Assembly (NCBI RefSeq): GCF_900106535.1
Contig: NZ_FNOH01000004.1
Location: forward strand, 124,001-188,000
Source of the DNA: Myxococcus xanthus
Lineage (GTDB): Bacteria; Myxococcota; Myxococcia; Myxococcales; Myxococcaceae
Length of the DNA stretch: 64,000 nt
Direction: 5' to 3'
Below, piece after piece: positions 1-64,000 of the stretch. The first letter of the stretch is position 1. The number at the start of each line of letters is the position of its first letter. The position numbers and the translations under genes were made by a program. A model generated the notes under the pieces. The model worked only from the letters and a program-made list of their open reading frames with translations. It made no database searches and had not been told where the DNA came from.

Positions 1-431
1 TCACGGTTCGTCCCCTGGAGCGCGTTCACGGATGCGCTGGGGGCGGCGTTGGTGAGCGCGGCCATGCTGAGCGAGAGCTCCTGCGACGTATCATCCATCA
101 TCCGGCGCGCCTTCAGCCGGTTCACCGCCCACATCGCTCCGCCCGCGCCTCCCACCAGATTCAGCAGGCCGATTCCAGCCAGCGCTCCGGCCCATCCCAA
201 CCACGTGGACAGCCACGCCGCCAGCGCCGCGCACACGAAGCCATAACCCACGAGGATGAAGGGCACGAAGGCCACGATCATCGCCACGTCCAGGCCCGTG
301 GCCTTGACGTCCTCGGCCAGCTCCATGCGCGCCAGTTGCAGGTGCTGCGTCACCAGCCGGCTGAAGCCGTCGGCCATGCGCCCGACGAGCGCAGAAATCC
401 CGCGCTCTGCCTGTTCACTTCCCACGTGCAT
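1..431 (-). CDS. Holin-like membrane protein (DUF1469/phage holin III type), 3' end cut by window edge
   Basis: The minus frame is open from an ATG at 431 to the window edge, giving 143 complete codons with no stop, so the C-terminus is missing. GGAG lies 5 nt before the ATG, which supports this start. Residues 1-45 are an amphipathic helix-like segment. Two adjacent hydrophobic segments follow at about 48-73 and 79-102, then a charged tail beginning KARRMMDD. This cytosolic-helix plus two-helix hairpin layout is that of the DUF1469 (holin superfamily III) family, usually chromosomal genes of unknown role rather than phage lysis genes. No phage genes are nearby. The family call rests on layout and composition. 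Confidence 0.6.
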   Translation of the reverse strand, partial: MHVGSEQAERGISALVGRMADGFSRLVTQHLQLARMELAEDVKATGLDVAMIVAFVPFILVGYGFVCAALAAWLSTWLGWAGALAGIGLLNLVGGAGGAMWAVNRLKARRMMDDTSQELSLSMAALTNAAPSASVNALQGTNR

Positions 432-575
432 GCGCTCTCCGGCCGACGCATACGGCCTCTCAAGTGCGGGCCAACCTAGGCATGCACCTGTTCCGCGACA
501 ACCACGTCACGGAGTTTTTGTCCGGCGCACGCAAGCGTCGGCCAGTGAACGCGCGCGTCGGCCCATCCGTCCAGT

Positions 576-1340
576 CTACCCGATGAGCTGCACAGGAGGA
601 GAGACGGAAGGCTCCACGGGGATGGGGGCCTCGAAGCGCAGCACGAGGGGCAGGTGATCAGACGCCACCCGGCTCAACTCCGTGCGGTGCGGATGGATGG
701 ACAGCGGGCGCACGCCCGCGTCCACGAAGATGCGGTCCAGCCGCAGCAGGGGCAGGCGCGTGGGGTACGTGCGAGCGGGCGCGCCGAGCTCCAGCGCCGC
801 GTCGTGGATGGCCTGGCGCACCAGCGAGGGCACCGGGCCATTGCCCCAGTAGTTGAAATCTCCACACACCACCAACGGGTCCTTCCGCGCGGCATCGCGG
901 AGGATGTCCGAGGACAACAGCAGCGCCTCCTGCCTGCGCCGCTCCCCCAGGCGCAGGCCCAGATGGAGGGAGAAGACGTGGAGTTGCAGCCCTCCCCCGA
1001 TGTCCAAGTCGCAGCGTAGCGCGCCGCGAGGCTCGCGGCGGCCCACGCTCAAGTCGTAGTTCCTCGACTTGACGATGGGCAGCCGCGACAGGATGGCGTT
1101 GCCGTAGCGCCGGCCGTTGCGCACGACATTGGGACCAAAGGCCATGTGCAGCCCGAGCATGTCCGCCAGGTGTTCGGGCTGGTCCTCCCGAGGCGTCACC
1201 GCGCGAAAGTCGCCTACCTCCTGAAGAGCGACGATGTCCGCGTCCACTTCGCGGAGCACCGCGCCCACGCGGCCCAGGTCGAAGCGGCCGTCCGTTCCGA
1301 TACCACTATGGATGTTGTACGAAACGAGCCTCAGCTCCAC
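576..1340 (-). CDS. Endonuclease/exonuclease/phosphatase (EEP) family hydrolase
   Basis: 254 aa with the full set of EEP-fold motifs: N9 in SYNIHSG, E41 in ALQEV (metal ligand), G160-D161-F162-N163 (phosphate and catalytic residues), and the terminal S227-D228-H229. The fold cleaves phosphodiesters or phosphomonoesters with Mg2+, as in exonuclease III and the sphingomyelinase/inositol phosphatase group. No signal peptide is visible, so it probably acts in the cytoplasm. Substrate cannot be read from the sequence. The start is GTG with only a weak Shine-Dalgarno. It lies 17 nt after the stop of the next gene upstream (1358-1882), so the two are probably co-transcribed. Confidence 0.85.
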   Translation of the reverse strand: MELRLVSYNIHSGIGTDGRFDLGRVGAVLREVDADIVALQEVGDFRAVTPREDQPEHLADMLGLHMAFGPNVVRNGRRYGNAILSRLPIVKSRNYDLSVGRREPRGALRCDLDIGGGLQLHVFSLHLGLRLGERRRQEALLLSSDILRDAARKDPLVVCGDFNYWGNGPVPSLVRQAIHDAALELGAPARTYPTRLPLLRLDRIFVDAGVRPLSIHPHRTELSRVASDHLPLVLRFEAPIPVEPSVSPPVQLIG

Positions 1341-1357
1341 GCGCGTCGCTCACCCAA

Positions 1358-1882
1358 TCAGGACAGAGGAAGGATGCGGCCCGCGGCCATGCGGACGAGC
1401 GTGACGGGCAGCAGGATGAGCCGGGACACGGCCTTGACGGCGTCGCCCAGGCCACCCCGCAGGGCCTGGAACTGGTGCTGCGCCTCCTCGCGAATCTCCG
1501 GCAGCCGCCCGCGCGGTGGCTGCTCGCGCGTGGGCGGCAGCGCGCCAATCGGCGCCGTTCCTCCCACGACGGGCGCGGAGGTCGTGCGCGCCTTGCCCTT
1601 CGACGTGCCACGTGCCGCCTTGAATTCCGGGCCGTGGGAGAACTTGGCGTCGGGCTCGGGCCGCGCCAGTTCCTCCATCTGCGCCTCCATCTGATGCGCG
1701 ATGTAGAGTTCTTCCGTCTCCGCGAAGCGCTTGCCGTAGTGAACGCCCTCGTGGCTCTCCATGGCCTCGGGATGCGCCTTGGAATGGGCCAGCCGCGCCT
1801 TGTCCTGCCGACGCAGGCTTCGCTTCGGCGCCGGCAGCGTCTTCGGAACCTGGTAGTGGTCAAAGCTATAGGGACGAGGCAT
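1358..1882 (-). CDS. Hypothetical basic protein
   Basis: 174 aa from the ATG at 1882, which has GGGAG 8 nt upstream. A TTG at 1897 would add five residues but has no better ribosome site. The N-terminal half is highly charged and helix-prone, and the middle (about 95-125) is rich in Pro, Gly and Thr. A helix with hydrophobic positions forms the C-terminus (SRLILLPVTLVRMAAG), possibly membrane-associating. I recognise no family. It is the first gene of a likely two-gene unit with the EEP hydrolase. Confidence 0.6.
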   Translation of the reverse strand: MPRPYSFDHYQVPKTLPAPKRSLRRQDKARLAHSKAHPEAMESHEGVHYGKRFAETEELYIAHQMEAQMEELARPEPDAKFSHGPEFKAARGTSKGKARTTSAPVVGGTAPIGALPPTREQPPRGRLPEIREEAQHQFQALRGGLGDAVKAVSRLILLPVTLVRMAAGRILPLS

Positions 1883-2182
1883 CCGCGAATCTCCCAATCA
1901 ACGGGTCCGTTCAGAAGCTAGGAAGCCCCCAGTCCCCCGGGTACGCCTTGACGGTATGCGCCCTGGTGGCCCGCCTGCCCGGCGGCCAGGCAGGCTGCGT
2001 GCGGACACGATGCGTCGTCCAAGTACCGACAACCTCTGGCGTCGGCTCCGCGCAGAGGAGGCATGCGGCCCTCATCCCACCCAGGCGACAAGCCGAGCGC
2101 TTTCGAGGGACGGAGCAGGCGTCCGGCGGCTCACCACCACACTCAGGGAAGAGTTGCGCGCGACGTGGTGTAAAAACGGCCC
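1883..2182. other. Divergent intergenic region with a perfect hairpin
   Basis: This 300-nt stretch separates the minus-strand hypothetical gene from the plus-strand M23 peptidase. The open frames in it are not convincing genes. Positions 1973-1979 (GCCTGCC) and 1989-1995 (GGCAGGC) form a perfect 7-bp inverted repeat with a 9-nt loop and no T-tract, so it is more likely an operator or RNA hairpin than a terminator. An A-rich TAAAAA at 2171-2176 lies 6 nt before the peptidase ATG. No convincing -35 was found. Confidence 0.4.
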
Positions 2183-3172
2183 ATGCCTTCGCACGCACCC
2201 GGCCGGAAGTATTCCAAAGCCCCTTTCCTGCTGCTCGCCCTGCTCGCACTTGGAGCAAAGGCTGGTGCGGCCGAAACCGCCTCGGTCCCCGTGCGAACGT
2301 CCAGCGAGGACACTTCCCTGGAGGCCCCTCCCCAGCTGACGCTGCACCCCGGCGCAGCCAAGCCGGGAGATCCGGTGCTGGTGACGGTGAGCGGCATGAC
2401 GGCGCCGCCCACCGGCACGCTCGCTGGACGCGCGCTGCGCTTCTTCCCCTGGGGCAATGGCTATCTGGCCGTCTCCGGCCTGCCGGTGGAGACGACGCCC
2501 GGCGCGGCGCAGGTGACGGCAATGGGCCCCGTCACGCCGGGCGCACCGCAGGTGGAGCTGACGGGCACGCTGGACGTCGTGGAGTCCGGCTACCCGTCTC
2601 GCGAGCTGCGCGTGGCCGGCAAGTACGTGAAGCCGCCCGCGTCGGTGCGCAAGCGCATGGCCGCGGACCGCCGCGCCTTCGCGGAAGCCTTCGCCCAGGA
2701 CTTCAGCGCGCCGCACTTCGCGCAGAACTTCGTGTGGCCGAGGGCGGACCGCATCACCGCGCCCTTCGGCGACCGCCGCACCTTCAACGGAAAGCTGTCC
2801 AGTCAGCACTTCGGCGTGGACATCGACGGGGACCCGGGCACGCCCGTGCAGGCCGCCAACGACGGCACGGTGGTGATGGCGCGCGACAACTACGCGGCGG
2901 GCAACACCGTGCTGGTGCACCACGGTGCGGGGCTCTACACGGCGTACTTCCACCTGTCCCGCATCGACGTGAAGACGGGCACCCAGGTGAAACAAGGCCA
3001 GCTGTTGGGCACGGTGGGCAGCACCGGCCGCGTCACCGGCCCGCACCTGCACTGGGGCGTGAAGGTGGACGGGCTGTGGGTGGACGGTGAGCGCCTGCTG
3101 AAGCTGGACTTCTTCCCGCACCTGCCGCCCAGCGTCGCCCGGGGCGGCAACACCGAGCTGGGCACGCCGTAA
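2183..3172 (+). CDS. M23 family zinc metallopeptidase (LytM domain), exported
   Basis: 329 aa. A basic N-terminus and hydrophobic core (about residues 14-29, ending AGAAE) form a signal peptide. A beta-rich N-terminal domain follows (about 45-140), then the LytM/peptidase M23 domain (about 185-320). It has both zinc-binding signatures: H209-x3-D213 and the H288-L-H290 motif in GPHLHWGV. Active M23 enzymes cut peptidoglycan cross-links or stems; having both zinc motifs suggests it is catalytic rather than an EnvC/NlpD-type activator. It should act in the periplasm on cell wall. There is no obvious Shine-Dalgarno before the ATG. It converges with the enoyl-CoA hydratase 6 nt downstream. Confidence 0.88.
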   Translation: MPSHAPGRKYSKAPFLLLALLALGAKAGAAETASVPVRTSSEDTSLEAPPQLTLHPGAAKPGDPVLVTVSGMTAPPTGTLAGRALRFFPWGNGYLAVSGLPVETTPGAAQVTAMGPVTPGAPQVELTGTLDVVESGYPSRELRVAGKYVKPPASVRKRMAADRRAFAEAFAQDFSAPHFAQNFVWPRADRITAPFGDRRTFNGKLSSQHFGVDIDGDPGTPVQAANDGTVVMARDNYAAGNTVLVHHGAGLYTAYFHLSRIDVKTGTQVKQGQLLGTVGSTGRVTGPHLHWGVKVDGLWVDGERLLKLDFFPHLPPSVARGGNTELGTP

Positions 3173-3178
3173 CCGGCG

Positions 3179-3961
3179 TCAGCGGTCGTTCCACTTCGGG
3201 GGACGCTTCTCCAGGAACGCGGAGATGCCCTCCCCCGCGTCGTCCGCCAGCACGTTCAGAGACAGCTGCGAGGCCAGGTACTCCAGCGCGGCGGGCAGCG
3301 GCAGGTCCTCGGCGGTGAAGAAGGCACGGCGCCCCAACGCCAGCACCGCCTGGCTCTTTCCCGCCAGCTTTCCCGCGAGCGTGCCCACCGCGGCGTCCAG
3401 CTCCGCGGCCGGCACCACGCGGTTGAGCAGCCCCAACGTCAGCGCCTCGCGCGCGGGCAGCCGGTCTCCGGTGAGCACCAGCTCCAGCGCACGCTTGCGG
3501 CCCAGGTGACGCTGGAGCAGCGCCATCATCATCATCGGGAAGAGGCCCACGTCGATTTCGGGCGTGCCCAGGTCCGCGCCCTCCACGGCGACGGCCAGGT
3601 CACACGCGAGCACCAGCCCCAGGCCACCCGCCAGCGCGTGCCCGTTGACGCGCGCCACGGTGGGCTTGCGCAGCTCCTGGAAGCGCGCCAGCAGCCGCCC
3701 ATAGGAACGGCGGCCCTCGTGCGTGGACAGGAAGCCCTCGTCACCGGCCAGGGTTCCCAGGTCCCCGCCCGCGCAGAAGACCTTCTCACCGGCGCCCGTC
3801 AGCACCACCACGCGCACCGAGGTGTCGGATTCGGCCCGCTCCAGCGCGGCCATCAGCTCGCGCACCACCGCCGGGGACAAGGCGTTGCGGGCCTTGGGCC
3901 GGTCAATGGTCAGGAGCGCTTGGGTGCCTTGGACTTCGTAGCGGACTTCTCCGGCTTCCAT
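3179..3961 (-). CDS. Enoyl-CoA hydratase/isomerase family protein (crotonase fold)
   Basis: 260 aa, normal for a single-domain crotonase. Oxyanion-hole segments are CAGGDL (about 63-68) and HALAGGLGL, followed by the GTPEIDVGLFP segment that carries a glutamate where hydratases place a catalytic acid. The likely reaction is hydration or isomerisation of an unsaturated acyl-CoA in fatty-acid or branched-chain catabolism; exact substrate is open. GGAGG sits 7 nt before the ATG and lies inside the 3' end of the upstream tetR, which this gene overlaps by 52 nt. The overlap implies co-transcription and probable translational coupling. The TetR neighbour suggests acyl-CoA-responsive control, as known for FadR/YsiA-type regulators of beta-oxidation genes. 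Confidence 0.88.
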   Translation of the reverse strand: MEAGEVRYEVQGTQALLTIDRPKARNALSPAVVRELMAALERAESDTSVRVVVLTGAGEKVFCAGGDLGTLAGDEGFLSTHEGRRSYGRLLARFQELRKPTVARVNGHALAGGLGLVLACDLAVAVEGADLGTPEIDVGLFPMMMMALLQRHLGRKRALELVLTGDRLPAREALTLGLLNRVVPAAELDAAVGTLAGKLAGKSQAVLALGRRAFFTAEDLPLPAALEYLASQLSLNVLADDAGEGISAFLEKRPPKWNDR

Positions 3962-4611
3962 TCGGACACCTCCGCTGCCTGGGCACCCGTGAGGACGCCG
4001 TAAAGGAAGGAGTCGGCAATCTGCGACTTCGCCCGCTCCAGGGCGTCGGGGTCGCGCGCGTCGGCCAGCCCCACGACGAAGGCGGTGAGCGCCATTTCGA
4101 TGTTGCCGAAGAGGAGCGCGGAGGCCAGGTGCGGGTCCAACCCCGGCCGCAGCTCGCCCCGCTCCTGCGCGGCGTTGAAGAGCGCCGAGCTGAGCCGGAT
4201 GGCATCCACGAAGGCCGTCTGCCGGTTGATGCGCGAGCCCGCCGGGCTGCGCGCAATCTCCAGGATGAGCACCTTCACCGCGCGCGGATCCACCCGGTAG
4301 GCCTCGAAGGCCACCTCGACGATGCCGCGGACCTTCTCCGCCAGGGGGCCTTCGCCCTCCACCACCGCGCGCACGCGCGTGACGAAGCCGCTCCAGCCAG
4401 TGTCGAACACCGTCTCGAGCAGCTCATCCTTGTTCTTGAAGTAGTGGTAGACGAGCCCGTACGCGACGCCGGCCTCCTTCGCCACGTCCGCGATGCGGCA
4501 GCCGTGGTAGCCCTTGCGCGCGAACACGTCGATGGCCGCGCGGAGGATGGTGCGGCGGCGCTCGCTTTCGCGCGTGCCACTCTCCGCCGCCGGCTTGCTC
4601 TGCTGACCCAC
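3910..4611 (-). CDS. TetR/AcrR family transcriptional regulator, FadR (YsiA)-like
   Basis: 233 aa from a GTG with GGAGG 6 nt upstream. The N-terminal helix-turn-helix is typical TetR: ILRAAIDVFARKGYHG, then IADVAKEAGVAYGLVYHYF and KNKDEL (about residues 22-63). The C-terminal all-helical domain (about 75-215) should bind ligand and dimerise, and the tail is Lys-rich. TetR proteins usually repress themselves and adjacent genes. The overlapping enoyl-CoA hydratase and a near-palindrome between its own -10 box and start codon (4630-4647) support autoregulated control of acyl-CoA metabolism. The ligand is inferred from context only. Confidence 0.88.
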   Translation of the reverse strand: MGQQSKPAAESGTRESERRRTILRAAIDVFARKGYHGCRIADVAKEAGVAYGLVYHYFKNKDELLETVFDTGWSGFVTRVRAVVEGEGPLAEKVRGIVEVAFEAYRVDPRAVKVLILEIARSPAGSRINRQTAFVDAIRLSSALFNAAQERGELRPGLDPHLASALLFGNIEMALTAFVVGLADARDPDALERAKSQIADSFLYGVLTGAQAAEVSEWKPEKSATKSKAPKRS

Positions 4612-4629
4612 GGTTGTCCTCCACCGGCG

Positions 4630-4647
4630 GGTGATTCGCCAGTCAAC
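4630..4647. promoter_or_regulatory. Candidate TetR operator (inverted repeat)
   Basis: GGTGATT (4630-4636) and AGTCAAC (4641-4647) are 7-bp half-sites separated by CGCC, agreeing at 5 of 7 positions as an inverted repeat. The site lies between the predicted -10 element and the tetR GTG, where repressor binding would block transcription. This is read from sequence only; no binding data. Confidence 0.4.
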
Positions 4648-4655
4648 CAGCGGAG

Positions 4656-4684
4656 AACCTACGGAGGGCGGGCCCTGGGGTCAA
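4656..4684 (-). promoter_or_regulatory. Candidate sigma-70 type promoter of tetR-enoyl-CoA hydratase
   Basis: On the minus strand, -35 TTGACC (4684-4679) and -10 TAGGTT (4661-4656) are separated by exactly 17 nt. The -35 matches 5 of 6 consensus bases and the -10 keeps the key T1, A2 and T6. The tetR GTG is 45 nt downstream, past the candidate operator. Confidence 0.55.
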
Positions 4685-4719
4685 TGCCTTCGTGGGCCCG
4701 CCCGGCGAAACGACGGAGG

Positions 4720-6258
4720 CTACTCCACGGTGCCCCGGACGACGGGTCCCTGGACGATGGCCTCGTGGCCCTCCAGCTGTGCCGCCGTGTACTTGCAGAT
4801 GGGCGTCACCCTCCAATCAACCGGGGGGTTGAAGACCGGCGGCGGGGGGCCTTCGGCGGGCGGCTCGTGCGCATCGCTGACCAGGTACGTCTCGAAGTTG
4901 AAGGACGGGTAGGTCAGCGCGATGCCCGTGTTGGCCGGGGACACCGTGACGGGGCCGGACGCTCCGCCACTGCAACCGTCATTGCCGCTGTTCTGGGCCA
5001 TGCGGTTGTACCAGGGGTCGGAGACGATGAACGAAATCGAGATGCCACCGAAGTGGTTGATGAGCGGCGGCGGCGCGTTGGGCGGCGGGTCGAGCTGCCG
5101 CTGCGTCTGGTCCTTGTCCAGCCCGTGGGGCATGCCCGTCCAGAGGATGCGCTCCTGCACCCAGATGAGCGTGCTGGCGTCGTGCTGGCCATTCTTGCCC
5201 GTCCAGCGACCGTCGCCGTTGGTGTCCACGTAGCGCTCGCCCGGGTCCCACGTGCCGTTGTCGTTGTTGTCGACGAAGGGCTCGGTCAGGTCCTCGAACG
5301 GCTCGCCCGTGTCCCAGACACCGTTGTTGTTGAGGTCGTCGAAGGCCTCCTCACCGCTGGTGATGGCAATCAGCGAGACCAGGTTATCACGCGGGTTGAG
5401 GACGATGCCGGGGCGGATGGGGTCCGGACGGCGCGGCTCCGGACGGTCCTGCTGGGGCTGCGGGGCGTTGCCGTAGGCGGCAATGGGGTTCTCGTCCCAG
5501 AGGAAGGGGTGCATCCACAGCGGCGCCAGGTACTCGCCCGTGTGGGTCGCGTCCTTCTGCGGGCTCCAGGTGAAGATGCCCGGCTCCACGTCCTGCGGCA
5601 GCGGCAGGGACGTCTTGTAGAGGACCTCCGCGTTGCCCACCACGTCGGTGACGGACACGGCGCTGGGACCGATGGTGCCCGCCTCCGTGAGGAAGGACAC
5701 CTGGGCACCCACCACGCCGTCACCGTTTCGATCACCCACATGGGCGATGCACCGGACCTTCACGCCCGCGATGAGGGCGCGCGTCTCGTCCCAGGCGCCG
5801 ACGGCGTGGTGCAGACCGGAGCCGTCACCCGAGAACGAGCCGCACTGGAAGGTGAACTGACGCGAGTTCGAGTTGGTTCCCGCGAAGCTGACCACCGGCG
5901 AGACGGCCCGCTTCATCTCGGCACCCGTGCCGGCGGTGGCGATGACCACGGCGGAGGCCACCCGGCCGCCGCGCGCCGTCATCTGCACGGACACGATGCC
6001 GTCACCCGTGTTGGTGACACCCTCGGTGGGCGACAGCTCGACGCCCGGAACGGGGGACTCCAGCGTGAAGGACACCGGCGTACCCGCCTGCGGCTGGCCT
6101 CGGGAGTCCACCGCGCGGAAGCGCAGCGTGGTGATTTCTCCCAGTCGCGGCTGAGCCGGTGACTGGTCCACGAATTCAAGTGTGGCGGGGGCCGACGGCG
6201 AGCATGCGACAAACAGCAGGCTCGCGAAGGCCACCCACGGGGCCAGACCCGGACGCAT
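4720..6258 (-). CDS. Lipoprotein with Ig-like domain and Ca-binding-like Asp/Asn repeats
   Basis: 512 aa from the ATG at 6258, which has AAGGAG 9 nt upstream; the longer frame to 6315 lacks this. The N-terminus is a type II signal peptide with lipobox LFVAC. An Ig-like region follows (about 25-120: LGEITTLRFRAVDSRG, GTPVSFTLES, NTGDGIVSVQMTA), resembling bacterial Ig-like/invasin domains. Further on are two Asp/Asn/Gly-rich segments, DDLNNNGVWDTGEPFEDL and DNNDNGTWDPGERYVDTNGD, with the spacing of EF-hand or dockerin-like calcium loops. Probably a surface or periplasmic lipoprotein that folds with Ca2+. Function and partners are not visible. Confidence 0.7.
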   Translation of the reverse strand: MRPGLAPWVAFASLLFVACSPSAPATLEFVDQSPAQPRLGEITTLRFRAVDSRGQPQAGTPVSFTLESPVPGVELSPTEGVTNTGDGIVSVQMTARGGRVASAVVIATAGTGAEMKRAVSPVVSFAGTNSNSRQFTFQCGSFSGDGSGLHHAVGAWDETRALIAGVKVRCIAHVGDRNGDGVVGAQVSFLTEAGTIGPSAVSVTDVVGNAEVLYKTSLPLPQDVEPGIFTWSPQKDATHTGEYLAPLWMHPFLWDENPIAAYGNAPQPQQDRPEPRRPDPIRPGIVLNPRDNLVSLIAITSGEEAFDDLNNNGVWDTGEPFEDLTEPFVDNNDNGTWDPGERYVDTNGDGRWTGKNGQHDASTLIWVQERILWTGMPHGLDKDQTQRQLDPPPNAPPPLINHFGGISISFIVSDPWYNRMAQNSGNDGCSGGASGPVTVSPANTGIALTYPSFNFETYLVSDAHEPPAEGPPPPVFNPPVDWRVTPICKYTAAQLEGHEAIVQGPVVRGTVE

Positions 6259-6420
6259 CAGTGGAAACTCCTTGAGAAGGCGATGAAGGAAGCGGGCTGT
6301 ACGCGAGCAGCGCACAGCGCATCTTCCGCATCTTCCCGGGCCACCTACCGTCCAGTCAAGGACAGGACAGGTGGACCGGCGCCCTCTTGCGTCCAGGGCC
6401 TGGAATCCCAGGGGGCAACG

Positions 6421-6771
6421 TCAGGCGGCGGTGCCGCTGAACATCACCCGGGCCACGCCCAGCAGACGGTCCACGTCCCGGGCGGTGAGGCCACGGGCGC
6501 GCGCGAAGTCAGACAGGGGCCGCAGGAGGTCCTCCGTCTGAGCAAGGGTCTGCTCCGTTCCCGTGAAGAGCTCGCCCAGGCTCACGCCCAGGGCGTTGGC
6601 CAGGGCCGCCAGCGTCTCCACATGGGGGACACGCTCGCCACGCTCGATCATGGAAAGGAACGACACGCTGATCTGCGCCCGCTCCGCGAGCTCTTCCTGC
6701 GTCCAGCGCTCCGGCCGCTGTGTCCGAAGCTCGCGGATGCGCTGCCCAATTCGTTTTCCGAGGTCCGACAC
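6421..6771 (-). CDS. XRE family helix-turn-helix regulator
   Basis: 116 aa from the GTG at 6771, which has AGGAG 9 nt upstream. The long in-frame extension to 7230 runs through lptD and is an artefact. The HTH_3 domain spans about residues 7-68: IGQRIRELR, WTQEELAERAQISVSFLSMI, ERGERVPHVETLAALANALG. A short helical C-terminus (about 75-112) may mediate dimerisation. The gene lies 59 nt downstream of lptD on the same strand, so it may be co-transcribed with it. A role in controlling envelope genes would be inference only. Confidence 0.82.
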   Translation of the reverse strand: MSDLGKRIGQRIRELRTQRPERWTQEELAERAQISVSFLSMIERGERVPHVETLAALANALGVSLGELFTGTEQTLAQTEDLLRPLSDFARARGLTARDVDRLLGVARVMFSGTAA

Positions 6772-6830
6772 GAAGTACTTCTCCTGGCTGTTTCGGGGTT
6801 GGAGGAACCACCACCCACCGCTGGTGATTC

Positions 6831-9467
6831 CTAGCCTCCGGAACCAAAGGATCCGAAATCCGCCACAATGAGGTTGATGCCGGAGAATTCCAGCCCCAAA
6901 TCTCGCCGCGACGTCACCACCCCTTCTACCCGCCAACAGTCGCATGCAGGCCCATACGAGAGGCCGAACGTCTGCTGAGCAAGAGGGCGATTTTCTCGAG
7001 TTATTGGATCCTGGTAAAGCGGTTGCACAATTGCTTCGTACCGCACTCCCAGCCCAAATCCGAGCTTCAAACGCGTACCCGCGATGAGGGCTTGAGCCCG
7101 TTCGGCCGGAGGGAAGCCGGGCTCTACTCGGGATAGTCCGCCTACCAAGGTATCCAGCGAGCGGCGGAGCACATCGGGCCCCACGGAACGGGGATCCGCG
7201 CCGCGGTTGAGCGCATCTCCCCCGGTCCACAGCAGGTCGTCGAAGCGCGCGTACACGGCGTGCCCCTTGCCGTTGTCGACATTCACCTCCGCGGAGAGAC
7301 CAGAGATGCGGCCCGCGTTGGGGTCGTAGCGAACGGTGCCCGCGGCCGTGAAGATTCCGGCGGTGGCGCTGAGGCGGGCGAAGGTGTCGCGTAGCACGGG
7401 CCCCGGATCGTCCACCTTCCCCGCCGCGGGCACGTGTCGGGTGAGGTCGAAGCCCTGTCCGATGCGCAGGCGCAGCGGCTCGCGGATGTCGTTGCCACGC
7501 TTGAAGCGCAGCGTCTGGTCCACGGCGAGCACCGCGTGGAGGAAGCCCCGGGTGCGGCCGTCGCTCTGGAACGGCACCGCGGCATCCACTTCGTCATAGG
7601 GGCGGGCCAGGTTCTCCCCGGAGGCCCCGGCCGAGGGAAGACGGCCCCACCCGCCCGGCACGTAGCGCAGCTCCAGCGAGGGGGTGATGGCATGGCGGAA
7701 GCTCGTCTCACGGCCCTCGAAGACGCGCGCCACCTGGCTTTCGAGCAGCAACCCAGCGATGGGGTACCCCCGCTGCCACGTCCGGCCCGACACCTCGCCC
7801 AGCCACACGTCCTGGCGCATTCCCAGCGACGGCGACACGCGCATCAGACTGCCCAGACCGAAGGACGTCGACAGGCGTGGGAAGAAGTCCACGCGGTCGC
7901 GGGCTTCGCGGTCGTTCGAATTGAAGATGCCATCAGACTGCGTGGTGTCCGCGGGAAACGGCCACCCGGCAGAGCCGAACGGGACATGGAACCCGTCGGC
8001 CCGGAAGATGCCGTCGATCCCCTCGTCGCCGTACCCGCCTCGCAGGGGCGCGAGCCGCAGGTACTGAACCGACAGGCCCCCCATGATTCCGCCCAGCACG
8101 GGCCGCTCCGGCAGGGCCAGGGTGATGGCCGGCAAGCGTTGGAACGTGTTGGGGCCTTTCAGGTCCGGGCGCGCCGGGTCCGTGGCCGCCGGGATGCGGT
8201 TGTCCTGGAAGAAGCGGTACCCCCACCGGATGTCCTGGCGCAGCGCCACGTCGAGGCCCGCATAGAGGTCGTCCTGGCGTTGGAACACCGTCCCCGTGCT
8301 GCGCAGGTAGGTGAACTCGCGGGTGATGAGGTCGGCCGTGAGGTCACGGGTGTAGTTGCCATCGGAGACGAACGAAGCATCGACGCGGTTGTGCCACCCT
8401 CCCCCCATGTCCTGGGTGTGTTGCCAGGACGCCTCGCCCCGGAGTCCTCGCCGCTCATCGACGAACTCAGGCGAGGCGACACCGTCCTCCGTCCGCCGGT
8501 AGAACATGAAGCTGCGCGGATCCCGGATGGGCCGGAGGTCGTAGAGGAACCCCAGCGTCGCCCGTCCCCGGGTCCGTTCGCTGGGCGCATAACGGAACTC
8601 GGTGAGCAGGCGCGGCCCCTTCACGCCCAGGTAGCGCGGCTCCCGAACCTGCTCGGTGGCGCCGGGAACGGTATGCAGTTCGTAGCCGCCGCTGAAGTAC
8701 CCTGGCGTGAGCGTCACGTCGTAGCTCTGCCCCAGTGTGATGAAGAGGGGCTGCTCCAGGGAGAAGCCATTGAGCGAGGAGAAGGTGGGCTTGGGCAGCA
8801 GCAGGCCGGTGCGCCGCTGGGACAGCGGCATGTAGAGCCACGGCAGCGCGAACACGGGCACGGACTTCACGTACACCACGGGCAGCGTCATCGTGGCGCG
8901 CTCGCCCAGGACGACGGTGGCCGACGAGGCCTCCATGCGCCAGCCAGGCTCACCCGGGCTGCAGTTGCACGGCGTGAAGGCCAGGTCCTCCACGAGGAAG
9001 GTGTTCTCCCCCGTCCGGCGGATGCGCGAGCCGCTCATGAGGAGGGGCGTCTCCCCCATGGCCCGCAGCTCCTGGGGCGTCTTCGCCGTGAACAGGGCCT
9101 CCTGGGTGACGCCCTGCTTCTGCATGAAGAGGCCGCCCTCGAGGTTCGCCTCGTAGGTGCGCACATCCATCTTCGCGGTGTCGGCGACCGCGGCCAGGCC
9201 GCTGGGGCCCACGAACATCACACCGCCCGAGGCGGTGACGAGCTGGTTCACCTCGTCGTACGTCACCTCGTCGGCGCGAAGCTGCATCGTCTCCGTGCGC
9301 AGCACGGCGTTGCCGCGCGCGGTGACGACCTTCGTGTCCGCTTCGTAGACGACCAGGTCCGCAGCCAGCTGCGCCGTCTCACCGTTGGGCAAAGCCAACG
9401 GGGTGGCGAGTGGCACCTGCGACGTGGAGACCAGCAGCGCGGCGGCGAGCGGAACGAAGAAGCTCAT
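6831..9467 (-). CDS. lptD: LPS-assembly outer-membrane protein LptD
   Basis: 878 aa. A signal-peptide-like N-terminus is followed by an OstA/LptA-like beta-jellyroll repeat domain (about 30-130: TAQLAADLVVYEADTKVVTA, RADEVTYDEVNQLVTASGGV). A large beta-barrel follows, with the conserved VPVFALPWLYMPLSQRRTG segment (about 205-225). LptD with the lipoprotein LptE inserts lipopolysaccharide into the outer leaflet. Cysteines occur as two CxC pairs, C167/C169 and C842/C844, which bracket the barrel in the same general way as the disulfide-forming cysteines of E. coli LptD. No clear Shine-Dalgarno precedes the ATG. The AMIN-domain gene lies 47 nt upstream on the same strand, suggesting an envelope-biogenesis unit. 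Confidence 0.9.
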   Translation of the reverse strand: MSFFVPLAAALLVSTSQVPLATPLALPNGETAQLAADLVVYEADTKVVTARGNAVLRTETMQLRADEVTYDEVNQLVTASGGVMFVGPSGLAAVADTAKMDVRTYEANLEGGLFMQKQGVTQEALFTAKTPQELRAMGETPLLMSGSRIRRTGENTFLVEDLAFTPCNCSPGEPGWRMEASSATVVLGERATMTLPVVYVKSVPVFALPWLYMPLSQRRTGLLLPKPTFSSLNGFSLEQPLFITLGQSYDVTLTPGYFSGGYELHTVPGATEQVREPRYLGVKGPRLLTEFRYAPSERTRGRATLGFLYDLRPIRDPRSFMFYRRTEDGVASPEFVDERRGLRGEASWQHTQDMGGGWHNRVDASFVSDGNYTRDLTADLITREFTYLRSTGTVFQRQDDLYAGLDVALRQDIRWGYRFFQDNRIPAATDPARPDLKGPNTFQRLPAITLALPERPVLGGIMGGLSVQYLRLAPLRGGYGDEGIDGIFRADGFHVPFGSAGWPFPADTTQSDGIFNSNDREARDRVDFFPRLSTSFGLGSLMRVSPSLGMRQDVWLGEVSGRTWQRGYPIAGLLLESQVARVFEGRETSFRHAITPSLELRYVPGGWGRLPSAGASGENLARPYDEVDAAVPFQSDGRTRGFLHAVLAVDQTLRFKRGNDIREPLRLRIGQGFDLTRHVPAAGKVDDPGPVLRDTFARLSATAGIFTAAGTVRYDPNAGRISGLSAEVNVDNGKGHAVYARFDDLLWTGGDALNRGADPRSVGPDVLRRSLDTLVGGLSRVEPGFPPAERAQALIAGTRLKLGFGLGVRYEAIVQPLYQDPITRENRPLAQQTFGLSYGPACDCWRVEGVVTSRRDLGLEFSGINLIVADFGSFGSGG

Positions 9468-9514
9468 TCAGGGGTGCAGGGTATGCCGCGCCCAGGCCGA
9501 GCGGCCCGCTCTTT

Positions 9515-10948
9515 TCACCGGCCTGTGCGCTGGAAGTCCAATGAAATGACGTTGCCCTCCTGGCGGGCCTGGAACGGCGCGGACTGCCGGAGCTGGATGG
9601 TGATGCGCACATCCCGCCCGGACGCGCTCGGGTCCACCCGGAGCACCGGCGTCGCGAAGTAGGACGTGTCCAGCGGCAGCGTGTTGTTGCTGGCGTCCAC
9701 GCGGGTGTTCTCCAGCTCCAACACCACGGAGCGCCCCCGCTCCGACACGGAGTAGCTGACCGGCTCGTTGGTGCGGATGAACACGCGCGAGGCCCCCGAC
9801 TGCTGCTGGAAACCGACCAGCGTCAGCGTCTTGCGACGCGAGGACACCGAGGCCTCCGAACCGGAGCTACTCGGCCGGGAGGGCTCCACCGCCTGATTCT
9901 GGCGGCTCTCCCGAGACGCACGAGCCTCAGCCTGACGCTGACGGCGCTCCTCGGCGGCGGCCTCCTGCTGGGCCCGGCGCTCCTCCGCCGCGGCCTGCGC
10001 GGCGGCACGACGCTCCTCGGCGGCGGACTGCTGAGCGGCCTTCCGCTGCTCGGCCTCGGCCCGGGCCGCGGCCTTGCGTCGCTCCTGCTCCTCGGCGGCG
10101 GCCTGCTGCTGGGCCCGGCGCTCGTCTGCGGCGGCCTGGGCGGACGCGCGCGCGGCCTCCTCCTGGCGACGCTTCTCCTCCGCCGCCGATTGAGCGGACG
10201 CCTTCGCCGACTCTTCCTGGCGCCGCTTCTCGTCGGCGGCGGCCTGCGCCGAGGCACGCGAAGCCTCCTCCTGGCGCTTGCGCTCCGCCTCGGCCCGAGC
10301 CTGCTCCTCCTGCTGACGCTGAGAGGCGGCCCGAGCCTCCTCCTGACGCCTCGCCTCGGCCTCCGCGTCACGCTTCGCGGCAGCGGCGGCTTCGGCGGAA
10401 GCCCTCTCCTGGGCCTCACGCTCGGCGCGCGCCGCGGCGGCGGCATCCGCGGCGGCCTTCTCCTGGGCCTGACGCTCCGCCGCGGCGGCCGCGGCGGCAT
10501 CCGCGGCGCTGCTTCCCGCCTGGGGCTTCTCGGTACCCGGCGCCTGCGCCACGGCTTGACCTCCGCCGCCCGCGACGCGGACGACGAGCTGGTTGCCCTG
10601 GGCCTGGATGTCCGCCTCCACCTCGCGCTCGTAGCCGATGAGCACGCGCGCGATGGATGACGCCTCGGAGCCATAGCTGGCGGTGCGGATGGCCGTCACC
10701 GTGCCATTGCCCACCTGGATTTCCTCGGGCACCTCGGAGAAGACGGCCTCGGAGATGTCGATGACGAGCCGCGGCGGGTCCGTCATGGTGAACGTGGTGA
10801 AGTTGGCCTTCTGCGAGCCGGAGATGGTCACCGTCCCACCGTTCACCTGCACCGCGGTGATGGTGTTCAGGTTCGTGGCCGGCGCCTGCGCGAGCGCCAC
10901 GAAGGGCACGAGCACCACACCGAGCAGCCACGCGGCAAACGGCTTCAT
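9515..10948 (-). CDS. AMIN-domain protein with long Ala/Glu/Arg coiled coil, exported
   Basis: 477 aa from the ATG at 10948, which has AAGGGG 8 nt upstream. There is a signal peptide (WLLGVVLVPFVALAQ), then an N-terminal AMIN-like domain (about 25-125). A roughly 230-residue stretch dominated by Ala, Glu, Arg and Gln repeats (EEKRRQEEAARASAQ type) should form a long helix or coiled coil. A C-terminal AMIN-like domain (about 375-477: RVFIRTNEPVSYSVSERG, VVLELENTRV) closes the protein. AMIN domains target periplasmic proteins to peptidoglycan and occur in PilQ secretins and AmiC amidases. Two AMIN modules joined by a rod suggests a periplasmic spacer. Likely co-transcribed with lptD. Confidence 0.75.
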   Translation of the reverse strand: MKPFAAWLLGVVLVPFVALAQAPATNLNTITAVQVNGGTVTISGSQKANFTTFTMTDPPRLVIDISEAVFSEVPEEIQVGNGTVTAIRTASYGSEASSIARVLIGYEREVEADIQAQGNQLVVRVAGGGGQAVAQAPGTEKPQAGSSAADAAAAAAAERQAQEKAAADAAAAARAEREAQERASAEAAAAAKRDAEAEARRQEEARAASQRQQEEQARAEAERKRQEEASRASAQAAADEKRRQEESAKASAQSAAEEKRRQEEAARASAQAAADERRAQQQAAAEEQERRKAAARAEAEQRKAAQQSAAEERRAAAQAAAEERRAQQEAAAEERRQRQAEARASRESRQNQAVEPSRPSSSGSEASVSSRRKTLTLVGFQQQSGASRVFIRTNEPVSYSVSERGRSVVLELENTRVDASNNTLPLDTSYFATPVLRVDPSASGRDVRITIQLRQSAPFQARQEGNVISLDFQRTGR

Positions 10949-11029
10949 CGACCACACCCCTTCACGTTGACAGAAGAGCGTGGAGGCTATCACGCACCAG
11001 CATGCCTCCAACTTTCCGTCCAGACGCGT

Positions 11030-12304
11030 CTAGCGGAGCCGCGGAAGGCTCGGCGAGCGATACCGGTGGGTCCGCGCGTACTCGATGAGGTTCTTGATGT
11101 CGTAGCAGATCTGCCGGATGTCATGCCCCATCGTCAGCTCGATGTGGCTATTGCCCTTCACCGGACGCCAGAGCAGATACTCACTCTTGGCGGCGCGATA
11201 CACGCTGCGCGTCGACTCCAGCGAGGCCAGCGGGTCCAGGTCCCCGAAGATGATGGCCATGGGCACCTCGATGCGACCGAAGCCCCGCTTGAAGTCGAAG
11301 CCGGTGCGGTAGCAGACCATCTCTCCCCGGCGAATCCACCGCGCGAACTGCTCCAGCACCCGGCGCGGCTCCCGCTCCCCGCCTTCACGAAGCAACCAGC
11401 GGATGTCATCCGCGCTCACGCGCTCCGGATTGATGAGACGGTTCAACCGCGTGGTGAGCTGTTGATACAGCGGCGAGTCCTCGGCCTTCGCGAGCTGGCG
11501 CTCCAGCGTCTTGAGGATGATGTCCACCGGCACCGCGTCGAAGCGCAGCGTCCGCCGCGCGCGGGGTGATAGCCGGCGTCCCAGGCCCTTGTTCAACACG
11601 CCCACGCCCCGCGCGAGCAGCGAGCGCCCCGCCCCCTCCACCTTGCCGCCCACGTTGAGGCTGGCGAGCGTCAGGTCGATCATCCCGGCCAGCATGGGCG
11701 CGCCGTGCGCCAGCAGGCGCAGCAGCATGAAGCCGCGCCCCAGGTCCGCCGGAGAGCCGATGGTGATGAGGCCTTCGAAGTCATTGTGGATGCCGGCGTA
11801 GCCGTAGCCCAGCATCCCGCCCATGGAGTGGCCGCAGTAGAAGATGCGCTCGCGCCGGGTGATGCGCTTCACGCCGGAGACGGCCGCTGGCAGGTCGTAG
11901 AGGAAGTAACTGTCGATATCCCAGCCGTAGTCGAGGTCCGGCGGCAGGGGGCGCTTGAAGCGCTCGGCGCGCTCCTTCTGGAACGCGATGGAGCTCTTGC
12001 CGTGGCCGCGCAGCTCCAGGATGTGGATGTCCACCCCGAAGAAGAGCAGGTTCTTGACGAACTGCCCGCTGGTCCAGGTGTGCCGGTTCTGTGAGAAACC
12101 GTGCACCAGCAGCAGGGGCTCACCAAACAACGGTTGCGGAAAAGGCTGCTTCACAGGACGGTAGCGGGTGATGACCAGCGACCAGCCGTCCGCCGTCTCC
12201 ACGACGTACTTCGTCTTCGAGTAAAGCGCCCTGAAATCGACTTCGTCGATGGAGGGGATGGGTGGCCCCGATGTCGCGGCGGCTCTCCAGTCCGGCAGGC
12301 GCAT
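11030..12304 (-). CDS. Alpha/beta-fold hydrolase
   Basis: 424 aa. The alpha/beta-hydrolase core carries the LLLVHGFSQNRHTW oxyanion region, the nucleophile elbow G-H-S-M-G-G, a late acid in FGDLDPLAS and a C-terminal histidine region (NSHIELTMGHD). An insertion between the nucleophile and the acid (about 190-330) probably forms a lid, as in lipases and poly-hydroxyalkanoate synthase/depolymerase relatives. It lacks a signal peptide. It lies 9 nt after the folC stop on the same strand and ends the crp-like to accD-folC run. Substrate is unknown; an ester or acyl-CoA is likely. Confidence 0.75.
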   Translation of the reverse strand: MRLPDWRAAATSGPPIPSIDEVDFRALYSKTKYVVETADGWSLVITRYRPVKQPFPQPLFGEPLLLVHGFSQNRHTWTSGQFVKNLLFFGVDIHILELRGHGKSSIAFQKERAERFKRPLPPDLDYGWDIDSYFLYDLPAAVSGVKRITRRERIFYCGHSMGGMLGYGYAGIHNDFEGLITIGSPADLGRGFMLLRLLAHGAPMLAGMIDLTLASLNVGGKVEGAGRSLLARGVGVLNKGLGRRLSPRARRTLRFDAVPVDIILKTLERQLAKAEDSPLYQQLTTRLNRLINPERVSADDIRWLLREGGEREPRRVLEQFARWIRRGEMVCYRTGFDFKRGFGRIEVPMAIIFGDLDPLASLESTRSVYRAAKSEYLLWRPVKGNSHIELTMGHDIRQICYDIKNLIEYARTHRYRSPSLPRLR

Positions 12305-12313
12305 GTCTTGAAT

Positions 12314-13621
12314 CTACGGCGGCTGATGCATCGCGCCAAGGTTTCGATACATGCGAGCCTTCATCATCCCGACAAGGAACAGTGAACCTGTACAAAGGAC
12401 GAGGTCGTTCGCGGCTGCCCGCTTGCGCGCCGCGGCAAGGGCCGCGTCCGCATCCGGCCAGGCAGTCACGTCCGCGCACAGCGCGCGCGCCTCTGCCAGG
12501 TAGGCCTCGGGAGCCAGTGAGCGAGGCGTCTCCAAAGGCGTGAGCTGCACCGAGGCACACTCGGGCAACAGCGCTCGCATCATCGGTCCCCGGTCCTTGT
12601 CCCCCACCACGCCGAAGACGAGGTGGAGGCGACGCCCCGGGTAGAGGTCCTTCAGCGACGCGAGCAGCACCTCCACGCCCGCCGGGTTGTGTGCGCCGTC
12701 CAGCAAGAGGATGGGCTGCTGCCCCACCTCCTCCAGACGCCCCGGCCAGCACGCCGACGCCAGGCCCGCACGCGCGGCCTCGGGCGGCGCGGTGACGCCG
12801 CGCTCCTGCAAGGCCTCCAGGCAGGCGAGCGCCACCGCCGCGTTCTGCCGCTGATGGGGCCCCCGCAGCGCGACGGACAGCCCATCCAGGGACCAGGTCG
12901 CCCCGCGGTACGACAGGCCACCATCGGGCTGACGCTCGCCCGTGAAGTCACGTCCCTCCAGCCGCACCGGGGCCCCGACTTGCTCGGCCTTGCGGAGGAT
13001 GGCTTCCAAGGCCTCCGGGGCCTGCCGCGCGACGACACACGGCACGCCCGGCTTGAGGATGCCCGCCTTCTCGCCCGCGATGGCCGCCAGCGTGTCGCCC
13101 AGGTACTCCATGTGGTCGAAGGACACGGGGGTAATCGCCGTCACCACCGGGCTGGCGGCGGTGGTGGCGTCCAGCCGGCCGCCCAGGCCCGTCTCCAGCA
13201 CGGCCACATCCACGCGCACCTGGGCGAAGTGCCACAGGGCGACGACGGTGCCGAACTCGAAGTACGTCATGGGAGAGGACACGGCGCTGGGGTAGCGCTC
13301 CAACACCTCCAGGATGCGCAGGCCGAAGTCCGCGTCGGAGATGTCCTCGCTGTCCACGCGGATGCGCTCGTTGACGCGCACCAGATGCGGAGACGTGTAG
13401 AGCCCCACGCGGTGCCCGGCGGCATGGAGCGACGCCGCCGTCATGGCACAGGTGCTGCCCTTCCCGTTCGTCCCGGCGACATGGAGCGCCGGATACCGCC
13501 GCTCCGGGTGGCCCAGCGCTGCCAGGGCCTCCTGCACGCGCTCCAACCCCAGCTTGATGCCGGAGGGGTTGAGCTTCGTGAAGAAGGCCAGCGCCTCCTC
13601 CGGTGTCCGAGGCGCGCTCAG
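12314..13621 (-). CDS. folC: Bifunctional folylpolyglutamate synthase/dihydrofolate synthase
   Basis: 435 aa if started at the CTG at 13621-13619. The ATP-binding loop HVAGTNGKGST lies at residues 48-56 or so, and TYFEFGTVVAL, VLETGLGGRLDATT, LDGAHNPAG and CTGSLFLVG are typical FolC motifs. It adds glutamate to dihydropteroate and then to folates. No ATG, GTG or TTG exists in frame upstream of a TTG at 13546, yet the 25 codons before that TTG encode clear FolC sequence (TPEEALAFFTKLNPSGIKLG). The CTG overlaps the accD stop as CTGA, with GGGG about 8 nt upstream. I therefore take CTG as the start; the TTG would remove conserved residues. Confidence 0.85.
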   Translation of the reverse strand: MSAPRTPEEALAFFTKLNPSGIKLGLERVQEALAALGHPERRYPALHVAGTNGKGSTCAMTAASLHAAGHRVGLYTSPHLVRVNERIRVDSEDISDADFGLRILEVLERYPSAVSSPMTYFEFGTVVALWHFAQVRVDVAVLETGLGGRLDATTAASPVVTAITPVSFDHMEYLGDTLAAIAGEKAGILKPGVPCVVARQAPEALEAILRKAEQVGAPVRLEGRDFTGERQPDGGLSYRGATWSLDGLSVALRGPHQRQNAAVALACLEALQERGVTAPPEAARAGLASACWPGRLEEVGQQPILLLDGAHNPAGVEVLLASLKDLYPGRRLHLVFGVVGDKDRGPMMRALLPECASVQLTPLETPRSLAPEAYLAEARALCADVTAWPDADAALAAARKRAAANDLVLCTGSLFLVGMMKARMYRNLGAMHQPP

Positions 13622-14469
13622 CCCAGCAGCCCCAGGATCTGGCCCAGCTTCGCGCGCAGGTCCTTGCGGTGGATGATGGCGTCAATCATTCCATGGTCCA
13701 GCAGGAACTCGGAGCGCTGGAAGCCCTCCGGCAGTTTCTGGCGGATGGTCTGCTCGATGACGCGCGGACCGGCGAACCCGATGAGGGCCTTGGGCTCGGC
13801 GAGGATGACGTCGCCCAGCCACGAGAAGGACGCGGCGACGCCGCCAGTGGTGGGGTTGAGCAGCACGGAGATGTACGGCCGCGTGCCGGTGCGGAAGCGG
13901 GCGATGGCCGCCGACGTCTTGGCCATCTGCATGAGGGAGAAGATGCCCTCCTGCATGCGCGCGCCGCCCGAGGCGGAGAAGACGATGGCGGAGCACTTCA
14001 GCTCGTGCGCGCGCTCGAAGACGCGGGCCACCTTCTCGCCCACGACAGAGCCCATGGAGCCGCCCATGAACTCGAAGACGAAGCAGCCCACCGACACCTG
14101 GTGGCCCTGGATGCGGCCCACGCCGGAGATGAAGGCATCCGGCTCGCCCAGGTTCTTCCGGGTGGACTTCAGGCGGTCCTTGTACTTCTTCGAGTCACTG
14201 AACCCGAGCGGGTCCTGCGGCTCCAGCTCCTTGTCGAACTCTTCGAAGCTGTCGGGGTCCAGCAGCGCCGCCAGCCGCGCGCGAGCCGCCCAGTAGTGGT
14301 GGTGCTCGCAGTGCGGACACACCATCCAGTTCTTCTCCAGCTCCTGGCGGTAGATGATTTCGTCGCACGTCTCGCACTTCGCCCACAGACCCTCCATGCG
14401 GGACGGGCGGGGCTCGGCTTGCGGTTCGGTGTCAACGGCGATGCGCGGCTTCTTCGAGAACCAGGCCAT
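13618..14469 (-). CDS. accD: Acetyl-CoA carboxylase carboxyltransferase subunit beta
   Basis: 283 aa, close to the usual AccD length. The N-terminal zinc ribbon has C32-x2-C35 and C51-x2-C54, followed by the carboxyltransferase crotonase-like core (MGGSMGSVVGEK, SASGGARMQEG, NPTTGGVAASF, GFAGPRVIEQT). With AccA it transfers carboxyl from biotin to acetyl-CoA, giving malonyl-CoA for fatty-acid synthesis. The start is the ATG at 14469; the long upstream extension reads through the phosphodiesterase gene and is not real. No strong Shine-Dalgarno. The accD stop overlaps the folC start, an accD-folC pairing also known from other bacteria. Confidence 0.95.
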   Translation of the reverse strand: MAWFSKKPRIAVDTEPQAEPRPSRMEGLWAKCETCDEIIYRQELEKNWMVCPHCEHHHYWAARARLAALLDPDSFEEFDKELEPQDPLGFSDSKKYKDRLKSTRKNLGEPDAFISGVGRIQGHQVSVGCFVFEFMGGSMGSVVGEKVARVFERAHELKCSAIVFSASGGARMQEGIFSLMQMAKTSAAIARFRTGTRPYISVLLNPTTGGVAASFSWLGDVILAEPKALIGFAGPRVIEQTIRQKLPEGFQRSEFLLDHGMIDAIIHRKDLRAKLGQILGLLG

Positions 14470-14531
14470 GGGGTGGGCGGGGTTAATCCGGCCGCTTTCG
14501 GCCGTCAACCCTTCCGTATGGCGCGACGCGT

Positions 14532-15287
14532 CTACAGCTCGAAGGTATCGCCCAGCTCCAGCACTTCCACCGGCAGCTCGGCCAGCTCCTTCTTGAGCTG
14601 CGACACGAAGGCGGGCTTCAGGTGATACAGCAGTACCGATGCGCCGTTGCGCTCGAACTTCTGGAGTTCCAGGCTCAGCGTGTGCGGCGTGAGGTGGCCG
14701 GAGATGTCGGCCAGCGACTGGAGCTTGTTGGGGAAGGACGTCTCCAGCAGCAGCGCCTTGAGGTTCTTCGTCTCGTTCAGCGCCTTCCACAGCTTGTCCG
14801 TGGGGCCGGTGTCGCCGCTCATCGCCAGGGCGCTCTTGCCGTTGGAGATGATGAAGCCGCACGACTCCACGGGGTGGCTCACCGGCACGCTTCGCACGGT
14901 GTAGGGGCCCACCTGGAAGCTGCTGCCAGCCCGGAACGTCTTGATCTGCAGCACGGGCTTGCGCTTCGTCGGAATGCGGGTGAAGTCCGGCCAGAGCGCG
15001 TTGTTGAACATGTTGTCGCGCAGGGCCCGGGCGCACTCGCGCGAGGCGTAGATGGTGACCGGGGTGTCGCGCCGGCCGATGACCAGGTCCGCCATCAGCG
15101 GCAGGTCCTTCACATGGTCGAAGTGGCTGTGCCCCACCAGGACGTGGTCCACGCGGCACAGCTCATCCAGCGACAACGTCCCCGTGAGCGCCCCCGCATC
15201 GAGCGCCAGCACGTCATCGACGAGGAAGCAGGTGCTCTTGCAGTTGGGTAGCTCGCCGCCGTGGCAGCCGAGGACTCGCAGCTTCAC
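14532..15287 (-). CDS. Metallo-beta-lactamase-fold hydrolase, class II 3',5'-cyclic-nucleotide phosphodiesterase type
   Basis: 251 aa. It has a metal-binding H53-S-H55-F-D57-H58 motif, further metal-ligand candidates in [13 protein letters not shown] and SGDTGPTD, and a late YHLKP histidine. The HxHxDH motif near residue 55 and the overall layout fit class II cAMP/cGMP phosphodiesterases (PF02112). The GTG start lies one nucleotide after the TAG of the upstream Crp-like gene, so the two are almost certainly translated together. A phosphodiesterase next to a cyclic-nucleotide-binding regulator suggests a signalling module with built-in signal removal. A general MBL hydrolase of another substrate is the alternative. 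Confidence 0.72.
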
Positions 15288-15288
15288 G

Positions 15289-15939
15289 CTAGAGGTCTCC
15301 GAACTTCCACTTCATCTCCAGGTATTGGAGGAAGTCGTGCAGCCTGGCCGTGTCCGGCACGGTCATCCGGTCCCCGTTCCGCTCGACCAGACCGGAACGC
15401 TCCAGCCGGTCCACCACGGCGCGGACCGCGGGCTCGCCCACACCAATCTGGCGCGGCAGTTCCCGCATCGCGAAGTCGATCTCCACGCCCTCGTCCAGGG
15501 GACGGCCCCGGCTCTGGCAGGCCTGGATGATCTGGTGCACCACCCGGCTGGCCGGGTCGTTGTGCAGCAGGTTCTCGATCTGGGCGTCCGCCTCGGAGAG
15601 GCGTTCGGCCAGCTTCTTGATCATCCGGACGGCGATCTCCGCATTGCCGCGGATCATCCCCTCGAACGTCTTGGGGTCGATGACCAGCAGCCTCGCGTCC
15701 TCGTTGACCGTGGCCGAGGCATTGCGCGGCTTGTTGGAAATGATGGCCATCTCCCCGAAGAACTCACCGGGGCCCAGGACGGCGAGAACCTTCTCGACGT
15801 CACGGACCCGCTTGGAGATGGCCACCCGTCCTGCTTGGATGACGAACATCTCCTTGCCGGCTTCTCCCTCGCGGAAGAGCTCGGTGCCCTGGGGGAACTC
15901 CTTGCCGAAACGTTGAAAGAGGGTTTCCTCGGCGCCCAT
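15289..15939 (-). CDS. Crp/Fnr family transcriptional regulator (cyclic-nucleotide-binding)
   Basis: 216 aa. The N-terminal cyclic-nucleotide-binding domain (about 8-115) has the phosphate-binding cassette [19 protein letters not shown], retaining the Glu and Arg used for cyclic-nucleotide contact. A long dimerisation helix follows (about 110-140). The C-terminal winged helix (about 155-210) has [20 protein letters not shown] as recognition region. It is first in the minus-strand run that continues into the phosphodiesterase, accD and folC. No Shine-Dalgarno is obvious. TTGACC (15978-15973) lies 17 nt from a poor -10 (TTGACT), so promoter and leader are unclear. Confidence 0.85.
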
Positions 15940-16059
15940 CCTGCAAAGGAGTCAATCAGCCCACACTCGCCCGGTCAAATTCCCTTTTCTGTGCGCACCG
16001 GTGGGACAGCCGCCACGCCACGCGAGACACCGGCGCGGGGGCCGGGTAGAAGGCCGCCC

Positions 16060-17097
16060 GTGGGAACGACCTACAAGCAGTCCGGAGTAGACATCGAGGC
16101 CGGCGACGCGTTCGTCGAGCGCATCAAGCCCCATGCCGCGCGCACCATGCGCCCTGAAGTCATGGGCGGAGTGGGTGGATTCGGCGGCCTGTTCGCCCTG
16201 CCACCAGGCAAGTACCAGCAGCCAGTGCTGGTGGCCGGCACGGACGGCGTGGGCACCAAGCTGAAGGTGGCCTTCGCCGCTGGACGCCATGGGACGGTGG
16301 GCATCGACCTGGTGGCCATGTCGGTGAACGACATCCTCACCTGCGGCGCCGAGCCCCTCTTCTTCCTCGACTACTTCGCCACCGGGCGCCTGGAGGTCGA
16401 CGACGCCGCCGAGGTGGTGAAGGGCATCGCCCTGGGCTGCGAGCAGGCCGGGTGCGCCCTGCTGGGCGGCGAGACGGCGGAGATGCCAGGCTTCTACGCG
16501 CGCGGCGAATACGACCTCGCGGGCTTCTGCGTGGGCGTGGTGGAGCGCGCGGCCATCATCGACGGCAAGAGCGTGAAGCCGGGTGACGCGCTCATCGGGC
16601 TCCCCTCCTCTGGCCTGCACAGCAACGGCTATTCGCTGGCGCGCAAGGTGCTGCTGGACGACGGAAAGCTGGCCCTGGACGCGACGCCCGAGGGCCTGGA
16701 CCGGCCGCTCGTGGACGCGCTACTGGAGCCCACGCGCATCTACGTGAAGGACGTGCTGGCGCTGCTCCAGGCGGTGAAGGTGAAGGGCCTGGCGCACATC
16801 ACCGGCAGCGGCATTCCAGGCAACCTGCCCCGCTGCCTGCCGGACGGCACGCGCGCGGTGCTGAGTGAGCAGACTTGGCCCAAGCCGCCCATCTTCGACC
16901 TCATCGCGAAGCTGGGGAGCGTGGCCCGCGACGAGATGTTCAACACGTTCAACATGGGCCTGGGGCTCATCCTCGTCGTGGCGAAGGAAGACGTCGCCCA
17001 GGCGCTGAGCGTGCTGAGCGGCCGGGGCGTGCAGGCCTTCGAGGTCGGCCGCGTGGAAGCGGGCCAGGGCGAGGCCACGGCGGTCATCGACCCATGA
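16060..17097 (+). CDS. purM: Phosphoribosylformylglycinamidine cyclo-ligase (AIR synthetase)
   Basis: 345 aa from the GTG at 16060 (GTGGGAACGACC). The long upstream frame reads through opposite-strand genes and is not real. AGAAGG lies a few nucleotides upstream. PurM motifs are present: [13 protein letters not shown] at the N-terminus, [39 protein letters not shown] and the HSNGYSLAR segment. It uses ATP to close formylglycinamidine ribonucleotide to aminoimidazole ribonucleotide in de novo purine synthesis. Its stop overlaps the purN ATG by 4 nt (ATGA). Confidence 0.96.
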
Positions 17098-17768
17098 GCG
17101 GCCAGCGAGTCCGCCTGGGCGTGCTCGTGTCCGGCAGCGGGAGCAACCTCCAGGCGCTGCTGGACGCCTGTGCGCGGGAGGACTTTCCCGCCGAGGTGGC
17201 CTGCGTGGTGTCCAACGTCTCCACCGCGTTCGCGCTGGAGCGGGCGCGCAAGGCGGGCGTGACGGCCAAGGTGGTGGACCACAAGGCCCACGCGACGAAG
17301 GAGGGCTTCGAGAAGGCCCTGCTGGACACGCTGCGCGCGGCGAACGTGGAGTGGGTGTGCCTTGCGGGGTTCATGCGCTTGTTGAGCGCGGACTTCCTGG
17401 GCCACTACGCGGGGCGGGTGCTGAACATCCACCCGTCGCTGCTGCCCGCCTTCCCGGGCCTGCATGCGCAGCGACAGGCGCTGGAGCGAGGCGTGAAAGT
17501 GGCCGGGTGCACGGTGCACTTCGTGGACGCGGGCACCGACACGGGGCCCATCATCGCGCAGGTGGCCGTGCCGGTGCTGCCGGATGACGACGAGAAGGCC
17601 CTGAGTTCGCGAATCCTCGCGGAGGAGCACCGGCTCTACCCGCTGGCCGTGCGGCTCGCCGTGACGGGCAAGGTGACGCTGGACGCGGCCCGCACGCGCG
17701 TGGAGGCGCGGGCCACGGTGGGCGAACTGGCGCTTCGGAATCCCGGCGCGACGGTCGACCCGGCGTGA
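17094..17768 (+). CDS. purN: Phosphoribosylglycinamide formyltransferase
   Basis: 224 aa. GART motifs: [15 protein letters not shown] (nucleotide-binding loop), [25 protein letters not shown] containing the catalytic Asn-His pair, and [11 protein letters not shown] containing the catalytic Asp. It transfers formyl from 10-formyl-tetrahydrofolate to glycinamide ribonucleotide. Its ATG overlaps the purM stop and its stop overlaps the GTG of the DUF523 gene, giving a tightly coupled three-gene operon. folC nearby on the other strand makes the folate it uses, but is not in this operon. Confidence 0.96.
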
Positions 17769-18436
17769 GCGGACCGAAGACGTTCGACCAGGAGCCGGAG
17801 TTCCCCAGCGCCACATCAGGGGATGACGGTGACGTTCAGCCACCGGAGGCCGCTTTGGGGCTGACCAAGGACGGGGTAATCGCCGACGAGCGGCAGTCCA
17901 CCTGCCCCCTGGGCGACCCTGCGTCCCCTCGAGACGAGCAAGGTTCAACCGCCCTGCCCTCGCAGGCCGAACGAATCGCCGCGCTCCAGGAAGCTCGCGT
18001 GGTGCTGGTCAGTGCCTGCCTGCTGGGCGAGGCGTGTCGGTACGATGGCCGCTCCCAGCGCTCCGAGCGCGTCCTCGCGGCGCTGGCGGACAAGGACGTC
18101 ATCCCCGTGTGCCCGGAGGTGGCCTCGGGCCTGCCCGTGCCGCGCCCTCCCGTCGACCTGCGAGGAGGCACCGGGGTAGACGTCTGGGCTGGGCGCGCAG
18201 TTGCAGTGGAGCGCGCCGCGGGCATCGACCGGACGGAGGCCTTCCAACAGGGCGCCCGGCTCGCGCTTGAAGCGGCACAACGCTTCGGCGCGACGGTGGC
18301 GCTGCTGAAGGAGAAGAGCCCCTCGTGCGGCAGCCAGCGAGTCTACGAGTCCGGCCAGCTCCGCGCGGGCGAAGGCATCACCACGGCGCTACTTCGCGCG
18401 AAGGACATCACCGTCCTCAGCGACGAGGACCTCTAG
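17765..18436 (+). CDS. DUF523 family protein with N-terminal extension
   Basis: 223 aa from a GTG overlapping the purN stop (GTGA). The first about 75 residues are polar and low-complexity. The DUF523 domain follows: VSACLLGEACRYDG (about 82-95), CPEVASGLPVPRPP and KEKSPSCGSQRVY, with conserved cysteines that could bind metal or a cluster. Family function is not established; members are small, often stand-alone or fused to DUF1722. A later start that removes the extension is possible, but the GTGA overlap argues for this one. It converges with the next gene at a 9-nt gap. Confidence 0.75.
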   Translation: MSGPKTFDQEPEFPSATSGDDGDVQPPEAALGLTKDGVIADERQSTCPLGDPASPRDEQGSTALPSQAERIAALQEARVVLVSACLLGEACRYDGRSQRSERVLAALADKDVIPVCPEVASGLPVPRPPVDLRGGTGVDVWAGRAVAVERAAGIDRTEAFQQGARLALEAAQRFGATVALLKEKSPSCGSQRVYESGQLRAGEGITTALLRAKDITVLSDEDL

Positions 18437-18445
18437 CAACAGCCC

Positions 18446-19528
18446 CTACCCGCGCGCCGGAACCTTCCACGTGTCGTGAAGCAGCGGCGCGAAGAGCGCC
18501 TCCACCATGCCTTCGGTGACTTCCGCCAGCGTGGAGGGCCGCCAGTGCGGCTTGTTGTCCTTGTCCACGAGCACCGCGCGGATGCCCTCACGGAAGTCCG
18601 GCCGTGCCGTCATCGACTGGCTGAGCCGGTACTCCACGTTGGCCATCTCGTCGTAGTCGCGGGTGCGCCCCATCCGGAGCTGGCGCAGCGTCACCTTCAA
18701 GCTGGCCGGGCACATGTGAAGCAACGTGGCCCACGTCTCCTGGGCCCACGGCGTGCCCTCCAGCTCCAGCGCCTGCTGGATGTCGTCCACGCGCTCGGCC
18801 GCGAAGCACCGGTCGATGGCGGCGCGCTGCACCCCCAGTGGCGACGTGCCCGCGTCCGCGTGGAAGCCGGCCAGCACCGTGTCCACCACCGTGCTCGCCG
18901 CGCCGGTGCCCCAGGGCGCCCCCACCAACGCGTCCAGTACCGCCTCCAGCCGCGCGGACTCCACGTGGTGCGTGGCGTAGCCCAGCCACATCGCGTCCGC
19001 CGCGCCGCACCGGGCCCCCGTGAGGCCCAGGTACGTGCCCGACTCACCCGGGAAGCGCGGCAGGAACCAGCCGCCGCCCACATCCGGGAAGAGCCCGATG
19101 GCCGTCTCCGGCATGGCCAGCACCAGCTTCTCGGTGACGACCCGGTGGGTGCCGTGAATCGACAGGCCCAGCCCGCCGCCCATGCAGACCCCGTCCACCA
19201 GCGCGATGAACGGCTTGCCGAAGTAGTGGATGCGGTGGTTCAGCCCGTACTCGGCGCGGAAGAACTCCCGCGACACCCGCTCCTTCGCTTCAGCGGACGC
19301 GTCCCCCACCGACAGCGCCACCGCGCGTACGTCTCCGCCCGCGCAGAAGGCTCGGCCGCCAGCCCCCCGGATGACCACGGCCTGAATGGACGGGTCCGCC
19401 GCCCAGGCGTCGAGCGCCGGGTGCAGCTTTCGGCACATGCCCAGGTTCAGCGCGTTCAGGGCCTTGGGCCGGTTCAGGGTCACCACGCCTACCGCGCCAC
19501 GCGTCTCGAGCAGAAGGTCGTCCGTCAT
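18446..19528 (-). CDS. 3-hydroxyisobutyryl-CoA hydrolase type enoyl-CoA hydratase/isomerase family protein
   Basis: 360 aa from the ATG at 19528; the frame upstream to 20716 is spurious. It is longer than ordinary enoyl-CoA hydratases and matches the HIBCH subgroup in length and in its motifs: LNRPKALNALN, FCAGGDVRAV, VDGVCMGGGLGLSIHG, MPETAIGLFPDVGGGWFLPR, and the C-terminal SLKVTLRQLRMGR and EYRLSQ segments. HIBCH hydrolyses 3-hydroxyisobutyryl-CoA in valine breakdown. Myxobacteria use branched-chain amino acids heavily, so that role is plausible. Divergent from the HAD gene, 81 nt apart. Confidence 0.85.
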   Translation of the reverse strand: MTDDLLLETRGAVGVVTLNRPKALNALNLGMCRKLHPALDAWAADPSIQAVVIRGAGGRAFCAGGDVRAVALSVGDASAEAKERVSREFFRAEYGLNHRIHYFGKPFIALVDGVCMGGGLGLSIHGTHRVVTEKLVLAMPETAIGLFPDVGGGWFLPRFPGESGTYLGLTGARCGAADAMWLGYATHHVESARLEAVLDALVGAPWGTGAASTVVDTVLAGFHADAGTSPLGVQRAAIDRCFAAERVDDIQQALELEGTPWAQETWATLLHMCPASLKVTLRQLRMGRTRDYDEMANVEYRLSQSMTARPDFREGIRAVLVDKDNKPHWRPSTLAEVTEGMVEALFAPLLHDTWKVPARG

Positions 19529-19609
19529 GGCGGCCGGGGATATCAGGCGAGCAGCCCCTTGGGTGGATTCATTGGCCCGCCGCGGGAGCAGACGCGCTAT
19601 GGGGAACGC

Positions 19610-20299
19610 ATGACCTCCGCACTGGCGCCCCTGCGTGCCGTCGTCTTCGACATGGACGGCACCCTCGTCGACAACATGCAGTTCCACAACGAGGCCTGGG
19701 TCTCGTTCGCCCAGAAGCTGGGCTTGCCGCTGACCGCGAACGACTTCCAGAGCCGCTTCGCCGGCAGGAAGAACGAGGAGATCATCCCCGAGCTGCTCGG
19801 CCGCCCGGTGGCCCCTGATGAAGTGGAGCGCATCGCCGAGGAGAAGGAGAACCACTACCGGACCCTGTACCGGCCGCACCTGAAGCTGCACCGGGGCGCG
19901 GAGGCCTTCATCCAGCGATTGAAGGAGGCCCACGTCCCGGCGGCCATCGCCACCGCGGCGCCCCAGGGCAACCGCGAGCTGGTGCTGGACGGGCTCGGCA
20001 TCCGTCCCCTCTTCGCGAGCATCGTCGGTGCCGAACAGGTGACGCGCGGCAAGCCCGCCCCGGACATCTTCCTGGCCGCCGCCAAGGCGCTGGGCGTGGC
20101 CCCCACCGAGTGCCTCGCCTTCGAGGACGCCGTCCTGGGCATCATATCCGCCCGAGAAGCCGGCATGACGGTGGTGGGATTGACCACCGCCGCGCCAGAG
20201 GCCGACCTCCGCAAGGCCGGCGCGCACTGGGTGGTCCAGGACTTCACCCAGTTGCCCCCTGCGCTGGAGCAGCGCCTCTTCAGCGCCCAGGCCCGCTGA
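19610..20299 (+). CDS. HAD superfamily hydrolase, beta-phosphoglucomutase-like
   Basis: 229 aa from the ATG at 19610, with GGGGA just upstream. HAD motifs: V-F-D-M-D-G-T-L-V-D (motif I), ATAAPQGNRE (motif II), RGKPAPDIFLAAAKALG (motif III Lys) and AFEDAVLGIISA (motif IV Asp pair region). The helical cap between motifs I and II (about 20-85) is of the C1 type, as in beta-phosphoglucomutase and phosphoglycolate phosphatase. It probably acts on a small phosphorylated metabolite in the cytoplasm. Substrate unknown. Confidence 0.88.
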   Translation: MTSALAPLRAVVFDMDGTLVDNMQFHNEAWVSFAQKLGLPLTANDFQSRFAGRKNEEIIPELLGRPVAPDEVERIAEEKENHYRTLYRPHLKLHRGAEAFIQRLKEAHVPAAIATAAPQGNRELVLDGLGIRPLFASIVGAEQVTRGKPAPDIFLAAAKALGVAPTECLAFEDAVLGIISAREAGMTVVGLTTAAPEADLRKAGAHWVVQDFTQLPPALEQRLFSAQAR

Positions 20300-20371
20300 T
20301 CCGCCCTCCGCGGGCGCGCCGTGGTGAAAAGGGCGCCAGCGGCGAGCACGTTGTGTAGTGTTGCCCGCCTC

Positions 20372-21901
20372 ATGGCGACGTCCTCTGCCAAGCTCAAGCT
20401 TCCCGCCGGGCCGTCCCGGCATGTCTACGACGTCATCGTGCTCGGCAGTCAGCTGGGCGGTGCGCTCGCGGCGGCCCTCCTGGCGAAGCGCAACCACCGC
20501 GTCCTGCTGGTGGAGCACGACGGCATGGGGCCCGGTTACGAGCACGGTGGCTACGTGCTCCCCTATGCCCCCTTCGTCGCTCCGCCGCTCAAGGCCATGC
20601 CCGCGGTGGAGGAGGCCCTCACGGAGCTGGGCCTCAACGCCAACGTCCAGCGCGCGCTGCGGCCCCACGCGCCGGAGCTGCAGCTCCTCATGCCTCGCAG
20701 CCGCCTGGACCTCCATGGCGATGCCGCCCGCCGCAAGGCCGAGGTCACGCGGGAGCTGGGCGAGGAAGGCGAATCCCTATTGGGCGCCCTGGCCGGCGCC
20801 GCCGCGCAGCACGAAGCCAGTGATGCCTTCTTCAAGGCGGGCCCCGCCCTGCCACCGGACGGCTTCTTCGAGGGCTGGGGCCTGAAGAAGCTCATCCGAG
20901 CCCATCCCGGCCTGGCAACGCCGCCCCGGCTCACGGGAGACAGCGCTTCGGTGTCCCTGGTGCGGGGGCTGCGGCCCTTCGTCACCCACCTGGACCGTCC
21001 AGAGGCGCCCCTGGCGCTGACTCGGGCCATGTCCCAGGTGCTGTCGGCGCCTTCCTACTTCCCCGGGGGCCATGAGGGCCTGCGCGAGCTGCTCGCCCGC
21101 CGCGTGGCGGAGCTGGGCGGAGACGTGCTCGGGCGCGACAACCCGACGGGCTTCATCGTGGAGGAGCTGGCCTTCGACGGCAGCAAGTTCGCGGGCATGA
21201 AGCTGATGCGCTCGGACACCATGTACCGCGCGTCCTGCCTAGTGGCGGCCACGGACGCGGGCGCGCTGCGGCGGCTGGTGACGGACAAGAAGCACCACCG
21301 CGGCTTGCTGGAACACCTGGACCAGTCCAACACCAAGGCCCTGCTCTTCACCGTGAACTGGGTGGTGCCGGAGTCGGCGCTGCCCCGCGGCCTGGGTGAG
21401 CTGGCCCTGCTGGACACGGGCGACGCGGAGCTGGGCCCCGTGCTGATCCAGGTCCACCCCGCGCGCGCGGCCCCGGCGCACGGCGGCAAGGAGGCCAAGG
21501 CGACGGAAGGGCTGCGCGTGGTGTGCGCGGGCGCCTTCGTCCCGGCTTCGGCGAGGGATCTGGGCGAGGAGCACCTCCAGGGCCTGGCGACGCGCATCGA
21601 CGAGCACTTGGACGCGCTGATGCCCTTCACCGCCCAGCACCGCGTGCTGCGCTCGGCCCCCTACCTGGACGCCGGCGGAGTCCGTGGCAGCCGGCTGATG
21701 CCGCACCCCTTGTTCAGCTTCGAGTCGGAAGCGGTCCTGGGCGTCACGGGTTTGACTCAGCGCACGCCGGCCAAGAACATCCTGCTCGCCAACCGCGAAG
21801 TCCTCCCCGGGTTGGGGTTGGAAGGCGAGCTGCTCGCGGGCATCCGGGCCGCACGGCTGGTGCAGGATATGTTGAAGAAGAAGGATCCGCTCAAGGGCTG
21901 A
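20372..21901 (+). CDS. FAD/NAD(P)-dependent oxidoreductase, phytoene desaturase-like
   Basis: 509 aa from the ATG at 20372. The N-terminal dinucleotide-binding fold is VIVLGSQLGGALAAALLA followed about 10 residues on by the ribose-binding glutamate in LLVEHD; the loop reads GSQLGG instead of the usual GxGxxG. A FPGGHEGLRELLARRV segment (about 228-243) and a C-terminal RTPAKNILLANREVLPGLG-type FAD contact resemble the phytoene dehydrogenase/polyamine oxidase group. Substrate is not evident; no carotenoid genes are adjacent. It lies 72 nt after the HAD gene. Confidence 0.7.
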   Translation: MATSSAKLKLPAGPSRHVYDVIVLGSQLGGALAAALLAKRNHRVLLVEHDGMGPGYEHGGYVLPYAPFVAPPLKAMPAVEEALTELGLNANVQRALRPHAPELQLLMPRSRLDLHGDAARRKAEVTRELGEEGESLLGALAGAAAQHEASDAFFKAGPALPPDGFFEGWGLKKLIRAHPGLATPPRLTGDSASVSLVRGLRPFVTHLDRPEAPLALTRAMSQVLSAPSYFPGGHEGLRELLARRVAELGGDVLGRDNPTGFIVEELAFDGSKFAGMKLMRSDTMYRASCLVAATDAGALRRLVTDKKHHRGLLEHLDQSNTKALLFTVNWVVPESALPRGLGELALLDTGDAELGPVLIQVHPARAAPAHGGKEAKATEGLRVVCAGAFVPASARDLGEEHLQGLATRIDEHLDALMPFTAQHRVLRSAPYLDAGGVRGSRLMPHPLFSFESEAVLGVTGLTQRTPAKNILLANREVLPGLGLEGELLAGIRAARLVQDMLKKKDPLKG

Positions 21902-21931
21902 TCCTGGATCTAAGGCTGGATTTCCAGGCCG

Positions 21932-21961
21932 TTATCTGGCAGGTTCCGCCGCTCTTTTAAT
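21932..21961 (+). promoter_or_regulatory. Candidate promoter for rpmB
   Basis: A -10-like TTTAAT (21956-21961, 5 of 6 consensus bases) lies 18 nt after a weak -35 TTATCT. It would start transcription about 36 nt before the rpmB ATG. CTGGATTTCCAG, a short perfect palindrome, lies just upstream. Only the -10 is convincing. Confidence 0.35.
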
Positions 21962-22003
21962 CGGCAGGCGTCCAACGCCCCAGTTTTCAAGGAGTTAGAG
22001 GTC

Positions 22004-22195
22004 ATGGCGTGGAAGTGTGACTTGTGTGGCAAGCGTCCGCTGGTGGGTAACAACGTCAGCCACGCGAACAACAAGACCAAGAAGCGGACCCTGCCGAATC
22101 TCCAGAAGATCCGGGCCAGCGTTCAGGGCAGCACCCAGCGCGTTCTCGCGTGCACCCGCTGCATCAAGGCGGGCAAGGTGACGAAGGCCGCTTGA
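22004..22195 (+). CDS. rpmB: 50S ribosomal protein L28, zinc-binding (C+) form
   Basis: 63 aa, the normal length. AAGGAG lies 9 nt before the ATG. Two CxxC pairs, C5-x2-C8 and a second in [10 protein letters not shown] near the C-terminus, form the zinc ribbon of C+ L28; C- paralogues, induced in zinc shortage in some bacteria, lack them. [11 protein letters not shown] is the typical L28 RNA-binding segment. It stands alone rather than beside rpmG. Confidence 0.96.
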
Positions 22196-22535
22196 GGTCC
22201 TCTCGCTCGAGGGAGGGCATGACGCGCGTCTCACCACCGCGACTGCCCCCCACGAGCGGTTTCATTCCGTGCGGACGTCGCAGCCCTGCTTGGCTTTCGA
22301 GCAGTGCGGTGGTTCGCCGGTGGCATGACGTATTGGCCGCCATTCGTGCGGTTCGTGCCGTATTCCTTTTCAGGGAAGCGGTGTGAGCCGTCGCGGATGC
22401 CTTGCGGGCGCGCATCCTGGCGAGCCTGCCTCGAGCCCGCGGCCTCACCTCCAGCGCTGAACCTCGCGGACCTGGGGTGAATGTCTCGCCGTCAACTGGC
22501 GCGAGGTGTCCAGTCGTTCTAGGTAAGCTGACACC
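22196..22535. other. Intergenic region without recognisable gene
   Basis: 340 nt between rpmB and the MglA-like GTPase. Open frames here have poor ribosome sites and unconvincing composition. The centre (about 22310-22380) is less GC-rich than its surroundings. I see no clear promoter, terminator, tRNA or long inverted repeat. It should hold the GTPase promoter. Confidence 0.4.
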
Positions 22536-23654
22536 GTGAGCAGCGTCAATCTGATGGCCCGTGAAGTGGCCGCGAAAATCGTTTTCTACGGACCGGGCCT
22601 TTCCGGGAAGACGACCTCGCTGAGGAAGATCTACGAGACTGTCCGCCCCGCACACCGCGGCGAGATGATGTCCATCGCCACGGAGGGGGACCGGACGCTC
22701 TTCTTCGACTTCCTTCCCGTGAAGGTGGAGCGCGTGGGCGACTGCTCCGTGCGACTGGCGCTCTACACCGTGCCGGGCCAGGTCTTCTACAACGCCACCC
22801 GCAAGCTGGTGCTCCAGGGCGCCGACGGCGTGGTCTTCGTGGCGGACTCGCAGCCGGAGGCCATGGACGCCAACCGCGAATCACTGGCCAACTTGGAGGA
22901 GAACCTCTTCGAGCACGGCATCCGCCTGGACCGCTTCCCACTGGTGATGCAGTGGAACAAGCGGGACCTGGACGGCGTGCTGCCGGTGGAGGTGCTCCGC
23001 AAGGAGCTCAACCCCCGAGGCGTCCCGGAGCTGGAGACGTCCGCCGCCAATGGCCGCGGGGTGCTCGACACGCTCAAGGCCATCACCCGGCTGGTCATCA
23101 AGGACCTGCGCGCCAAGCGCATCGTCCCGCCGCCCCGCCCCACCGCGAGCGCACAGCCCGCGGGCCTGGAGGCCCAGCTCACCCAGCACCTGCAACACCG
23201 GCAGCAGCCCGGCGCCGTCGCGTCTCAGCCGGTGCAGGCTGGCGGCCCGGTGCCTCGCGTGGCCCCGGTGGCCGTCATGCCGCCTCCGCGCGTGGAGCCG
23301 ACGCCCATCCCCGCGCCCCAGCCCGGACCGAAGCTGCTGGGCGCCGCCAGCGCCCTGGCGCCGGGCGACATGTTCGACCATGCCCGCGCCGCCGAGGCCG
23401 CGTTCATGACGGGGGACTACGCCACCTGCGTCACCGCCTGCACCGACGCCATCCGGCGCGCGCTGGCATTCGCGGGCGAGGGTTCCCTGGGGCAGCAGGC
23501 CTTCCTGCTCCGCGTGGACGGCGCCGACCTGCTCCGGCTCCAGGGGCTGGGCACGCAGCAGCACCTGCGCGTGGATGACGCCGCCTTCTCCCTGTACGTG
23601 ATGATGCAGGTCTTCATCCGCCTCAACGCGGTGGGCCTGCCCAACGGGGAGTAG
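22536..23654 (+). CDS. MglA-family small GTPase with proline-rich linker and C-terminal helical domain
   Basis: 372 aa from a GTG. Residues 1-195 are an MglA-type G domain: P-loop G19-P-G-L-S-G-K-T-T27, EGDRTLFFDFLP switch region, TVPGQ (78-82) as G3, WNKRD (140-144) as G4 and SAANG (169-173) as G5. The TVPGQ form rather than DxxG is characteristic of MglA. Residues about 197-275 are Pro/Ala/Gln-rich and likely disordered. Residues about 280-370 look helical and TPR-like. In M. xanthus, MglA and SofG are polarity GTPases for motility machines. This protein is a paralogue, not MglA itself, which is about 195 aa without such a tail. Confidence 0.85.
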   Translation: MSSVNLMAREVAAKIVFYGPGLSGKTTSLRKIYETVRPAHRGEMMSIATEGDRTLFFDFLPVKVERVGDCSVRLALYTVPGQVFYNATRKLVLQGADGVVFVADSQPEAMDANRESLANLEENLFEHGIRLDRFPLVMQWNKRDLDGVLPVEVLRKELNPRGVPELETSAANGRGVLDTLKAITRLVIKDLRAKRIVPPPRPTASAQPAGLEAQLTQHLQHRQQPGAVASQPVQAGGPVPRVAPVAVMPPPRVEPTPIPAPQPGPKLLGAASALAPGDMFDHARAAEAAFMTGDYATCVTACTDAIRRALAFAGEGSLGQQAFLLRVDGADLLRLQGLGTQQHLRVDDAAFSLYVMMQVFIRLNAVGLPNGE

Positions 23655-23666
23655 CCTCCGCCCCGC

Positions 23667-24752
23667 TCAGCGCGGGAAGACGAGCTGCAGCAGCCCCATG
23701 CGCTGCAGCTTCGCCAGCGTCTTCAACGTCTCCAGCTCTCGCGCTGGACTGGCCAGCACCAGCGTGGACACGTCCCAGGTGCCATTCACCAGCCCGGCAA
23801 TCTGCCGCTCCTCGGGCTTGAGCAGCGCCTGCCCCTGCGGGTCGTGAATCATGAGGGGCACCATCAGGGGCGGCATGTCCGAGTAGAGCGCCGCCACGTG
23901 CTCGCGCTGCACCAGCCGGGCGAATTCGCGCACGCGCCGGTCCGCCGGGTCGCTGGCGAGCAAGGACGCACAGACGATGCCCGCGGCGTCGTACTGGCCC
24001 TCGCGCATCAGCACCGCGCCCTTCTCCAACATCTCCGCCACCGGGTCCGCCTCCACCTGCGGCGCCCCGTCCACCTCCACGAGCTTCGACCGCAGCAGCT
24101 CGTGCACGCGCCGGGTCACCGAGGAGCGGGACACGCCCATGGACAGGCGCAGCCGTCCCAGGTTCTGCGGCGACGTGCACAGCCCCAGGATGATCCGGTG
24201 CATCAGGGGCTGGCTCGGGCTCGGCGGCGCCAGCGCGCGCACGCTGAGCGCGTCGATGGGCAGCGCCTTGTCCACGTCGGGCTGCTCATCCACCCACCGG
24301 AGCGACTCGAAGAGCAGCTCGCGGATGCCCATATCGGACGGCACCCAGTCCTCACCGGAGCGGTCTGCGTCCTCCGTCCAGTGGAAGGTGCCGCGGCCGG
24401 CGATGGTCAGGTCCGTCATCGCGGCGAACAGCTCCTCACGGCCCAGGTCCCGAATCCACCGCGCCTGGATGCCGTGGATGTCGAACGCGGCGTCCACGTC
24501 CGGCGTGCGCGCCAGCTCGTCGAAGCCAGCCAGCACCTTCGTCCCCGACGCCAGCTTGGACAGCGTGAGCAGCCGCGCCACGCGTCCGCGCAGCCCTTCG
24601 GCCGCGGTGGCACCCACCTGGCCGGAGAGAAGGAAGAGCTTACGCTCGCCGGCCTCCCAGGAGAGCTGGAGCGTCCCCGTCTTGCGGGAGCTGTCCAGCC
24701 ATTGAAGGAACTCGGGAAGCGGATAACTGAAGAGGTCGCCGTGGAGGGCCAT
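23667..24752 (-). CDS. DUF4388 domain protein
   Basis: 361 aa. It opens with the typical DUF4388 (PATAN-like) sequence MALHGDLFSYPLPEFLQWLD then SSRKTGTLQLSW, and the domain extends to about residue 115. A winged-helix-like segment follows (about 190-235: MGVSRSSVTRRVHELLRSKL), then helical repeats and a C-terminal segment (WDVSTLVLASPARELETLKTLAKL). DUF4388 proteins are common in myxobacteria and linked to signalling and motility. The ATG is 2 nt from the GTG of the divergent metalloenzyme gene and has no clear Shine-Dalgarno. It converges with the MglA-like GTPase 12 nt away. Confidence 0.78.
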   Translation of the reverse strand: MALHGDLFSYPLPEFLQWLDSSRKTGTLQLSWEAGERKLFLLSGQVGATAAEGLRGRVARLLTLSKLASGTKVLAGFDELARTPDVDAAFDIHGIQARWIRDLGREELFAAMTDLTIAGRGTFHWTEDADRSGEDWVPSDMGIRELLFESLRWVDEQPDVDKALPIDALSVRALAPPSPSQPLMHRIILGLCTSPQNLGRLRLSMGVSRSSVTRRVHELLRSKLVEVDGAPQVEADPVAEMLEKGAVLMREGQYDAAGIVCASLLASDPADRRVREFARLVQREHVAALYSDMPPLMVPLMIHDPQGQALLKPEERQIAGLVNGTWDVSTLVLASPARELETLKTLAKLQRMGLLQLVFPR

Positions 24753-24754
24753 GC

Positions 24755-25720
24755 GTGTCGGATTCGAGGATACAGTCCCCAGCCGTGCGCGTCGCGCTCC
24801 TGTTCATCGATGGTGTGGGGATTGGCCGGAAGGACCCGGCCGTGAATCCGCTCGCCCACCGGGAACACCTGCTATCCCACTTCGAGGACGCCCCCAGCCC
24901 GCCCCTCCCCTACGGAGGCCGCTGCATCCCCACGGACACCACCTTCGGCGTCCCCGGCCGCCCCCAGTCCGCGTCCAATCAGACGGCCATCCTGACGGGA
25001 GACCCGGCCCCCGCGCTGCTGGGCCGCCACGTCCTCGGCTACCCCAACGCGCCGCTGCGGGGGTTGATGGCGGACCGCTCCATCATCCGGCGGCTGGGCG
25101 CGGCGGGCCGCACCTCCACCTTCGCCAACGCCTATCCCGCCCCCTATCTGGACGCGCTGGAGGTCCCCCGCCGGCCCAGCACCTCCCCGCCGGAGTTCGT
25201 CCTGACCCCGGAGTCGCGCCGCAAGGTGAAGCCCTCCGCGTCCAAGCTGGCCTTCGCCGCGGGGGGCATCCCCCTGCGGACGCTCGATGACGCCCGCGCC
25301 GGGGACGGGCTCACCCACGACATCACCGGCGCCAGCGCCCGAGCCTACGGACTGCCCGCGCCAGCGCGCACGCCCGAGGAAGCCGCCGCTGTGTTCTGGG
25401 ACATTGCGTCAGGCGCGGACTTCACCTTCTTCGAGCACTACCTGGCGGACGAGGCCGGCCACGCCCAGGACTGGACGGCCGCCCTGGCCGCGCTGGACGC
25501 GTTCGACGCCTTCACCCGCGCGTTGGTGGCCACGCGCCCCGTCGAGGCCCGGGTGCTCGTCTGTAGCGACCACGGCAACGTGGAAGACCTCTCCACTCGG
25601 GGACACACGCTTCACCCCGTGCCCGTGCTCTACTTCGGCCCACCCGCGCCTGAGGTGGAGTCCTTCTCCACCGTGGCCGATGTCGGACGCGCGGTGGTTC
25701 GCTGGTTGGGTGCGGAGTGA
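24755..25720 (+). CDS. Metalloenzyme of the alkaline phosphatase/phosphoglycerate mutase superfamily
   Basis: 321 aa from the GTG at 24755. GGAGG (24743-24747) lies 7 nt upstream, inside the opposite-strand gene, and supports this over the GTG at 24785. Superfamily metal-site motifs: LLFIDGVGIG (first Asp), SASNQTAILTG (probable nucleophile region), DEAGHAQDW, CSDHGNVED and TRGHTLHPVPVL. These match phosphopentomutase and independent phosphoglycerate mutase, though it is shorter than either, about the size of stand-alone metalloenzyme domains. Reaction is unknown; phosphoryl transfer is likely. Its stop overlaps the next gene by 4 nt. Confidence 0.78.
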   Translation: MSDSRIQSPAVRVALLFIDGVGIGRKDPAVNPLAHREHLLSHFEDAPSPPLPYGGRCIPTDTTFGVPGRPQSASNQTAILTGDPAPALLGRHVLGYPNAPLRGLMADRSIIRRLGAAGRTSTFANAYPAPYLDALEVPRRPSTSPPEFVLTPESRRKVKPSASKLAFAAGGIPLRTLDDARAGDGLTHDITGASARAYGLPAPARTPEEAAAVFWDIASGADFTFFEHYLADEAGHAQDWTAALAALDAFDAFTRALVATRPVEARVLVCSDHGNVEDLSTRGHTLHPVPVLYFGPPAPEVESFSTVADVGRAVVRWLGAE

Positions 25721-26622
25721 GTCAGGAGTCACCAGCAACAAGGTGCCGTCGCGGCAGTCCCGGCTGGGCAGGGGTGCTGCTCGGCCTGAGTCTGCTCACC
25801 GGCTGCTACGCCTCCCAGAGCGCCCGCGTGCTCGTCAGCAAGGGCACCGGCGCTGGCATCGACGTCGAATACCAACCGCGCGACACCGAAGCGGCCGTGC
25901 AGGTGAAGCTCGCCGTCGAACGCGCCATTCCCCGTCTCCAGCGCTGGGGCACCTTCGACGACACCGTCACCATCGTCGTTCACCCCAACCACGCGGCGCT
26001 GGAGCGCGCCGCCAACCGCCCGGGGCATGACTTCCTCCGCGCCTGGGCGCGCTACGAGCAAATCGAGCTGCAGAGCCCTCGGACCTGGACGGCCCGAGGC
26101 GCCAGCCAGAGCCAGGTGGACGAACTGCTGCTGCACGAGCTCACCCACAGCCTCATGTACCAGGTGGCCTCGGACCGGCTCGGCTGGACACGCAAGCGGA
26201 TTCCCCTCTGGTTTCGCGAAGGCATGGCCTCCTACACCGCCGAACAGGGCTACCGCGTCTCCAGCCTGGACGACCTGGAGCACTACTGGCGCCAGCACCC
26301 CAACGCCGACCCCTTGTCGCAAGCCGACGCGCTCTACCAGTCCGAGAGCGGCATCGTGTATGGCGCCGCCCACCACGCCTTCACCTTCCTGGCGCGCCGC
26401 TATGGCGAGGACACCATCCGGAAGGTGCTGCGCGGCATGAGCCAGGGCCCGGACTTCGACAGCGCCTTCCAGCGCGCCGTGGGCGTCACCCAGGAGAGCT
26501 TCCTCCAGGACTTCCGCCGGTACGTGCGGCTGCGCGGCTTCAAGGGCGCCAGGCAGCTCCACCCGGCGCGCCCCCGGCCTGCGAACCCCATGCCTCTCGC
26601 ACCCTCACCTGCCCCTCAGTAA
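25717..26622 (+). CDS. Putative lipoprotein zinc protease (gluzincin/peptidase MA-like)
   Basis: 301 aa from a GTG overlapping the previous stop (GTGA). An N-terminal hydrophobic segment ends in lipobox LLTGC (C30), so it should be exported and lipidated. The zinc site is H140-E141-L-T-H144, with a likely third ligand Glu in PLWFREGMASY about 25 residues on, the gluzincin pattern. DYGAAHHAFTF-type and RYGEDTIRKVL segments (about 205-235) resemble peptidase MA-like proteins. The C-terminus is Pro-rich. Substrate unknown; probably acts on an envelope protein. Confidence 0.78.
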   Translation: MSQESPATRCRRGSPGWAGVLLGLSLLTGCYASQSARVLVSKGTGAGIDVEYQPRDTEAAVQVKLAVERAIPRLQRWGTFDDTVTIVVHPNHAALERAANRPGHDFLRAWARYEQIELQSPRTWTARGASQSQVDELLLHELTHSLMYQVASDRLGWTRKRIPLWFREGMASYTAEQGYRVSSLDDLEHYWRQHPNADPLSQADALYQSESGIVYGAAHHAFTFLARRYGEDTIRKVLRGMSQGPDFDSAFQRAVGVTQESFLQDFRRYVRLRGFKGARQLHPARPRPANPMPLAPSPAPQ

Positions 26623-26650
26623 GGCGCGGCTGGGGCACGGAGGCGCGCGG

Positions 26651-28375
26651 CTACGGCTTCGCCGCCGGGGACTCCAGCGCCGCCGGGCTGGTGAGAATCG
26701 GCGGGCGGTCCTTCCCCTCCATGGTGCGCTGGAGCTCCAACTCCTGCAGCAGCATGGCCGGCGCCACGGTGGACACCGGGACGTTGCCGCTCTCCGCGCC
26801 GCAGAAGCCGTTGAAGACGCCGGGCTTCTGCCCCGAGGCGAGGATGCGGTTCACCGCCGACAGCGGCGTGCCCACGATTTCCACGCCGCGCACCAGCGTC
26901 TCCTTCCCCGTCTTCACATCCACCCGGTACACCATGCGCGGCACGCCCTTGAAGGCCTGGTAACCGTAGCCGGACGTGTTGGTGTTGCCCCCGGTGATGT
27001 CGCGGATGATGAGGCCAAACGGCTTGCCCTGGCGCTTCGCCTCGGCAATCAGACGCTTCTTCAACTCCGCGTCGCTCACGCCGTTCGTGCTCTCCACCAT
27101 CAGGTTCGCCATGCGCGCCACCGGCTTCAGGTTGCCCTGGCTGCGGCCGTGGCCGTTCGACTGGAGGAAGCCCTCCACCGGTCGGCGCCCCTGAAGGTAG
27201 TTGCGCAGCACGCCCTTCTCCACCAGCGTCACCCGCTGGCCGCGCACGCCCTCCTCGTCGAAGAGGTAGTAGCCGTTGAGCGGCTCGTTCTGGAGCACGC
27301 GCCGCGTCGGGTCGTCGTGGATGGAGATGAACGACGGCAGCACCTGCTTGCCCACCTGGCCCTTGAACGTCTTGCCCTCGTTGTCACCTTCCTGCCGGTC
27401 TCCCTCCAGCCGGTGCCCCACCGCTTCGTGGAAGAGCACCCCGGCCGCTTCTGGCGCAAGGATGGCGGGCCCCGTGTACGGGTCGATGGCGGGCGCGGCG
27501 CGCAGGGCCAGCAGCTCCTGGATGACGTCATCCGCCGCCTTGTTCAGGCGCGCCACGTCCGGCAGCTCCGCTTCGGCGGGCACATAGAAGTTGCGCGAGT
27601 TGTCCAGCAGTTGCCCGTCCGGCGCCCGGGTGACGGCGGAGACATGCAGGCCGTACAGCGTCTCCTCGGTGATGATGCGGCTGCCTTCCGAGGACACGAA
27701 CAGCCGCGTCACCTTGTCCTTGGTGACGCGCACCTCCGAGTCGAACAGCTCCGGGTGCGCGTTGAAGCGCGCCGACACGTCGCGGGCGACCTTCACCCAG
27801 CGCTCGCGGTCGAACGGAGCCTCCACCGGCGGTTCCACGTGCTTCACCGGCTTCTCGCGCGTGAAGGACGGCGGACGCTTCGGGTCCTCCACCGCGTAGA
27901 CGTCCTCGCCCTTCTTCTTCAGGTACTGGAACAGCGCGGACTTGTACTTCTCATCGGTGATGAGCCACAGCGAGGTGCGCAGCGCCAACGGCGAGTCGTC
28001 CAGCGGGCCTTCCTTGCGTGACACATAGCTGGTGCCCTTGGTCGAGAAGCTGAACTCCAACCCCTCCGCCACCGAGCTGTCGAAGTCGTAGTCACCGACG
28101 CGCACGTCGACGTACAGCTTCCGCTCACGGTAGCCGTCGTCCATGAACAGCGCCCCGTAGCGCGCGGAGATCGCGTGCTGCTCGTAGTCCTTGAGCTGGT
28201 AGCTCATGAAATACGGGGGTTCGTGGTTCTGCATCTTCAGCTGCTGGTGATTGCGCGCCAGCTCAGCGGACATCGCCTCGAGCAGCTTCACGCGCGCATC
28301 CGGCACGGGCGCCGCCGCCGTCAGCAGCGCCGAGAGTGCCAGCAGGGGAAACACGGTTCGAAGGAGGGATTGCAC
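26651..28375 (-). CDS. TldD/PmbA family metalloprotease homologue with signal peptide
   Basis: 574 aa from the GTG at 28375, where a signal-peptide-like start begins (QSLLRTVFPLLALSALLTAAAP). The frame is open to a GTG at 28426 with no better ribosome site. The TldD zinc motif H-E-A-V-G-H is at 316-321, with GPAILAPEAAGVLFHEA before it and ITGGNTNTSGYGYQAFKG and NGFCGAESG towards the C-terminus, all typical of TldD. E. coli TldD/TldE is a cytoplasmic heterodimer that degrades CcdA and processes microcin B17. This copy has an export signal and no TldE partner beside it, so it probably works in the envelope. Confidence 0.85.
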   Translation of the reverse strand: MQSLLRTVFPLLALSALLTAAAPVPDARVKLLEAMSAELARNHQQLKMQNHEPPYFMSYQLKDYEQHAISARYGALFMDDGYRERKLYVDVRVGDYDFDSSVAEGLEFSFSTKGTSYVSRKEGPLDDSPLALRTSLWLITDEKYKSALFQYLKKKGEDVYAVEDPKRPPSFTREKPVKHVEPPVEAPFDRERWVKVARDVSARFNAHPELFDSEVRVTKDKVTRLFVSSEGSRIITEETLYGLHVSAVTRAPDGQLLDNSRNFYVPAEAELPDVARLNKAADDVIQELLALRAAPAIDPYTGPAILAPEAAGVLFHEAVGHRLEGDRQEGDNEGKTFKGQVGKQVLPSFISIHDDPTRRVLQNEPLNGYYLFDEEGVRGQRVTLVEKGVLRNYLQGRRPVEGFLQSNGHGRSQGNLKPVARMANLMVESTNGVSDAELKKRLIAEAKRQGKPFGLIIRDITGGNTNTSGYGYQAFKGVPRMVYRVDVKTGKETLVRGVEIVGTPLSAVNRILASGQKPGVFNGFCGAESGNVPVSTVAPAMLLQELELQRTMEGKDRPPILTSPAALESPAAKP

Positions 28376-28505
28376 GGCCCCGACACTAGCCCATCCCTTC
28401 CACGATACGAGCAGCTCCACGCTCACGGATGCCGCGAAGGCGGAATCCGTGAACGAGGGGCCCCCCGCTCGGAGGGTCGGTTTCCGGGCGGGCGGCGAAT
28501 GACTG

Positions 28506-29834
28506 TCAGGCCTTCGTCACTTTCTCACGACCCTTGCTGACACCCTTGGTGGCGTTGCGCGTGTCGACGACGACCTTCGCGCGGTCCACCAACATGGCGT
28601 AGTCGATGTCCGAGTGGTCCGTGAGGATGAGGACCGCGTCGTACTGGCCCAGCGTCTCCGGCTTCAGCGGCACGGACTTCATCTCCAAGTTGAAGCCGTG
28701 GCCCTTGTGCAGCTCGGGGACGTACGGGTCGTGGTACGACAGCTCGGCGCCCTTCTCCGCCAGCAGCGTCATGACGCGCAGCGATGGACTCTCACGCATG
28801 TCGTCGATGTCCTTTTTGTACGCCGCCCCCAGGCAGAGGACCTTCGCGCCGTTGAGCGTCTGCTTGTTCTTGTTCAGCGCCTCCATCGTGCGCTGCACCA
28901 CGTAGTACGGCATCTGCCAGTTCACCTCGCCGGCCAGCTCGATGAACTTGGTGTGGAACTCGTACTCGCGCGCCTTCCACGTCAGGTAGAACGGGTCGAT
29001 GGGGATGCAATGCCCACCGAGGCCCGGGCCTGGGTAGAAGGGCATGTAGCCGAAGGGCTTGGTGCTCGCGGCCTGGATGGCCTCCCACACGTCCACGCCC
29101 ATGCGGTCGCAGAGCATCTTCATCTCGTTGACCATGGCGATGTTGACGCAGCGGAAGATGTTCTCCAGCAGCTTGGTCAGCTCCGCCACGCGGGTGGAGG
29201 ACACCGGCACCACTTCCTTCAGCGCGCTGCCGTAGAGGGCCGCGGCCATCTCGGAGCATTCGGGTGAGTAGCCACCGACAATCTTCGGAATCGTCTTGGT
29301 GTTGAAGCTCTTGTTGCCCGGGTCCTCGCGCTCGGGGCTGAAGGCCAGGTAGAAGTCCTTGCCGGCCTTGAGGCCGTTCTTCTCCAGCAGCGGTTTGAGC
29401 ACCTCCTCTGTCGTCCCCGGGTACGTGGTGGACTCCAGGATGAAGAGCTGTCCAGGACGCACGTGCGGCGCGAGCGCCTCACCCGTCTGGATGATGTAGC
29501 TCATGTCCGGCTCACGCGACGCCGTGAGCGGCGTGGGCACGCAGATGATGACGCAGTCCATATCCTTCGCCTTGGCGAAGTCCGTGGTGGCCTTCAGCTT
29601 GCCCGACTTGCTCAGCTCCGCCAGCGGAGCGCCGGGGATGTGCTTGATGTAGCTCTCCCCCTTCTCGATTTTGTCGATCTTCCGCTTGTCGACGTCGAGC
29701 CCCATGACGGGGAAGCCCGCCTCCGCGAACGCCATCCCTAGCGGAAGACCGACATAGCCAAGCCCGACCACACCCACCCTCGCGTCCCGCTTCTTGATGC
29801 GATCCAGAAGCGGGCTGCTCACCATCACCCTCAT
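28506..29834 (-). CDS. Nucleotide-sugar dehydrogenase (UDP-glucose/UDP-N-acetylhexosamine 6-dehydrogenase type)
   Basis: 442 aa from the ATG at 29834; AGGAG lies 11 nt before it. The NAD-binding loop is VGVVGLGYVGLPLGMAFAEA, then the VPTPL segment, ESTTYPGTTEE, FSPEREDPGN, and the catalytic cysteine in PGLGGHCIPIDP. The C-terminal nucleotide-binding domain has GAAYKKDIDDMRESPSL. It oxidises C6 of a UDP-sugar to a uronic acid in two NAD steps. GGHCIPIDP and the EDPGN segment fit the WbpA/WecC (acetamido sugar) group at least as well as UDP-glucose dehydrogenase. Lying 58 nt behind a heparinase-fold gene, it belongs to a uronic-acid polysaccharide function. Confidence 0.9.
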   Translation of the reverse strand: MRVMVSSPLLDRIKKRDARVGVVGLGYVGLPLGMAFAEAGFPVMGLDVDKRKIDKIEKGESYIKHIPGAPLAELSKSGKLKATTDFAKAKDMDCVIICVPTPLTASREPDMSYIIQTGEALAPHVRPGQLFILESTTYPGTTEEVLKPLLEKNGLKAGKDFYLAFSPEREDPGNKSFNTKTIPKIVGGYSPECSEMAAALYGSALKEVVPVSSTRVAELTKLLENIFRCVNIAMVNEMKMLCDRMGVDVWEAIQAASTKPFGYMPFYPGPGLGGHCIPIDPFYLTWKAREYEFHTKFIELAGEVNWQMPYYVVQRTMEALNKNKQTLNGAKVLCLGAAYKKDIDDMRESPSLRVMTLLAEKGAELSYHDPYVPELHKGHGFNLEMKSVPLKPETLGQYDAVLILTDHSDIDYAMLVDRAKVVVDTRNATKGVSKGREKVTKA

Positions 29835-29892
29835 CGTCCTCACCTCTCCTGATGCGACGTGCCGTTAAGACGGTCACGCCCCGACCCGACAC

Positions 29893-31968
29893 TCAGCGGA
29901 AAACGACCCCCCACCTCAACCACGCCGGAGGCGTCACCTGCCCCCGGATCTCCACCGCCAGCGACGGCACCACCCGCCCGTACCCTGGCGAATACTTCGA
30001 CGGCACCAACCGCGCCGTCAGTCCCTTCTCCAGCACCACCCAGGCGAGCGGGGCCCCTTCCGGCCCCAGTTCCACCACGAGCGGCTCGAACGACACCGGC
30101 TCTTCCATCACACGACCCGCGCGTGACAGGACCTGCACTTGAGGCGACACCACTCGCGCCTGTTCATCTGGCAGATGGAATCTGCCCACCACGTCATGCC
30201 GGCCCGTGCCCACGAAGCGGTCACGTCCGGCCAGAGCGCGCTCGCCCCGGTCCAGCCGGAACGTGCGCTCGATTCCCACGGGCGCGGGCAGCCGGCGGTA
30301 GCCGTCATGCCGCACCAACAGCCTGTCCACCGACTTCCCCGGCAGGAAGGCCACCACCCGCGCCCGAGCCTCCTCCGGCAGCGCGAACAACCGCGCCTCA
30401 TCCAGGGGCGCCTGCTCCGCGCCATCCACCTGCACCGTGTTGTGCGCGGCCGTTCCGCGGAACCAGTTCCGCAACGCGGGCTCTCGCGTATAGGTGCCGG
30501 TGCCCGGATCCACGATGACGGGACGCCCGTCGACGTGGAGTTCGAAAGAGAGTTTGTCGTTGTGGCTGTGTCCCCCGACACCGCCTTGTCCCTGCTTGCC
30601 GGCGCTGACAGTGATAACGACACCCGCGCCGCGCAAGATGTGAAAACCACCCTCCGGAAAGCTCACCGACACGGGCTCCGGCGCGGGCGCGAGCGCGGCG
30701 AAACGCGCCTGCCCGGCGCGGCCCAGCAGCCACGCGGCCTCGTCCACGAACTCGCCGCCGCCCAGGCCCGCATCGCCGAAGAGCGCCGCGCCCAGGCCCA
30801 CCAGATAGCCGTGCGCGTTGTCCTCGCGATCACGCAGCGGGAAGACGCGGCCGGAGTCGTTGTCGCCAATCTGTGGCGCCAGGCCCTGCTCGGAACACCA
30901 CGCGCGCACGGCGTGGAACATGCGACGCAGCCGGGACTCGTACCTGGGCCCCAGTGGCACACCCGCACCGCGCGCGGCGAGGTACCCCAGCGTGAACAGC
31001 TCCACCGACAGGCGATGATAGGGAATGGAGCCCTCGAAGGACGTACCCTCGAGATGCACCTGCTTCTCCATCTGTTCGCGCAGCCCACCCACCGCCAGCG
31101 ACACCTGCTGCGGCGCGCCCGGCAGCTCCGGGAAGAGCAGGCCCACCACCAACAGGCCCACGTAATTGGAGACCAGGTGGTTGTTGGGCACCGCGCCGCG
31201 GTCCTCCAGGTGGGCCTCCACCCAGGCGGTGTGCTCGGCCAGCGCGCTCAGCACCGGCACCAGGAAGTCCGGCCGGGCCACAGCGGGCGCGGCGGAGAAC
31301 ATGGCCAGCGCCTGCGCCAGGTTCGCGGCGCGCAGCGCCACCTCCATGGCGCATGTCCAGTGCACGCCCTGCCCCACGGGGTTCGCCTGGAGGAAGTCCA
31401 ACACCTGCGCCACGAAGGCATCCGCCAGCCGCGCGCGTACGTCAGCGGCCGTCTCCACCCAGTACCCCTGGCCCAGCGCCACGACGCTGTCGAGCCGGCC
31501 CATCACCCACGGGTACTTCGGGTCGCTCCCCGCCACGGCGAGCGACAGGCGCTCCACGGGCTCCACCGGATAGCGGTGACCACTCACCGGATCCAGGAAC
31601 CAGTCCACGGGACGGCCCTCGCCGAAAACCACCGGGGTGCCGAAGATGTCCCACTCCTGGCGAAGCGCGGCCTGGGCACGGGCCCGCGCGCGCTCCAGGC
31701 CGCCAGGCACCGAGGCGAGCGCCTCCAGCACCGACGCGCGCTGAGAGACTTCACACCAGATGCGTGAGCTGCGCTGGCCCAGCGCCAGCTCCACCAGCTC
31801 CACGCCATCCGTCGCGCCGTAGCACTCGAGGAGCTGCACCTCGTCCGCGCGCTCGCGCCGACGATAGAGTGCCTGCCGCGCCACACCTTGGACACGCCGC
31901 ACAGCGCTGCGCGCCAGTCCGCCTGGTGCAAGTCGAGCGATCGCCGCGTAGTAATCGAGAGTCCCCAT
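29893..31968 (-). CDS. Heparinase II/III-fold polysaccharide lyase family protein
   Basis: 691 aa with AAGGGG 3 nt before the ATG. The N-terminal part (about 90-400) is an alpha/alpha toroid typical of alginate-lyase and heparinase folds (NNHLVSNYVGLLV, FEGSIPYHRLSVELF, IGDNDSGRVF). The C-terminal beta domain (about 440-690) carries the family signature GGHSHNDKLSFEL then VIVDPGTGTY. No signal peptide is visible. Such proteins, often inside capsule or exopolysaccharide clusters, cleave or modify uronic-acid-containing glycans. It is the first gene behind a candidate sigma-54 promoter, followed by the sugar dehydrogenase. Confidence 0.88.
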   Translation of the reverse strand: MGTLDYYAAIARLAPGGLARSAVRRVQGVARQALYRRRERADEVQLLECYGATDGVELVELALGQRSSRIWCEVSQRASVLEALASVPGGLERARARAQAALRQEWDIFGTPVVFGEGRPVDWFLDPVSGHRYPVEPVERLSLAVAGSDPKYPWVMGRLDSVVALGQGYWVETAADVRARLADAFVAQVLDFLQANPVGQGVHWTCAMEVALRAANLAQALAMFSAAPAVARPDFLVPVLSALAEHTAWVEAHLEDRGAVPNNHLVSNYVGLLVVGLLFPELPGAPQQVSLAVGGLREQMEKQVHLEGTSFEGSIPYHRLSVELFTLGYLAARGAGVPLGPRYESRLRRMFHAVRAWCSEQGLAPQIGDNDSGRVFPLRDREDNAHGYLVGLGAALFGDAGLGGGEFVDEAAWLLGRAGQARFAALAPAPEPVSVSFPEGGFHILRGAGVVITVSAGKQGQGGVGGHSHNDKLSFELHVDGRPVIVDPGTGTYTREPALRNWFRGTAAHNTVQVDGAEQAPLDEARLFALPEEARARVVAFLPGKSVDRLLVRHDGYRRLPAPVGIERTFRLDRGERALAGRDRFVGTGRHDVVGRFHLPDEQARVVSPQVQVLSRAGRVMEEPVSFEPLVVELGPEGAPLAWVVLEKGLTARLVPSKYSPGYGRVVPSLAVEIRGQVTPPAWLRWGVVFR

Positions 31969-32001
31969 TCGCCCCTTCCGCCACCCGTGTCGGATGCCGT
32001 T

Positions 32002-32017
32002 AGCAAGTGCCTGGCCA
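32002..32017 (-). promoter_or_regulatory. Candidate sigma-54 (-24/-12) promoter
   Basis: On the minus strand the 16-mer TGGCCAGGCACTTGCT fits the RpoN consensus TGGCAC-N5-TTGCW, with the invariant GG and GC elements at the correct spacing and a perfect TTGCT. Only the two bases after TGGC differ. Transcription would start near 31990, about 22 nt before the heparinase-fold ATG and upstream of its AAGGGG site. M. xanthus has many sigma-54 promoters driven by enhancer-binding proteins. Confidence 0.6.
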
Positions 32018-32104
32018 GGAGCTGTTTCTTAGGAGTTGGGCGGGGTTGCGCGGTGCCCCCGTACCCCCTGACGGTAAAAAGTGGGGGGCTCACACGCCCT
32101 GAAG

Positions 32105-32118
32105 GGAAAAGGATTTCC
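32105..32118. repeat. Inverted repeat, possible enhancer-binding-protein site
   Basis: GGAAA (32105-32109) and TTTCC (32114-32118) flank AGGA. The centre lies about 100 nt upstream of the candidate sigma-54 promoter, a usual distance for an upstream activating sequence. Short and unproven. Confidence 0.3.
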
Positions 32119-32162
32119 GATTCGCGGGCGTCCGGCGCCCTCCCTGGGCAGCGTTGCGGCGC

Positions 32163-33206
32163 GTGCATAGCGTGCCCATACCTTCCCGCGTGCTGGCAGG
32201 TGCTCGGACGGGGTGGCGCATCGGCAACGAGTCCGATGCAGGGGTGGAACAGGCGCTCGCGGAGGTTGCCGAGCGTGCCTTCCGCTGTGGTGCTCGTGCG
32301 GGATTGGAGTCCTTGGTACGCGAGGCCCAGCGGATGACGGGCGCTTCCGGAGCGGCTTTCTATGACGGACGCGTCTGTGTCGCGGCGACAGGGGTCGTCA
32401 CGGCCACGCGCGCCCGGGGAAGGAGGCGTCGTCGGCCGGCCCTGGTGGTGTGGCCCGAACGGCCCACCGGCCGGGATGCGCGGGTGCTCGCGCGAATGTC
32501 GGCGTTCGGCGCCGTACTGCTCGCGGCGCATGCCCGGGAGTCGGACGCGGCGGCGCGGCACGTGCATCTGCTGAAGACGCAGCGGCGATTGGAACGGCGG
32601 GTGGTGAACCAGGAGCACCGGCGCTCCCGGGCGTCACACGACCTCAGGACACCATTGATGGTCATCAAGGGATACGTGGACATGATGCTGAAGGGAACGG
32701 CGGGCGGGCTGACGGCCCCCATCCAGCGCTACCTGGAGCGCCTGCGCCGCTCGGCGGACGACCAGAGCGCCATCATCGAGCGCCGGCTGGCGAAGGTGCA
32801 GGACGAGGGCGTGGAGGACCTGCGCCCTCTGCTGCGCACGGCCTTCATCCCCGCCGCGCGCGGCCAGCGCATCATGGACACGACGATGACGCTCCCGGAC
32901 CGGCCCGTGGCCATTCCGGGCCCCCGCGATGACGTGGAGCTGCTGGTGCGCGTGCTGGCCCGCACGGTGGCGGCGTCGGGCGCGCCCACGGCGGTGCGCG
33001 TGGAAGCTGCGGGGGACGCGAGCGTGTGGCAGCTGCGCATCAACATCCGCGGCGGCAAGCCGCTGCCGGAGAAAACGGTCACGCTGCTGCGGCACCTGAC
33101 GCAGCGGCTGCGGGGTGGCCTCTCGTTGCCGGAGGAGACCGGCAACGGCTGGGTGGTCCACCTGCCGGTGGATGACACCGTGCCCGTGGCGCCTCGCGAC
33201 GCGTGA
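32163..33206 (+). CDS. Histidine-kinase-like protein with degenerate ATPase domain
   Basis: 347 aa from a GTG at 32163; several GTGs follow in frame and none has a clear ribosome site, so the start is uncertain. Residues about 50-130 look like a worn GAF-type sensor (TGASGAAFYDGRV). The HisKA dimerisation and phosphoacceptor helix is clear: SRASHDLRTPLMVIKGYVDM, with His near residue 158. The C-terminal region aligns in position with a HATPase_c domain but lacks the Asn of the N box (LLVRVLARTVAASG) and any DxGxG or GxGxG loop. It may be a pseudokinase or scaffold. It converges with cheA, 12 nt away. Confidence 0.7.
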   Translation: MHSVPIPSRVLAGARTGWRIGNESDAGVEQALAEVAERAFRCGARAGLESLVREAQRMTGASGAAFYDGRVCVAATGVVTATRARGRRRRRPALVVWPERPTGRDARVLARMSAFGAVLLAAHARESDAAARHVHLLKTQRRLERRVVNQEHRRSRASHDLRTPLMVIKGYVDMMLKGTAGGLTAPIQRYLERLRRSADDQSAIIERRLAKVQDEGVEDLRPLLRTAFIPAARGQRIMDTTMTLPDRPVAIPGPRDDVELLVRVLARTVAASGAPTAVRVEAAGDASVWQLRINIRGGKPLPEKTVTLLRHLTQRLRGGLSLPEETGNGWVVHLPVDDTVPVAPRDA

Positions 33207-33218
33207 GGCGCGGCGCCG

Positions 33219-35765
33219 TCAGGACACGGGCAGCAGTTGGCGCACCAGCTCCAGCAGGCGGCCTCGCTCCACCTCGCGCTTGACGAGGTACCCGTCCGCG
33301 CCCGCCTCCAGACCAGCGGCGCGGTCCTCGGGACTGTCGAGCGACGTCACCAGGATGATGGGCGTGCGGTGCAGCTGCGGGTGCGACTTGATTCGCCGCG
33401 CCAGCCCCACGCCGTCCAGCCGGGGCATCTGCCAGTCGCTGACCACCAGTTGGCAGGGCGTGCGCTCCAGGATGCCCCACGCCTCTTCACCGTCCGCCGC
33501 GGTCACCACCGGGTAGCCGGCAATCTCCAGCAGCGACTTCATGGCGAAGCGCGTGGTGAGCGCGTCGTCACACACGAGGATGCGAGGCCGCGCCGTCTCG
33601 CGAGCCACCGAGCGCGTCTCCGGCCGCGCCGCGCGCACCAACTCCGCGGCGTTGAGCACCGGCACCACGCGGCCGTCGTCCAGCACCGCCGCGCCCGCCA
33701 GGTGCCGCACGCCCTTGAGGTGGCGCCCCAGCGAGCGGACGACAATCTCCTGCTGCCCCACCACCTCGTCGATGGCGAACAGTACTTTGTCCTCGCCCAC
33801 CGTCAGCAGCGCGGCGGCCTGCACGTTCCCGGAGTCCAGCGCCAGCGGCAGCCGGGGCAGGCCAATGGCCTCCGCCAGCGGCAGGAACGTGAGCTGCTCC
33901 CCATCCAGCCGCGCCACCACGCGGCCCGCGACGGTGCCCACGTCGTCCGGGTTCAACCGGAGGATGCGATTCACGCTGTCGGAGGGAATGGCGGACACCG
34001 TGGTGCCCGTGCGCACGAGCAACCCCAACGCCGCGGCCAGCGTCAGCGGCAGGTCCACGGTGAAGCGCGTGCCCCGGCCCGCCGTGAAGGCCACGTCCAC
34101 CGAGCCCTGGAGCCGTTGCGCCGTCGCCTGCACCACATCCAGACCCACGCCCCGCCCGGACGTCGCGGACACCTGCTCCCGTGTGGAGAAGCCTGGCTGG
34201 AAGATGAGCCGCGCCGCCTGCGCGTCCGACAGCTTCTCCGCCTCATCGGCCGGCAGCAGCCCCCGCCGCACCGCCGTGGCGCGCACCCGGCTGGGTGACA
34301 AGCCGGAGCCGTCATCCTCCACCACCACCGCGATGCGCGAGCCCCGAGGCTCCACCCGCACCGTCAGCCGCCCCGCTTCGGACTTGCCCGCGACCCGCCG
34401 CTCCTCGGTGGACTCCAGGCCGTGGTCGATGGCGTTGCGCACCAGGTGCAGCAGCGGGTCCTTCAGCGCGTCGAGGATGCGCCGGTCCAACCGGACCTCG
34501 CCGCCCGACAGCTCCAGCGTCACCTGCTTGTTCAGCCGCGCGGACGTCTCGCGCACGGTGCGCCGCAGGGGCTCCAGCACCTGCGAGGCCGGCACCATGC
34601 GCAGGTCGCGCAAATCATCGCGCGCCACCTGGGCCACCAGCGTGAGCTGCTCACCGTCGCGGTGCGACTCCTTCGTCAGCTCCAGGAGCTGCTTCTGCAG
34701 TCCGCGCATCTGCGTCACGCCCGCGCGGAGTGGCTCCAGCGCAGGACCGCCGCCCGCCATCGCGAGCTGCGACGACGCGCGCTCCAGGTGCATGAGCACC
34801 TCGCGCATGCCGTCCATCAACACGCGGTGCGCCGCGCCACGCCGCGTCTGCTGCGCGCGTCCGGCCAGGAGCAGCTCCACCTGGAGCGCGATGGACTCCA
34901 GCGTCTTCACCGACACGCGCACCGTCTGGTCCGCCGGTCCGCGGGACTCCGTCGTGGCCGCAGCTCCCGCGGGCCCCTGTGCCGCCGCGCCTTCCACGGG
35001 CGCGGGAGACGGCGACGCGCGCAGCGAATGGACGGCGCGGGCCACCGCCCCTGCGCCACCCTCGGCCTCCAACGCCGTCCGCAGGTCCACCAGCGTGCCA
35101 GCCACGTCCGATGCGGCCAGCCCCGCGGAGTCACCGCCCGGCTCCATGCGCGTGAAGCCCAGCGCCGCGGCTTCCGCCAGCGTGGCCACCTTCTGCGCCC
35201 CGGCGGACTCGGCGGACGCCTTCAACGTGCGGGCCCGCTCCACCGCCGTGCGCACCACGGCCGCCCGGTCCGGCACATCCGGCGAGCACAGCGCGCTCAA
35301 CCCCGCTTCGAGGAGGTCCAGCACCTCCAACGCCTGCGCGGCCGCGCCCGAGGCCGCCGTCTGGGGGACGGCCTCCGCGGACTCGTGGCCCAGGGCCGCC
35401 AGCAGCGAGGACAGTCCTTCCACCACGGGCGACTGTCCGGCGTCGCCACGGGCCATGGCGCCTTCGATGGCGGAGAGGCCGCGCAGCATGGCCTCCACCG
35501 TGTCGCGGGGCAGCCGCTCCTCCTGATTGAAGGTGGCCAGCCCGTCCTCGATGGCGTGCACCACCTGCTCGATGTCGTCCAGGCCCAGGCTGGCCGCGGA
35601 GCCCTTGAGGCTGTGGACCAGCCGCTTGAGCGACGGGAGCAGGTCCGGCTCACGCCCCTGCGCCGGGCCCTCCAGCCCCAACACCTTCGACCCGATGGCT
35701 TGAATCTGCTCGCGCGTCTCCGCGGAGAACACCGGCCAGATGCTGCGCAAGAGCTGAGGATCCAT
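33219..35765 (-). CDS. cheA: Hybrid chemotaxis histidine kinase CheA with C-terminal receiver
   Basis: 848 aa. Hpt domain with phospho-acceptor H51 in LVHSLKGSAASLG, an Ala-rich linker, dimerisation helices (about 290-400), HATPase (PLLHLVRNAIDHGLES, VVEDDGSGLS, SGRGVGLDVV), CheW-like SH3 domain (about 585-715), and a receiver (about 725-848) with CDD and the phospho-acceptor Asp in VVSDWQMP. CheA phosphorylates CheY and here also its own receiver, which may act as sink or output. It is last in the six-gene operon cheW-cheR-mcp-cheY-cheW-cheA, which has no cheB. From memory this composition is that of M. xanthus Che4, which affects type IV pilus motility. Confidence 0.93.
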   Translation of the reverse strand: MDPQLLRSIWPVFSAETREQIQAIGSKVLGLEGPAQGREPDLLPSLKRLVHSLKGSAASLGLDDIEQVVHAIEDGLATFNQEERLPRDTVEAMLRGLSAIEGAMARGDAGQSPVVEGLSSLLAALGHESAEAVPQTAASGAAAQALEVLDLLEAGLSALCSPDVPDRAAVVRTAVERARTLKASAESAGAQKVATLAEAAALGFTRMEPGGDSAGLAASDVAGTLVDLRTALEAEGGAGAVARAVHSLRASPSPAPVEGAAAQGPAGAAATTESRGPADQTVRVSVKTLESIALQVELLLAGRAQQTRRGAAHRVLMDGMREVLMHLERASSQLAMAGGGPALEPLRAGVTQMRGLQKQLLELTKESHRDGEQLTLVAQVARDDLRDLRMVPASQVLEPLRRTVRETSARLNKQVTLELSGGEVRLDRRILDALKDPLLHLVRNAIDHGLESTEERRVAGKSEAGRLTVRVEPRGSRIAVVVEDDGSGLSPSRVRATAVRRGLLPADEAEKLSDAQAARLIFQPGFSTREQVSATSGRGVGLDVVQATAQRLQGSVDVAFTAGRGTRFTVDLPLTLAAALGLLVRTGTTVSAIPSDSVNRILRLNPDDVGTVAGRVVARLDGEQLTFLPLAEAIGLPRLPLALDSGNVQAAALLTVGEDKVLFAIDEVVGQQEIVVRSLGRHLKGVRHLAGAAVLDDGRVVPVLNAAELVRAARPETRSVARETARPRILVCDDALTTRFAMKSLLEIAGYPVVTAADGEEAWGILERTPCQLVVSDWQMPRLDGVGLARRIKSHPQLHRTPIILVTSLDSPEDRAAGLEAGADGYLVKREVERGRLLELVRQLLPVS

Positions 35766-35774
35766 GGCGCGTGC

Positions 35775-36359
35775 CTACTCCCCTTCGGGCCGCGTGGCGG
35801 ACGGGCCCCCGAGCTGCTCCAGGTCCAACACCGTCAGCCGGTCCGGCGTGAGGAACAAGAAGGGCCCGGGCGGAGGCTGAGACAGCTCCGCCTTCGGCAG
35901 TTCCTTGCGTCCTTCGACGGACTCCGCCGCCAGCCCGAACCCCTCTTCACTGTCATCCGCCTCGACCACCACCACCTTGCTGAGGTCCGACATGCCGCCC
36001 CCCTCCAGCCCCAGGAGCTGGCGCAGGTCCAACACCGGCACCACGCGCGAGCGGCTCACCAGCGCACCCAGCACGTGCCGGGGAGCACCGGGCAGCGAGG
36101 CGATGCCGCGCGCTTCGATCACGTGGTCCACGTGCTCGATTCGCACCGCATAGCGTTCGCCGCCCACCTGGAAGGCCAGCACGGAGAGCACCTCCTGGCG
36201 CTCCTCGTGGCGGGATTCAGCCAGGGCCCGGGCACGGGCGCTGAGCACCTCGCGACGCTTCTCGGGGCTCACACCCTGCTTGCCGTCCAGCAGCGAGTGC
36301 GCCTCGGTGAGCTGGCGTCGCAGCCCGGTGTAATCAATCTTGGCGTCGTCTTTCGACAT
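35775..36359 (-). CDS. cheW: CheW coupling protein
   Basis: 194 aa, longer than the usual 150-170 because of a helical N-terminal extension (residues 1-55, charged). The CheW domain starts at VLSVLAFQVGGERYAVRIEHV, with LPGAPRHVLGALVSRSRVVPVLDLRQLLGL in the middle strands (read in two segments) and ends in LDLEQL. It links the receptor to CheA. It lies 9 nt from cheA and 4 nt from cheY, and is the second CheW gene of the operon. Confidence 0.9.
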   Translation of the reverse strand: MSKDDAKIDYTGLRRQLTEAHSLLDGKQGVSPEKRREVLSARARALAESRHEERQEVLSVLAFQVGGERYAVRIEHVDHVIEARGIASLPGAPRHVLGALVSRSRVVPVLDLRQLLGLEGGGMSDLSKVVVVEADDSEEGFGLAAESVEGRKELPKAELSQPPPGPFLFLTPDRLTVLDLEQLGGPSATRPEGE

Positions 36360-36363
36360 GCGC

Positions 36364-36747
36364 TCAGTACCGGGTCGCAGGGAGCTTCAGGATATCGCGC
36401 ACCTTCGAACGAAGGTCGTCCACGGACACCGGCTTGTTGAGGAAGGCGCTGGCACCCACCAGCTTGCCCTTCTGCCGGCTCGCGTCGTCCTTCAGCGACG
36501 TGAGCATCATGAAAGGGGTGTCGTGAAGTTGCCGGTCCGCACGGATCGCCGCGCACAGCGCGAAGCCATCCATCTCCGGCATCTGCACATCGGAGATGAT
36601 GAGGTCCGGCTTGAGCTCCCGCGCCTTGGTCAATCCAATCGCTCCATTCGGAGCGTCGAAGAACTCCAACCCCCACCCCATCAGGTACACCTGAAGAAGG
36701 TTGGTGATGGTCTTCGTGTCTTCGACGATGAGCACCTTTGCGTTCAT
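36364..36747 (-). CDS. cheY: CheY-like single-domain response regulator
   Basis: 127 aa, a complete receiver with no output domain. Acidic pocket E9-D10, phospho-acceptor D53 in [14 protein letters not shown], switch Thr in MMLTSLKDD and the conserved Lys in FLNKPVS. It should be phosphorylated by the operon's CheA. Its ATG overlaps the mcp stop by 4 nt, tying its expression to the receptor. Confidence 0.92.
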
Positions 36748-38348
36748 AACTGGTACCTACCCACCAGGTCCGAGAACCGTTTCGAGAGATTGGTCAGATT
36801 GCCTGACACCTGTTCGATGCGCCGGGTGCTCTCCACCGAGTCTCCCATGGCGGATGTCAGCTCGCTCATCGCCGTGGAAATCTGCTCCACGCCAATGGTC
36901 TGCTGACGCGTGTTGCCGGCAATCTGCCGCGCCGCGCCCGACGACTCGCGGATGACCTCCGACAGGCCCAGGATGGTCGTCCCCGCTTCGCGAGCCAGTT
37001 CCATGGCCGCCTGCGCCCGGCGGCTGCCTTCCTCCGTGGCGCTGACGGCCTGCCTCGTCCCCTTCTGCACTTCGTTGAGCAGGCCGCGCACCTGCTCCGC
37101 GGCGATGCGGGACTGCTCCGCCAGCGTGCGCATCTCCGTGGCCACCACCGCGAAGCCCCGGCCATGCTCCCCGGCCTTGGCCGCTTCAATGGAGGCATTG
37201 AGCGCCAGCAGGTTGGACTGCTCGGCCACGTCCTTCACCGTGCCGATGATGTCGCCAATCTGCATCGTGCGCTCGCTGAGGTCGGTGATGGACAGGGCAA
37301 TGGCCTTCACCTGTTCGCCCAGCTTCTCCATGCCGGAGACGCTCTCGCTGACGACCTGCTGCCCCTCCGCGCTGAGGGCTTCGGACTTCTGCGTCTGGGA
37401 GATGACCGAGTCCGCGTAGGCCGTGGCCTGCTTGGACGTCTGGGCAATCTCCGCCACCGTGGTGCTCGTCTCATTGATGGCGGAGGCCTGCTGGTGGGCC
37501 ATGGCCGACTGCTGCGTGGAGGTGGCCAGCACGCCCGCCGCCTCGCGCTCCATCTCCGCCGCCGCGCTGCGCAGATCCTGCAGCAGGTGGGAGAGCGCGT
37601 CCGTCATCACCGCGAAGCTGCGCGCCACGTCGCCAATCTCGTCCGAGCCCTGGAGGTCCACCTGCTGCCGCAGGTCCCCCGCCGCGATGCCCGCCGCCGC
37701 GCGCGCCAGCCGCTCCAGCGGCACCACGAGCATCCCGGACACCAGCCATGCCGCCACCATGCAGGCCACCAGCACGAGCAGGCTGATGATGGCCGTGAAG
37801 CGCGTGGCCTCCCGCAGCGTCTGACTCAGCCCCTCCTCGTGGAGCGCCAGTTGGAGGGTACCCAGCTGCGCGGTGGAGCCGGCCGCGAGCACGGGCGTCG
37901 TCGTCTCCACCAGGCCCGTGCCCTTCACGGACCTGCGGCGGAGCACCGAGGCATCGCCTTCGACGGAGGCCGGAGCCTGCGCCTCGCCGACGTAGCGCTC
38001 CGCGGCGGCCTCGCCCAGGAGGACGCCGTCCGCGTCATGGACGCGGACATAGGCGACCTCGGGCCCCAGGCTCAGCGCGCCCTGCACCAACTCCTGCAGC
38101 CGCTCCGGGTCGCGCTTCACGCTCAGCATGGGCGCCAGCGTCTTCGCCAGCTCCACACTCACCGAGTTGGCGCGGCGGGACAGGTCGTTGCGAAGCGCGT
38201 CGCCCATCTGCATCCACGTCGTGGTGATGAGGATGACGGCCACCAGCCCCCCCGTCGCCCCGGTGAGCGCGAGGATTTTCATCCGCAGACTGAGCCTGGT
38301 CCCCAGCGCGCGGCCCGGCGGTGTCAGGTGCGTCCCTTTGACGTCCAC
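36744..38348 (-). CDS. Methyl-accepting chemotaxis protein
   Basis: 534 aa from the GTG at 38348, which has GGGAGG 4 nt upstream; a GTG at 38360 is the alternative. TM1 is at about 25-45, a periplasmic sensor domain of about 145 residues follows, then TM2 ([20 protein letters not shown]) at about 193-213. HAMP (about 214-265) leads into the cytoplasmic signalling helices with the conserved hairpin tip [20 protein letters not shown] and [19 protein letters not shown] periplasmic ligand is implied. It is the only receptor in the operon. Confidence 0.93.
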
Positions 38349-38381
38349 GTTGCCTCCCACCTCGTGAGGAGCGCGCGCCTC

Positions 38382-39839
38382 TCAGCGCACTCCAAGCCAG
38401 CCAGCCTGCTCGACTGGCGCCAGGGCCTGCCTCAGGCCGCCGGCCGTCATCGTCTCCACCCCACGCAGCGGGTGTTCATCATCCAGTCCATCCAGCGCGC
38501 GCAGGGCGTTCTGCCGCGCACGCTCCGCGTCCTCGGGCCGATCCATGCGCCCATAGAGGGCCACCAGCGTGGCGTGCCCCAGCGCCAACCGGGGCTCCAG
38601 GTACAGCGCCTTGCGAACCGCTTCCACGGCCCCGTTCAGGTCGCCACGAACCTCGGCCACCATGGAGAGCAGCAGGTACGCCTCGGGGACGAGCGCCTTC
38701 GCGGCCTCGCGCGCCAGCGCCTCCGCCTCCTCGAAGTGTCCCGCGCGCGCCGCGATGATGGCGCGCTCCAGGGGAGGAACCTCCTCGGCAGCGAGCGCAT
38801 CCACGGCCACCGACCGCGGCACGGCCGGAGTGGCGGCGTCTGGCGTTGACGCGGCCCACGCAGGGCGCGACGTCCCGGGCTCGTTCAGAGATAGACGCCC
38901 CTCCGGCACGCGCGCGCGGCGCGCCCTTGAATCGTCCAGCGCCTGAGGCCACCCGGTTGGAGGCACCGGCGAGGCCACCTGATTGCGGCCCATCCCCAGG
39001 CGAGGAAGCCGCGACTCCGGCGTCACCGCGCGAGGCGCGCCCGGCACGGGGACCCGAAGCACCACGCTGCCCTCGGCGTCCACAGTCTCCAGCCCCAGAC
39101 CGTTGGTCAGCGGAACCTCCGCCGGAGAGACGAAGAGCAGCCCGCCGGGGGCCAGCGCGGAGATGAAGCGCTTCAGCACCTCCTGCGCGAGCTCCGTCGG
39201 GAAGTAGATGAGCACGTTTCGGCAGAAGATGGCGCCCAGGCCCATGAAGGGCGGCGGGTCCACGGCCAGGTTGTGGCGCCGGAACTCCACGGCGTGCCGG
39301 ACCTGGGGGATGACGGAGTAGTCGTCGCCGTTGGCGACCAGGAAGCGCTTCTCCTGCTCCGGCTCGATGCGGCGCAGGGACCACGGGCCGTACACGCCCT
39401 CCCTCGCGCGCTGGAGCGCCCGGCCCGACACGTCCGTCGCCAGTATGCGGAAGCGGCCTTCGGGCAGCCCCTCCGCCATCAAGGCCATGGCGATGCTGTA
39501 GGGCTCCTCGCCGCTGGCGCAGCCCGCGCTCCACACCTGGAAGCACGGGGCCGGGTGCGTCTGCGCCAGACGCGCCAGGGTGCGAAGGTGCTCCGGGTGA
39601 CGGAAGAAGTACGTCTCGCCAATGACGGCGTGCTCGATGAAGCACTCCACCGCCGCGGCCTCGCGCACCAGCAGCTTGCGCAGGAAGGCGTCGGGCTCCA
39701 GGCCTCGCGAACGCGCGGCCCGGCCCAGCGCCGTCTCCAGCGAGCGGCGCAGGCTGCGCGCCAACGTCACCCCACAGGCCGACTGGAGGACGTCCTCGAC
39801 CCGGGCCAGCGTCGCGTCGTCGAGCACACCCTCGCTCAC
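38382..39839 (-). CDS. cheR: CheR methyltransferase with C-terminal TPR region
   Basis: 485 aa from a GTG overlapping the upstream cheW stop (GTGA). The N-terminal helical CheR domain (about 1-75) precedes the SAM-dependent methyltransferase: ETYFFRHPEHL, WSAGCASGEEPYSIAM (SAM-binding), ILATDVSGRAL and FCRNVLIYF. A Pro-rich linker (about 275-350) leads to TPR-like helices (about 360-450: AIIAARAGHFEEAEALAREA, ALYLEPRLALGHATLVALYG). It methylates receptor glutamates. The TPR tail is also known in FrzF of M. xanthus. With no cheB in the operon, demethylation must be done elsewhere or not at all. Confidence 0.92.
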   Translation of the reverse strand: MSEGVLDDATLARVEDVLQSACGVTLARSLRRSLETALGRAARSRGLEPDAFLRKLLVREAAAVECFIEHAVIGETYFFRHPEHLRTLARLAQTHPAPCFQVWSAGCASGEEPYSIAMALMAEGLPEGRFRILATDVSGRALQRAREGVYGPWSLRRIEPEQEKRFLVANGDDYSVIPQVRHAVEFRRHNLAVDPPPFMGLGAIFCRNVLIYFPTELAQEVLKRFISALAPGGLLFVSPAEVPLTNGLGLETVDAEGSVVLRVPVPGAPRAVTPESRLPRLGMGRNQVASPVPPTGWPQALDDSRARRARVPEGRLSLNEPGTSRPAWAASTPDAATPAVPRSVAVDALAAEEVPPLERAIIAARAGHFEEAEALAREAAKALVPEAYLLLSMVAEVRGDLNGAVEAVRKALYLEPRLALGHATLVALYGRMDRPEDAERARQNALRALDGLDDEHPLRGVETMTAGGLRQALAPVEQAGWLGVR

Positions 39840-40402
39840 GGCGCCTCCGGCCCCACGAGCACCGCGGCCGTCCGAAGCAACGGGCGCACGCCTTCGGGCG
39901 TCCGGCACAGCCCCGCCATCAGCCCGCTGGCATCCCACGGCAGCGGCGACGTCCCATCCGGCGTCCCGTCCACCAGCACCGGGGACTCCACCAAGTCGCG
40001 CACGCGGTCCACCAGCACGGCCACCGTCCGCGCACCGCCGCCGCAGACGACCAGGTGCGCATCCAGGGAGGCCTCTCGCTTCACCCCCAGGAGCGCCGCC
40101 AGGTCCACGACGACGGCCGGGCTGCCCCGGTAGACGAAGGTCCCCGCCACGTGCGCGGGCGCCCCGGGCAGCGGCTCCAGCTCCACCAGCCGCACCACCT
40201 CCTGCACCGTCTCCGCGTCCATCAGCGCGCTGGTCCCCGCCGCGTCCACCGCCAGGTACATCCCTGGAAGTCGCAGCTCACCCGCCAGCGACGCCAGCTC
40301 CTGCCGCAGCTGGGCCTGCTCCTCCTCGAGCTGGCTCAGCCGCTCCTCGACAGAGAGACGGCGCGACTGCGCGACCATGGAATTGTCTGGTGTGTCTGCC
40401 AT
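39836..40402 (-). CDS. cheW: CheW-like coupling protein, first gene of the Che operon
   Basis: 188 aa with GGGAG before the ATG. An N-terminal coiled-coil segment (about 16-45: SVEERLSQLEEEQAQLRQEL) precedes the CheW domain (about 46-185: GMYLAVDAAG, PLPGAPAHVAGTFVYRG, VVVDLAALLGV). The domain is more divergent than the second CheW. The coiled coil could give dimerisation or a special array geometry. Confidence 0.85.
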   Translation of the reverse strand: MADTPDNSMVAQSRRLSVEERLSQLEEEQAQLRQELASLAGELRLPGMYLAVDAAGTSALMDAETVQEVVRLVELEPLPGAPAHVAGTFVYRGSPAVVVDLAALLGVKREASLDAHLVVCGGGARTVAVLVDRVRDLVESPVLVDGTPDGTSPLPWDASGLMAGLCRTPEGVRPLLRTAAVLVGPEAP

Positions 40403-40443
40403 CAGGGGAACTCCCGCCTGTCACTGAAGCGCGGGATTGGAGC

Positions 40444-40473
40444 ACGCTAGTCTGTCCGACGAAGAAGCGTCAA
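40444..40473 (-). promoter_or_regulatory. Candidate sigma-70 type promoter of the Che operon
   Basis: Minus strand -35 TTGACG (40473-40468, 5 of 6 consensus) and -10 TAGCGT (40449-40444, keeping T1, A2, T6) are 18 nt apart. Transcription would begin about 35 nt before the first cheW. Same form as the tetR promoter in this window. Confidence 0.55.
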
Positions 40474-40646
40474 TGCGGGCTAACCGGCATTCACTCTCAC
40501 ACGATCGGCGAGTGATGGCGGCAACGGAAGGCATCAGACGTGCTGGATCGGACAGCCCACTGGTGCGGAGCGCTCGGCAGGTATGGTTTGATGAAGTGCG
40601 GCGACACTTCTGGAGAACCGATGTTGCTTGCAGTCTGGGGCTACGA

Positions 40647-42704
40647 ATGATCAAGGGCGACTCGCCGAATCCCGAGGCACCCACTGGAACGGGCGCGGAT
40701 CCTCTCATCGGGCGGAATCTGAACGGCCGCTTCAGCATCCTGGAACCGTTGGGCATCGGGGGCATGGGCAAGGTCTACCGGGCCCTACAGGCGCCGCTCG
40801 AGCGCGTGGTGGCGCTCAAGGTACTCAACCCCAGCTTCCCCAGCAGCCGGGACCCTGGCTTCCAGAAGCGCTTCCTGCGTGAGGCGTCGCTGACGTCCAA
40901 GCTGCGCCATCCCAACACCGTCACCGTCATCGACTACGGGCAGACGGACGACGGCATCTTCTACATCGCCATGGAGTACCTGGACGGCCGGACGCTGGCC
41001 CAGGTGCTGGGGCAGGTCGGCCCGCTGGCGTGGTCTCGCGCCATCGCCATCACCCAGCAGATCTGCCGCTCGCTGCGCGAGGCGCACAGCCAGGGCATCG
41101 TCCACCGCGACCTGAAGCCGGCCAACATCATGCTCCTCAACGAGCAGGATCAGGACCTGGTCAAGGTGCTGGACTTCGGCCTGGTGAAGTCGGTGGCGGC
41201 GCCCCAGGAGGGGCAACTCTCTCCTGAAATCACCCAGAACGGCACGTTCCTGGGCTCGCCGCAGTACATGGCGCCTGAGCAGGCGCGCAATGCCACCGAC
41301 GCGCGCAGCGACGTGTACTCGCTGGGCATCGTGCTCTTCCAGATGCTGATGGGGCGTCCGCCGTTCATCGCGCGCGACCACATCGAGCTCATCTTCGCCC
41401 ACTACAAGGAAGCCCCACCCACCTTCCAGCAGGTGCGGCCGGACCTCCACATCCCGCCGGAAATCGAGGCGGTGGTCCGCCGCTGCCTGGAGAAGGATCC
41501 GGCGCGGCGCTACCAGACAATGGACGAGCTGCTGGAGGGCCTGCGCGAAGCGAGCATGTCCGCGGGCGGCAACAGCGGCATCTTCAAGCGGCCCGGCGGC
41601 GCGACGACGACGGGCCCCTACCCGTCCCCCACGCTGTTCTCCAACGTGGGCAACAACACCGAATCCGGTGACACGCTGGCGGTGGACATCAGCGTGGAGG
41701 TGCCCCGGGACGTCAAGCGCGCCCGGCAGCGCACGCTGCTCACGGGTGGCCTGGGAGGCCTCGTGGTGGCGGGCCTCATCGCGGGCGGCGCGGTATTCTT
41801 CATGTCGAACAAGGAAGCGGCACCACCGGCCCCCGCGCCCCAGGCGGAGGCCCCGGCGCCTGTCGCCGCCGCACCCGCCGCGGAGCCGGCCGCCGAACCC
41901 GCTGCCGCCGCGAACGCGGGCAAGGTCCGCTTCAAGCTCATGAGCCAGCCCTCCGGCGCCCGCGTCTTCTACCGGGGCAAGGAGCGAGGCGTCACCCCCT
42001 TCACCCTGGAGATTCCGTCGGGACAGGATGGCTCCGTCACGGTGGAGCTGACCTTCGCGCTGGAGGGCTACCAGATGGAGACCGTCGTCACGGGCGGTAC
42101 CGGCGAGGTGGTGCTGTCGCAGAAGCTGCAGAAGCGCCGGGGCGGCGCCGGCGGCAGCCGGCACGTCGAGGTGGCCTCCGTGAGCGCGGATGAGACGGCG
42201 GAGGAAGTCGAGCCGGTGGCCACGCCGGGCGGCATGTCCGCGCCGGTGATGCTCGCCCCCACGGCCTCGCCCGCCACGGAGCTCCCTGTCGCGGCGGCCG
42301 TCGGTGGCGCCACGGCCGCGGCAGCCGACGCGGCTCCGGCCAAGGGCTCGGCGACCGGGCTCGCGCTGCCGGTCCTTCCCACCGCGGCGGTGGCCTCCGC
42401 GCGTGGCGACGTGCTCCCCTACAACGAGGACATGCCTCGCCCGGAGATGGTCGACCAGGGCAAGGACATCATCTACACGCGCGAAGCGATGGCCGCGAAG
42501 TCGAGCGGCGTGATGATTGTCCGCTGCACCATCACCCAGCAGGGCCGCGTGGAGAAGTGCCGGATCATCAAGTCCGTGGCCCACATGGAGCGCGCGGTGC
42601 TCGATGCCCTCACGTCCCGGACCTACAAGCCCATCGTCTACAAGGGCTACCCGGTGAACGTGGACTACACCTTCAGCATGCGCCTGGTGGCACCGCGCCG
42701 CTGA
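40647..42704 (+). CDS. Membrane Ser/Thr protein kinase fused to PEGA and TonB C-terminal-like domains
   Basis: 685 aa from the ATG at 40647 (GGGG 6 nt upstream); the open frame runs on to 40437 but without kinase sequence. Kinase domain about 28-295: glycine loop GIGGMGKVYRA, Lys58 in VALKVL, HRDLKPANIML with Asp155, D176-F-G, and APEQA. One TM helix is at about 362-386. A PEGA-like repeat follows (about 426-490: SGARVFYRGKERGVTPFTLE), an Ala/Pro stretch, then a TonB-C-like module (about 605-685: GVMIVRCTITQQGRVEKCRI, ALTSRTYKPIVYKGYPV). The extracytoplasmic half could read or pull envelope components. Confidence 0.88.
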   Translation: MIKGDSPNPEAPTGTGADPLIGRNLNGRFSILEPLGIGGMGKVYRALQAPLERVVALKVLNPSFPSSRDPGFQKRFLREASLTSKLRHPNTVTVIDYGQTDDGIFYIAMEYLDGRTLAQVLGQVGPLAWSRAIAITQQICRSLREAHSQGIVHRDLKPANIMLLNEQDQDLVKVLDFGLVKSVAAPQEGQLSPEITQNGTFLGSPQYMAPEQARNATDARSDVYSLGIVLFQMLMGRPPFIARDHIELIFAHYKEAPPTFQQVRPDLHIPPEIEAVVRRCLEKDPARRYQTMDELLEGLREASMSAGGNSGIFKRPGGATTTGPYPSPTLFSNVGNNTESGDTLAVDISVEVPRDVKRARQRTLLTGGLGGLVVAGLIAGGAVFFMSNKEAAPPAPAPQAEAPAPVAAAPAAEPAAEPAAAANAGKVRFKLMSQPSGARVFYRGKERGVTPFTLEIPSGQDGSVTVELTFALEGYQMETVVTGGTGEVVLSQKLQKRRGGAGGSRHVEVASVSADETAEEVEPVATPGGMSAPVMLAPTASPATELPVAAAVGGATAAAADAAPAKGSATGLALPVLPTAAVASARGDVLPYNEDMPRPEMVDQGKDIIYTREAMAAKSSGVMIVRCTITQQGRVEKCRIIKSVAHMERAVLDALTSRTYKPIVYKGYPVNVDYTFSMRLVAPRR

Positions 42705-42727
42705 GGATGCATTGCTGACGGCCCCCG

Positions 42728-42754
42728 CCGGACCCAGCGCACATCAGGGTCCGG
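42728..42754. terminator. Possible bidirectional terminator hairpin
   Basis: CCGGACCC (42728-42735) and GGGTCCGG (42747-42754) form a perfect 8-bp stem with an 11-nt loop between the convergent kinase and HAD genes, overlapping the HAD 3' end. There is no T-tract, so termination strength is doubtful. Confidence 0.35.
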
Positions 42755-43463
42755 TAGAGGGCACCACGGGAGGCGCGGGAGGAACGGCCGGCACATCGCC
42801 GCCGGGCGGCACGCCCCAGTCCACCACCGGCCAGCCCCGCTTCCGGGCGTGGCGCCGCAGCCGGTGGTCCGGGTGGACGGCCACGGGCCGCCCCACCACC
42901 TCCATCACCGACAGGTCCGAATACGAATCGGTGTAGAAGGCGCATGCCGAAAGTGCCACGCCCGCCTCGCGCACATAGGCCTCGGCACAGACGCGCTTGC
43001 CCTCGCCGAAGCAGATGGTGCCCAGGGCGCGTCCGGTGTGGAGGCCCGCGCCATCGACCTCGAAGCGGTTGCACAGCACCGCGTCCAGTCCCAGCTCCCG
43101 CGCCACCAGCTCCGACAGGTAGCCCGTGGACGACGTCAGCAGGACGAGCCGCTCCCCGGCACGCCGGTGCGCGTCCAGCACGGCCCAGGCCCCGGGCCGA
43201 TAGAGCGGCCGCACCTGTTCCTCGTAGAACACGGCGGTGCGCTCCTGGAGCGGCCTCGCGGGCGTACCGGCGAGCTGGGCAATCGCGCGCGCGACGGCGT
43301 CCTGCATGGACACGAAGCCCAGGTGGTAGCGCGCAATCCAGAGGCTGGCGCGCAGCGCCTGGAAGCGGGAGATGTGCCCCAGCTCGAGCTCGCGGCGAAT
43401 CCACAGCGAGCCCGAGTTGGCGGCGATGAGCGTCTTGTCCAGGTCAAAGAATGCGACGGCCAC
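42744..43463 (-). CDS. HAD-IB family phosphatase (SerB-like)
   Basis: 239 aa from the GTG at 43463 (AGAGG 7 nt upstream); the longer frame to 43523 overlaps the matrixin gene and is not needed. Motif I VAVAFFDLDKTLIAANS, motif II LTSSTGYLSEL, and motif IV YTDSYSDLSVMEVVG, with a short helical cap, are those of HAD subfamily IB (phosphoserine phosphatase-like). The C-terminus is Pro-rich. It follows the second matrixin gene by 10 nt and is the last gene of that operon. Substrate unknown. Confidence 0.86.
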   Translation of the reverse strand: MAVAFFDLDKTLIAANSGSLWIRRELELGHISRFQALRASLWIARYHLGFVSMQDAVARAIAQLAGTPARPLQERTAVFYEEQVRPLYRPGAWAVLDAHRRAGERLVLLTSSTGYLSELVARELGLDAVLCNRFEVDGAGLHTGRALGTICFGEGKRVCAEAYVREAGVALSACAFYTDSYSDLSVMEVVGRPVAVHPDHRLRRHARKRGWPVVDWGVPPGGDVPAVPPAPPVVPSTGP

Positions 43464-43473
43464 GCCAGGACCT

Positions 43474-44418
43474 CTAATCCCGCCGGAGGGATGCCGCAGC
43501 ACGGACCGCACGCCGCCGCACACGCGTCAGGACGAGCGCGGCCAGCCCCAACGCCACCGGTCCCGGCGCCGCCGCGCAGCCGCTGCCCCGGCCGTCCGCC
43601 TTCAACGCAAACCCCGCCCCCTCCCGCACGAAGCACTGGGTGGGCGGCAGGTGACGCGGGTAGATGTCACAGAACCCGGCGGCCGACCCCGGGTCGATGA
43701 CACGCTTGCGCGTCTCCCCCGGCGGCGCGGTGGCCTCCATCGTGGCGCCCGGGACGAAGACATGGTCCAGGCCCACCACGTGGCCAATCTCATGCGTCAT
43801 GGTGTTCTGGATGTCCGTGGCCACGCAGTCCACCGAGGGCTCGCCTTCACACACCGGTGAGTCCACCGTGGTGAAGAGGAAGCCGTAGCCCCGTGCCGGC
43901 TGGGACGCGTTCAGCTCGATGTCCGAGTCCAACACCCGCCCGTCCCGATAGGAGAACGTGGACGTGGTGAGGCCGATGGTCCCAGGCGGATGCTCCCAGC
44001 ACTGGTAGACGTTGCCGCACGTCTCTTCGGTCCAGCACGCATCATCCGCCGGGGCAACCTCGTGGCACGACGTCTCCCGGAACGTGATGATGTTGTAGTT
44101 GTCCCGGGGACGCGTCTCGTCGTAGCCCACGGCGATGGGCGCTCGCCAGTCCTCGCCCCGGGTGAACCGGTAGTCGCTGCACCCGTCGGAGATGTTCCGC
44201 CACGAGTCGAAGGACGCCTCGATGGCCGCCACCTCGGAGTCTCCAGGCGTGCGCGCGCTGCCCGCCGCATCTAGGTGGTAGACATACTCACGCACCGGCC
44301 ACACCAGGCACAGCGGGTGCCTGGGCACCACGGTGCGGCGGTAGGACGGCTCCTCCTCCATCTGCGCGTGAGCGGAGGTGGCCAGGCACGCGGCCGCGAG
44401 CGCCAGCGCCTTCCTCAC
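43474..44418 (-). CDS. Matrixin-family metalloprotease with MYXO-CTERM anchor (copy 2)
   Basis: 314 aa from a GTG overlapping the stop of the preceding matrixin (GTGA). There is a signal peptide (ALALAAACLATSAHAQ) and a metzincin zinc motif H-E-I-G-H-V-V-G-L-D-H followed by ATMEATAPPGE (Met-turn). Many paired cysteines are present. The C-terminus GSGCAAAPGPVALGLAALVL followed by an Arg cluster is a MYXO-CTERM sorting signal, implying surface anchoring after processing. It probably cleaves extracellular protein. Clear paralogue of the neighbour, with the same cysteine layout. Confidence 0.88.
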   Translation of the reverse strand: MRKALALAAACLATSAHAQMEEEPSYRRTVVPRHPLCLVWPVREYVYHLDAAGSARTPGDSEVAAIEASFDSWRNISDGCSDYRFTRGEDWRAPIAVGYDETRPRDNYNIITFRETSCHEVAPADDACWTEETCGNVYQCWEHPPGTIGLTTSTFSYRDGRVLDSDIELNASQPARGYGFLFTTVDSPVCEGEPSVDCVATDIQNTMTHEIGHVVGLDHVFVPGATMEATAPPGETRKRVIDPGSAAGFCDIYPRHLPPTQCFVREGAGFALKADGRGSGCAAAPGPVALGLAALVLTRVRRRAVRAAASLRRD

Positions 44419-45302
44419 CGGACCGCCTCCTCGCGACGGCGGCGGCGCGCCAGCCACAGCGACCAGACGGCCACCAGCGACAGCGCTCCACCCGGCCCCG
44501 CCGCGGAGCAGCCTCCAGCCTTGGGCCCCAGTTCGATGGACGTCACCGGGTGGAGGCACGACTGGCTGGCCTGCCCCTGGGGGTAGGCGTCACAGACAAA
44601 GCCGCGCGAGCCCGAGTCCACCACGCGCTTGGACACCTCTCCCGGCGGCGCGCTGGGGTTCATGGTGGAGCCGGTGGCGCGCGTGTGGTCCAGACCGATG
44701 AGGTGGCCGACCTCGTGCGTGGCGGTGTTCTGCACGTCGGTGGCCACGCAGTGGGTCGTCACCGGCGGGAAGCATGTGCCGCCGTTCGCCGTCGTGAAGG
44801 AGAAGCGCGCCGCGTTGAAGGAGATGTCCGAGTCGTAGATGATGCCCGAGCGCTCGTCGTACGTGGTGAGGGTGATGGCGATGGTGTTGTCGTCGTCATC
44901 CCAGCAGTCATGTGTGTTGGCACACGTGTCGTCGGCCCAGCACGCATCGGTCGCGGGCACTACGGAGTTGCAGTCCCGGGTCCGGAACAGCACCAGGTTG
45001 GTATTGGTTCCCTGGCGCCGGTAGCCCACCTCGCGTTCGTCCACGCGCGGGCCTTCCACCAACGTGAGGTTGCCGCACTCGGCGAAAATGTCCTGCCAGC
45101 TCTGGAAGGAGGCGCGAATCGCGTCGAACTCGGAGTCGCCCGCCGTGTCCGGGTTGCCGTAGGTGCTCTGGTTCCAGACGACGCGATTGGACGTCCAGTA
45201 GAGGCACTGCGTGCGCGTGTCACCCGCATCGACACGGCTGCGGACGTAGGGGTCCACCTGGCCCAGGGTCAGGGCCAGCATCAGGGGCGCGAGCGGCATC
45301 AC
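44415..45302 (-). CDS. Matrixin-family metalloprotease with MYXO-CTERM anchor (copy 1)
   Basis: 295 aa. GTG (45302) and ATG (45299) starts both overlap the upstream stop; GGGGAG lies upstream. A short signal peptide precedes conserved segments shared with copy 2: AGDSEFDAIRASFQSWQDI, ATDACWADDTCANTHDCW and the zinc motif H-E-V-G-H-L-I-G-L-D-H with STMNPSAPPGE as Met-turn. The C-terminus, GGCSAAGPGGALSLVAVWSL plus an Arg-rich end, is a MYXO-CTERM signal. An Asp cluster (CWDDDDNT) may bind Ca2+. Confidence 0.88.
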   Translation of the reverse strand: MMPLAPLMLALTLGQVDPYVRSRVDAGDTRTQCLYWTSNRVVWNQSTYGNPDTAGDSEFDAIRASFQSWQDIFAECGNLTLVEGPRVDEREVGYRRQGTNTNLVLFRTRDCNSVVPATDACWADDTCANTHDCWDDDDNTIAITLTTYDERSGIIYDSDISFNAARFSFTTANGGTCFPPVTTHCVATDVQNTATHEVGHLIGLDHTRATGSTMNPSAPPGEVSKRVVDSGSRGFVCDAYPQGQASQSCLHPVTSIELGPKAGGCSAAGPGGALSLVAVWSLWLARRRRREEAVR

Positions 45303-45853
45303 GGCGTCTGCTCCCCAAGGGCTTCACGGATGGCGGCCTTCAGCTCCACCAGCGTCATGGACTGGAGCGCGGACGCGGCCGGCTTTCGGGTGACGGGGTC
45401 CAACAGTTGCGACTCGGTGGGCTCCGGGACGGCCAGCGCCGTCTTTCCCTCACGCTTCACCTGGAACTTCCCCTGCGCCATGTCGGAGACGCGGAAGGCA
45501 CGGGGGCCGCGCTTCTGCAGGAAGACCACCACCTCCTCGCCCGGCGTGAAGGACGCCAGGCCGTGCACCACCTGGCCAATGTCCCCCATGCGGCCCCCGG
45601 GCTGGGTGACGAGCACCGTGCTCCCAGGCTGGCCCTTGAGCGACTCCGTCACCTGGATTTCGACGTCGGTGAGGATGCGCATCTTGTCGCCGCTCCAGCG
45701 GCTCTCCACGCGCCGGACGACACCGTGGACCACGGTGTCCGCGCCTACCGCGAGCCCGGACAGGTCCACGCGGAGCTGGGTGGTGGCGGTCGCGGGCACG
45801 CCCACCAGGAGGACAGCCAGGAGCAACGTGCGAACTACCTGACGAATCGACAT
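45299..45853 (-). CDS. Exported hypothetical protein, first gene of the matrixin operon
   Basis: 184 aa with GGGAG 6 nt before the ATG. A signal peptide (LLLAVLLVGVPATATT) is followed by one beta-rich domain (about 28-135: GADTVVHGVVRRVESRW, DVEIQVTESLKGQPGSTVLV, FTPGEEVVVFLQKRG). The OB-like strand pattern is seen in small exported proteins but I cannot name a family with certainty. Its stop overlaps the start of matrixin copy 1. A partner, inhibitor or chaperone of the proteases is conceivable from context only. Confidence 0.7.
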   Translation of the reverse strand: MSIRQVVRTLLLAVLLVGVPATATTQLRVDLSGLAVGADTVVHGVVRRVESRWSGDKMRILTDVEIQVTESLKGQPGSTVLVTQPGGRMGDIGQVVHGLASFTPGEEVVVFLQKRGPRAFRVSDMAQGKFQVKREGKTALAVPEPTESQLLDPVTRKPAASALQSMTLVELKAAIREALGEQTP

Positions 45854-45940
45854 ACGAGTTCTCCCTGGCCATCCAACTTACTCCAGGAATGCCCCTCCGC
45901 GTTGACCCTCCATCCTCGCCCTGCTAATCCGCGCGCCCGT

Positions 45941-47380
45941 ATGCCTCCTGCCCTTCGCGTCCGCTTCGCTCCCTCGCCTACCGGCTACCTTCACATTGGC
46001 GGTGCCCGTACGGCGCTGATGAACTTTCTCCAGGCGCGGCGCCAGGGCGGCACCTTCGTCCTTCGCATGGAGGACACGGACCAGGGCCGCTCCACCCCGG
46101 AGTCGGTGCAGGCCATCCTGGACGGGCTGAACTGGCTGGGCATCGACTGGGATGAGGGCCCCGGTAAGGAAGGCCCCTACGCCCCCTACTTCCAGATGCA
46201 GCGGCTGGACACCTATCGCAAGCACGCCGACCAGCTCATCGCCGAGGGCAAGGCCTACCGGTGCTACTGCACGAAGGAGGACCTCGACGCGCAGCGGCAG
46301 GTGGCGGAGAAGGCGGGCGGCGCGTTCAAGTACCCGGGCACCTGCCGCGAGCGGACCGAGCCCCCCGCCGGCCGCAACGCCGCGGACGCCGTCATCCGCT
46401 TCAAGATGCCCGCGGGTGACGGTTCCGTGTCCTTCACCGACAAGGCGCTGGGCACCATCACCAAGACGCACAGCGACCTGGATGACTGGGTCATGATGCG
46501 GGCGGACGGCATCCCCGTGTACAACTTCGGGTGTGTCATTGATGACCACCTGATGGACATCACCCTGGTCGCGCGCGGCCAGGAGCACGTCAACTCCACC
46601 TTCCCGCAGCTCATGCTGTACCAGGCGCTGGGGTGGACGCCTCCCGACTTCGCCCACCTGCCGCTCATCCTGGGCCCGGACCGCGAGAAGCTGTCCAAGC
46701 GCAAGCACCCGGAAGCGGACGTGATGGTGCACAAGCGCAACGGCGTCATGCCGGAGGCGCTGCTCAACTTCGTCATCCGCCTGGGCTGGAGCCACGGCAA
46801 CGACGAGGTCATCAGCCGCGAACAGATGCTCGAGTGGTTCGACTTCAGCGACGTGGGCACCACCTCCGGCGTGTGGAACCCGGAGAAGCTGCTGTGGCTC
46901 AACCAGCAGTGGATGAAGCAGTTGCCGGTGGAGACCGTGGTGGAGCGGCTGCTCCCCTTCCTGGAGGCGAAGGGCATCCAGGCGAAGGGCGACCCGCGGC
47001 TGGAGACGCTGGTGCGCACGCTGCGCGAGCGCTCCAACACCCTGGAAGACATCGCCACCACCGCGGCCAACGTCTACTTCCGCTCCGGCATCACCCTGGA
47101 CGAGAAGGCCGCCACCAAGCACCTCTCCGGAGAGTCCCTCAACCTGCTGCGCAAGGTGCGCGAGACGCTCACCGCGCTGCCGGAGTGGTCGGTGGAGGCG
47201 CTGGACGGCGTGGTGAAGCAGGTGAGCGAGGCCTCCAGCGTCGGCATGGGCAAGGTGGCGCAGCCCATCCGCGTGGCACTCACTGGCAACACCACCAGCC
47301 CGGGCATCGGCGAGACGCTGGTGCTGGTAGGCCGCGACGAATCCCTGCTGCGCATCGACGCGGCGCTGACGCGCGGTTGA
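45941..47380 (+). CDS. gltX: Glutamate-tRNA ligase (GluRS)
   Basis: 479 aa from the ATG at 45941. Class I synthetase motifs: FAPSPTGYLHIGGARTAL (HIGH-type) and LSKRKH (KMSKS-type). The zinc-region cysteines RCYCTKEDL and YPGTCRE are present, and the C-terminal anticodon-binding helices follow. It charges tRNA-Glu, and in bacteria without GlnRS also tRNA-Gln. No Shine-Dalgarno precedes the ATG. TTGACC (45902-45907) and a poor -10 17 nt on would place the start of transcription almost at the ATG. tRNA-Gln and tRNA-Glu genes lie less than 750 nt downstream. Confidence 0.96.
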   Translation: MPPALRVRFAPSPTGYLHIGGARTALMNFLQARRQGGTFVLRMEDTDQGRSTPESVQAILDGLNWLGIDWDEGPGKEGPYAPYFQMQRLDTYRKHADQLIAEGKAYRCYCTKEDLDAQRQVAEKAGGAFKYPGTCRERTEPPAGRNAADAVIRFKMPAGDGSVSFTDKALGTITKTHSDLDDWVMMRADGIPVYNFGCVIDDHLMDITLVARGQEHVNSTFPQLMLYQALGWTPPDFAHLPLILGPDREKLSKRKHPEADVMVHKRNGVMPEALLNFVIRLGWSHGNDEVISREQMLEWFDFSDVGTTSGVWNPEKLLWLNQQWMKQLPVETVVERLLPFLEAKGIQAKGDPRLETLVRTLRERSNTLEDIATTAANVYFRSGITLDEKAATKHLSGESLNLLRKVRETLTALPEWSVEALDGVVKQVSEASSVGMGKVAQPIRVALTGNTTSPGIGETLVLVGRDESLLRIDAALTRG

Positions 47381-47401
47381 GCCATCAGGCGCAGGTAGCG
47401 G

Positions 47402-47430
47402 TGGACGTCAGCAGCGCAGGCCCCTATCTT
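47402..47430 (+). promoter_or_regulatory. Candidate promoter for a leaderless transcript
   Basis: -35 TGGACG (47402-47407, 4 of 6) and -10 TATCTT (47425-47430, 4 of 6) are 17 nt apart. The predicted start, about 7 nt after the -10, coincides with the ATG at 47439, and no Shine-Dalgarno exists between. Confidence 0.4.
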
Positions 47431-47438
47431 TCGGACCC

Positions 47439-47846
47439 ATGATGCGTGCCCTTGACAGCCTGAAACGTGGTTTCTATAAGGCGCGCCCGCTCGGAGCGGC
47501 GCTGGTGGCGCTCTGGGCGGTTTCAGCGGGCGCCGAAGTCATCAATGGCGCGCAGTTGCCGGATGGGTCCAAGCGGGTCGGTGAGAATCGCTACCGGTCA
47601 CCCAGGGATTTCGATGGCACGCTGGAGTACTACCGCGCGGTCTACTCGACGAGCGGTTACCCTCGCCGGCAGATCGTGAACCAGCCGGGCGTCAAGGCGG
47701 TTCACATCAGCAACCCCTCGGGGAAGAACTTCGCGGGGCTGAACATTTACGAGGCGAACGACGAAGTTCGCATCTACATCGTCCCGACCCAGCAGGCAGC
47801 CAAGCCCGCCAAGAAGCCGGAGACGACGAAGAGCAGGAAGAAGTAA
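47439..47846 (+). CDS. Small exported hypothetical protein
   Basis: 135 aa from ATG 47439 (or the adjacent ATG 47442). A basic start and hydrophobic segment (GAALVALWAVSAGAE) form a signal peptide. A compact domain follows (about 33-115: DGSKRVGENRYRSPRDFDGT, LEYYRAVYSTSGYPRRQIV, VRIYIVP) and a Lys-rich tail ends the protein. I recognise no family. It sits alone between gltX and the tRNA genes. Confidence 0.7.
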   Translation: MMRALDSLKRGFYKARPLGAALVALWAVSAGAEVINGAQLPDGSKRVGENRYRSPRDFDGTLEYYRAVYSTSGYPRRQIVNQPGVKAVHISNPSGKNFAGLNIYEANDEVRIYIVPTQQAAKPAKKPETTKSRKK

Positions 47847-47915
47847 ACGTCGCACCGAAGTTGTTGCAGTCCCGAAGTGGTATTGGTAGAGAAGCGCCGC
47901 GGTCGAGCAGGTCCT

Positions 47916-47986
47916 TGGGGAATCGTCTAACGGCAGGACAGCAGACTCTGACTCTGCTTATCTAGGTTCGAATCCTAGTTCCCCAG
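47916..47986 (+). tRNA. tRNA-Gln (anticodon CUG)
   Basis: 71 nt without encoded CCA. Acceptor TGGGGAA pairs with TTCCCCA plus discriminator G. Anticodon stem GCAGA/TCTGC encloses loop CTCTGAC with anticodon CTG at 47948-47950. T arm is CTAGG-TTCGAAT-CCTAG. The U1-A72 pair is usual for bacterial tRNA-Gln. Confidence 0.95.
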
Positions 47987-48051
47987 CTTGTAGTCCCGCA
48001 GTTGCAGTGCTCGTTGGTCCGAAGCAACCTGAGCAGGACGAAACAAAAGGG

Positions 48052-48081
48052 TTGACGAGGGCAGACGAAAAAAGGTAGAAA
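48052..48081 (+). promoter_or_regulatory. Candidate promoter for tRNA-Glu
   Basis: -35 TTGACG (48052-48057, 5 of 6) and -10 TAGAAA (48076-48081, 4 of 6) are 18 nt apart, 34 nt before the tRNA. It suggests the two tRNA genes can be transcribed separately. Confidence 0.4.
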
Positions 48082-48115
48082 TCGCGGGCAGTTAGCGGCG
48101 GTTGAAACAAGTATC

Positions 48116-48187
48116 GGCCCTGTCGTCTAGCGGTTAGGACGGAGCCCTCTCACGGCTCAAACTCGGGTTCGAATCCCGGCAGGGTCA
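48116..48187 (+). tRNA. tRNA-Glu (anticodon CUC)
   Basis: 72 nt without encoded CCA. Acceptor GGCCCTG pairs with CAGGGTC (one G-U pair) plus discriminator A. Anticodon stem GAGCC/GGCTC holds loop CTCTCAC with anticodon CTC at 48149-48151. T arm CGGGTTCGAATCCCG is canonical. Confidence 0.95.
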
Positions 48188-48194
48188 CACTGAG

Positions 48195-48233
48195 ACGCCC
48201 ACCTTCTGAAAAGAAGGTGGGCGTTTCGCTTTG
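48195..48233 (+). terminator. Rho-independent terminator after tRNA-Glu
   Basis: A perfect 13-bp stem (48195-48207 with 48212-48224) closed by a GAAA tetraloop is followed by TTCGCTTT. It is a strong stem with a moderate T-tract, 8 nt after the tRNA, and the clearest intrinsic terminator in the window. Confidence 0.85.
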
Positions 48234-48333
48234 CGGGCCAGGTGTTGGTGGCGCGAGACGGCCCTCCGGCGGGGCCCGGCGCCTCTCTCGAGGCGGGGCC
48301 CGCGCGTTCCTGCTCACGCTTCGACGGGGTACT

Positions 48334-49323
48334 TCAGGGCAACGGCGCGGCGATGCTCTGCCGGAAGGCGGCGAGCGCCGCGGCGAGCCGATCTTGCGCC
48401 CGCTGCACGCCCCGGCGCAGCAACAACATGCGCACCTTCTCCGGCAGCGCGACGGCGCCCTGGCTGGTGCCGAAGCCCACCAGGTCCATTCGCAGCGTAA
48501 TCGCCTCCAGCAAATCACCCAGGTCTGCCTGGGGACTGGCGAGCAGCAGCACGTCGGGCGGTCTGCGCTGAAGGCGCTCGGCCAGCGTGCGCCACTGGGG
48601 GTCGCCCGTCTCCACGATGACGACGTCCACGCGCTCCAGTTCGGGGGCATAGGGCGGCAGCTCCACCGCCTCGAAGCCAGCGTCCTGAAGAACGGTGACG
48701 GTACTCGCGCTGCCCACGACGGCCACGCGGCCATTGAGGCCCAGGCGCACCGCTTCCTCGTAGGCGCGCAGCTCCGCCTCCAGGGCTTCGTAGGCGCGCT
48801 CCGGCGCGTCCTGACCGGAGGCCAGGAGAGCCGCGGCCTCGCGGGCCACCTCCCGGGCCTGCTCCCGCACGAGCAGGCCCGCCGTCCGGCGCTCCAGGGC
48901 GGCGCGCACCTTGGCGCGCAGCACCCGCAGGTCGTCAAAAGGCTTGAGGATGTAGTCACTGGCGCCCGCGGCGAAGGCGGCGACGACGCTTTCGGAGCTG
49001 GCGTAGCCGGTAATCATCACCGCTTCCAGGGACGGCTGGAGACGGCGCGCCTCGGCGATGAGCTCCACGCCGCCCATGCCGGGCAGGTTCTTGTCCGTCA
49101 CGAGGACGTCGAAGCGCTGCTCGGCCAGCAGCGGGAGGGCATCCTCCGCGCTTGCGGCCAGCGTCACCACCAGGTCGGCATCTCGCTCCAGAAGGCGGGC
49201 ACAGATGTCCAGCACGACGGGCTCGTCATCCACCACCAGCACCGTCGAGGCGAGCGTCCCCCCTTCCCCTCCTTCACCCTCACCGGTTTCGAACGGGAAC
49301 TCCATGGCCGCGGAGATTCGCAC
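48334..49323 (-). CDS. Response regulator with a second, degenerate receiver-like domain
   Basis: 329 aa from a GTG with GGAAG upstream; ATG 49305 is the alternative. The first receiver (about 25-145) is complete: VLVVDDEPVV acidic pair, phospho-acceptor in VLVTDKNLPGMGG, MITGYASSE switch Thr and ILKPFDD Lys. A helical linker (about 145-195) leads to a region (about 198-310: RVAVVGSASTVTVLQDAG, VDVVIVET, PDVLLLASPQADLGDLLE) with alternating strands and helices like a receiver but no Asp pocket or Lys. No DNA-binding domain. Likely signals by protein contact. Confidence 0.82.
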   Translation of the reverse strand: MRISAAMEFPFETGEGEGGEGGTLASTVLVVDDEPVVLDICARLLERDADLVVTLAASAEDALPLLAEQRFDVLVTDKNLPGMGGVELIAEARRLQPSLEAVMITGYASSESVVAAFAAGASDYILKPFDDLRVLRAKVRAALERRTAGLLVREQAREVAREAAALLASGQDAPERAYEALEAELRAYEEAVRLGLNGRVAVVGSASTVTVLQDAGFEAVELPPYAPELERVDVVIVETGDPQWRTLAERLQRRPPDVLLLASPQADLGDLLEAITLRMDLVGFGTSQGAVALPEKVRMLLLRRGVQRAQDRLAAALAAFRQSIAAPLP

Positions 49324-49374
49324 AGCTCACTTCCAACTACGAAGCCCGCATTTGAGGCCCGCTATGCTGAAGCT

Positions 49375-49959
49375 GTGGCGAGCTTTCAAGACGCATTGCA
49401 GGACAACCGGGTACCCGGGCGGCTGGGCGACGTGCGGCTGCGTTATGACGGCGGCCGGCTGGTGGGCGAATCCCTATCGCCGCCCTGGGAGCGGCGTGCC
49501 CTGCCAGGACTGCTCGTCGGCGTAGGACTGGGGTGCGCGGTGGGCGCCGCCGTCCTGGTGGGCGTCCGGGAAGGCACGACGGCGGCCTTCGCCCTGGGCC
49601 TGCTCGCGGCGGCCCTGGTGGGTCTGTCCCTCAAGTTGGAGTCCCGACTGGGCCGCCGGCGCTTCGTCCTGCACTTCCGCACCGAGTCCTTGCGGTTGGA
49701 GCAACTGGCCTGGTCACCGGGCGCTACCCGCGCGGCGGTGGTGCCCTTCGACGCGGTGCGGGCCGTCCATATGGTGGAGCGCCCCGGTCCCCGTTACGCG
49801 CTGGTGGTGGAGTACGCGCCAGAGAATGCGGAAGGCCCGCTGCGCCGCGCGGTGCTGGTGGAGGACATCCGCGCCTCCGAGACGCAGACGCTGCACCGCG
49901 TGTGGCGCATGCTCAGCAACGCCTTCGGACTCAGGGGGGCGGGGCTCGCCGGAGGGTGA
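49375..49959 (+). CDS. Hypothetical membrane protein
   Basis: 194 aa from a GTG with only a weak GAAG before it. A cytoplasmic N-terminus of about 45 residues precedes two hydrophobic helices, about 46-67 and 71-92. A soluble beta-rich domain follows (about 95-190: RFVLHFRTESLRLEQLAW, VVPFDAVRAVHMVERPG, YALVVEYAPE) that resembles PH-like folds in strand pattern. No family recognised. Its end overlaps the convergent kinase gene by 29 nt. Confidence 0.65.
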   Translation: MASFQDALQDNRVPGRLGDVRLRYDGGRLVGESLSPPWERRALPGLLVGVGLGCAVGAAVLVGVREGTTAAFALGLLAAALVGLSLKLESRLGRRRFVLHFRTESLRLEQLAWSPGATRAAVVPFDAVRAVHMVERPGPRYALVVEYAPENAEGPLRRAVLVEDIRASETQTLHRVWRMLSNAFGLRGAGLAGG

Positions 49960-51088
49960 TTTCGATTTCCGTGCCCTCCCCTTGCGTGGAGGACAACCGG
50001 AGGCTGCCGCCGAACTGCGTGACGAGCTCCCGGCAGATGGACAGGCCCAGTCCGGTTCCCACGCCCACGGGCTTGGTGGTGAACATGGGCTGGAAGACGC
50101 GCTCCTGCTGCTCCATGGGAATGCCGCAGCCGTTGTCCGCCACCGTGAGCACCACGTCGTCGGGAGTCGTTGTCCACCGGACCTCGATGCGCCCGGGACG
50201 TCCCGTGGTGCCCATGGCCTGCGCCGCGTTGACGATGAGGTTGAGCAGCACCTGGCACAGCTTCACCGGGCCGAAGGTGACGCGCACGGGCTCGCCGTTG
50301 CTCGTCAGCCGCGCCCGCTCCCGCACCTCGGCGCGCGCCAGCTTCACCGCGAAGGACACCACTTCCGCGACGTCCGCCGTGGCCTCCAGGTCCTCACCGC
50401 GGGCCTGGGCTCGCAGCCCCAGCGCCACCTGCCGCAGGTGCTCGGCGCCGTCCGCCAGGTCCTTGATGAGGGCGGGCAGGTCCTCCACCGTCTCCGCCAC
50501 GGCGGGCTCGGGGTCCGTCTGCAGGTGCCGCGACACGTACTGGATGACGCTGCCCAGGTCGCGCTGCAACGACGCCACGTTCTGCGACAGGTAGCCCACC
50601 GGCCCCATCAGCTCGTGGGCGATGCCCGCCGTCACCTGTCCCAGGGTGGCCAGGCGCTCGGACTTCAGCATGCGCCCTTCCACCTCGCGGATGCGCAGCT
50701 CCAGTCGGGCAATCTTGAGCGCGTCATCGAGCGCGGCCTGGAGCTCCGTCCGGTCCCACGGCTTGACGAAGTAGCGCGTCACCTGGCCGCGGTTGACGGC
50801 GTCGATGACGGCCTGCATGTCCGCGTAGGCCGTGACGAGCATGCGCTTGGCGTCCGGAGCAATCGTGCGCGCCCGCTCCAGCAGTTCCACGCCCGTCATG
50901 CCCGGCATCCGCTGGTCGGAGAGGATGACGCCAATCTCGCCCCTGCGCTGCTCCAGGAGCGCCAACGCCTCGCTGGGCGAGGAGCTGCGAAAGATGCGGA
51001 AGCGCTGCCCGAAGTTCGCGTCGAAGACCCGGAGGTTCAGCGCGTCATCGTCGACGTAGAGGACCGCGGGGAGTTCAGACGGGTTCAT
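49931..51088 (-). CDS. Hybrid receiver-histidine kinase
   Basis: 385 aa from the ATG at 51088 with GGAGG 6 nt upstream. The N-terminal receiver (about 8-125) has YVDDDALN, phospho-acceptor in VILSDQRMPGMTG, and YFVKPWD. A coiled-coil linker, a HisKA-like helix with IAHELMGPVGYLSQNV (phospho-His), and a full HATPase (NLIVNAAQAM, VADNGCGIP, GTGLGLSICRELV) follow. No membrane segment. This is a cytoplasmic kinase controlled through its own receiver. A VKPWD-bearing receiver is common in proteins joined to kinase or HD-GYP outputs. Confidence 0.9.
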   Translation of the reverse strand: MNPSELPAVLYVDDDALNLRVFDANFGQRFRIFRSSSPSEALALLEQRRGEIGVILSDQRMPGMTGVELLERARTIAPDAKRMLVTAYADMQAVIDAVNRGQVTRYFVKPWDRTELQAALDDALKIARLELRIREVEGRMLKSERLATLGQVTAGIAHELMGPVGYLSQNVASLQRDLGSVIQYVSRHLQTDPEPAVAETVEDLPALIKDLADGAEHLRQVALGLRAQARGEDLEATADVAEVVSFAVKLARAEVRERARLTSNGEPVRVTFGPVKLCQVLLNLIVNAAQAMGTTGRPGRIEVRWTTTPDDVVLTVADNGCGIPMEQQERVFQPMFTTKPVGVGTGLGLSICRELVTQFGGSLRLSSTQGEGTEIEITLRRAPPP

Positions 51089-51253
51089 GACGCTCCTCCA
51101 GGCCAGCGTCCCATGAAGGGGGCCAGGCTGGTAGGGCCTAGGATAGCGCCTCACCCCCTTGGCGATCTGCTGGGTACCGCACGCACCACCAGGATAGGGC
51201 AAACGCCTGACGCGTCGCGCCTTCCGGAGAGCCCCTCTCCGTCCAGGGTCGTG

Positions 51254-51550
51254 TCAGCGCGAAGAAGCCGACTGTTGCGGAACCGTGGCCTCCAGGTCGC
51301 CTTCCAGCGCCCGGGCCACCGCATCCACGGAGCCGAAGCTGGCCCGGGGAAGCGAACCCAGGAGCGAGAGCACCAGGGCCGGGGCCTCGTTCTCACGGGC
51401 CACCCAGGTCAACTGCCGCGCGGACAGCGGAAAGACGGCGCCGTCGAGCGCCTTGTGCAGCGATTCCGCCAGCGGCAGCGGCGGGCCTACGCGCGACTCC
51501 AACTCCGACACACCCTGGGCAAGCCGTTCGCGTGTCATGTCGTCGTTCAT
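51254..51550 (-). CDS. DUF2795 domain protein
   Basis: 98 aa from the ATG at 51550; no good ribosome site is visible, and ATG 51538 is possible. The C-terminal half has the DUF2795 pattern: FPLSARQLTWVARENEAPAL, LSLLGSLPRASFGSVDAVAR. Small proteins with this domain are widespread and of unknown function. The N-terminus is charged. Confidence 0.7.
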   Translation of the reverse strand: MNDDMTRERLAQGVSELESRVGPPLPLAESLHKALDGAVFPLSARQLTWVARENEAPALVLSLLGSLPRASFGSVDAVARALEGDLEATVPQQSASSR

Positions 51551-51721
51551 TGGAAGCAAGTTAAGCAGCGAACGCCCACGGCCGCCGACCTTTTTTCGCG
51601 CTCGTGGAGCAGGCAGGGGGACAAGCCGTGCAACCCGCTTGTGGGTGGTCAGCACGCGGCACACGTCCCACCGTTACCGCCACGAAGTGTGCCGGATGGC
51701 ACCTGCTTGGGAGGACACACC

Positions 51722-51970
51722 ATGGTGGACAGCAAGGGTAAATCCGAGGAGACGAAGCACAACGCAGTTGGAGACAACGGTTATGCGGAGCGCATCGAGC
51801 ATGTGGAGGGCACGCACCCAGAGCCCTGGCCCGGCATCCGCGGTCGCTCGGACGATGAGGAGAACGAGCTGCCGACCGGAACGTCTCGCGAGCGCCAGGC
51901 AAGCGTGACGCAGACTCAACGCAAGCTGGAGCAGGAGGCGCACGGCCGCAAAGAGCCGACGCGCAAGTAA
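51722..51970 (+). CDS. Small highly charged hypothetical protein
   Basis: 82 aa with a strong GGGAGG (51709-51714) 7 nt before the ATG. It is almost entirely hydrophilic (Glu, Lys, Arg, Asp, Gly), with no hydrophobic core, so it is probably disordered. No family recognised. The strong ribosome site suggests high expression; stress- or spore-related proteins of this type exist, but that is speculation. Confidence 0.65.
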   Translation: MVDSKGKSEETKHNAVGDNGYAERIEHVEGTHPEPWPGIRGRSDDEENELPTGTSRERQASVTQTQRKLEQEAHGRKEPTRK

Positions 51971-51989
51971 CAAGGGTCCATCCGGGCGC

Positions 51990-52034
51990 TGCCCCGCCCG
52001 CGCGCGCCCCAGGACGGGCACACGGAGCGGGGCA
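51990..52034. terminator. Possible terminator hairpin between convergent genes
   Basis: TGCCCCG (51990-51996) pairs with CGGGGCA (52028-52034), with a GC-rich arm in the loop. No T-tract. It lies exactly between the charged-protein gene and pdhC. Confidence 0.3.
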
Positions 52035-52044
52035 ACCGGACGGC

Positions 52045-53628
52045 CTAGAACAGCAGCCGCGTGGGGTGCTCAAGCAGCCCGCGCAGCTCGCGCAGGAACT
52101 CGGCGCCAATGGCACCGTCGATGACGCGGTGATCGCACGACAGCGTCGCCGTCATCATCTTCCGGACCGCCAGCTGACCATCGCGCACCACCGCCTTCTC
52201 GGAGACGGCACCCACCGCGAGGATGGAGGCCTGCGGCGGGTTGATGACGGCGACGAACTGGTCGATGCCGTACATGCCCAGGTTGCTGACGGTGATGGAG
52301 CCGCCGGTGTACTCCTCCGGCTTGAGGGCACGCTTGCGAGCGCGCTCCGCCAGCTCACGCACGCCCGACGCGATGGCCTGCAGGCCCTTCTGGTCCGCAT
52401 CCCGGAGGATGGGCGTGATGAGGCCTTCCTCCAGCGCCACCGCGATGCCCACATCCACACTGTGGAACTGGACGACCTTGTCGCCCTGCAGCGAGACGTT
52501 GATCTTCGGGTAACGGCGCACCGCCATGGCCACGGCCTTCACGATGAGGTCGTTGACGGAGACCTTGAGGTCCATCGCCTTCGCCTCTTCGCGCACCTTC
52601 GACGCCGCCTCCATGTCCACCTCGATGGTGAGGTAGAAGTGAGGCACGCCGGGCTTCACCTCCGTCATCCGCTGCGCGATGACCTTGCGCATGGACGAGA
52701 GGGGGAGCACGGTCGGCTCGGGACGCACGCCCGGAGCGGGCTGCGCGGCCGGGGCCTTCTTCGCGGCAGGAACCGCCGCCGGTCCACGCGCGAGCGCCTC
52801 CTCGATGTCGCGCTTCACCACGCGGCCAGACGGACCGGAGCCACTCACCTGGGTGAGGTCCAGACCCTTCTCGCGCGCGATTCTCTTCGCCACGGGGCTG
52901 GCGCGGAGACGCCGGCCACCCGCCTGGGCCGGAGCCGCCGCGGGCTTCGCTGCCGCCGGCTTCTCGGGAGCCGGAGCAGGCGGCTTGGGCTGCGCCGCCG
53001 GAGCGGCCGGGGCCGCCTTGGCGCCCTTCGCGGTGAGGTACGCGATGGGTGCCCCTACCTTCGCCATCTGGTTCTCTCCGACGACGATCTCCGCCAGGGT
53101 GCCGTTGTCGTAGGCCTCGATTTCGAGGTTGGACTTGTCTGTCTCCACCTCGGCCACGGCATCGCCGGAGGACACCTTGTCCCCCTGCTTCTTGAGCCAC
53201 TTGACGATCTTCCCCTCCGTCATCGTCGGGGACAGGCTCGGCATCTGGATGGCGATGCGGTTGTCGCCGCCGCCCGACGATGCGGGCTTCGCGGCGGCCT
53301 GCGGCGCGGGGGCCGCGGGTGCCGGCTGGGGCTTCTGCTCAGGAGGCGCGGCGGCGGGCGCGACCTGCTTGCCGGCCCCCACCTTCTCACCCTTCGCACC
53401 GATATAGGCGATGGGCGCGCCCACCTTGGCCATCTCGCCCTCGCCGACGAGCACCTGCAGCAGGTACCCGTCGTCGTAGGCCTCGATTTCGAGGTTGGAC
53501 TTGTCCGTCTCCACCTCGGCCACGGCATCGCCGGAGGACACCTTGTCCCCTTGCTTCTTGAGCCACTTGACGATCTTCCCCTCCGTCATCGTCGGGGACA
53601 GGCTCGGCATCTGGATGGGAATGGCCAT
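52045..53628 (-). CDS. pdhC: Pyruvate dehydrogenase E2, dihydrolipoamide acetyltransferase
   Basis: 527 aa. Two lipoyl domains (about 1-80 and 124-202) carry lipoyl-Lys43 and Lys165 in ETDKSNLEIEA; Ala/Pro linkers separate them. The peripheral subunit-binding domain is at about 235-275 (RASPVAKRIAREKGLDL). The catalytic domain (about 295-527) ends with the acetyltransferase motif H500-RVI-D504-G. It transfers acetyl from lipoamide to CoA. The ATG is 6 nt after the pdhB stop. A 146-nt stretch is duplicated almost exactly between the lipoyl domains. No E3 gene is present here. Confidence 0.96.
   Translation of the reverse strand: MAIPIQMPSLSPTMTEGKIVKWLKKQGDKVSSGDAVAEVETDKSNLEIEAYDDGYLLQVLVGEGEMAKVGAPIAYIGAKGEKVGAGKQVAPAAAPPEQKPQPAPAAPAPQAAAKPASSGGGDNRIAIQMPSLSPTMTEGKIVKWLKKQGDKVSSGDAVAEVETDKSNLEIEAYDNGTLAEIVVGENQMAKVGAPIAYLTAKGAKAAPAAPAAQPKPPAPAPEKPAAAKPAAAPAQAGGRRLRASPVAKRIAREKGLDLTQVSGSGPSGRVVKRDIEEALARGPAAVPAAKKAPAAQPAPGVRPEPTVLPLSSMRKVIAQRMTEVKPGVPHFYLTIEVDMEAASKVREEAKAMDLKVSVNDLIVKAVAMAVRRYPKINVSLQGDKVVQFHSVDVGIAVALEEGLITPILRDADQKGLQAIASGVRELAERARKRALKPEEYTGGSITVSNLGMYGIDQFVAVINPPQASILAVGAVSEKAVVRDGQLAVRKMMTATLSCDHRVIDGAIGAEFLRELRGLLEHPTRLLF
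53107..53618. repeat. Near-identical direct repeat within pdhC (two lipoyl domains)
   Basis: 53107-53252 and 53473-53618 (146 nt each, offset 366 nt or 122 codons) differ at two positions that I can find, both synonymous. The surrounding domain sequence has diverged, so the core looks recently homogenised. Confidence 0.9.
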
Positions 53629-53634
53629 ACGCGT

Positions 53635-54621
53635 TCAAGCTCCCTCGCGGTACAGCACCTTCTTCACCGCGGCGATGATCTTCGGTGCGTCCGGCTGGGT
53701 CGCGTTCTCCAGGTTCGCTGCATAGGACATGTTGACGTCCAGGCCCGTGACGCGCTCCACCGGCGCGTCCAGGTCGTCGAACGCCTTGGACTGGATGATA
53801 TCCACCACGGACGCGCCCACGCCGGCGAGCGCCCAGCCCTCCTCCACGATGACGGCGCGGTTCGTCTTGCGCACGCTCGCCAGGATGGCCTCCTCATCCA
53901 GGGGCCGCAGCGTGCGCAGGTCCAGGACCTCCACGCTGATGCCCTCCTTCGCCAACTCCTCAGCCGCCTGCATGCAGAAGTAATACATGCGGCTCCAGGT
54001 GATGATGGTGACGTCGGAGCCCTCGCGCTTCACGTCCGCCTTGCCGAGCGGCACGACGTGCTCGCCCTCCGGCACCTCACCCTTGATGGCGTAGAGCCGC
54101 TCGCCCTCGAACATGAGCACCGGGTTCTCGTCCCGGATGGCAGCCTTGAGCATGCCCTTGGCATCCGCGGGCGTGGCGGGCGCAATCACCTTCAAGCCCG
54201 GGAAGTGCGCGTAGTTGGCCTCCAGCGCCTGGCTGTGCTGGCTGGACAACCGGCCGCCAGCGCCGCCCGGACCGCGGAACACGATGGGGCAGCGCAGCTG
54301 GCCACCGGACATGTGCCGCAGCTTGGCCGCGTTGTTGACGATCTGGTCCATCGCGAGAATCGCGAAGTTCCAGGTCATCATCTCCACCACGGGGCGCAAG
54401 CCCACCATGGCCGCGCCCACGCTCAGGCCGGTGAAGCCCAGCTCGGCGATGGGCGCGTCGATGATGCGCGCGCTCCCGAACTTGTCCAGCAGTCCCTGCG
54501 ACACCTTGAAGGCGCCGTTGTAACGGCCCACTTCCTCGCCAATCAGATAGACGTTGGCGTCGCGTTCCATTTCCTCGGCGAGCGCTTGGTTCAGCGCCTC
54601 GCGGTACATCAACTCGGGCAT
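53635..54621 (-). CDS. pdhB: Pyruvate dehydrogenase E1 component, beta subunit
   Basis: 328 aa, normal for E1-beta, with GGAG 6 nt before the ATG. Motifs include YREALNQALAEEMERDANVY, GEEVGRYNGAFKVSQGL, ARIIDAPIAELGFTGLSVGA and the C-terminal VEEGWALAGVGASV. With E1-alpha it decarboxylates pyruvate using thiamine diphosphate and reductively acetylates lipoyl-E2. Second gene of pdhA-pdhB-pdhC. Confidence 0.96.
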   Translation of the reverse strand: MPELMYREALNQALAEEMERDANVYLIGEEVGRYNGAFKVSQGLLDKFGSARIIDAPIAELGFTGLSVGAAMVGLRPVVEMMTWNFAILAMDQIVNNAAKLRHMSGGQLRCPIVFRGPGGAGGRLSSQHSQALEANYAHFPGLKVIAPATPADAKGMLKAAIRDENPVLMFEGERLYAIKGEVPEGEHVVPLGKADVKREGSDVTIITWSRMYYFCMQAAEELAKEGISVEVLDLRTLRPLDEEAILASVRKTNRAVIVEEGWALAGVGASVVDIIQSKAFDDLDAPVERVTGLDVNMSYAANLENATQPDAPKIIAAVKKVLYREGA

Positions 54622-54674
54622 CGTCGGCTCCGACTCGAACTCGAAAAAGGGTTGGTAGACAGGTCAGCGCGCGC

Positions 54675-55796
54675 CTAGCGGATGAGGCCCGCCTTCTTGT
54701 CGGCCGCCTCGGCCTGCTCGCGCGGCTCCAGGTCCCACGTCACCTTCAGCTCCTGGCCACTGGGGTACGTCGGCCAGTTCACCTTCTGCCCCAGCACGCG
54801 CTCGCGGGGGCGCACGTCCTCCTCGCCCTCCTCCACGATGGTGTCGCGCCACAGTTCGTCCAGGCTGGGCTCGGGCGACTCGTCGGCGAACTTCACTGCC
54901 TGGTCCACCTGCGCATTGACCTCCGCTTCGATGGACTCGAAGACGTCGTCCTGGGCCAGCCCCTGCTTCAGGATGTAGGCGCGCAGCTTCGGAATCGGGT
55001 CGCCCTTGCGCTCATCCTCCACCTCCTGCTTGGTGCGATAGGTGGCGGGGTCGGCCATCGAGTGGCCGCGGAAGCGGTACGTGTTGGCCTCCAGCAGCAC
55101 GGGGCCCTTGCCGGCGCGGCAGTACTCGGCGGCGTCCTTGACGGCCTCGTACATGGCCAGCACGTCCATGCCATCCACCGGCTCGCCGCGCATGTCGTAG
55201 GCGCTGGCGCGCTTGTAGATCTCCGGCACCGCCGCGATGCGGGAAATGGCCGTGCCCATCCCGTAACGGTTGTTCTCGCAGATGTAGATGACAGGGAGCT
55301 TCCACTTGGACGCCATGTTGAACGTCTCGTGGAGGGCGCCCTGGCTGGCCGCCGCGTCGCCGAAGTAGCAGACGGTGACGCGGTCCTCGTTGCGATAACG
55401 GCTCGCGAAGGCCATGCCCGCCGCCAGGGGAATCTGGCCGCCGACGATGCCGTAGCCGCCGTAGAAGTGATGCTCGATGTCGAAGATGTGCATCGAGCCG
55501 CCCTTGCCCTTGCTGTAGCCGGTGTCCCGGCCCATCAGCTCGGCCATGACCATGCCCGCGTCGCTGCCACGGGCCAGCGGCTGGCCGTGGTCACGATACG
55601 CACTGAGCATGTAGTCATCCGGTCGCAGGGCCTCCACCGGTCCCACCGCCACGGCCTCCTGGCCGATGTAGAGGTGGCAGAAACCGGCAATCTTCCCCAG
55701 CGTGTACTGCTGACCCGCGCGCTCCTCGAAGCGACGGATGAGGTACATCTTCCGGTACATGTCCAACAGCAGTTCTTTTGAGTACGGGCTGGCCAC
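54675..55796 (-). CDS. pdhA: Pyruvate dehydrogenase E1 component, alpha subunit
   Basis: 373 aa from the GTG at 55796, which has GGAGG 9 nt upstream; the longer frame to 55844 lacks this. E1-alpha signatures: YRKMYLIRRFEERAGQQY, HLYIGQEAVAVG, and the thiamine diphosphate motif starting GDAAASQGALHETFNMA and ending ICENNRYGMGT. GHSMADPATYRTKQE is the conserved phosphorylation-loop region. First gene of the operon; pdhB follows after 53 nt. Confidence 0.95.
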   Translation of the reverse strand: MASPYSKELLLDMYRKMYLIRRFEERAGQQYTLGKIAGFCHLYIGQEAVAVGPVEALRPDDYMLSAYRDHGQPLARGSDAGMVMAELMGRDTGYSKGKGGSMHIFDIEHHFYGGYGIVGGQIPLAAGMAFASRYRNEDRVTVCYFGDAAASQGALHETFNMASKWKLPVIYICENNRYGMGTAISRIAAVPEIYKRASAYDMRGEPVDGMDVLAMYEAVKDAAEYCRAGKGPVLLEANTYRFRGHSMADPATYRTKQEVEDERKGDPIPKLRAYILKQGLAQDDVFESIEAEVNAQVDQAVKFADESPEPSLDELWRDTIVEEGEEDVRPRERVLGQKVNWPTYPSGQELKVTWDLEPREQAEAADKKAGLIR

Positions 55797-55856
55797 TGCG
55801 GAATGCCTCCATGCTGGCCGCCCACGGAACTCCCGGGGCGGCAAACGCCGAGCGAC

Positions 55857-55885
55857 TCAATAGCCGCGCGGCAGTGGGACTTCAA
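55857..55885 (-). promoter_or_regulatory. Weak candidate promoter for pdhABC
   Basis: -35 TTGAAG (55885-55880) and -10 TATTGA (55862-55857) are 17 nt apart, about 55 nt before the pdhA GTG. Matches are only 4 and 3 of 6, so this is tentative. Confidence 0.28.
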
Positions 55886-55932
55886 AGCCTTTCAAGCCCC
55901 GTCCACGCCACGTCTGTTTCAGGCGCGGTGCG

Positions 55933-56679
55933 TCAGGAACCCAGCGCGAAGTGCGGGACGGAAATGACGCCATCCAGCAACTCCACCGGCCGGCCCGAAT
56001 GGTCCGTGGCCAGGTGAATGACGGTGGCCTCTGGAAACTTCCGCCGGTAGTCGTTCGCGTGCGTGGGCTCATTGTCAAACGCAGCCACCACGCTCCCCAG
56101 GCGGCCCAGCCGCGCGTGCGCCTCCCGCTTGAAGGCGTCGTCGTCCTCGGCCAGCGTGGGCTTCATCACGAGGAGCACCCGGTCGTCATCCGGCAGCACC
56201 AGGCCGTGACGGCGCATGCAGGAGACGGAGCCTTCCCGCATGGCCTCATGGCGGCCCGTGACGTAGACGAGCCTCGCGCCGGTGGCCACCACCTCGTGGG
56301 TGAAGCTGGCCGCGCCGTCGATGGCCTCGTCGTCCACGCAGTAGTCGCTGGTGAAGAAGCGCTCGGCCCAGAAGCGGCGGGCTTCGGCGAAGTGGGACTC
56401 CACCAGGGCGTCCTCCAGGCCGCAGGCGCGCATGGCCTCCTTCATGTCCCAGCCCGTCACCCAGTGGTGCGGCTCGCAGGCGGCCAGCACGGCCAGCGAG
56501 CGGGCGGCACCATACTCACGGAGGATGCGGGCCTGCCGGGGCCGGTTGTCGAACAGGGTGGAGTCCAGGTCGAACGCCAGCACGGCGGAGGAGCCCTGGG
56601 AGCGGGCGCGCTCCAGGATGGAACGCAGGGTGTCACGCCAGTCGTCGCGAATACGCTTCTTGAAGTCGTCGTAAGCCAT
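55933..56679 (-). CDS. HAD family acid phosphatase-like protein
   Basis: 248 aa. Motif I is AVLAFDLDSTLFDNRPRQ, motif II LVYVTGRHEAM, and a late AAFDNEPTHANDYR fits motif IV. A helical cap of about 90 residues separates motifs I and II. No signal peptide, so cytoplasmic. No clear Shine-Dalgarno before the ATG. It sits 136 nt upstream... on the same strand as, and downstream of, the pdh operon's promoter side, and is separately transcribed. Substrate unknown. Confidence 0.75.
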   Translation of the reverse strand: MAYDDFKKRIRDDWRDTLRSILERARSQGSSAVLAFDLDSTLFDNRPRQARILREYGAARSLAVLAACEPHHWVTGWDMKEAMRACGLEDALVESHFAEARRFWAERFFTSDYCVDDEAIDGAASFTHEVVATGARLVYVTGRHEAMREGSVSCMRRHGLVLPDDDRVLLVMKPTLAEDDDAFKREAHARLGRLGSVVAAFDNEPTHANDYRRKFPEATVIHLATDHSGRPVELLDGVISVPHFALGS

Positions 56680-56775
56680 GTGCGCCGGGGAGATTACCCC
56701 CGCGCGCGCCAGGGCGCCGCCGAAACCTCCACCAGGGCTGACATGCGCCCCCCTGCCTGGAGCGTCGGGCCCGCT

Positions 56776-58341
56776 TCAGGCCGCGGCCTTCCACCCCGAA
56801 CGGCTGGGCGGCATTCCGGGGCCGGGGTCCGTGAAGCGCTGCATGCGCTGGATGCCGTTGCGGTCCAGCACCAGCCGCACGAACTGGACGGAGTCCTGGC
56901 TGCGGTCCGTCTCCTCCTCCACCACCGTGAAGCGGAACACCATGTCCACCGGGTAGCGCTTGGTGCCGCGGATGTGGCCCACGGACAGGTCCGCCAGGTC
57001 CACGTACTCCAGCGCCAGCTCCGGCTCGTCCATGTCGCGCAGGAAGCGCTCGACGTTGAGGCGGAGGATGTCCGTCACGCCTGTCAGGCCGCGCTGCGTG
57101 CGCGGCAGGTGCCGGGCATCCAGGACAATCTGCTTCTGGTAGCGAATGACCGTCTCCGACAGCTCGCCCTGCGTCGCGGTGAGGAAGTCATCGCGCTGGC
57201 GCAGCGCCGCCACCGTGTCTGGAACCTTCAGCGAGGGCCCGTAGTCCACCCGCTCCTCACACGCGCCAATGACGCGCCCGGTGACGGGGTCCACCAGGTC
57301 CGTGGTCCGGTCCGCCAGGTGCATGGCCGCTACCCGGCTGAGCATCCGGCGCAGGCCCTCCTTGATGCGGTCCTTCACCATGTACCCCACCACGAGGATG
57401 AGGAAGAAGTTGAGGCTGGCCTGCGCGTAGCGCTCTTGCGCCCAGAAGGCCACCGCGGTGGCGACCGTCATCGCGATGCCCGCGGCCAGCGCGAAGAGCA
57501 TCTCCTCCCAGCCCTGCCGCTTCTGCCGCCGCTTCGACGACAGGAACAGCACGTTCATGCAGAACTTCTTCAGGAAGCCCAGCCGAAGGATGTACTCCTC
57601 GTTGTCCCCCGTGGGACTGAGCACGCTGCGCAGCCGGTGCTCCTTGCGGTACGCCTCCTCCCGCAGCACCGCCTCCATCAGCCCCTTGCGCAGCCCATGC
57701 CACGGCTCGCCGCGGGGCAGCGACTTCATGTCCGCCACCGAGCGCCGAAAGCCGCCCTCCACCAGCAGGCTGACGTATTCGTCCACCAGCCGCAGCGACG
57801 CCCGCGAGCGCTCCTGCAGGTGCAGCTCCCCCACCGCGCGCAGCCACACGCGGAAGCGCGCCAGCACCTGCGTCACACCCGCCTGCATGGCCAGGATCTC
57901 GGACTCCAGCACCGCGCACGCGTCCGTGGTCAGCGCCGCGGGGCCCTCGCACCGCGACTCCACCCCGGTGGCGAAGCGGCGCAGCGCACCGCGCAGCACG
58001 CAGGAGAGGAGCTTGGCCTGGTACACGACGTCCTTCTCGGACCCCATCCCCGTGCGCAGCCACGCCTCCAAGCGCACCAGCGGCGAGGTGTCCGAGTTCA
58101 GCAGCTCGTTCACCGCCATCACCGGCGTCTTGAAGCGCACGTAGTTGTGGATGTCCGCGTAGAAGTCCGCCCGCGGGTACGTCTCCGCGTCGATGTTCAG
58201 GCTCCCCGGCAGGAAGAGATACGCCTCGACGAGGTAGCGCGTCTCATCCGCCCCGGAGGGCTGATACTCGAGCTTGATCTCAAACTGCTTCCGGTCGTGG
58301 ACCTCGAAGCGGCTCTGCAGGGGTGCGGGTGACTGGGACAC
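56776..58341 (-). CDS. Unrecognised membrane protein
   Basis: 521 aa from a GTG with a poor ribosome site. Residues 1-280 are soluble and helix-rich after a beta-rich start (FEIKLEYQPSG, YLVEAYLFLPGSLNIDAETY). One hydrophobic hairpin follows at about 287-330 (MLFALAAGIAMTVATAVAFW and FFLILVVGYMVKDRIKEGL). The last about 190 residues are soluble, ending in beta-type sequence (YPVDMVFRFTVVEEETD). I recognise no family. Both ends are probably cytoplasmic. The promoter should lie in 58342-58415. Confidence 0.65.
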   Translation of the reverse strand: MSQSPAPLQSRFEVHDRKQFEIKLEYQPSGADETRYLVEAYLFLPGSLNIDAETYPRADFYADIHNYVRFKTPVMAVNELLNSDTSPLVRLEAWLRTGMGSEKDVVYQAKLLSCVLRGALRRFATGVESRCEGPAALTTDACAVLESEILAMQAGVTQVLARFRVWLRAVGELHLQERSRASLRLVDEYVSLLVEGGFRRSVADMKSLPRGEPWHGLRKGLMEAVLREEAYRKEHRLRSVLSPTGDNEEYILRLGFLKKFCMNVLFLSSKRRQKRQGWEEMLFALAAGIAMTVATAVAFWAQERYAQASLNFFLILVVGYMVKDRIKEGLRRMLSRVAAMHLADRTTDLVDPVTGRVIGACEERVDYGPSLKVPDTVAALRQRDDFLTATQGELSETVIRYQKQIVLDARHLPRTQRGLTGVTDILRLNVERFLRDMDEPELALEYVDLADLSVGHIRGTKRYPVDMVFRFTVVEEETDRSQDSVQFVRLVLDRNGIQRMQRFTDPGPGMPPSRSGWKAAA

Positions 58342-58415
58342 ACCTGGAGTCTACGCTACATCCCTGTCACGCGGGAGTGACCCCAACGTCACACATCGTT
58401 GGGGCCACATGGATA

Positions 58416-59879
58416 TCACCCGCCAGTACCGGTCCGATTCGCTGGCGCCTCCGAGGGCACCGGCAGGGTGGCCGGCACAGGCGTGGACTTCGGCTGGGGC
58501 CGGGCGTTCCACACCTGGGTGGCCAGCAGCAGCCCGAGGAAGGACAGCGGCAGCATGGCGTAGGGCCAGTTGCCCCAGTTGGCGGCGGTCTTCGCCTCGT
58601 CACCCATCGGCAGGATGGAACCCAGCAGGATGGACTGCAGCGCGGTGCCCGCGTACACGGCGCCGTCGATGATGCCAACAGCGAGGCCGGCGTTCTTCTT
58701 CCCGCCGAAGTCCATGCTGGCCGTGCCGGACAGCATGCCGTGCACGCCGATGACACACAGGGACATGAAGATGACCGTCCAGCCCAGGGCCACGCTCTCC
58801 AGGACGAACACGGAGATGACGGCGCCCACCGACATGCCGGCGTAGAGCACGGCGGACACGGGGCCGCGGCGTGAGTCGAAGACGCGGTCGCTGATGACGC
58901 CGGCGAACATGCCGCCGGTGATGCCCGCCACGCACAGCAGCATGCCCCAGTTGGCCGCGACGAACGTTTCGCCAAGGCCCGTCGCCTTCGCGAACTTGGG
59001 GTACCACTGCATGATGGCGTTGCGCATGAAGCCGCTGCAGAACTCGATGCAGAGGATGATGATGATGGCGCGGTTGGTCAGCATGCGCTTCAGCACGCCC
59101 GCCACCCCCAACTGCGGCCCCGTCTCTCCGGAGGACGCGTCCGCGGTGTCGAAGTCCGGATGGCCCGCGTGGCTGGGCGTGTCGCGGATGACGAAGTAGT
59201 CCACCACCAGGAACACGGCGAGGATGGCCGCGGGCACGAAGAACGCCCAGTACGTGGGCGCCGCCTTCACGATGAGCCGGCTCCAGTCGTAGGCGAAGTA
59301 GATGCCCAGCGAGATGAGGATGCCGAACACGCCGCCCAGCAGGCCGCGCTCGCGCACGTGGAACCAGGCCGCGTTCACCTTGACGATGGAGACCGCGCCG
59401 AAGCTCTGGAAGTACATGTTGACGGCGTAGAGGAACGACAGCGTCGCCACCAGGCCGCCCGGCGGCGCCCAGTTGTGCGTCAGCACCGCGTACACCACGC
59501 CGCCCATGGCCACGTTCGCCACCGCCGAACCCGCGGCCGCCATCAGGATGGTCTTCCGGCCGCCCAGCTTGTCCGTCAGCGGGCCGTTGAGGAGGAAGGC
59601 CACGCCGTAGACGGCGGTGCCCCACGCGAAGATGGTGCCGAAGTCCGCGTTGGAGGTGCGGTCCCCCATGGCGCTGGTGGCCACGTTGAGGTTGTAGCGC
59701 CCCATGTAGAGGAACGCGTACGTCATGCCCAACGGGAACCAGTTGAAGAACCGGCGGCGCTTGAATGCCTCCGAGTGTCCCAGCTCCACCTTGGGCAGGC
59801 GCGTGAGGACGAGGCCGATGGCCCCCAGGAGGATGAGGATGGGCAGGAACTGGGCCAGCCAGGGGGGCAGCGACGACAT
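58416..59879 (-). CDS. MFS transporter, organophosphate:phosphate antiporter (GlpT/UhpT-like)
   Basis: 487 aa with AGAGG 7 nt before the ATG. About 12 hydrophobic helices plus one extra N-terminal helix. The first loop region GMTYAFLYMGRYNLNVA and the GPLTDKLGGRKTIL cytoplasmic loop are typical of the OPA family, whose members exchange sugar or glycerol phosphates for phosphate. A second-half signature is GVISDRVFDSRRGPVSAV. The Arg in MGRYNLN matches the substrate-phosphate Arg of GlpT. Natural substrate cannot be fixed; glycerol-3-phosphate or a hexose phosphate is likely. Confidence 0.82.
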   Translation of the reverse strand: MSSLPPWLAQFLPILILLGAIGLVLTRLPKVELGHSEAFKRRRFFNWFPLGMTYAFLYMGRYNLNVATSAMGDRTSNADFGTIFAWGTAVYGVAFLLNGPLTDKLGGRKTILMAAAGSAVANVAMGGVVYAVLTHNWAPPGGLVATLSFLYAVNMYFQSFGAVSIVKVNAAWFHVRERGLLGGVFGILISLGIYFAYDWSRLIVKAAPTYWAFFVPAAILAVFLVVDYFVIRDTPSHAGHPDFDTADASSGETGPQLGVAGVLKRMLTNRAIIIILCIEFCSGFMRNAIMQWYPKFAKATGLGETFVAANWGMLLCVAGITGGMFAGVISDRVFDSRRGPVSAVLYAGMSVGAVISVFVLESVALGWTVIFMSLCVIGVHGMLSGTASMDFGGKKNAGLAVGIIDGAVYAGTALQSILLGSILPMGDEAKTAANWGNWPYAMLPLSFLGLLLATQVWNARPQPKSTPVPATLPVPSEAPANRTGTGG

Positions 59880-59958
59880 GCAGCGACCTCTGCGGTGGAT
59901 TGCGGAACGCCGCGCACCCTACCCCGGCACGCGGCCGTGCGAAAACAATGCACGCCCT

Positions 59959-60639
59959 TCAGGGCTGCAGGGCGAGCAGCCGCGTCAACGCGACTTCCGT
60001 CTTCGCATCCGGGATGTCACCGCGCCGGCACGCGTCCAACACGTCCTGGATGGGACGCCAGTGCAACTGCGTGCCCTCCTCCAGAGGCGAACCATCCCCT
60101 TCGGGCTCCTCGGGTGACAGGTCGGTGACGTCCACCGCGGCGGGAAACACCTTTTCGGACAGGATGCCCGGCGCCAGGAAGAAGGCGCCGCCCAACAGCC
60201 GGATGTCCTCCGGCTTCACGTTGAACCCGGCCTCCTCATGCACCTCTGCCGCGGCGCGGCGACGCAGGCCGTCCTCGCCCTTGTCCTCCGGCTCCAGCAG
60301 TCCCGCGACAATTTCTTCCACGCGCAAGTAGCCAGACGCAGGGTCTGGAACGGTCATCGCGTCACGGCTGTCCTTCCGGAAATACGCCGCGGGCCGGAGG
60401 TTCATCCGCGTCAGGACCTCCAGACCTGACGCGCCGCGGCGATAGACGAGCACCGCCACCGCGTCCAACCGGGGCCGGTCCACCACGTCCACGCGGTATA
60501 CGGGAGAGGAAGAACCGTCCGCGCGCCGGTTGCGGCAGCGCAGCCGCCGAACCCTGAGAAAGCCCTCGTCGCATCTCGCGGTAGACGAGAAATCCTCGAT
60601 GATCTCGATGTCAGTCACACTGGAATGACGCTGCCGCAT
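59959..60639 (-). CDS. NUDIX hydrolase
   Basis: 226 aa from the ATG at 60639, with AGGAG 11 nt upstream. The Nudix box is recognisable as GLLEPEDKGEDG then RRRAAAEVHEEAGF; the usual Arg before the first Glu is Ala, but the E-x-x-E-E metal ligands remain. It resembles the ADP-ribose/ADP-sugar pyrophosphatase group in length and in the upstream RVDVVDRPRLDAVAVLVY strands. It cleaves a nucleoside diphosphate linked to another moiety. Divergent from the nucleotidase gene. Confidence 0.82.
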   Translation of the reverse strand: MRQRHSSVTDIEIIEDFSSTARCDEGFLRVRRLRCRNRRADGSSSPVYRVDVVDRPRLDAVAVLVYRRGASGLEVLTRMNLRPAAYFRKDSRDAMTVPDPASGYLRVEEIVAGLLEPEDKGEDGLRRRAAAEVHEEAGFNVKPEDIRLLGGAFFLAPGILSEKVFPAAVDVTDLSPEEPEGDGSPLEEGTQLHWRPIQDVLDACRRGDIPDAKTEVALTRLLALQP

Positions 60640-60706
60640 GTCCGCCTGCTCTCCTGTGGGGTAGGAACGCCGATGGCAGGAACCTGGCCCGCCATGGTGG
60701 CGTTGC

Positions 60707-60735
60707 TTGCCCGACAAAGCTTGATCCCGTACCTT
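60707..60735 (+). promoter_or_regulatory. Candidate promoter for the nucleotidase gene
   Basis: -35 TTGCCC (60707-60712, 4 of 6) and -10 TACCTT (60730-60735, keeping T1, A2, T6) are 17 nt apart, about 40 nt before the ATG. Confidence 0.35.
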
Positions 60736-60782
60736 GCGCCCGCTTTACCGCTGTCTCCCTCCCGAAACACGGAATTCTCTTG

Positions 60783-63167
60783 ATGCGTCGCCTCCTGCTC
60801 GGCCTCTGCTGCGCCCTGGCATCTGCTTCGTGCATGCCGGTGCTGGAAGGCCAGGACTACAACCTCGAGGGGCAGGAGGTGCGTCTGACGCTCCTTCATA
60901 CCTCGGACATCCATTCGCGCCTCATCCCCTATGACTTCACGCCGTTGAAGACGGACGTGGACCTGGGGACCATCCCGGAAGCGGGTCCCTTCGGCGGCGC
61001 CACGCGCATGGGGGCGTTGCTCAAGCGCGAGCGCTCCCAGGGCGAGCGTGTGCTGCACGTGGACTCGGGCGACTGCTTCCAGGGCGCGCCCATCTTCAAC
61101 CTCAACACCGGCGAGGTGGAGTTCAAGTTCCTCTCCGAAGCGCGGCTCGACGCGGCCGTCGTGGGCAACCACGAGTTCGACGCGGGCCTCCTCAACTTCA
61201 CCCAGATGGCGCAGCAGCACGCGATGTTCCCGCTGCTGGCGGCCAACTACTTCTGGGACGACTGGCGGGCGAACGGCAACCACCAGACGGCCCTGGAAGT
61301 GGAGCCGTACACCATCCGCAACGTGAAGGGCCTCCGGGTGGCCATCATCGGCATGGCCAACATCTCCTCGCTCAACTCCATCGTCGAAGGTGGCAACAGC
61401 CTCCAGGTGACGCCACTGGAGCAGAACGAGGTGGCGCGCGCCTACGTGGACCTGCTGCGCCCCGTCACCGACCTCATCGTGCTGGTCAGCCACCTGGGGC
61501 TCCATGAGGACCAGGACGTCATCCAGGGCTACGAGGCCTATTACGAGTACTCCCGCGCCAAGGCCTACGTGCAGCGCCAGAAGGCCCCCTGGCAGGTGCT
61601 GGAGTGGTTCGGCCCCGAAGGGGACGACAAGTCCGTGGTGCGCGTGCGCATCCCCGGCGTGGTGGGCGTGGACGCGGTGATGGGTGGCCACCTGCACGTC
61701 GTGCTCAACCCGCCGCAGCTGCTCACCGACCCCGCGGGCCGCAAGGTGGTGCTCGCGCACTCTGGCGCCTTCGCCAAGTACGTGGGCCGGCTGGAGCTGG
61801 TGGTGAAGATGCCCGAGGTGCTCGGCACCGGTGAGGGCGGCGAAATCATCAGCCAGGACTACCGCGTGTTCCCCATGGACGCCCTGTGGTGCGACGACGC
61901 CATGCGCCGCTTCCGCCACGACAACAGCGTGTTCTGGGAGGAGGGCCAGTTCCTCCGCGACGAGCGAGTCCGTCAGGCCATCCAGGCGTGCAAGAACCAG
62001 GAGGACCGGATGACCACGCATCTGCTCCAGCCGTACATCCTGGGCATGGACTTCAACTTCCAGCTGACGTCCATCTTCTCCTACGCGCCGCGCGACGTGC
62101 AGCGCCGCAACAACTCCACGGGTGGTGACTCGCCGCTGGGCAACATCGCCGCGGACTCCATGCGCAAGCGCCGCCGCGTCGAGGCGGAGATGGCGCTCAC
62201 CAACTCGCTGGGCATCCGCGACAACCTCTACGCGGGCGTGGTGAGCCAGGAGTCGATGTTCAACGTGTTCCCGTTCGAGAACACCATCAACATCATGTAC
62301 CTCTCCGGCAAGGAGATGCAGGAGATGTTCGACTTCGTCACCGAGCGCTCCGCGGAGCGCGGCTGCGTCAGCCAGGCGCAGATCTCCGGCGCCCGCTTCA
62401 CCATGGACTGCGCCCAGGTGCAGGTGAACGACCTGCAGACCCCCTGCAACCCGGAGCTCAACGGCACGGACTGCCCCAACCAGGACCGTCAGGGTCACGC
62501 GCCGTGGCAGTGCCTGGTGGACCAGAGCAGCGACTCCAGCGTGGGCCGCTGCTACGCGCACCCGGGCACCAACATCCAGATCAACGGCAAGCCGCTGGAC
62601 ATCACCGGCACCTACAAGATCGCCGTCAACGACTACATCGCCAAGGGTGGCTCGGGCTTCAACGTCCTCAAGCGCAACACCACCCGCATCGAGACGGGCA
62701 TCTCGCTGCGCGACTCGCTCATCGGCTACATGCAGGGCTTCTGCACCTGCGAGGACATCCTCGCGGGCCGCGAGACGTCCAAATCGGGCCACTACTGCGG
62801 CAACCTCGTCAACGGCCGCTGGACGGTGAACGAACAGGTGGTGGGCTCCTGCCGCGCCGCTGCCGACTTCAAGGCCGCGCTGGACAAGCAGGTGGGCAGC
62901 TGTGACTGCAAGGATCTGCTGTCGCTCCCCTCGGACGCCGCGGAGCGCTGCGGCGTGCCGGGCCTGACGGCCGAGGATATCCAGAGCCAGTGCGACGTGC
63001 CGGAGGGTCCGTACACAGGCCGCTGCAGCTGCCGGGATGTGCTGGCGGGCAACAACCCCATCTGCGGCACAGTGACGAACCAGCTGCGGAACTTCTGTGA
63101 GAACCCCACCTCCGTGTCCATCGCGGACGCGGTTGAGGATTCCCGTATCGGCCGGAGGGTGAAGTAA
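60783..63167 (+). CDS. 5'-nucleotidase-like metallophosphatase lipoprotein with C-terminal Cys repeats
   Basis: 794 aa from the ATG at 60783. A short signal ends in SASC, a probable lipid-anchored Cys. The metallophosphoesterase domain (about 30-345) has TLLHTSDIHSR, HVDSGDCFQG, VVGNHEFDAG, VSHLGLHED and MGGHLHV. The 5'-nucleotidase C-terminal domain (about 420-640) has GDSPLGNIAADSMRKRR, ALTNSLGIRDNLYAG and VFPFENTINIMYLSG. After it come three C-x-C-x-D-[IVL]-L repeats (about 648-780). It should hydrolyse nucleotides or sugar-nucleotides at the cell surface. The following lipoprotein begins directly after the TAA. Confidence 0.88.
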   Translation: MRRLLLGLCCALASASCMPVLEGQDYNLEGQEVRLTLLHTSDIHSRLIPYDFTPLKTDVDLGTIPEAGPFGGATRMGALLKRERSQGERVLHVDSGDCFQGAPIFNLNTGEVEFKFLSEARLDAAVVGNHEFDAGLLNFTQMAQQHAMFPLLAANYFWDDWRANGNHQTALEVEPYTIRNVKGLRVAIIGMANISSLNSIVEGGNSLQVTPLEQNEVARAYVDLLRPVTDLIVLVSHLGLHEDQDVIQGYEAYYEYSRAKAYVQRQKAPWQVLEWFGPEGDDKSVVRVRIPGVVGVDAVMGGHLHVVLNPPQLLTDPAGRKVVLAHSGAFAKYVGRLELVVKMPEVLGTGEGGEIISQDYRVFPMDALWCDDAMRRFRHDNSVFWEEGQFLRDERVRQAIQACKNQEDRMTTHLLQPYILGMDFNFQLTSIFSYAPRDVQRRNNSTGGDSPLGNIAADSMRKRRRVEAEMALTNSLGIRDNLYAGVVSQESMFNVFPFENTINIMYLSGKEMQEMFDFVTERSAERGCVSQAQISGARFTMDCAQVQVNDLQTPCNPELNGTDCPNQDRQGHAPWQCLVDQSSDSSVGRCYAHPGTNIQINGKPLDITGTYKIAVNDYIAKGGSGFNVLKRNTTRIETGISLRDSLIGYMQGFCTCEDILAGRETSKSGHYCGNLVNGRWTVNEQVVGSCRAAADFKAALDKQVGSCDCKDLLSLPSDAAERCGVPGLTAEDIQSQCDVPEGPYTGRCSCRDVLAGNNPICGTVTNQLRNFCENPTSVSIADAVEDSRIGRRVK

Positions 63168-64000
63168 ATGAAGCGCCTGCTCTTCCTGTCGGCCCTGGCG
63201 GCGGCCGGCTGTTACACCCAAGAAACGCCGCAGCCTGATGGCGTCGCCTCGTTCCGGGTCAACCTCACGGGCATCTACACCGGCGGCACGCGTACCCCGC
63301 TGCCGGTGGTGAATGAGTGCGCCACCGCGCACGGCGGCCAGGACAAGGTGCCGCTGGAGGTTCGCGGCACGGCGGACTGCCGGCTGACCATGCCCCGGAC
63401 GCCGGTGGACTTCGACGTGGAGATCCTCGCCCTGGACGCGAAGGGCCAGCCCATGGAGTCGTTCAACGGGCCGGTGTCCTTCCGCACGGTGCCGGGCAAC
63501 CTGATGGGCGAGTACCGCTACCGCTGGACCCAGCTCACTAACGGCCGGGGCACCGGCACGGTGCGCTCCGGCCAGCTCTACGGCGACGCCCACGTCTGGG
63601 TGCAGGACGAGCCGCCCCAGGTGGATTACGCCGACGGGCAGGTCATCCCCGGCGAGCTGCCCCAGGAGCCGGCGACGCGCACGAACGCCACCGGCCTGTC
63701 GCGGATGATGAAGTTCGAGGAGCCGACCATCTCCACGGTCCAGGTTCCGCAGAACAGCGATCAGCTCACCGCTTATGCCGGGACGTACATGCGCATCGGG
63801 CGCAACCCGGAGGCCGGCCCACCGCTGCTGCAGAACTGCGCCGAGGGCGACCCGAACGACAAGCAGCCGGTGACGCTGCTGGTGACGGGCACGGACCCGG
63901 GCGGCTTCTTCGTCACGGACATGACGGCCTGCCGCGTGGGCGAGAACAGCGTCCCGGGCGCCAACATCCAGACGGGTGAGCCGGACGGCTACTATCCCGG
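63168..64000 (+). CDS. Lipoprotein, 3' end cut by window edge
   Basis: The plus frame is open from the ATG at 63168 to the edge (277 complete codons, no stop). GGAGGGTGAAGTAA lies just upstream, so GGAGG inside the nucleotidase end is the likely ribosome site, and the ATG abuts that gene's TAA. Signal peptide LLFLSALAAAGC has a lipobox with Cys15. The visible protein is beta-rich with scattered Cys (NECATAHG, TADCRLTM, QNCAEGD, DMTACRVG). No family recognised. Co-transcribed and probably partner of the nucleotidase at the cell surface. Confidence 0.8.
   Translation, partial: MKRLLFLSALAAAGCYTQETPQPDGVASFRVNLTGIYTGGTRTPLPVVNECATAHGGQDKVPLEVRGTADCRLTMPRTPVDFDVEILALDAKGQPMESFNGPVSFRTVPGNLMGEYRYRWTQLTNGRGTGTVRSGQLYGDAHVWVQDEPPQVDYADGQVIPGELPQEPATRTNATGLSRMMKFEEPTISTVQVPQNSDQLTAYAGTYMRIGRNPEAGPPLLQNCAEGDPNDKQPVTLLVTGTDPGGFFVTDMTACRVGENSVPGANIQTGEPDGYYP

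Follow-up and report, generated by a model that had tools for sequence, protein, structure and literature searches.

The question raised by this locus is what the product of gene 1, a predicted secreted protein, does at the head of a Myxococcus xanthus operon that also encodes two matrixin-type metalloproteases. The features of the locus, which lies within the window (the whole stretch of 64,000 nucleotides that was analysed), are collected in Table 1. All four genes are carried by the minus strand in the order gene 1, matrixin A, matrixin B and HAD phosphatase. Gene 1 and matrixin A overlap by 4 nt (45299-45302), or by 1 nt if matrixin A begins at the ATG at 45299, matrixins A and B also overlap by 4 nt (44415-44418), and a gap of 10 nt (43464-43473) separates matrixin B from the HAD gene. 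These coordinates agree with the four-gene unit, with two 4-nt overlaps and a 10-nt gap, that was described in a first-pass annotation of this DNA. No promoter-like site was detected in the operon, and one terminator-like site was found where 0.9 is expected by chance. Close relatives were taken as those whose gene 1 shares 55% identity or more and for which the available downstream DNA spans at least 3.6 kb; there are 18 distinct ones. As two matrixins were present in 18/18 of them and the HAD gene in 15/18, the arrangement exceeds chance. Regarding the HAD gene, its product scored 115.2 bits with TIGR01490 (cut-off 98.3). The gene is confined mainly to these closest relatives, as it was found in 1/44 and 1/18 of more distant ones, and the phosphatase, which the first-pass annotation had counted as part of the unit, was rejected as a core member.

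Table 1. Features of the matrixin operon within the window
Feature	Position	Strand	Basis
Gene 1, secreted cysteine-free TIMP/NTR-like OB-fold protein (predicted), 184 aa, proposed matrixin inhibitor	45299..45853	-	translation, AlphaFold2, Foldseek, VIA
Predicted signal peptide of gene 1, residues 1-23, ending A-T-A	45785..45853	-	sequence and family alignment at cleavage site
Predicted mature N-terminus Thr24-Thr25 of gene 1, proposed reactive end	45779..45784	-	family alignment
Matrixin A, M10 metalloprotease with MYXO-CTERM tail, 295 aa	44415..45302	-	PF00413, NF041905
Zinc motif HEVGHLIGLDH of matrixin A	44685..44717	-	sequence
MYXO-CTERM sorting domain of matrixin A, residues 264-289	44436..44513	-	TIGR03382
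Matrixin B, M10 metalloprotease, paralogue of A, 314 aa	43474..44418	-	PF00413, NF041905
Zinc motif HEIGHVVGLDH of matrixin B	43762..43794	-	sequence
MYXO-CTERM-like tail of matrixin B (GC, hydrophobic stretch, RRR)	43510..43581	-	sequence, alignment with relatives
HAD-IB family phosphatase, 239 aa, accessory gene	42744..43463	-	TIGR01490, distribution

Judged by their sequences, matrixins A and B are already catalogued proteases of the MXAN_2677/MXAN_2678 family. Both exceed the curated cut-off of 250 bits for the model of this family, NF041905 (389.3 bits for A and 374.9 bits for B), whose name already implies an adjoining pair, and the cut-off of 24 for Pfam Peptidase_M10 (PF00413; 32.9 and 34.3 bits, respectively). 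They are 39.8% identical over 261 residues, in line with their earlier description as paralogues, and the HExxHxxGxxH motif attributed to both is indeed intact in both sequences, as is the Met-turn. It should be noted that invariance of the zinc motif in the matrixin alignment arises by construction, as the rows were filtered for it, whereas the Met was unfiltered. MYXO-CTERM tails had likewise been assigned to both proteases. This assignment stands for matrixin A, whose tail is matched by TIGR03382 (18.7 bits, cut-off 15.85) and reaches 15.6 bits with TIGR03901, under the cut-off of 20. By contrast, matrixin B carries a look-alike tail that no separate MYXO-CTERM model matches at E≤5. The proposal of a surface protease unit is supported, as a prediction for these proteins, by the family models and by the myxosortase route to the surface described in the accessible part of PMC11980579. 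Finally, the signal peptide and the catalytic domain of the matrixins are about 20 residues apart, which leaves no room for an MMP-type prodomain.

NF041905 covers the proteases only, and the new element of this operon, as judged from its sequence, is gene 1, which is unnamed and belongs to no Pfam or NCBIfam family (no match in either collection at E≤5). Searches for relatives among known inhibitors were negative: PF00965 (TIMP) matches nothing in this genome at E≤1, TIMP is absent from the families matched at E≤0.05 by 82 gene 1 family members, and profile searches of the PDB sequences with the gene 1 family retrieved no TIMP and no potempin chain up to E 10. Among solved structures, a single-sequence search with gene 1 found only DR_A0006 (E 0.53) and an Integrator chain, and the gene 1 profiles found only single-strand binding proteins, at E 0.07 or worse. 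Scattered Pfam matches of single members to agrin NtA (best 0.0027), DUF4131 and TOBE are leads only; DUF3969 matches 1/82 family members (1.6e-4). The translation of gene 1 contains no cysteine, therefore no lipobox, and the protein was ruled out both as a lipoprotein and as a MYXO-CTERM protein.

The AlphaFold2 model of gene 1 (pLDDT 90.0, pTM 0.84) predicts a TIMP/NTR-type OB-fold, that of the inhibitory domain. Without exception, the best 19 rows of the Foldseek search with this model belong to TIMPs or other domains of the NTR type, headed by agrin NtA (E 5.7e-4), annotated as 'structurally related to N-TIMP-1'. In the VIA search, two structures share the highest score of Z 10.9: N-TIMP-3, taken from its complex with TACE (rmsd 2.8, 115 aligned residues), with the likeness in predicted fold spanning the entire inhibitory domain, and agrin NtA (106 aligned). 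The NTR domains of complement C3, C4 and C5 score nearly as high (Z 8.2-10.3). The NTR fold has many roles besides inhibition. In particular, agrin NtA is a laminin-binding NTR domain, and its leading position would suit a targeting, anchoring or substrate-presenting subunit. Such a subunit would deliver the protease to polymers of the matrix or of prey, in the way that agrin NtA attaches to laminin, and would not inhibit it. However, the matrixins have a surface tail of their own.

The predicted mature end of the protein also bears on this choice. Across 142 distinct gene 1 copies, the first mature residue is most often T (105 copies), followed by S (18) and A (17), and T or S stands there in 57/72 cluster representatives, compared with 20/71 in a background obtained by a crude regular expression over ORFs. 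A targeting subunit, which we consider improbable, would leave unexplained why a Thr or Ser is conserved precisely where the mature protein is predicted to begin. In the isolated gene 1 model, residues 1-4 fall below pLDDT 50 and the first 10 residues (mean pLDDT 63) are disordered.

Gene 1 relatives were found in 179/195 Myxococcota genomes and also in records labelled with other phyla. A plasmid search with gene 1 gave six weak places, the best at E 0.3 and none covering 80%. The pairing of gene 1 with matrixins is near-obligate. A matrixin partner was present at 69/69 first loci, all loci having been fetched by gene 1 similarity, and 130 of the 142 distinct copies have a matrixin domain on the same strand starting at most 1.5 kb downstream. 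As for the other copies, four have a matrixin ORF directly upstream, three are fused behind a matrixin, two lie at contig ends and three (L115, L126 and L137) have no matrixin found. Whether gene 1 accompanies the matrixins, a survey put forward in the first-pass annotation, was addressed by examining the matrixin matches of 30 chosen genomes for a gene 1 within 2.2 kb: among the 45 matches at E≤1e-6, 39 have one, as do 31 of the 32 at E≤1e-20. Gene 1 is missing beside one strong match (G057 C104, E 8.6e-63). Among these 30 genomes, all 18 with gene 1 have matrixins; of the 12 without it, 10 have no matrixin and two have weak matches only. In the genome studied here, six of the seven other M10-like genes were checked, and none of the six has a gene 1 within 1.5 kb.

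Scattering of the genes or loss of the zinc motifs in other genomes had been named as observations that would speak against the unit. For gene 1 and the protease core, the pairing holds in the copies counted above, and HExxHxxGxxH is intact in 126/130 downstream partners. The remaining four (L068, L114, L128 and L146) keep gene 1 without the full motif; a degenerate motif would be harmless to a targeting role. That the gene 1 protein is itself a substrate of the matrixins, as a common operon and a common export route might suggest, is very unlikely, as gene 1 accompanies diverged matrixins in several phyla-labelled records, fusions of the two exist and the core of the gene 1 protein is a compact predicted domain.

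The fusions occur in two orders. Seven distinct ORFs encode a signal peptide, the gene 1 domain, the matrixin and MYXO-CTERM, and six distinct ORFs encode a matrixin, MYXO-CTERM, a signal-peptide-like stretch and then the gene 1 domain; a longer fusion (L146) is of T9SS type. In both orders, processing seems to leave the N-terminus of the gene 1 domain free. An AlphaFold2 model of a fused gene 1-matrixin protein reached a pTM of 0.51 and thus does not place the two domains confidently relative to each other. Its first 10 residues have a mean pLDDT of 90, with a short strand at 2-4; this N-terminus was not counted as docking evidence because of that pTM and because the sequences differ from those of the isolated model. 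The seven N-terminal fusions place the gene 1 domain exactly at the position of a prodomain. Together with the first place of gene 1 in the operon and the short segment ahead of the matrixin catalytic domains, this would fit a foldase or detached prodomain, an intramolecular chaperone acting in trans that aids matrixin folding or type II secretion passage and inhibits at most as a side effect. Prodomains commonly chaperone and inhibit alike. We nevertheless find this role unlikely, since the six ORFs of reverse order put the gene 1 domain behind the matrixin, where it follows the MYXO-CTERM tail and a signal-peptide-like stretch of its own, and since the predicted fold matches known matrixin inhibitors and not known foldases.

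Gene 1 therefore appears, with fair probability, to encode a secreted TIMP-like inhibitor that binds the active-site cleft of both operon matrixins and holds them inactive. Of the roles initially offered for the first gene, namely inhibitor, chaperone or substrate, that of inhibitor is favoured because of the predicted TIMP/NTR fold and the near-obligate pairing with matrixins. We infer that the gene 1 protein binds the matrixins, inhibits them by this binding and contacts the zinc through Thr24. Once exported, it would occupy the clefts of matrixins A and B, which would stay inactive during periplasmic folding and passage to the cell surface, and the N-terminal amino group that processing frees on Thr24 would meet the catalytic zinc, as does Cys1 of TIMPs.

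TIMPs inhibit animal matrixins, so that their targets and the genetic partners of gene 1 belong to the same protease family. According to the accessible part of PMC3679795, the N-terminal peptide and the Met66-Cys70 loop of TIMP occupy the cleft, the amino and carbonyl groups of Cys1 bind the zinc, and residue 2, Ser or Thr, fills S1'. The mature N-terminus of the gene 1 family is likewise Ser/Thr-rich. By contrast, gene 1 shows no detected sequence similarity to TIMPs, lacks the TIMP C-terminal domain and, being devoid of cysteine, lacks the Cys1-Cys70 clamp; it is also bacterial and co-encoded with the protease.

The closest bacterial precedent is the potempin A/karilysin pair of Tannerella forsythia, in which, as with gene 1, a small exported protein is encoded directly before a bacterial matrixin. 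In the original report, potempin A is said to be a five-stranded OB-fold. The titles of PDB entries 8b2q and 8b2n describe potempin A bound to karilysin and to MMP-12, and the accessible part of PMC7296668 presents potempins as lipoproteins whose genes directly precede those of the proteases that they inhibit. Unlike potempins, the gene 1 protein is free of cysteine and carries a cleavage site of the signal peptidase I type; a single gene 1 would serve two matrixins, and its family shows fusions and a wide spread. No potempin chain is among the 50 structure rows listed for gene 1 (Foldseek, VIA), which does not speak against a shared fold. In Pseudomonas, AprI is a periplasmic inhibitor of the metzincin serralysin, encoded beside the protease gene; the Ser at the mature N-terminus of this inhibitor extends to the zinc. 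Its fold is a lipocalin-like barrel and not an OB-fold, and the partners of gene 1 belong to another protease family. A search of the open-licence literature listed no publication that describes a TIMP-like protein paired with bacterial matrixins.

More tentatively, and with some doubt on our part, these genes may be the bacterial equivalent of the MMP-TIMP pair of animals. They would be widespread, unnamed TIMP-fold inhibitors in which an N-terminal Thr/Ser made by signal peptidase chelates the zinc of the operon partner, instead of a disulfide-clamped Cys1, and in which the free N-terminus is released even from polyprotein fusions with a mid-ORF MYXO-CTERM. If gene 1 is indeed such an inhibitor, a function would be given to a family that has no Pfam or NCBIfam model and is present in most of the Myxococcota genomes examined, and the safekeeping of prodomain-less matrixins before surface display would be explained. 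It would also prompt one to ask whether the TIMP fold came to control matrixins a single time or repeatedly. Social, matrix-building bacteria would then possess a counterpart of the protease-inhibitor pairs that control the animal extracellular matrix, one that could be tested there by simple genetics.

The first-pass annotation had described four packed genes with two 4-nt overlaps and one 10-nt gap, a spacing that the window coordinates on the minus strand bear out (see table). The protease pair is already catalogued, since NF041905 is named as the MXAN_2677/MXAN_2678 family; NF041938, the NCBIfam model for inactivated MYXO-CTERM metalloproteases, also matches both matrixins, under its cut-off. 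Both had been credited with MYXO-CTERM tails: among the NCBIfam profiles, TIGR03382 passed on the tail of matrixin A, and matrixin B carries a tail of that kind without a separate model match. A serine/threonine kinase gene with a C-terminal TonB_C domain is convergent with the operon.

Coordinates of the genes in the window and of the gene 1 copies and fusions discussed in the text (L-numbers, fetched relative loci)
Feature	Coordinates	Strand	Remarks
gene 1	45853..45299	minus	
matrixin A	45302..44415	minus	Pfam Peptidase_M10 and NCBIfam NF041905 passed
matrixin B	44418..43474	minus	Pfam Peptidase_M10 and NCBIfam NF041905 passed
HAD-IB phosphatase	43463..42744	minus	
kinase	40437-42704	plus	PF00069, 174.7 bits; PF03544, 43.7 bits
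L126 gene 1	798-1406		no matrixin in fetched DNA
L137 gene 1	3863-4483		no matrixin in fetched DNA
L115 gene 1	3818-4702		no matrixin in fetched DNA
L061/L102, L063, L064/L103, L161-L164			gene 1-first fusions
L043 (L043/L095 one distinct ORF)	7437-8834		matrixin-first fusion
L165	128-1555		matrixin-first fusion
L166	2911-4752		matrixin-first fusion
L181	1839-3308		matrixin-first fusion
L182	2171-3391		matrixin-first fusion
L183	980-3742		matrixin-first fusion

Of 195 Myxococcota genomes, 179 (among them that of the window) yielded gene 1, the unnamed first gene of the operon, by pairwise search, as did 141 of the 149 good-quality ones. A matrixin adjoins it in 69/69 first loci, all fetched for holding gene 1. 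When all loci fetched to that point were made non-redundant, 142 distinct gene 1 domains were obtained, and for 130 of these a same-strand matrixin domain starts at most 1.5 kb downstream, with the full HExxHxxGxxH motif in 126 partners and an incomplete one in four, gene 1 being retained. In the other copies, a matrixin ORF ends directly upstream (4; L110, L119, L123, L124), gene 1 is fused behind a matrixin (3; L043, L165, L166) or lies at a contig end (2; L135, L150), or no matrixin was found in the fetched DNA (3). By chance, a PF00413 match is expected in about one of 100 random 8-kb stretches, as calculated from the nine matches at E<=0.01 in the window's 9.26-Mb genome, where the six examined of the seven other M10-like genes have no gene 1 within 1.5 kb. 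The third zinc ligand position is altered in the partner matrixins of L068 (HEFGHTLGLDE), L114 (HEIGHFCGFGE) and L128 (HELGHVIGLAD); invariance of the motif in A6, the matrixin family alignment, is by construction.

The pairing was also examined from the matrixin side, in 30 chosen genomes comprising 13 of the 16 without gene 1 in the pairwise search and 17 with it. Profile searches returned 45 matches for matrixin and 35 for gene 1, and a same-strand gene 1 lay no more than 2.2 kb away for 39/45 matrixin matches, or 31/32 at E<=1e-20 (two of the 32 being pieces of one ORF). Conversely, 32 of the 35 gene 1 matches had a matrixin match; two of the remaining three adjoin a HExxHxxGxxH ORF with a weak profile score, and the third lies where its contig stops. 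Matrixins were present in 18/18 genomes with gene 1, and the 12 without it had either none (10) or weak matches only (2). The strongest exception in this sample is G057 C104, a matrixin matched at E 8.6e-63 that lacks gene 1.

Arrangements were then binned by identity to the window's gene 1, counting only copies for which 3.6 kb or more of the DNA downstream was available. Those with 55% identity or more have two matrixins in 18/18 cases and the HAD gene in 15/18; at 40-55%, at least one matrixin is kept in 39/44, two in 12/44 and HAD in 1/44, and below 40% the values are 15/18, 2/18 and 1/18. Of the proposed four-gene unit, gene 1 plus matrixin stands as the core, and the protease pair and HAD are traits of closer relatives. 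The record L076 (BNCN01000003.1), titled Comamonas sp. KCTC 72670, has two matrixins, HAD and a gene 1 that shares 91% identity with that of the window; its DNA is probably myxobacterial and the title wrong. When named genome contigs were scanned, 80 of 129 relatives were retained, some in mostly metagenome-assembled records labelled Acidobacteria, Verrucomicrobia, Planctomycetota, Bdellovibrionales, Bacteroidetes or Bacillota. Peptidase_M10 was passed by eight of the nine adjoining or fused proteases of other-phylum records compared with Pfam; that of L146 scored 23.4 bits, just under the 24-bit cut-off.

The gene 1 product starts with a signal peptide-like stretch, has zero cysteines and matched no Pfam or NCBIfam family at E<=5. 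Its model, predicted with 41 relatives as input, has a mean pLDDT of 90.0 and a pTM of 0.84. The best 19 Foldseek rows against the PDB were agrin NtA (4), TIMP-1/TIMP-2 (12) and other NTR domains (3: PCOLCE1 and two meteorin chains), chains within complexes being assigned by title and length. With VIA, model residues 3-161 matched N-TIMP-3 from the TACE complex (Z 10.9, rmsd 2.8, 115 aligned), agrin NtA being level and complement NTR domains close behind. Because the best rows of both comparisons are of this kind, the predicted fold is NTR-type with TIMPs among its best matches; a common fold proves no function.

Fusions occur in both orders. In seven distinct gene 1-first ORFs, a signal peptide and the gene 1 domain are joined by a linker of about 50 residues to a matrixin followed by MYXO-CTERM; in L146 the fusion is longer and carries a Por-type sorting tail. 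In the six distinct matrixin-first ORFs, a mid-frame MYXO-CTERM-like tail runs directly into a second hydrophobic, signal peptide-like stretch ending small-x-small, followed by gene 1, which suggests that a polyprotein is cleaved at two places close to the membrane. A signal-peptidase-like site is thus predicted by eye ahead of the gene 1 domain in 14/14 fused ORFs. Predicted mature position 1 is Thr in 105, Ser in 18 and Ala in 17 of the 142 copies (44, 13 and 13 of 72 cluster representatives), compared with 5, 15 and 4 in 71 other putatively secreted ORFs that served as a crude background. In TIMPs, as PMC3679795 describes, the free N-terminus enters the protease with Cys1 on the zinc and Ser/Thr2 in S1', loop 66-70 being a second contact. 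PGG at mature 62-64 of gene 1 is among its best conserved stretches and, given this and its similar chain position, may be the same loop. Inhibition through a TIMP-like N-terminal zinc contact is a tentative proposal.

That gene 1 is the cognate matrixin inhibitor seems to us the likelier reading. Against it, the two-domain fused model has a pTM of 0.51 and its domain arrangement is not confident (its matrixin half matches karilysin with Z 15.8, rmsd 3.2, 155 aligned), NTR domains serve other ends too, and gene 1 is kept beside the 4/130 partners without a full zinc motif. There is a bacterial precedent for an inhibitor co-encoded with a matrixin in potempin A, which the titles of its karilysin and MMP-12 complexes name as a matrix-metallopeptidase inhibitor; potempin genes sit directly before their protease genes, according to PMC7296668. 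Gene 1 is therefore seen as a variation on a known theme. Unlike potempin A, it is no lipoprotein, and profile searches gave no sequence match between them. The proteases are a known family; the gene 1 family, its predicted fold, its matrixin pairing and the fusions were not found described in the open-licence literature searched.

MYXO-CTERM proteins are cleaved by myxosortase, and a published model proposes lipidation of the invariant cysteine and type II export to the surface (both PMC11980579). In matrixin B, residue 47 is the first to align with the M10 profile, at its position 9, and a signal peptide would end at about residue 18; with only about 20 residues ahead of the catalytic domain, it is predicted to have no MMP-type prodomain, a short karilysin-type propeptide being possible. 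Matrixins of this kind would need another guard ahead of surface display, and gene 1, as their likely cognate inhibitor, is read as that guard.
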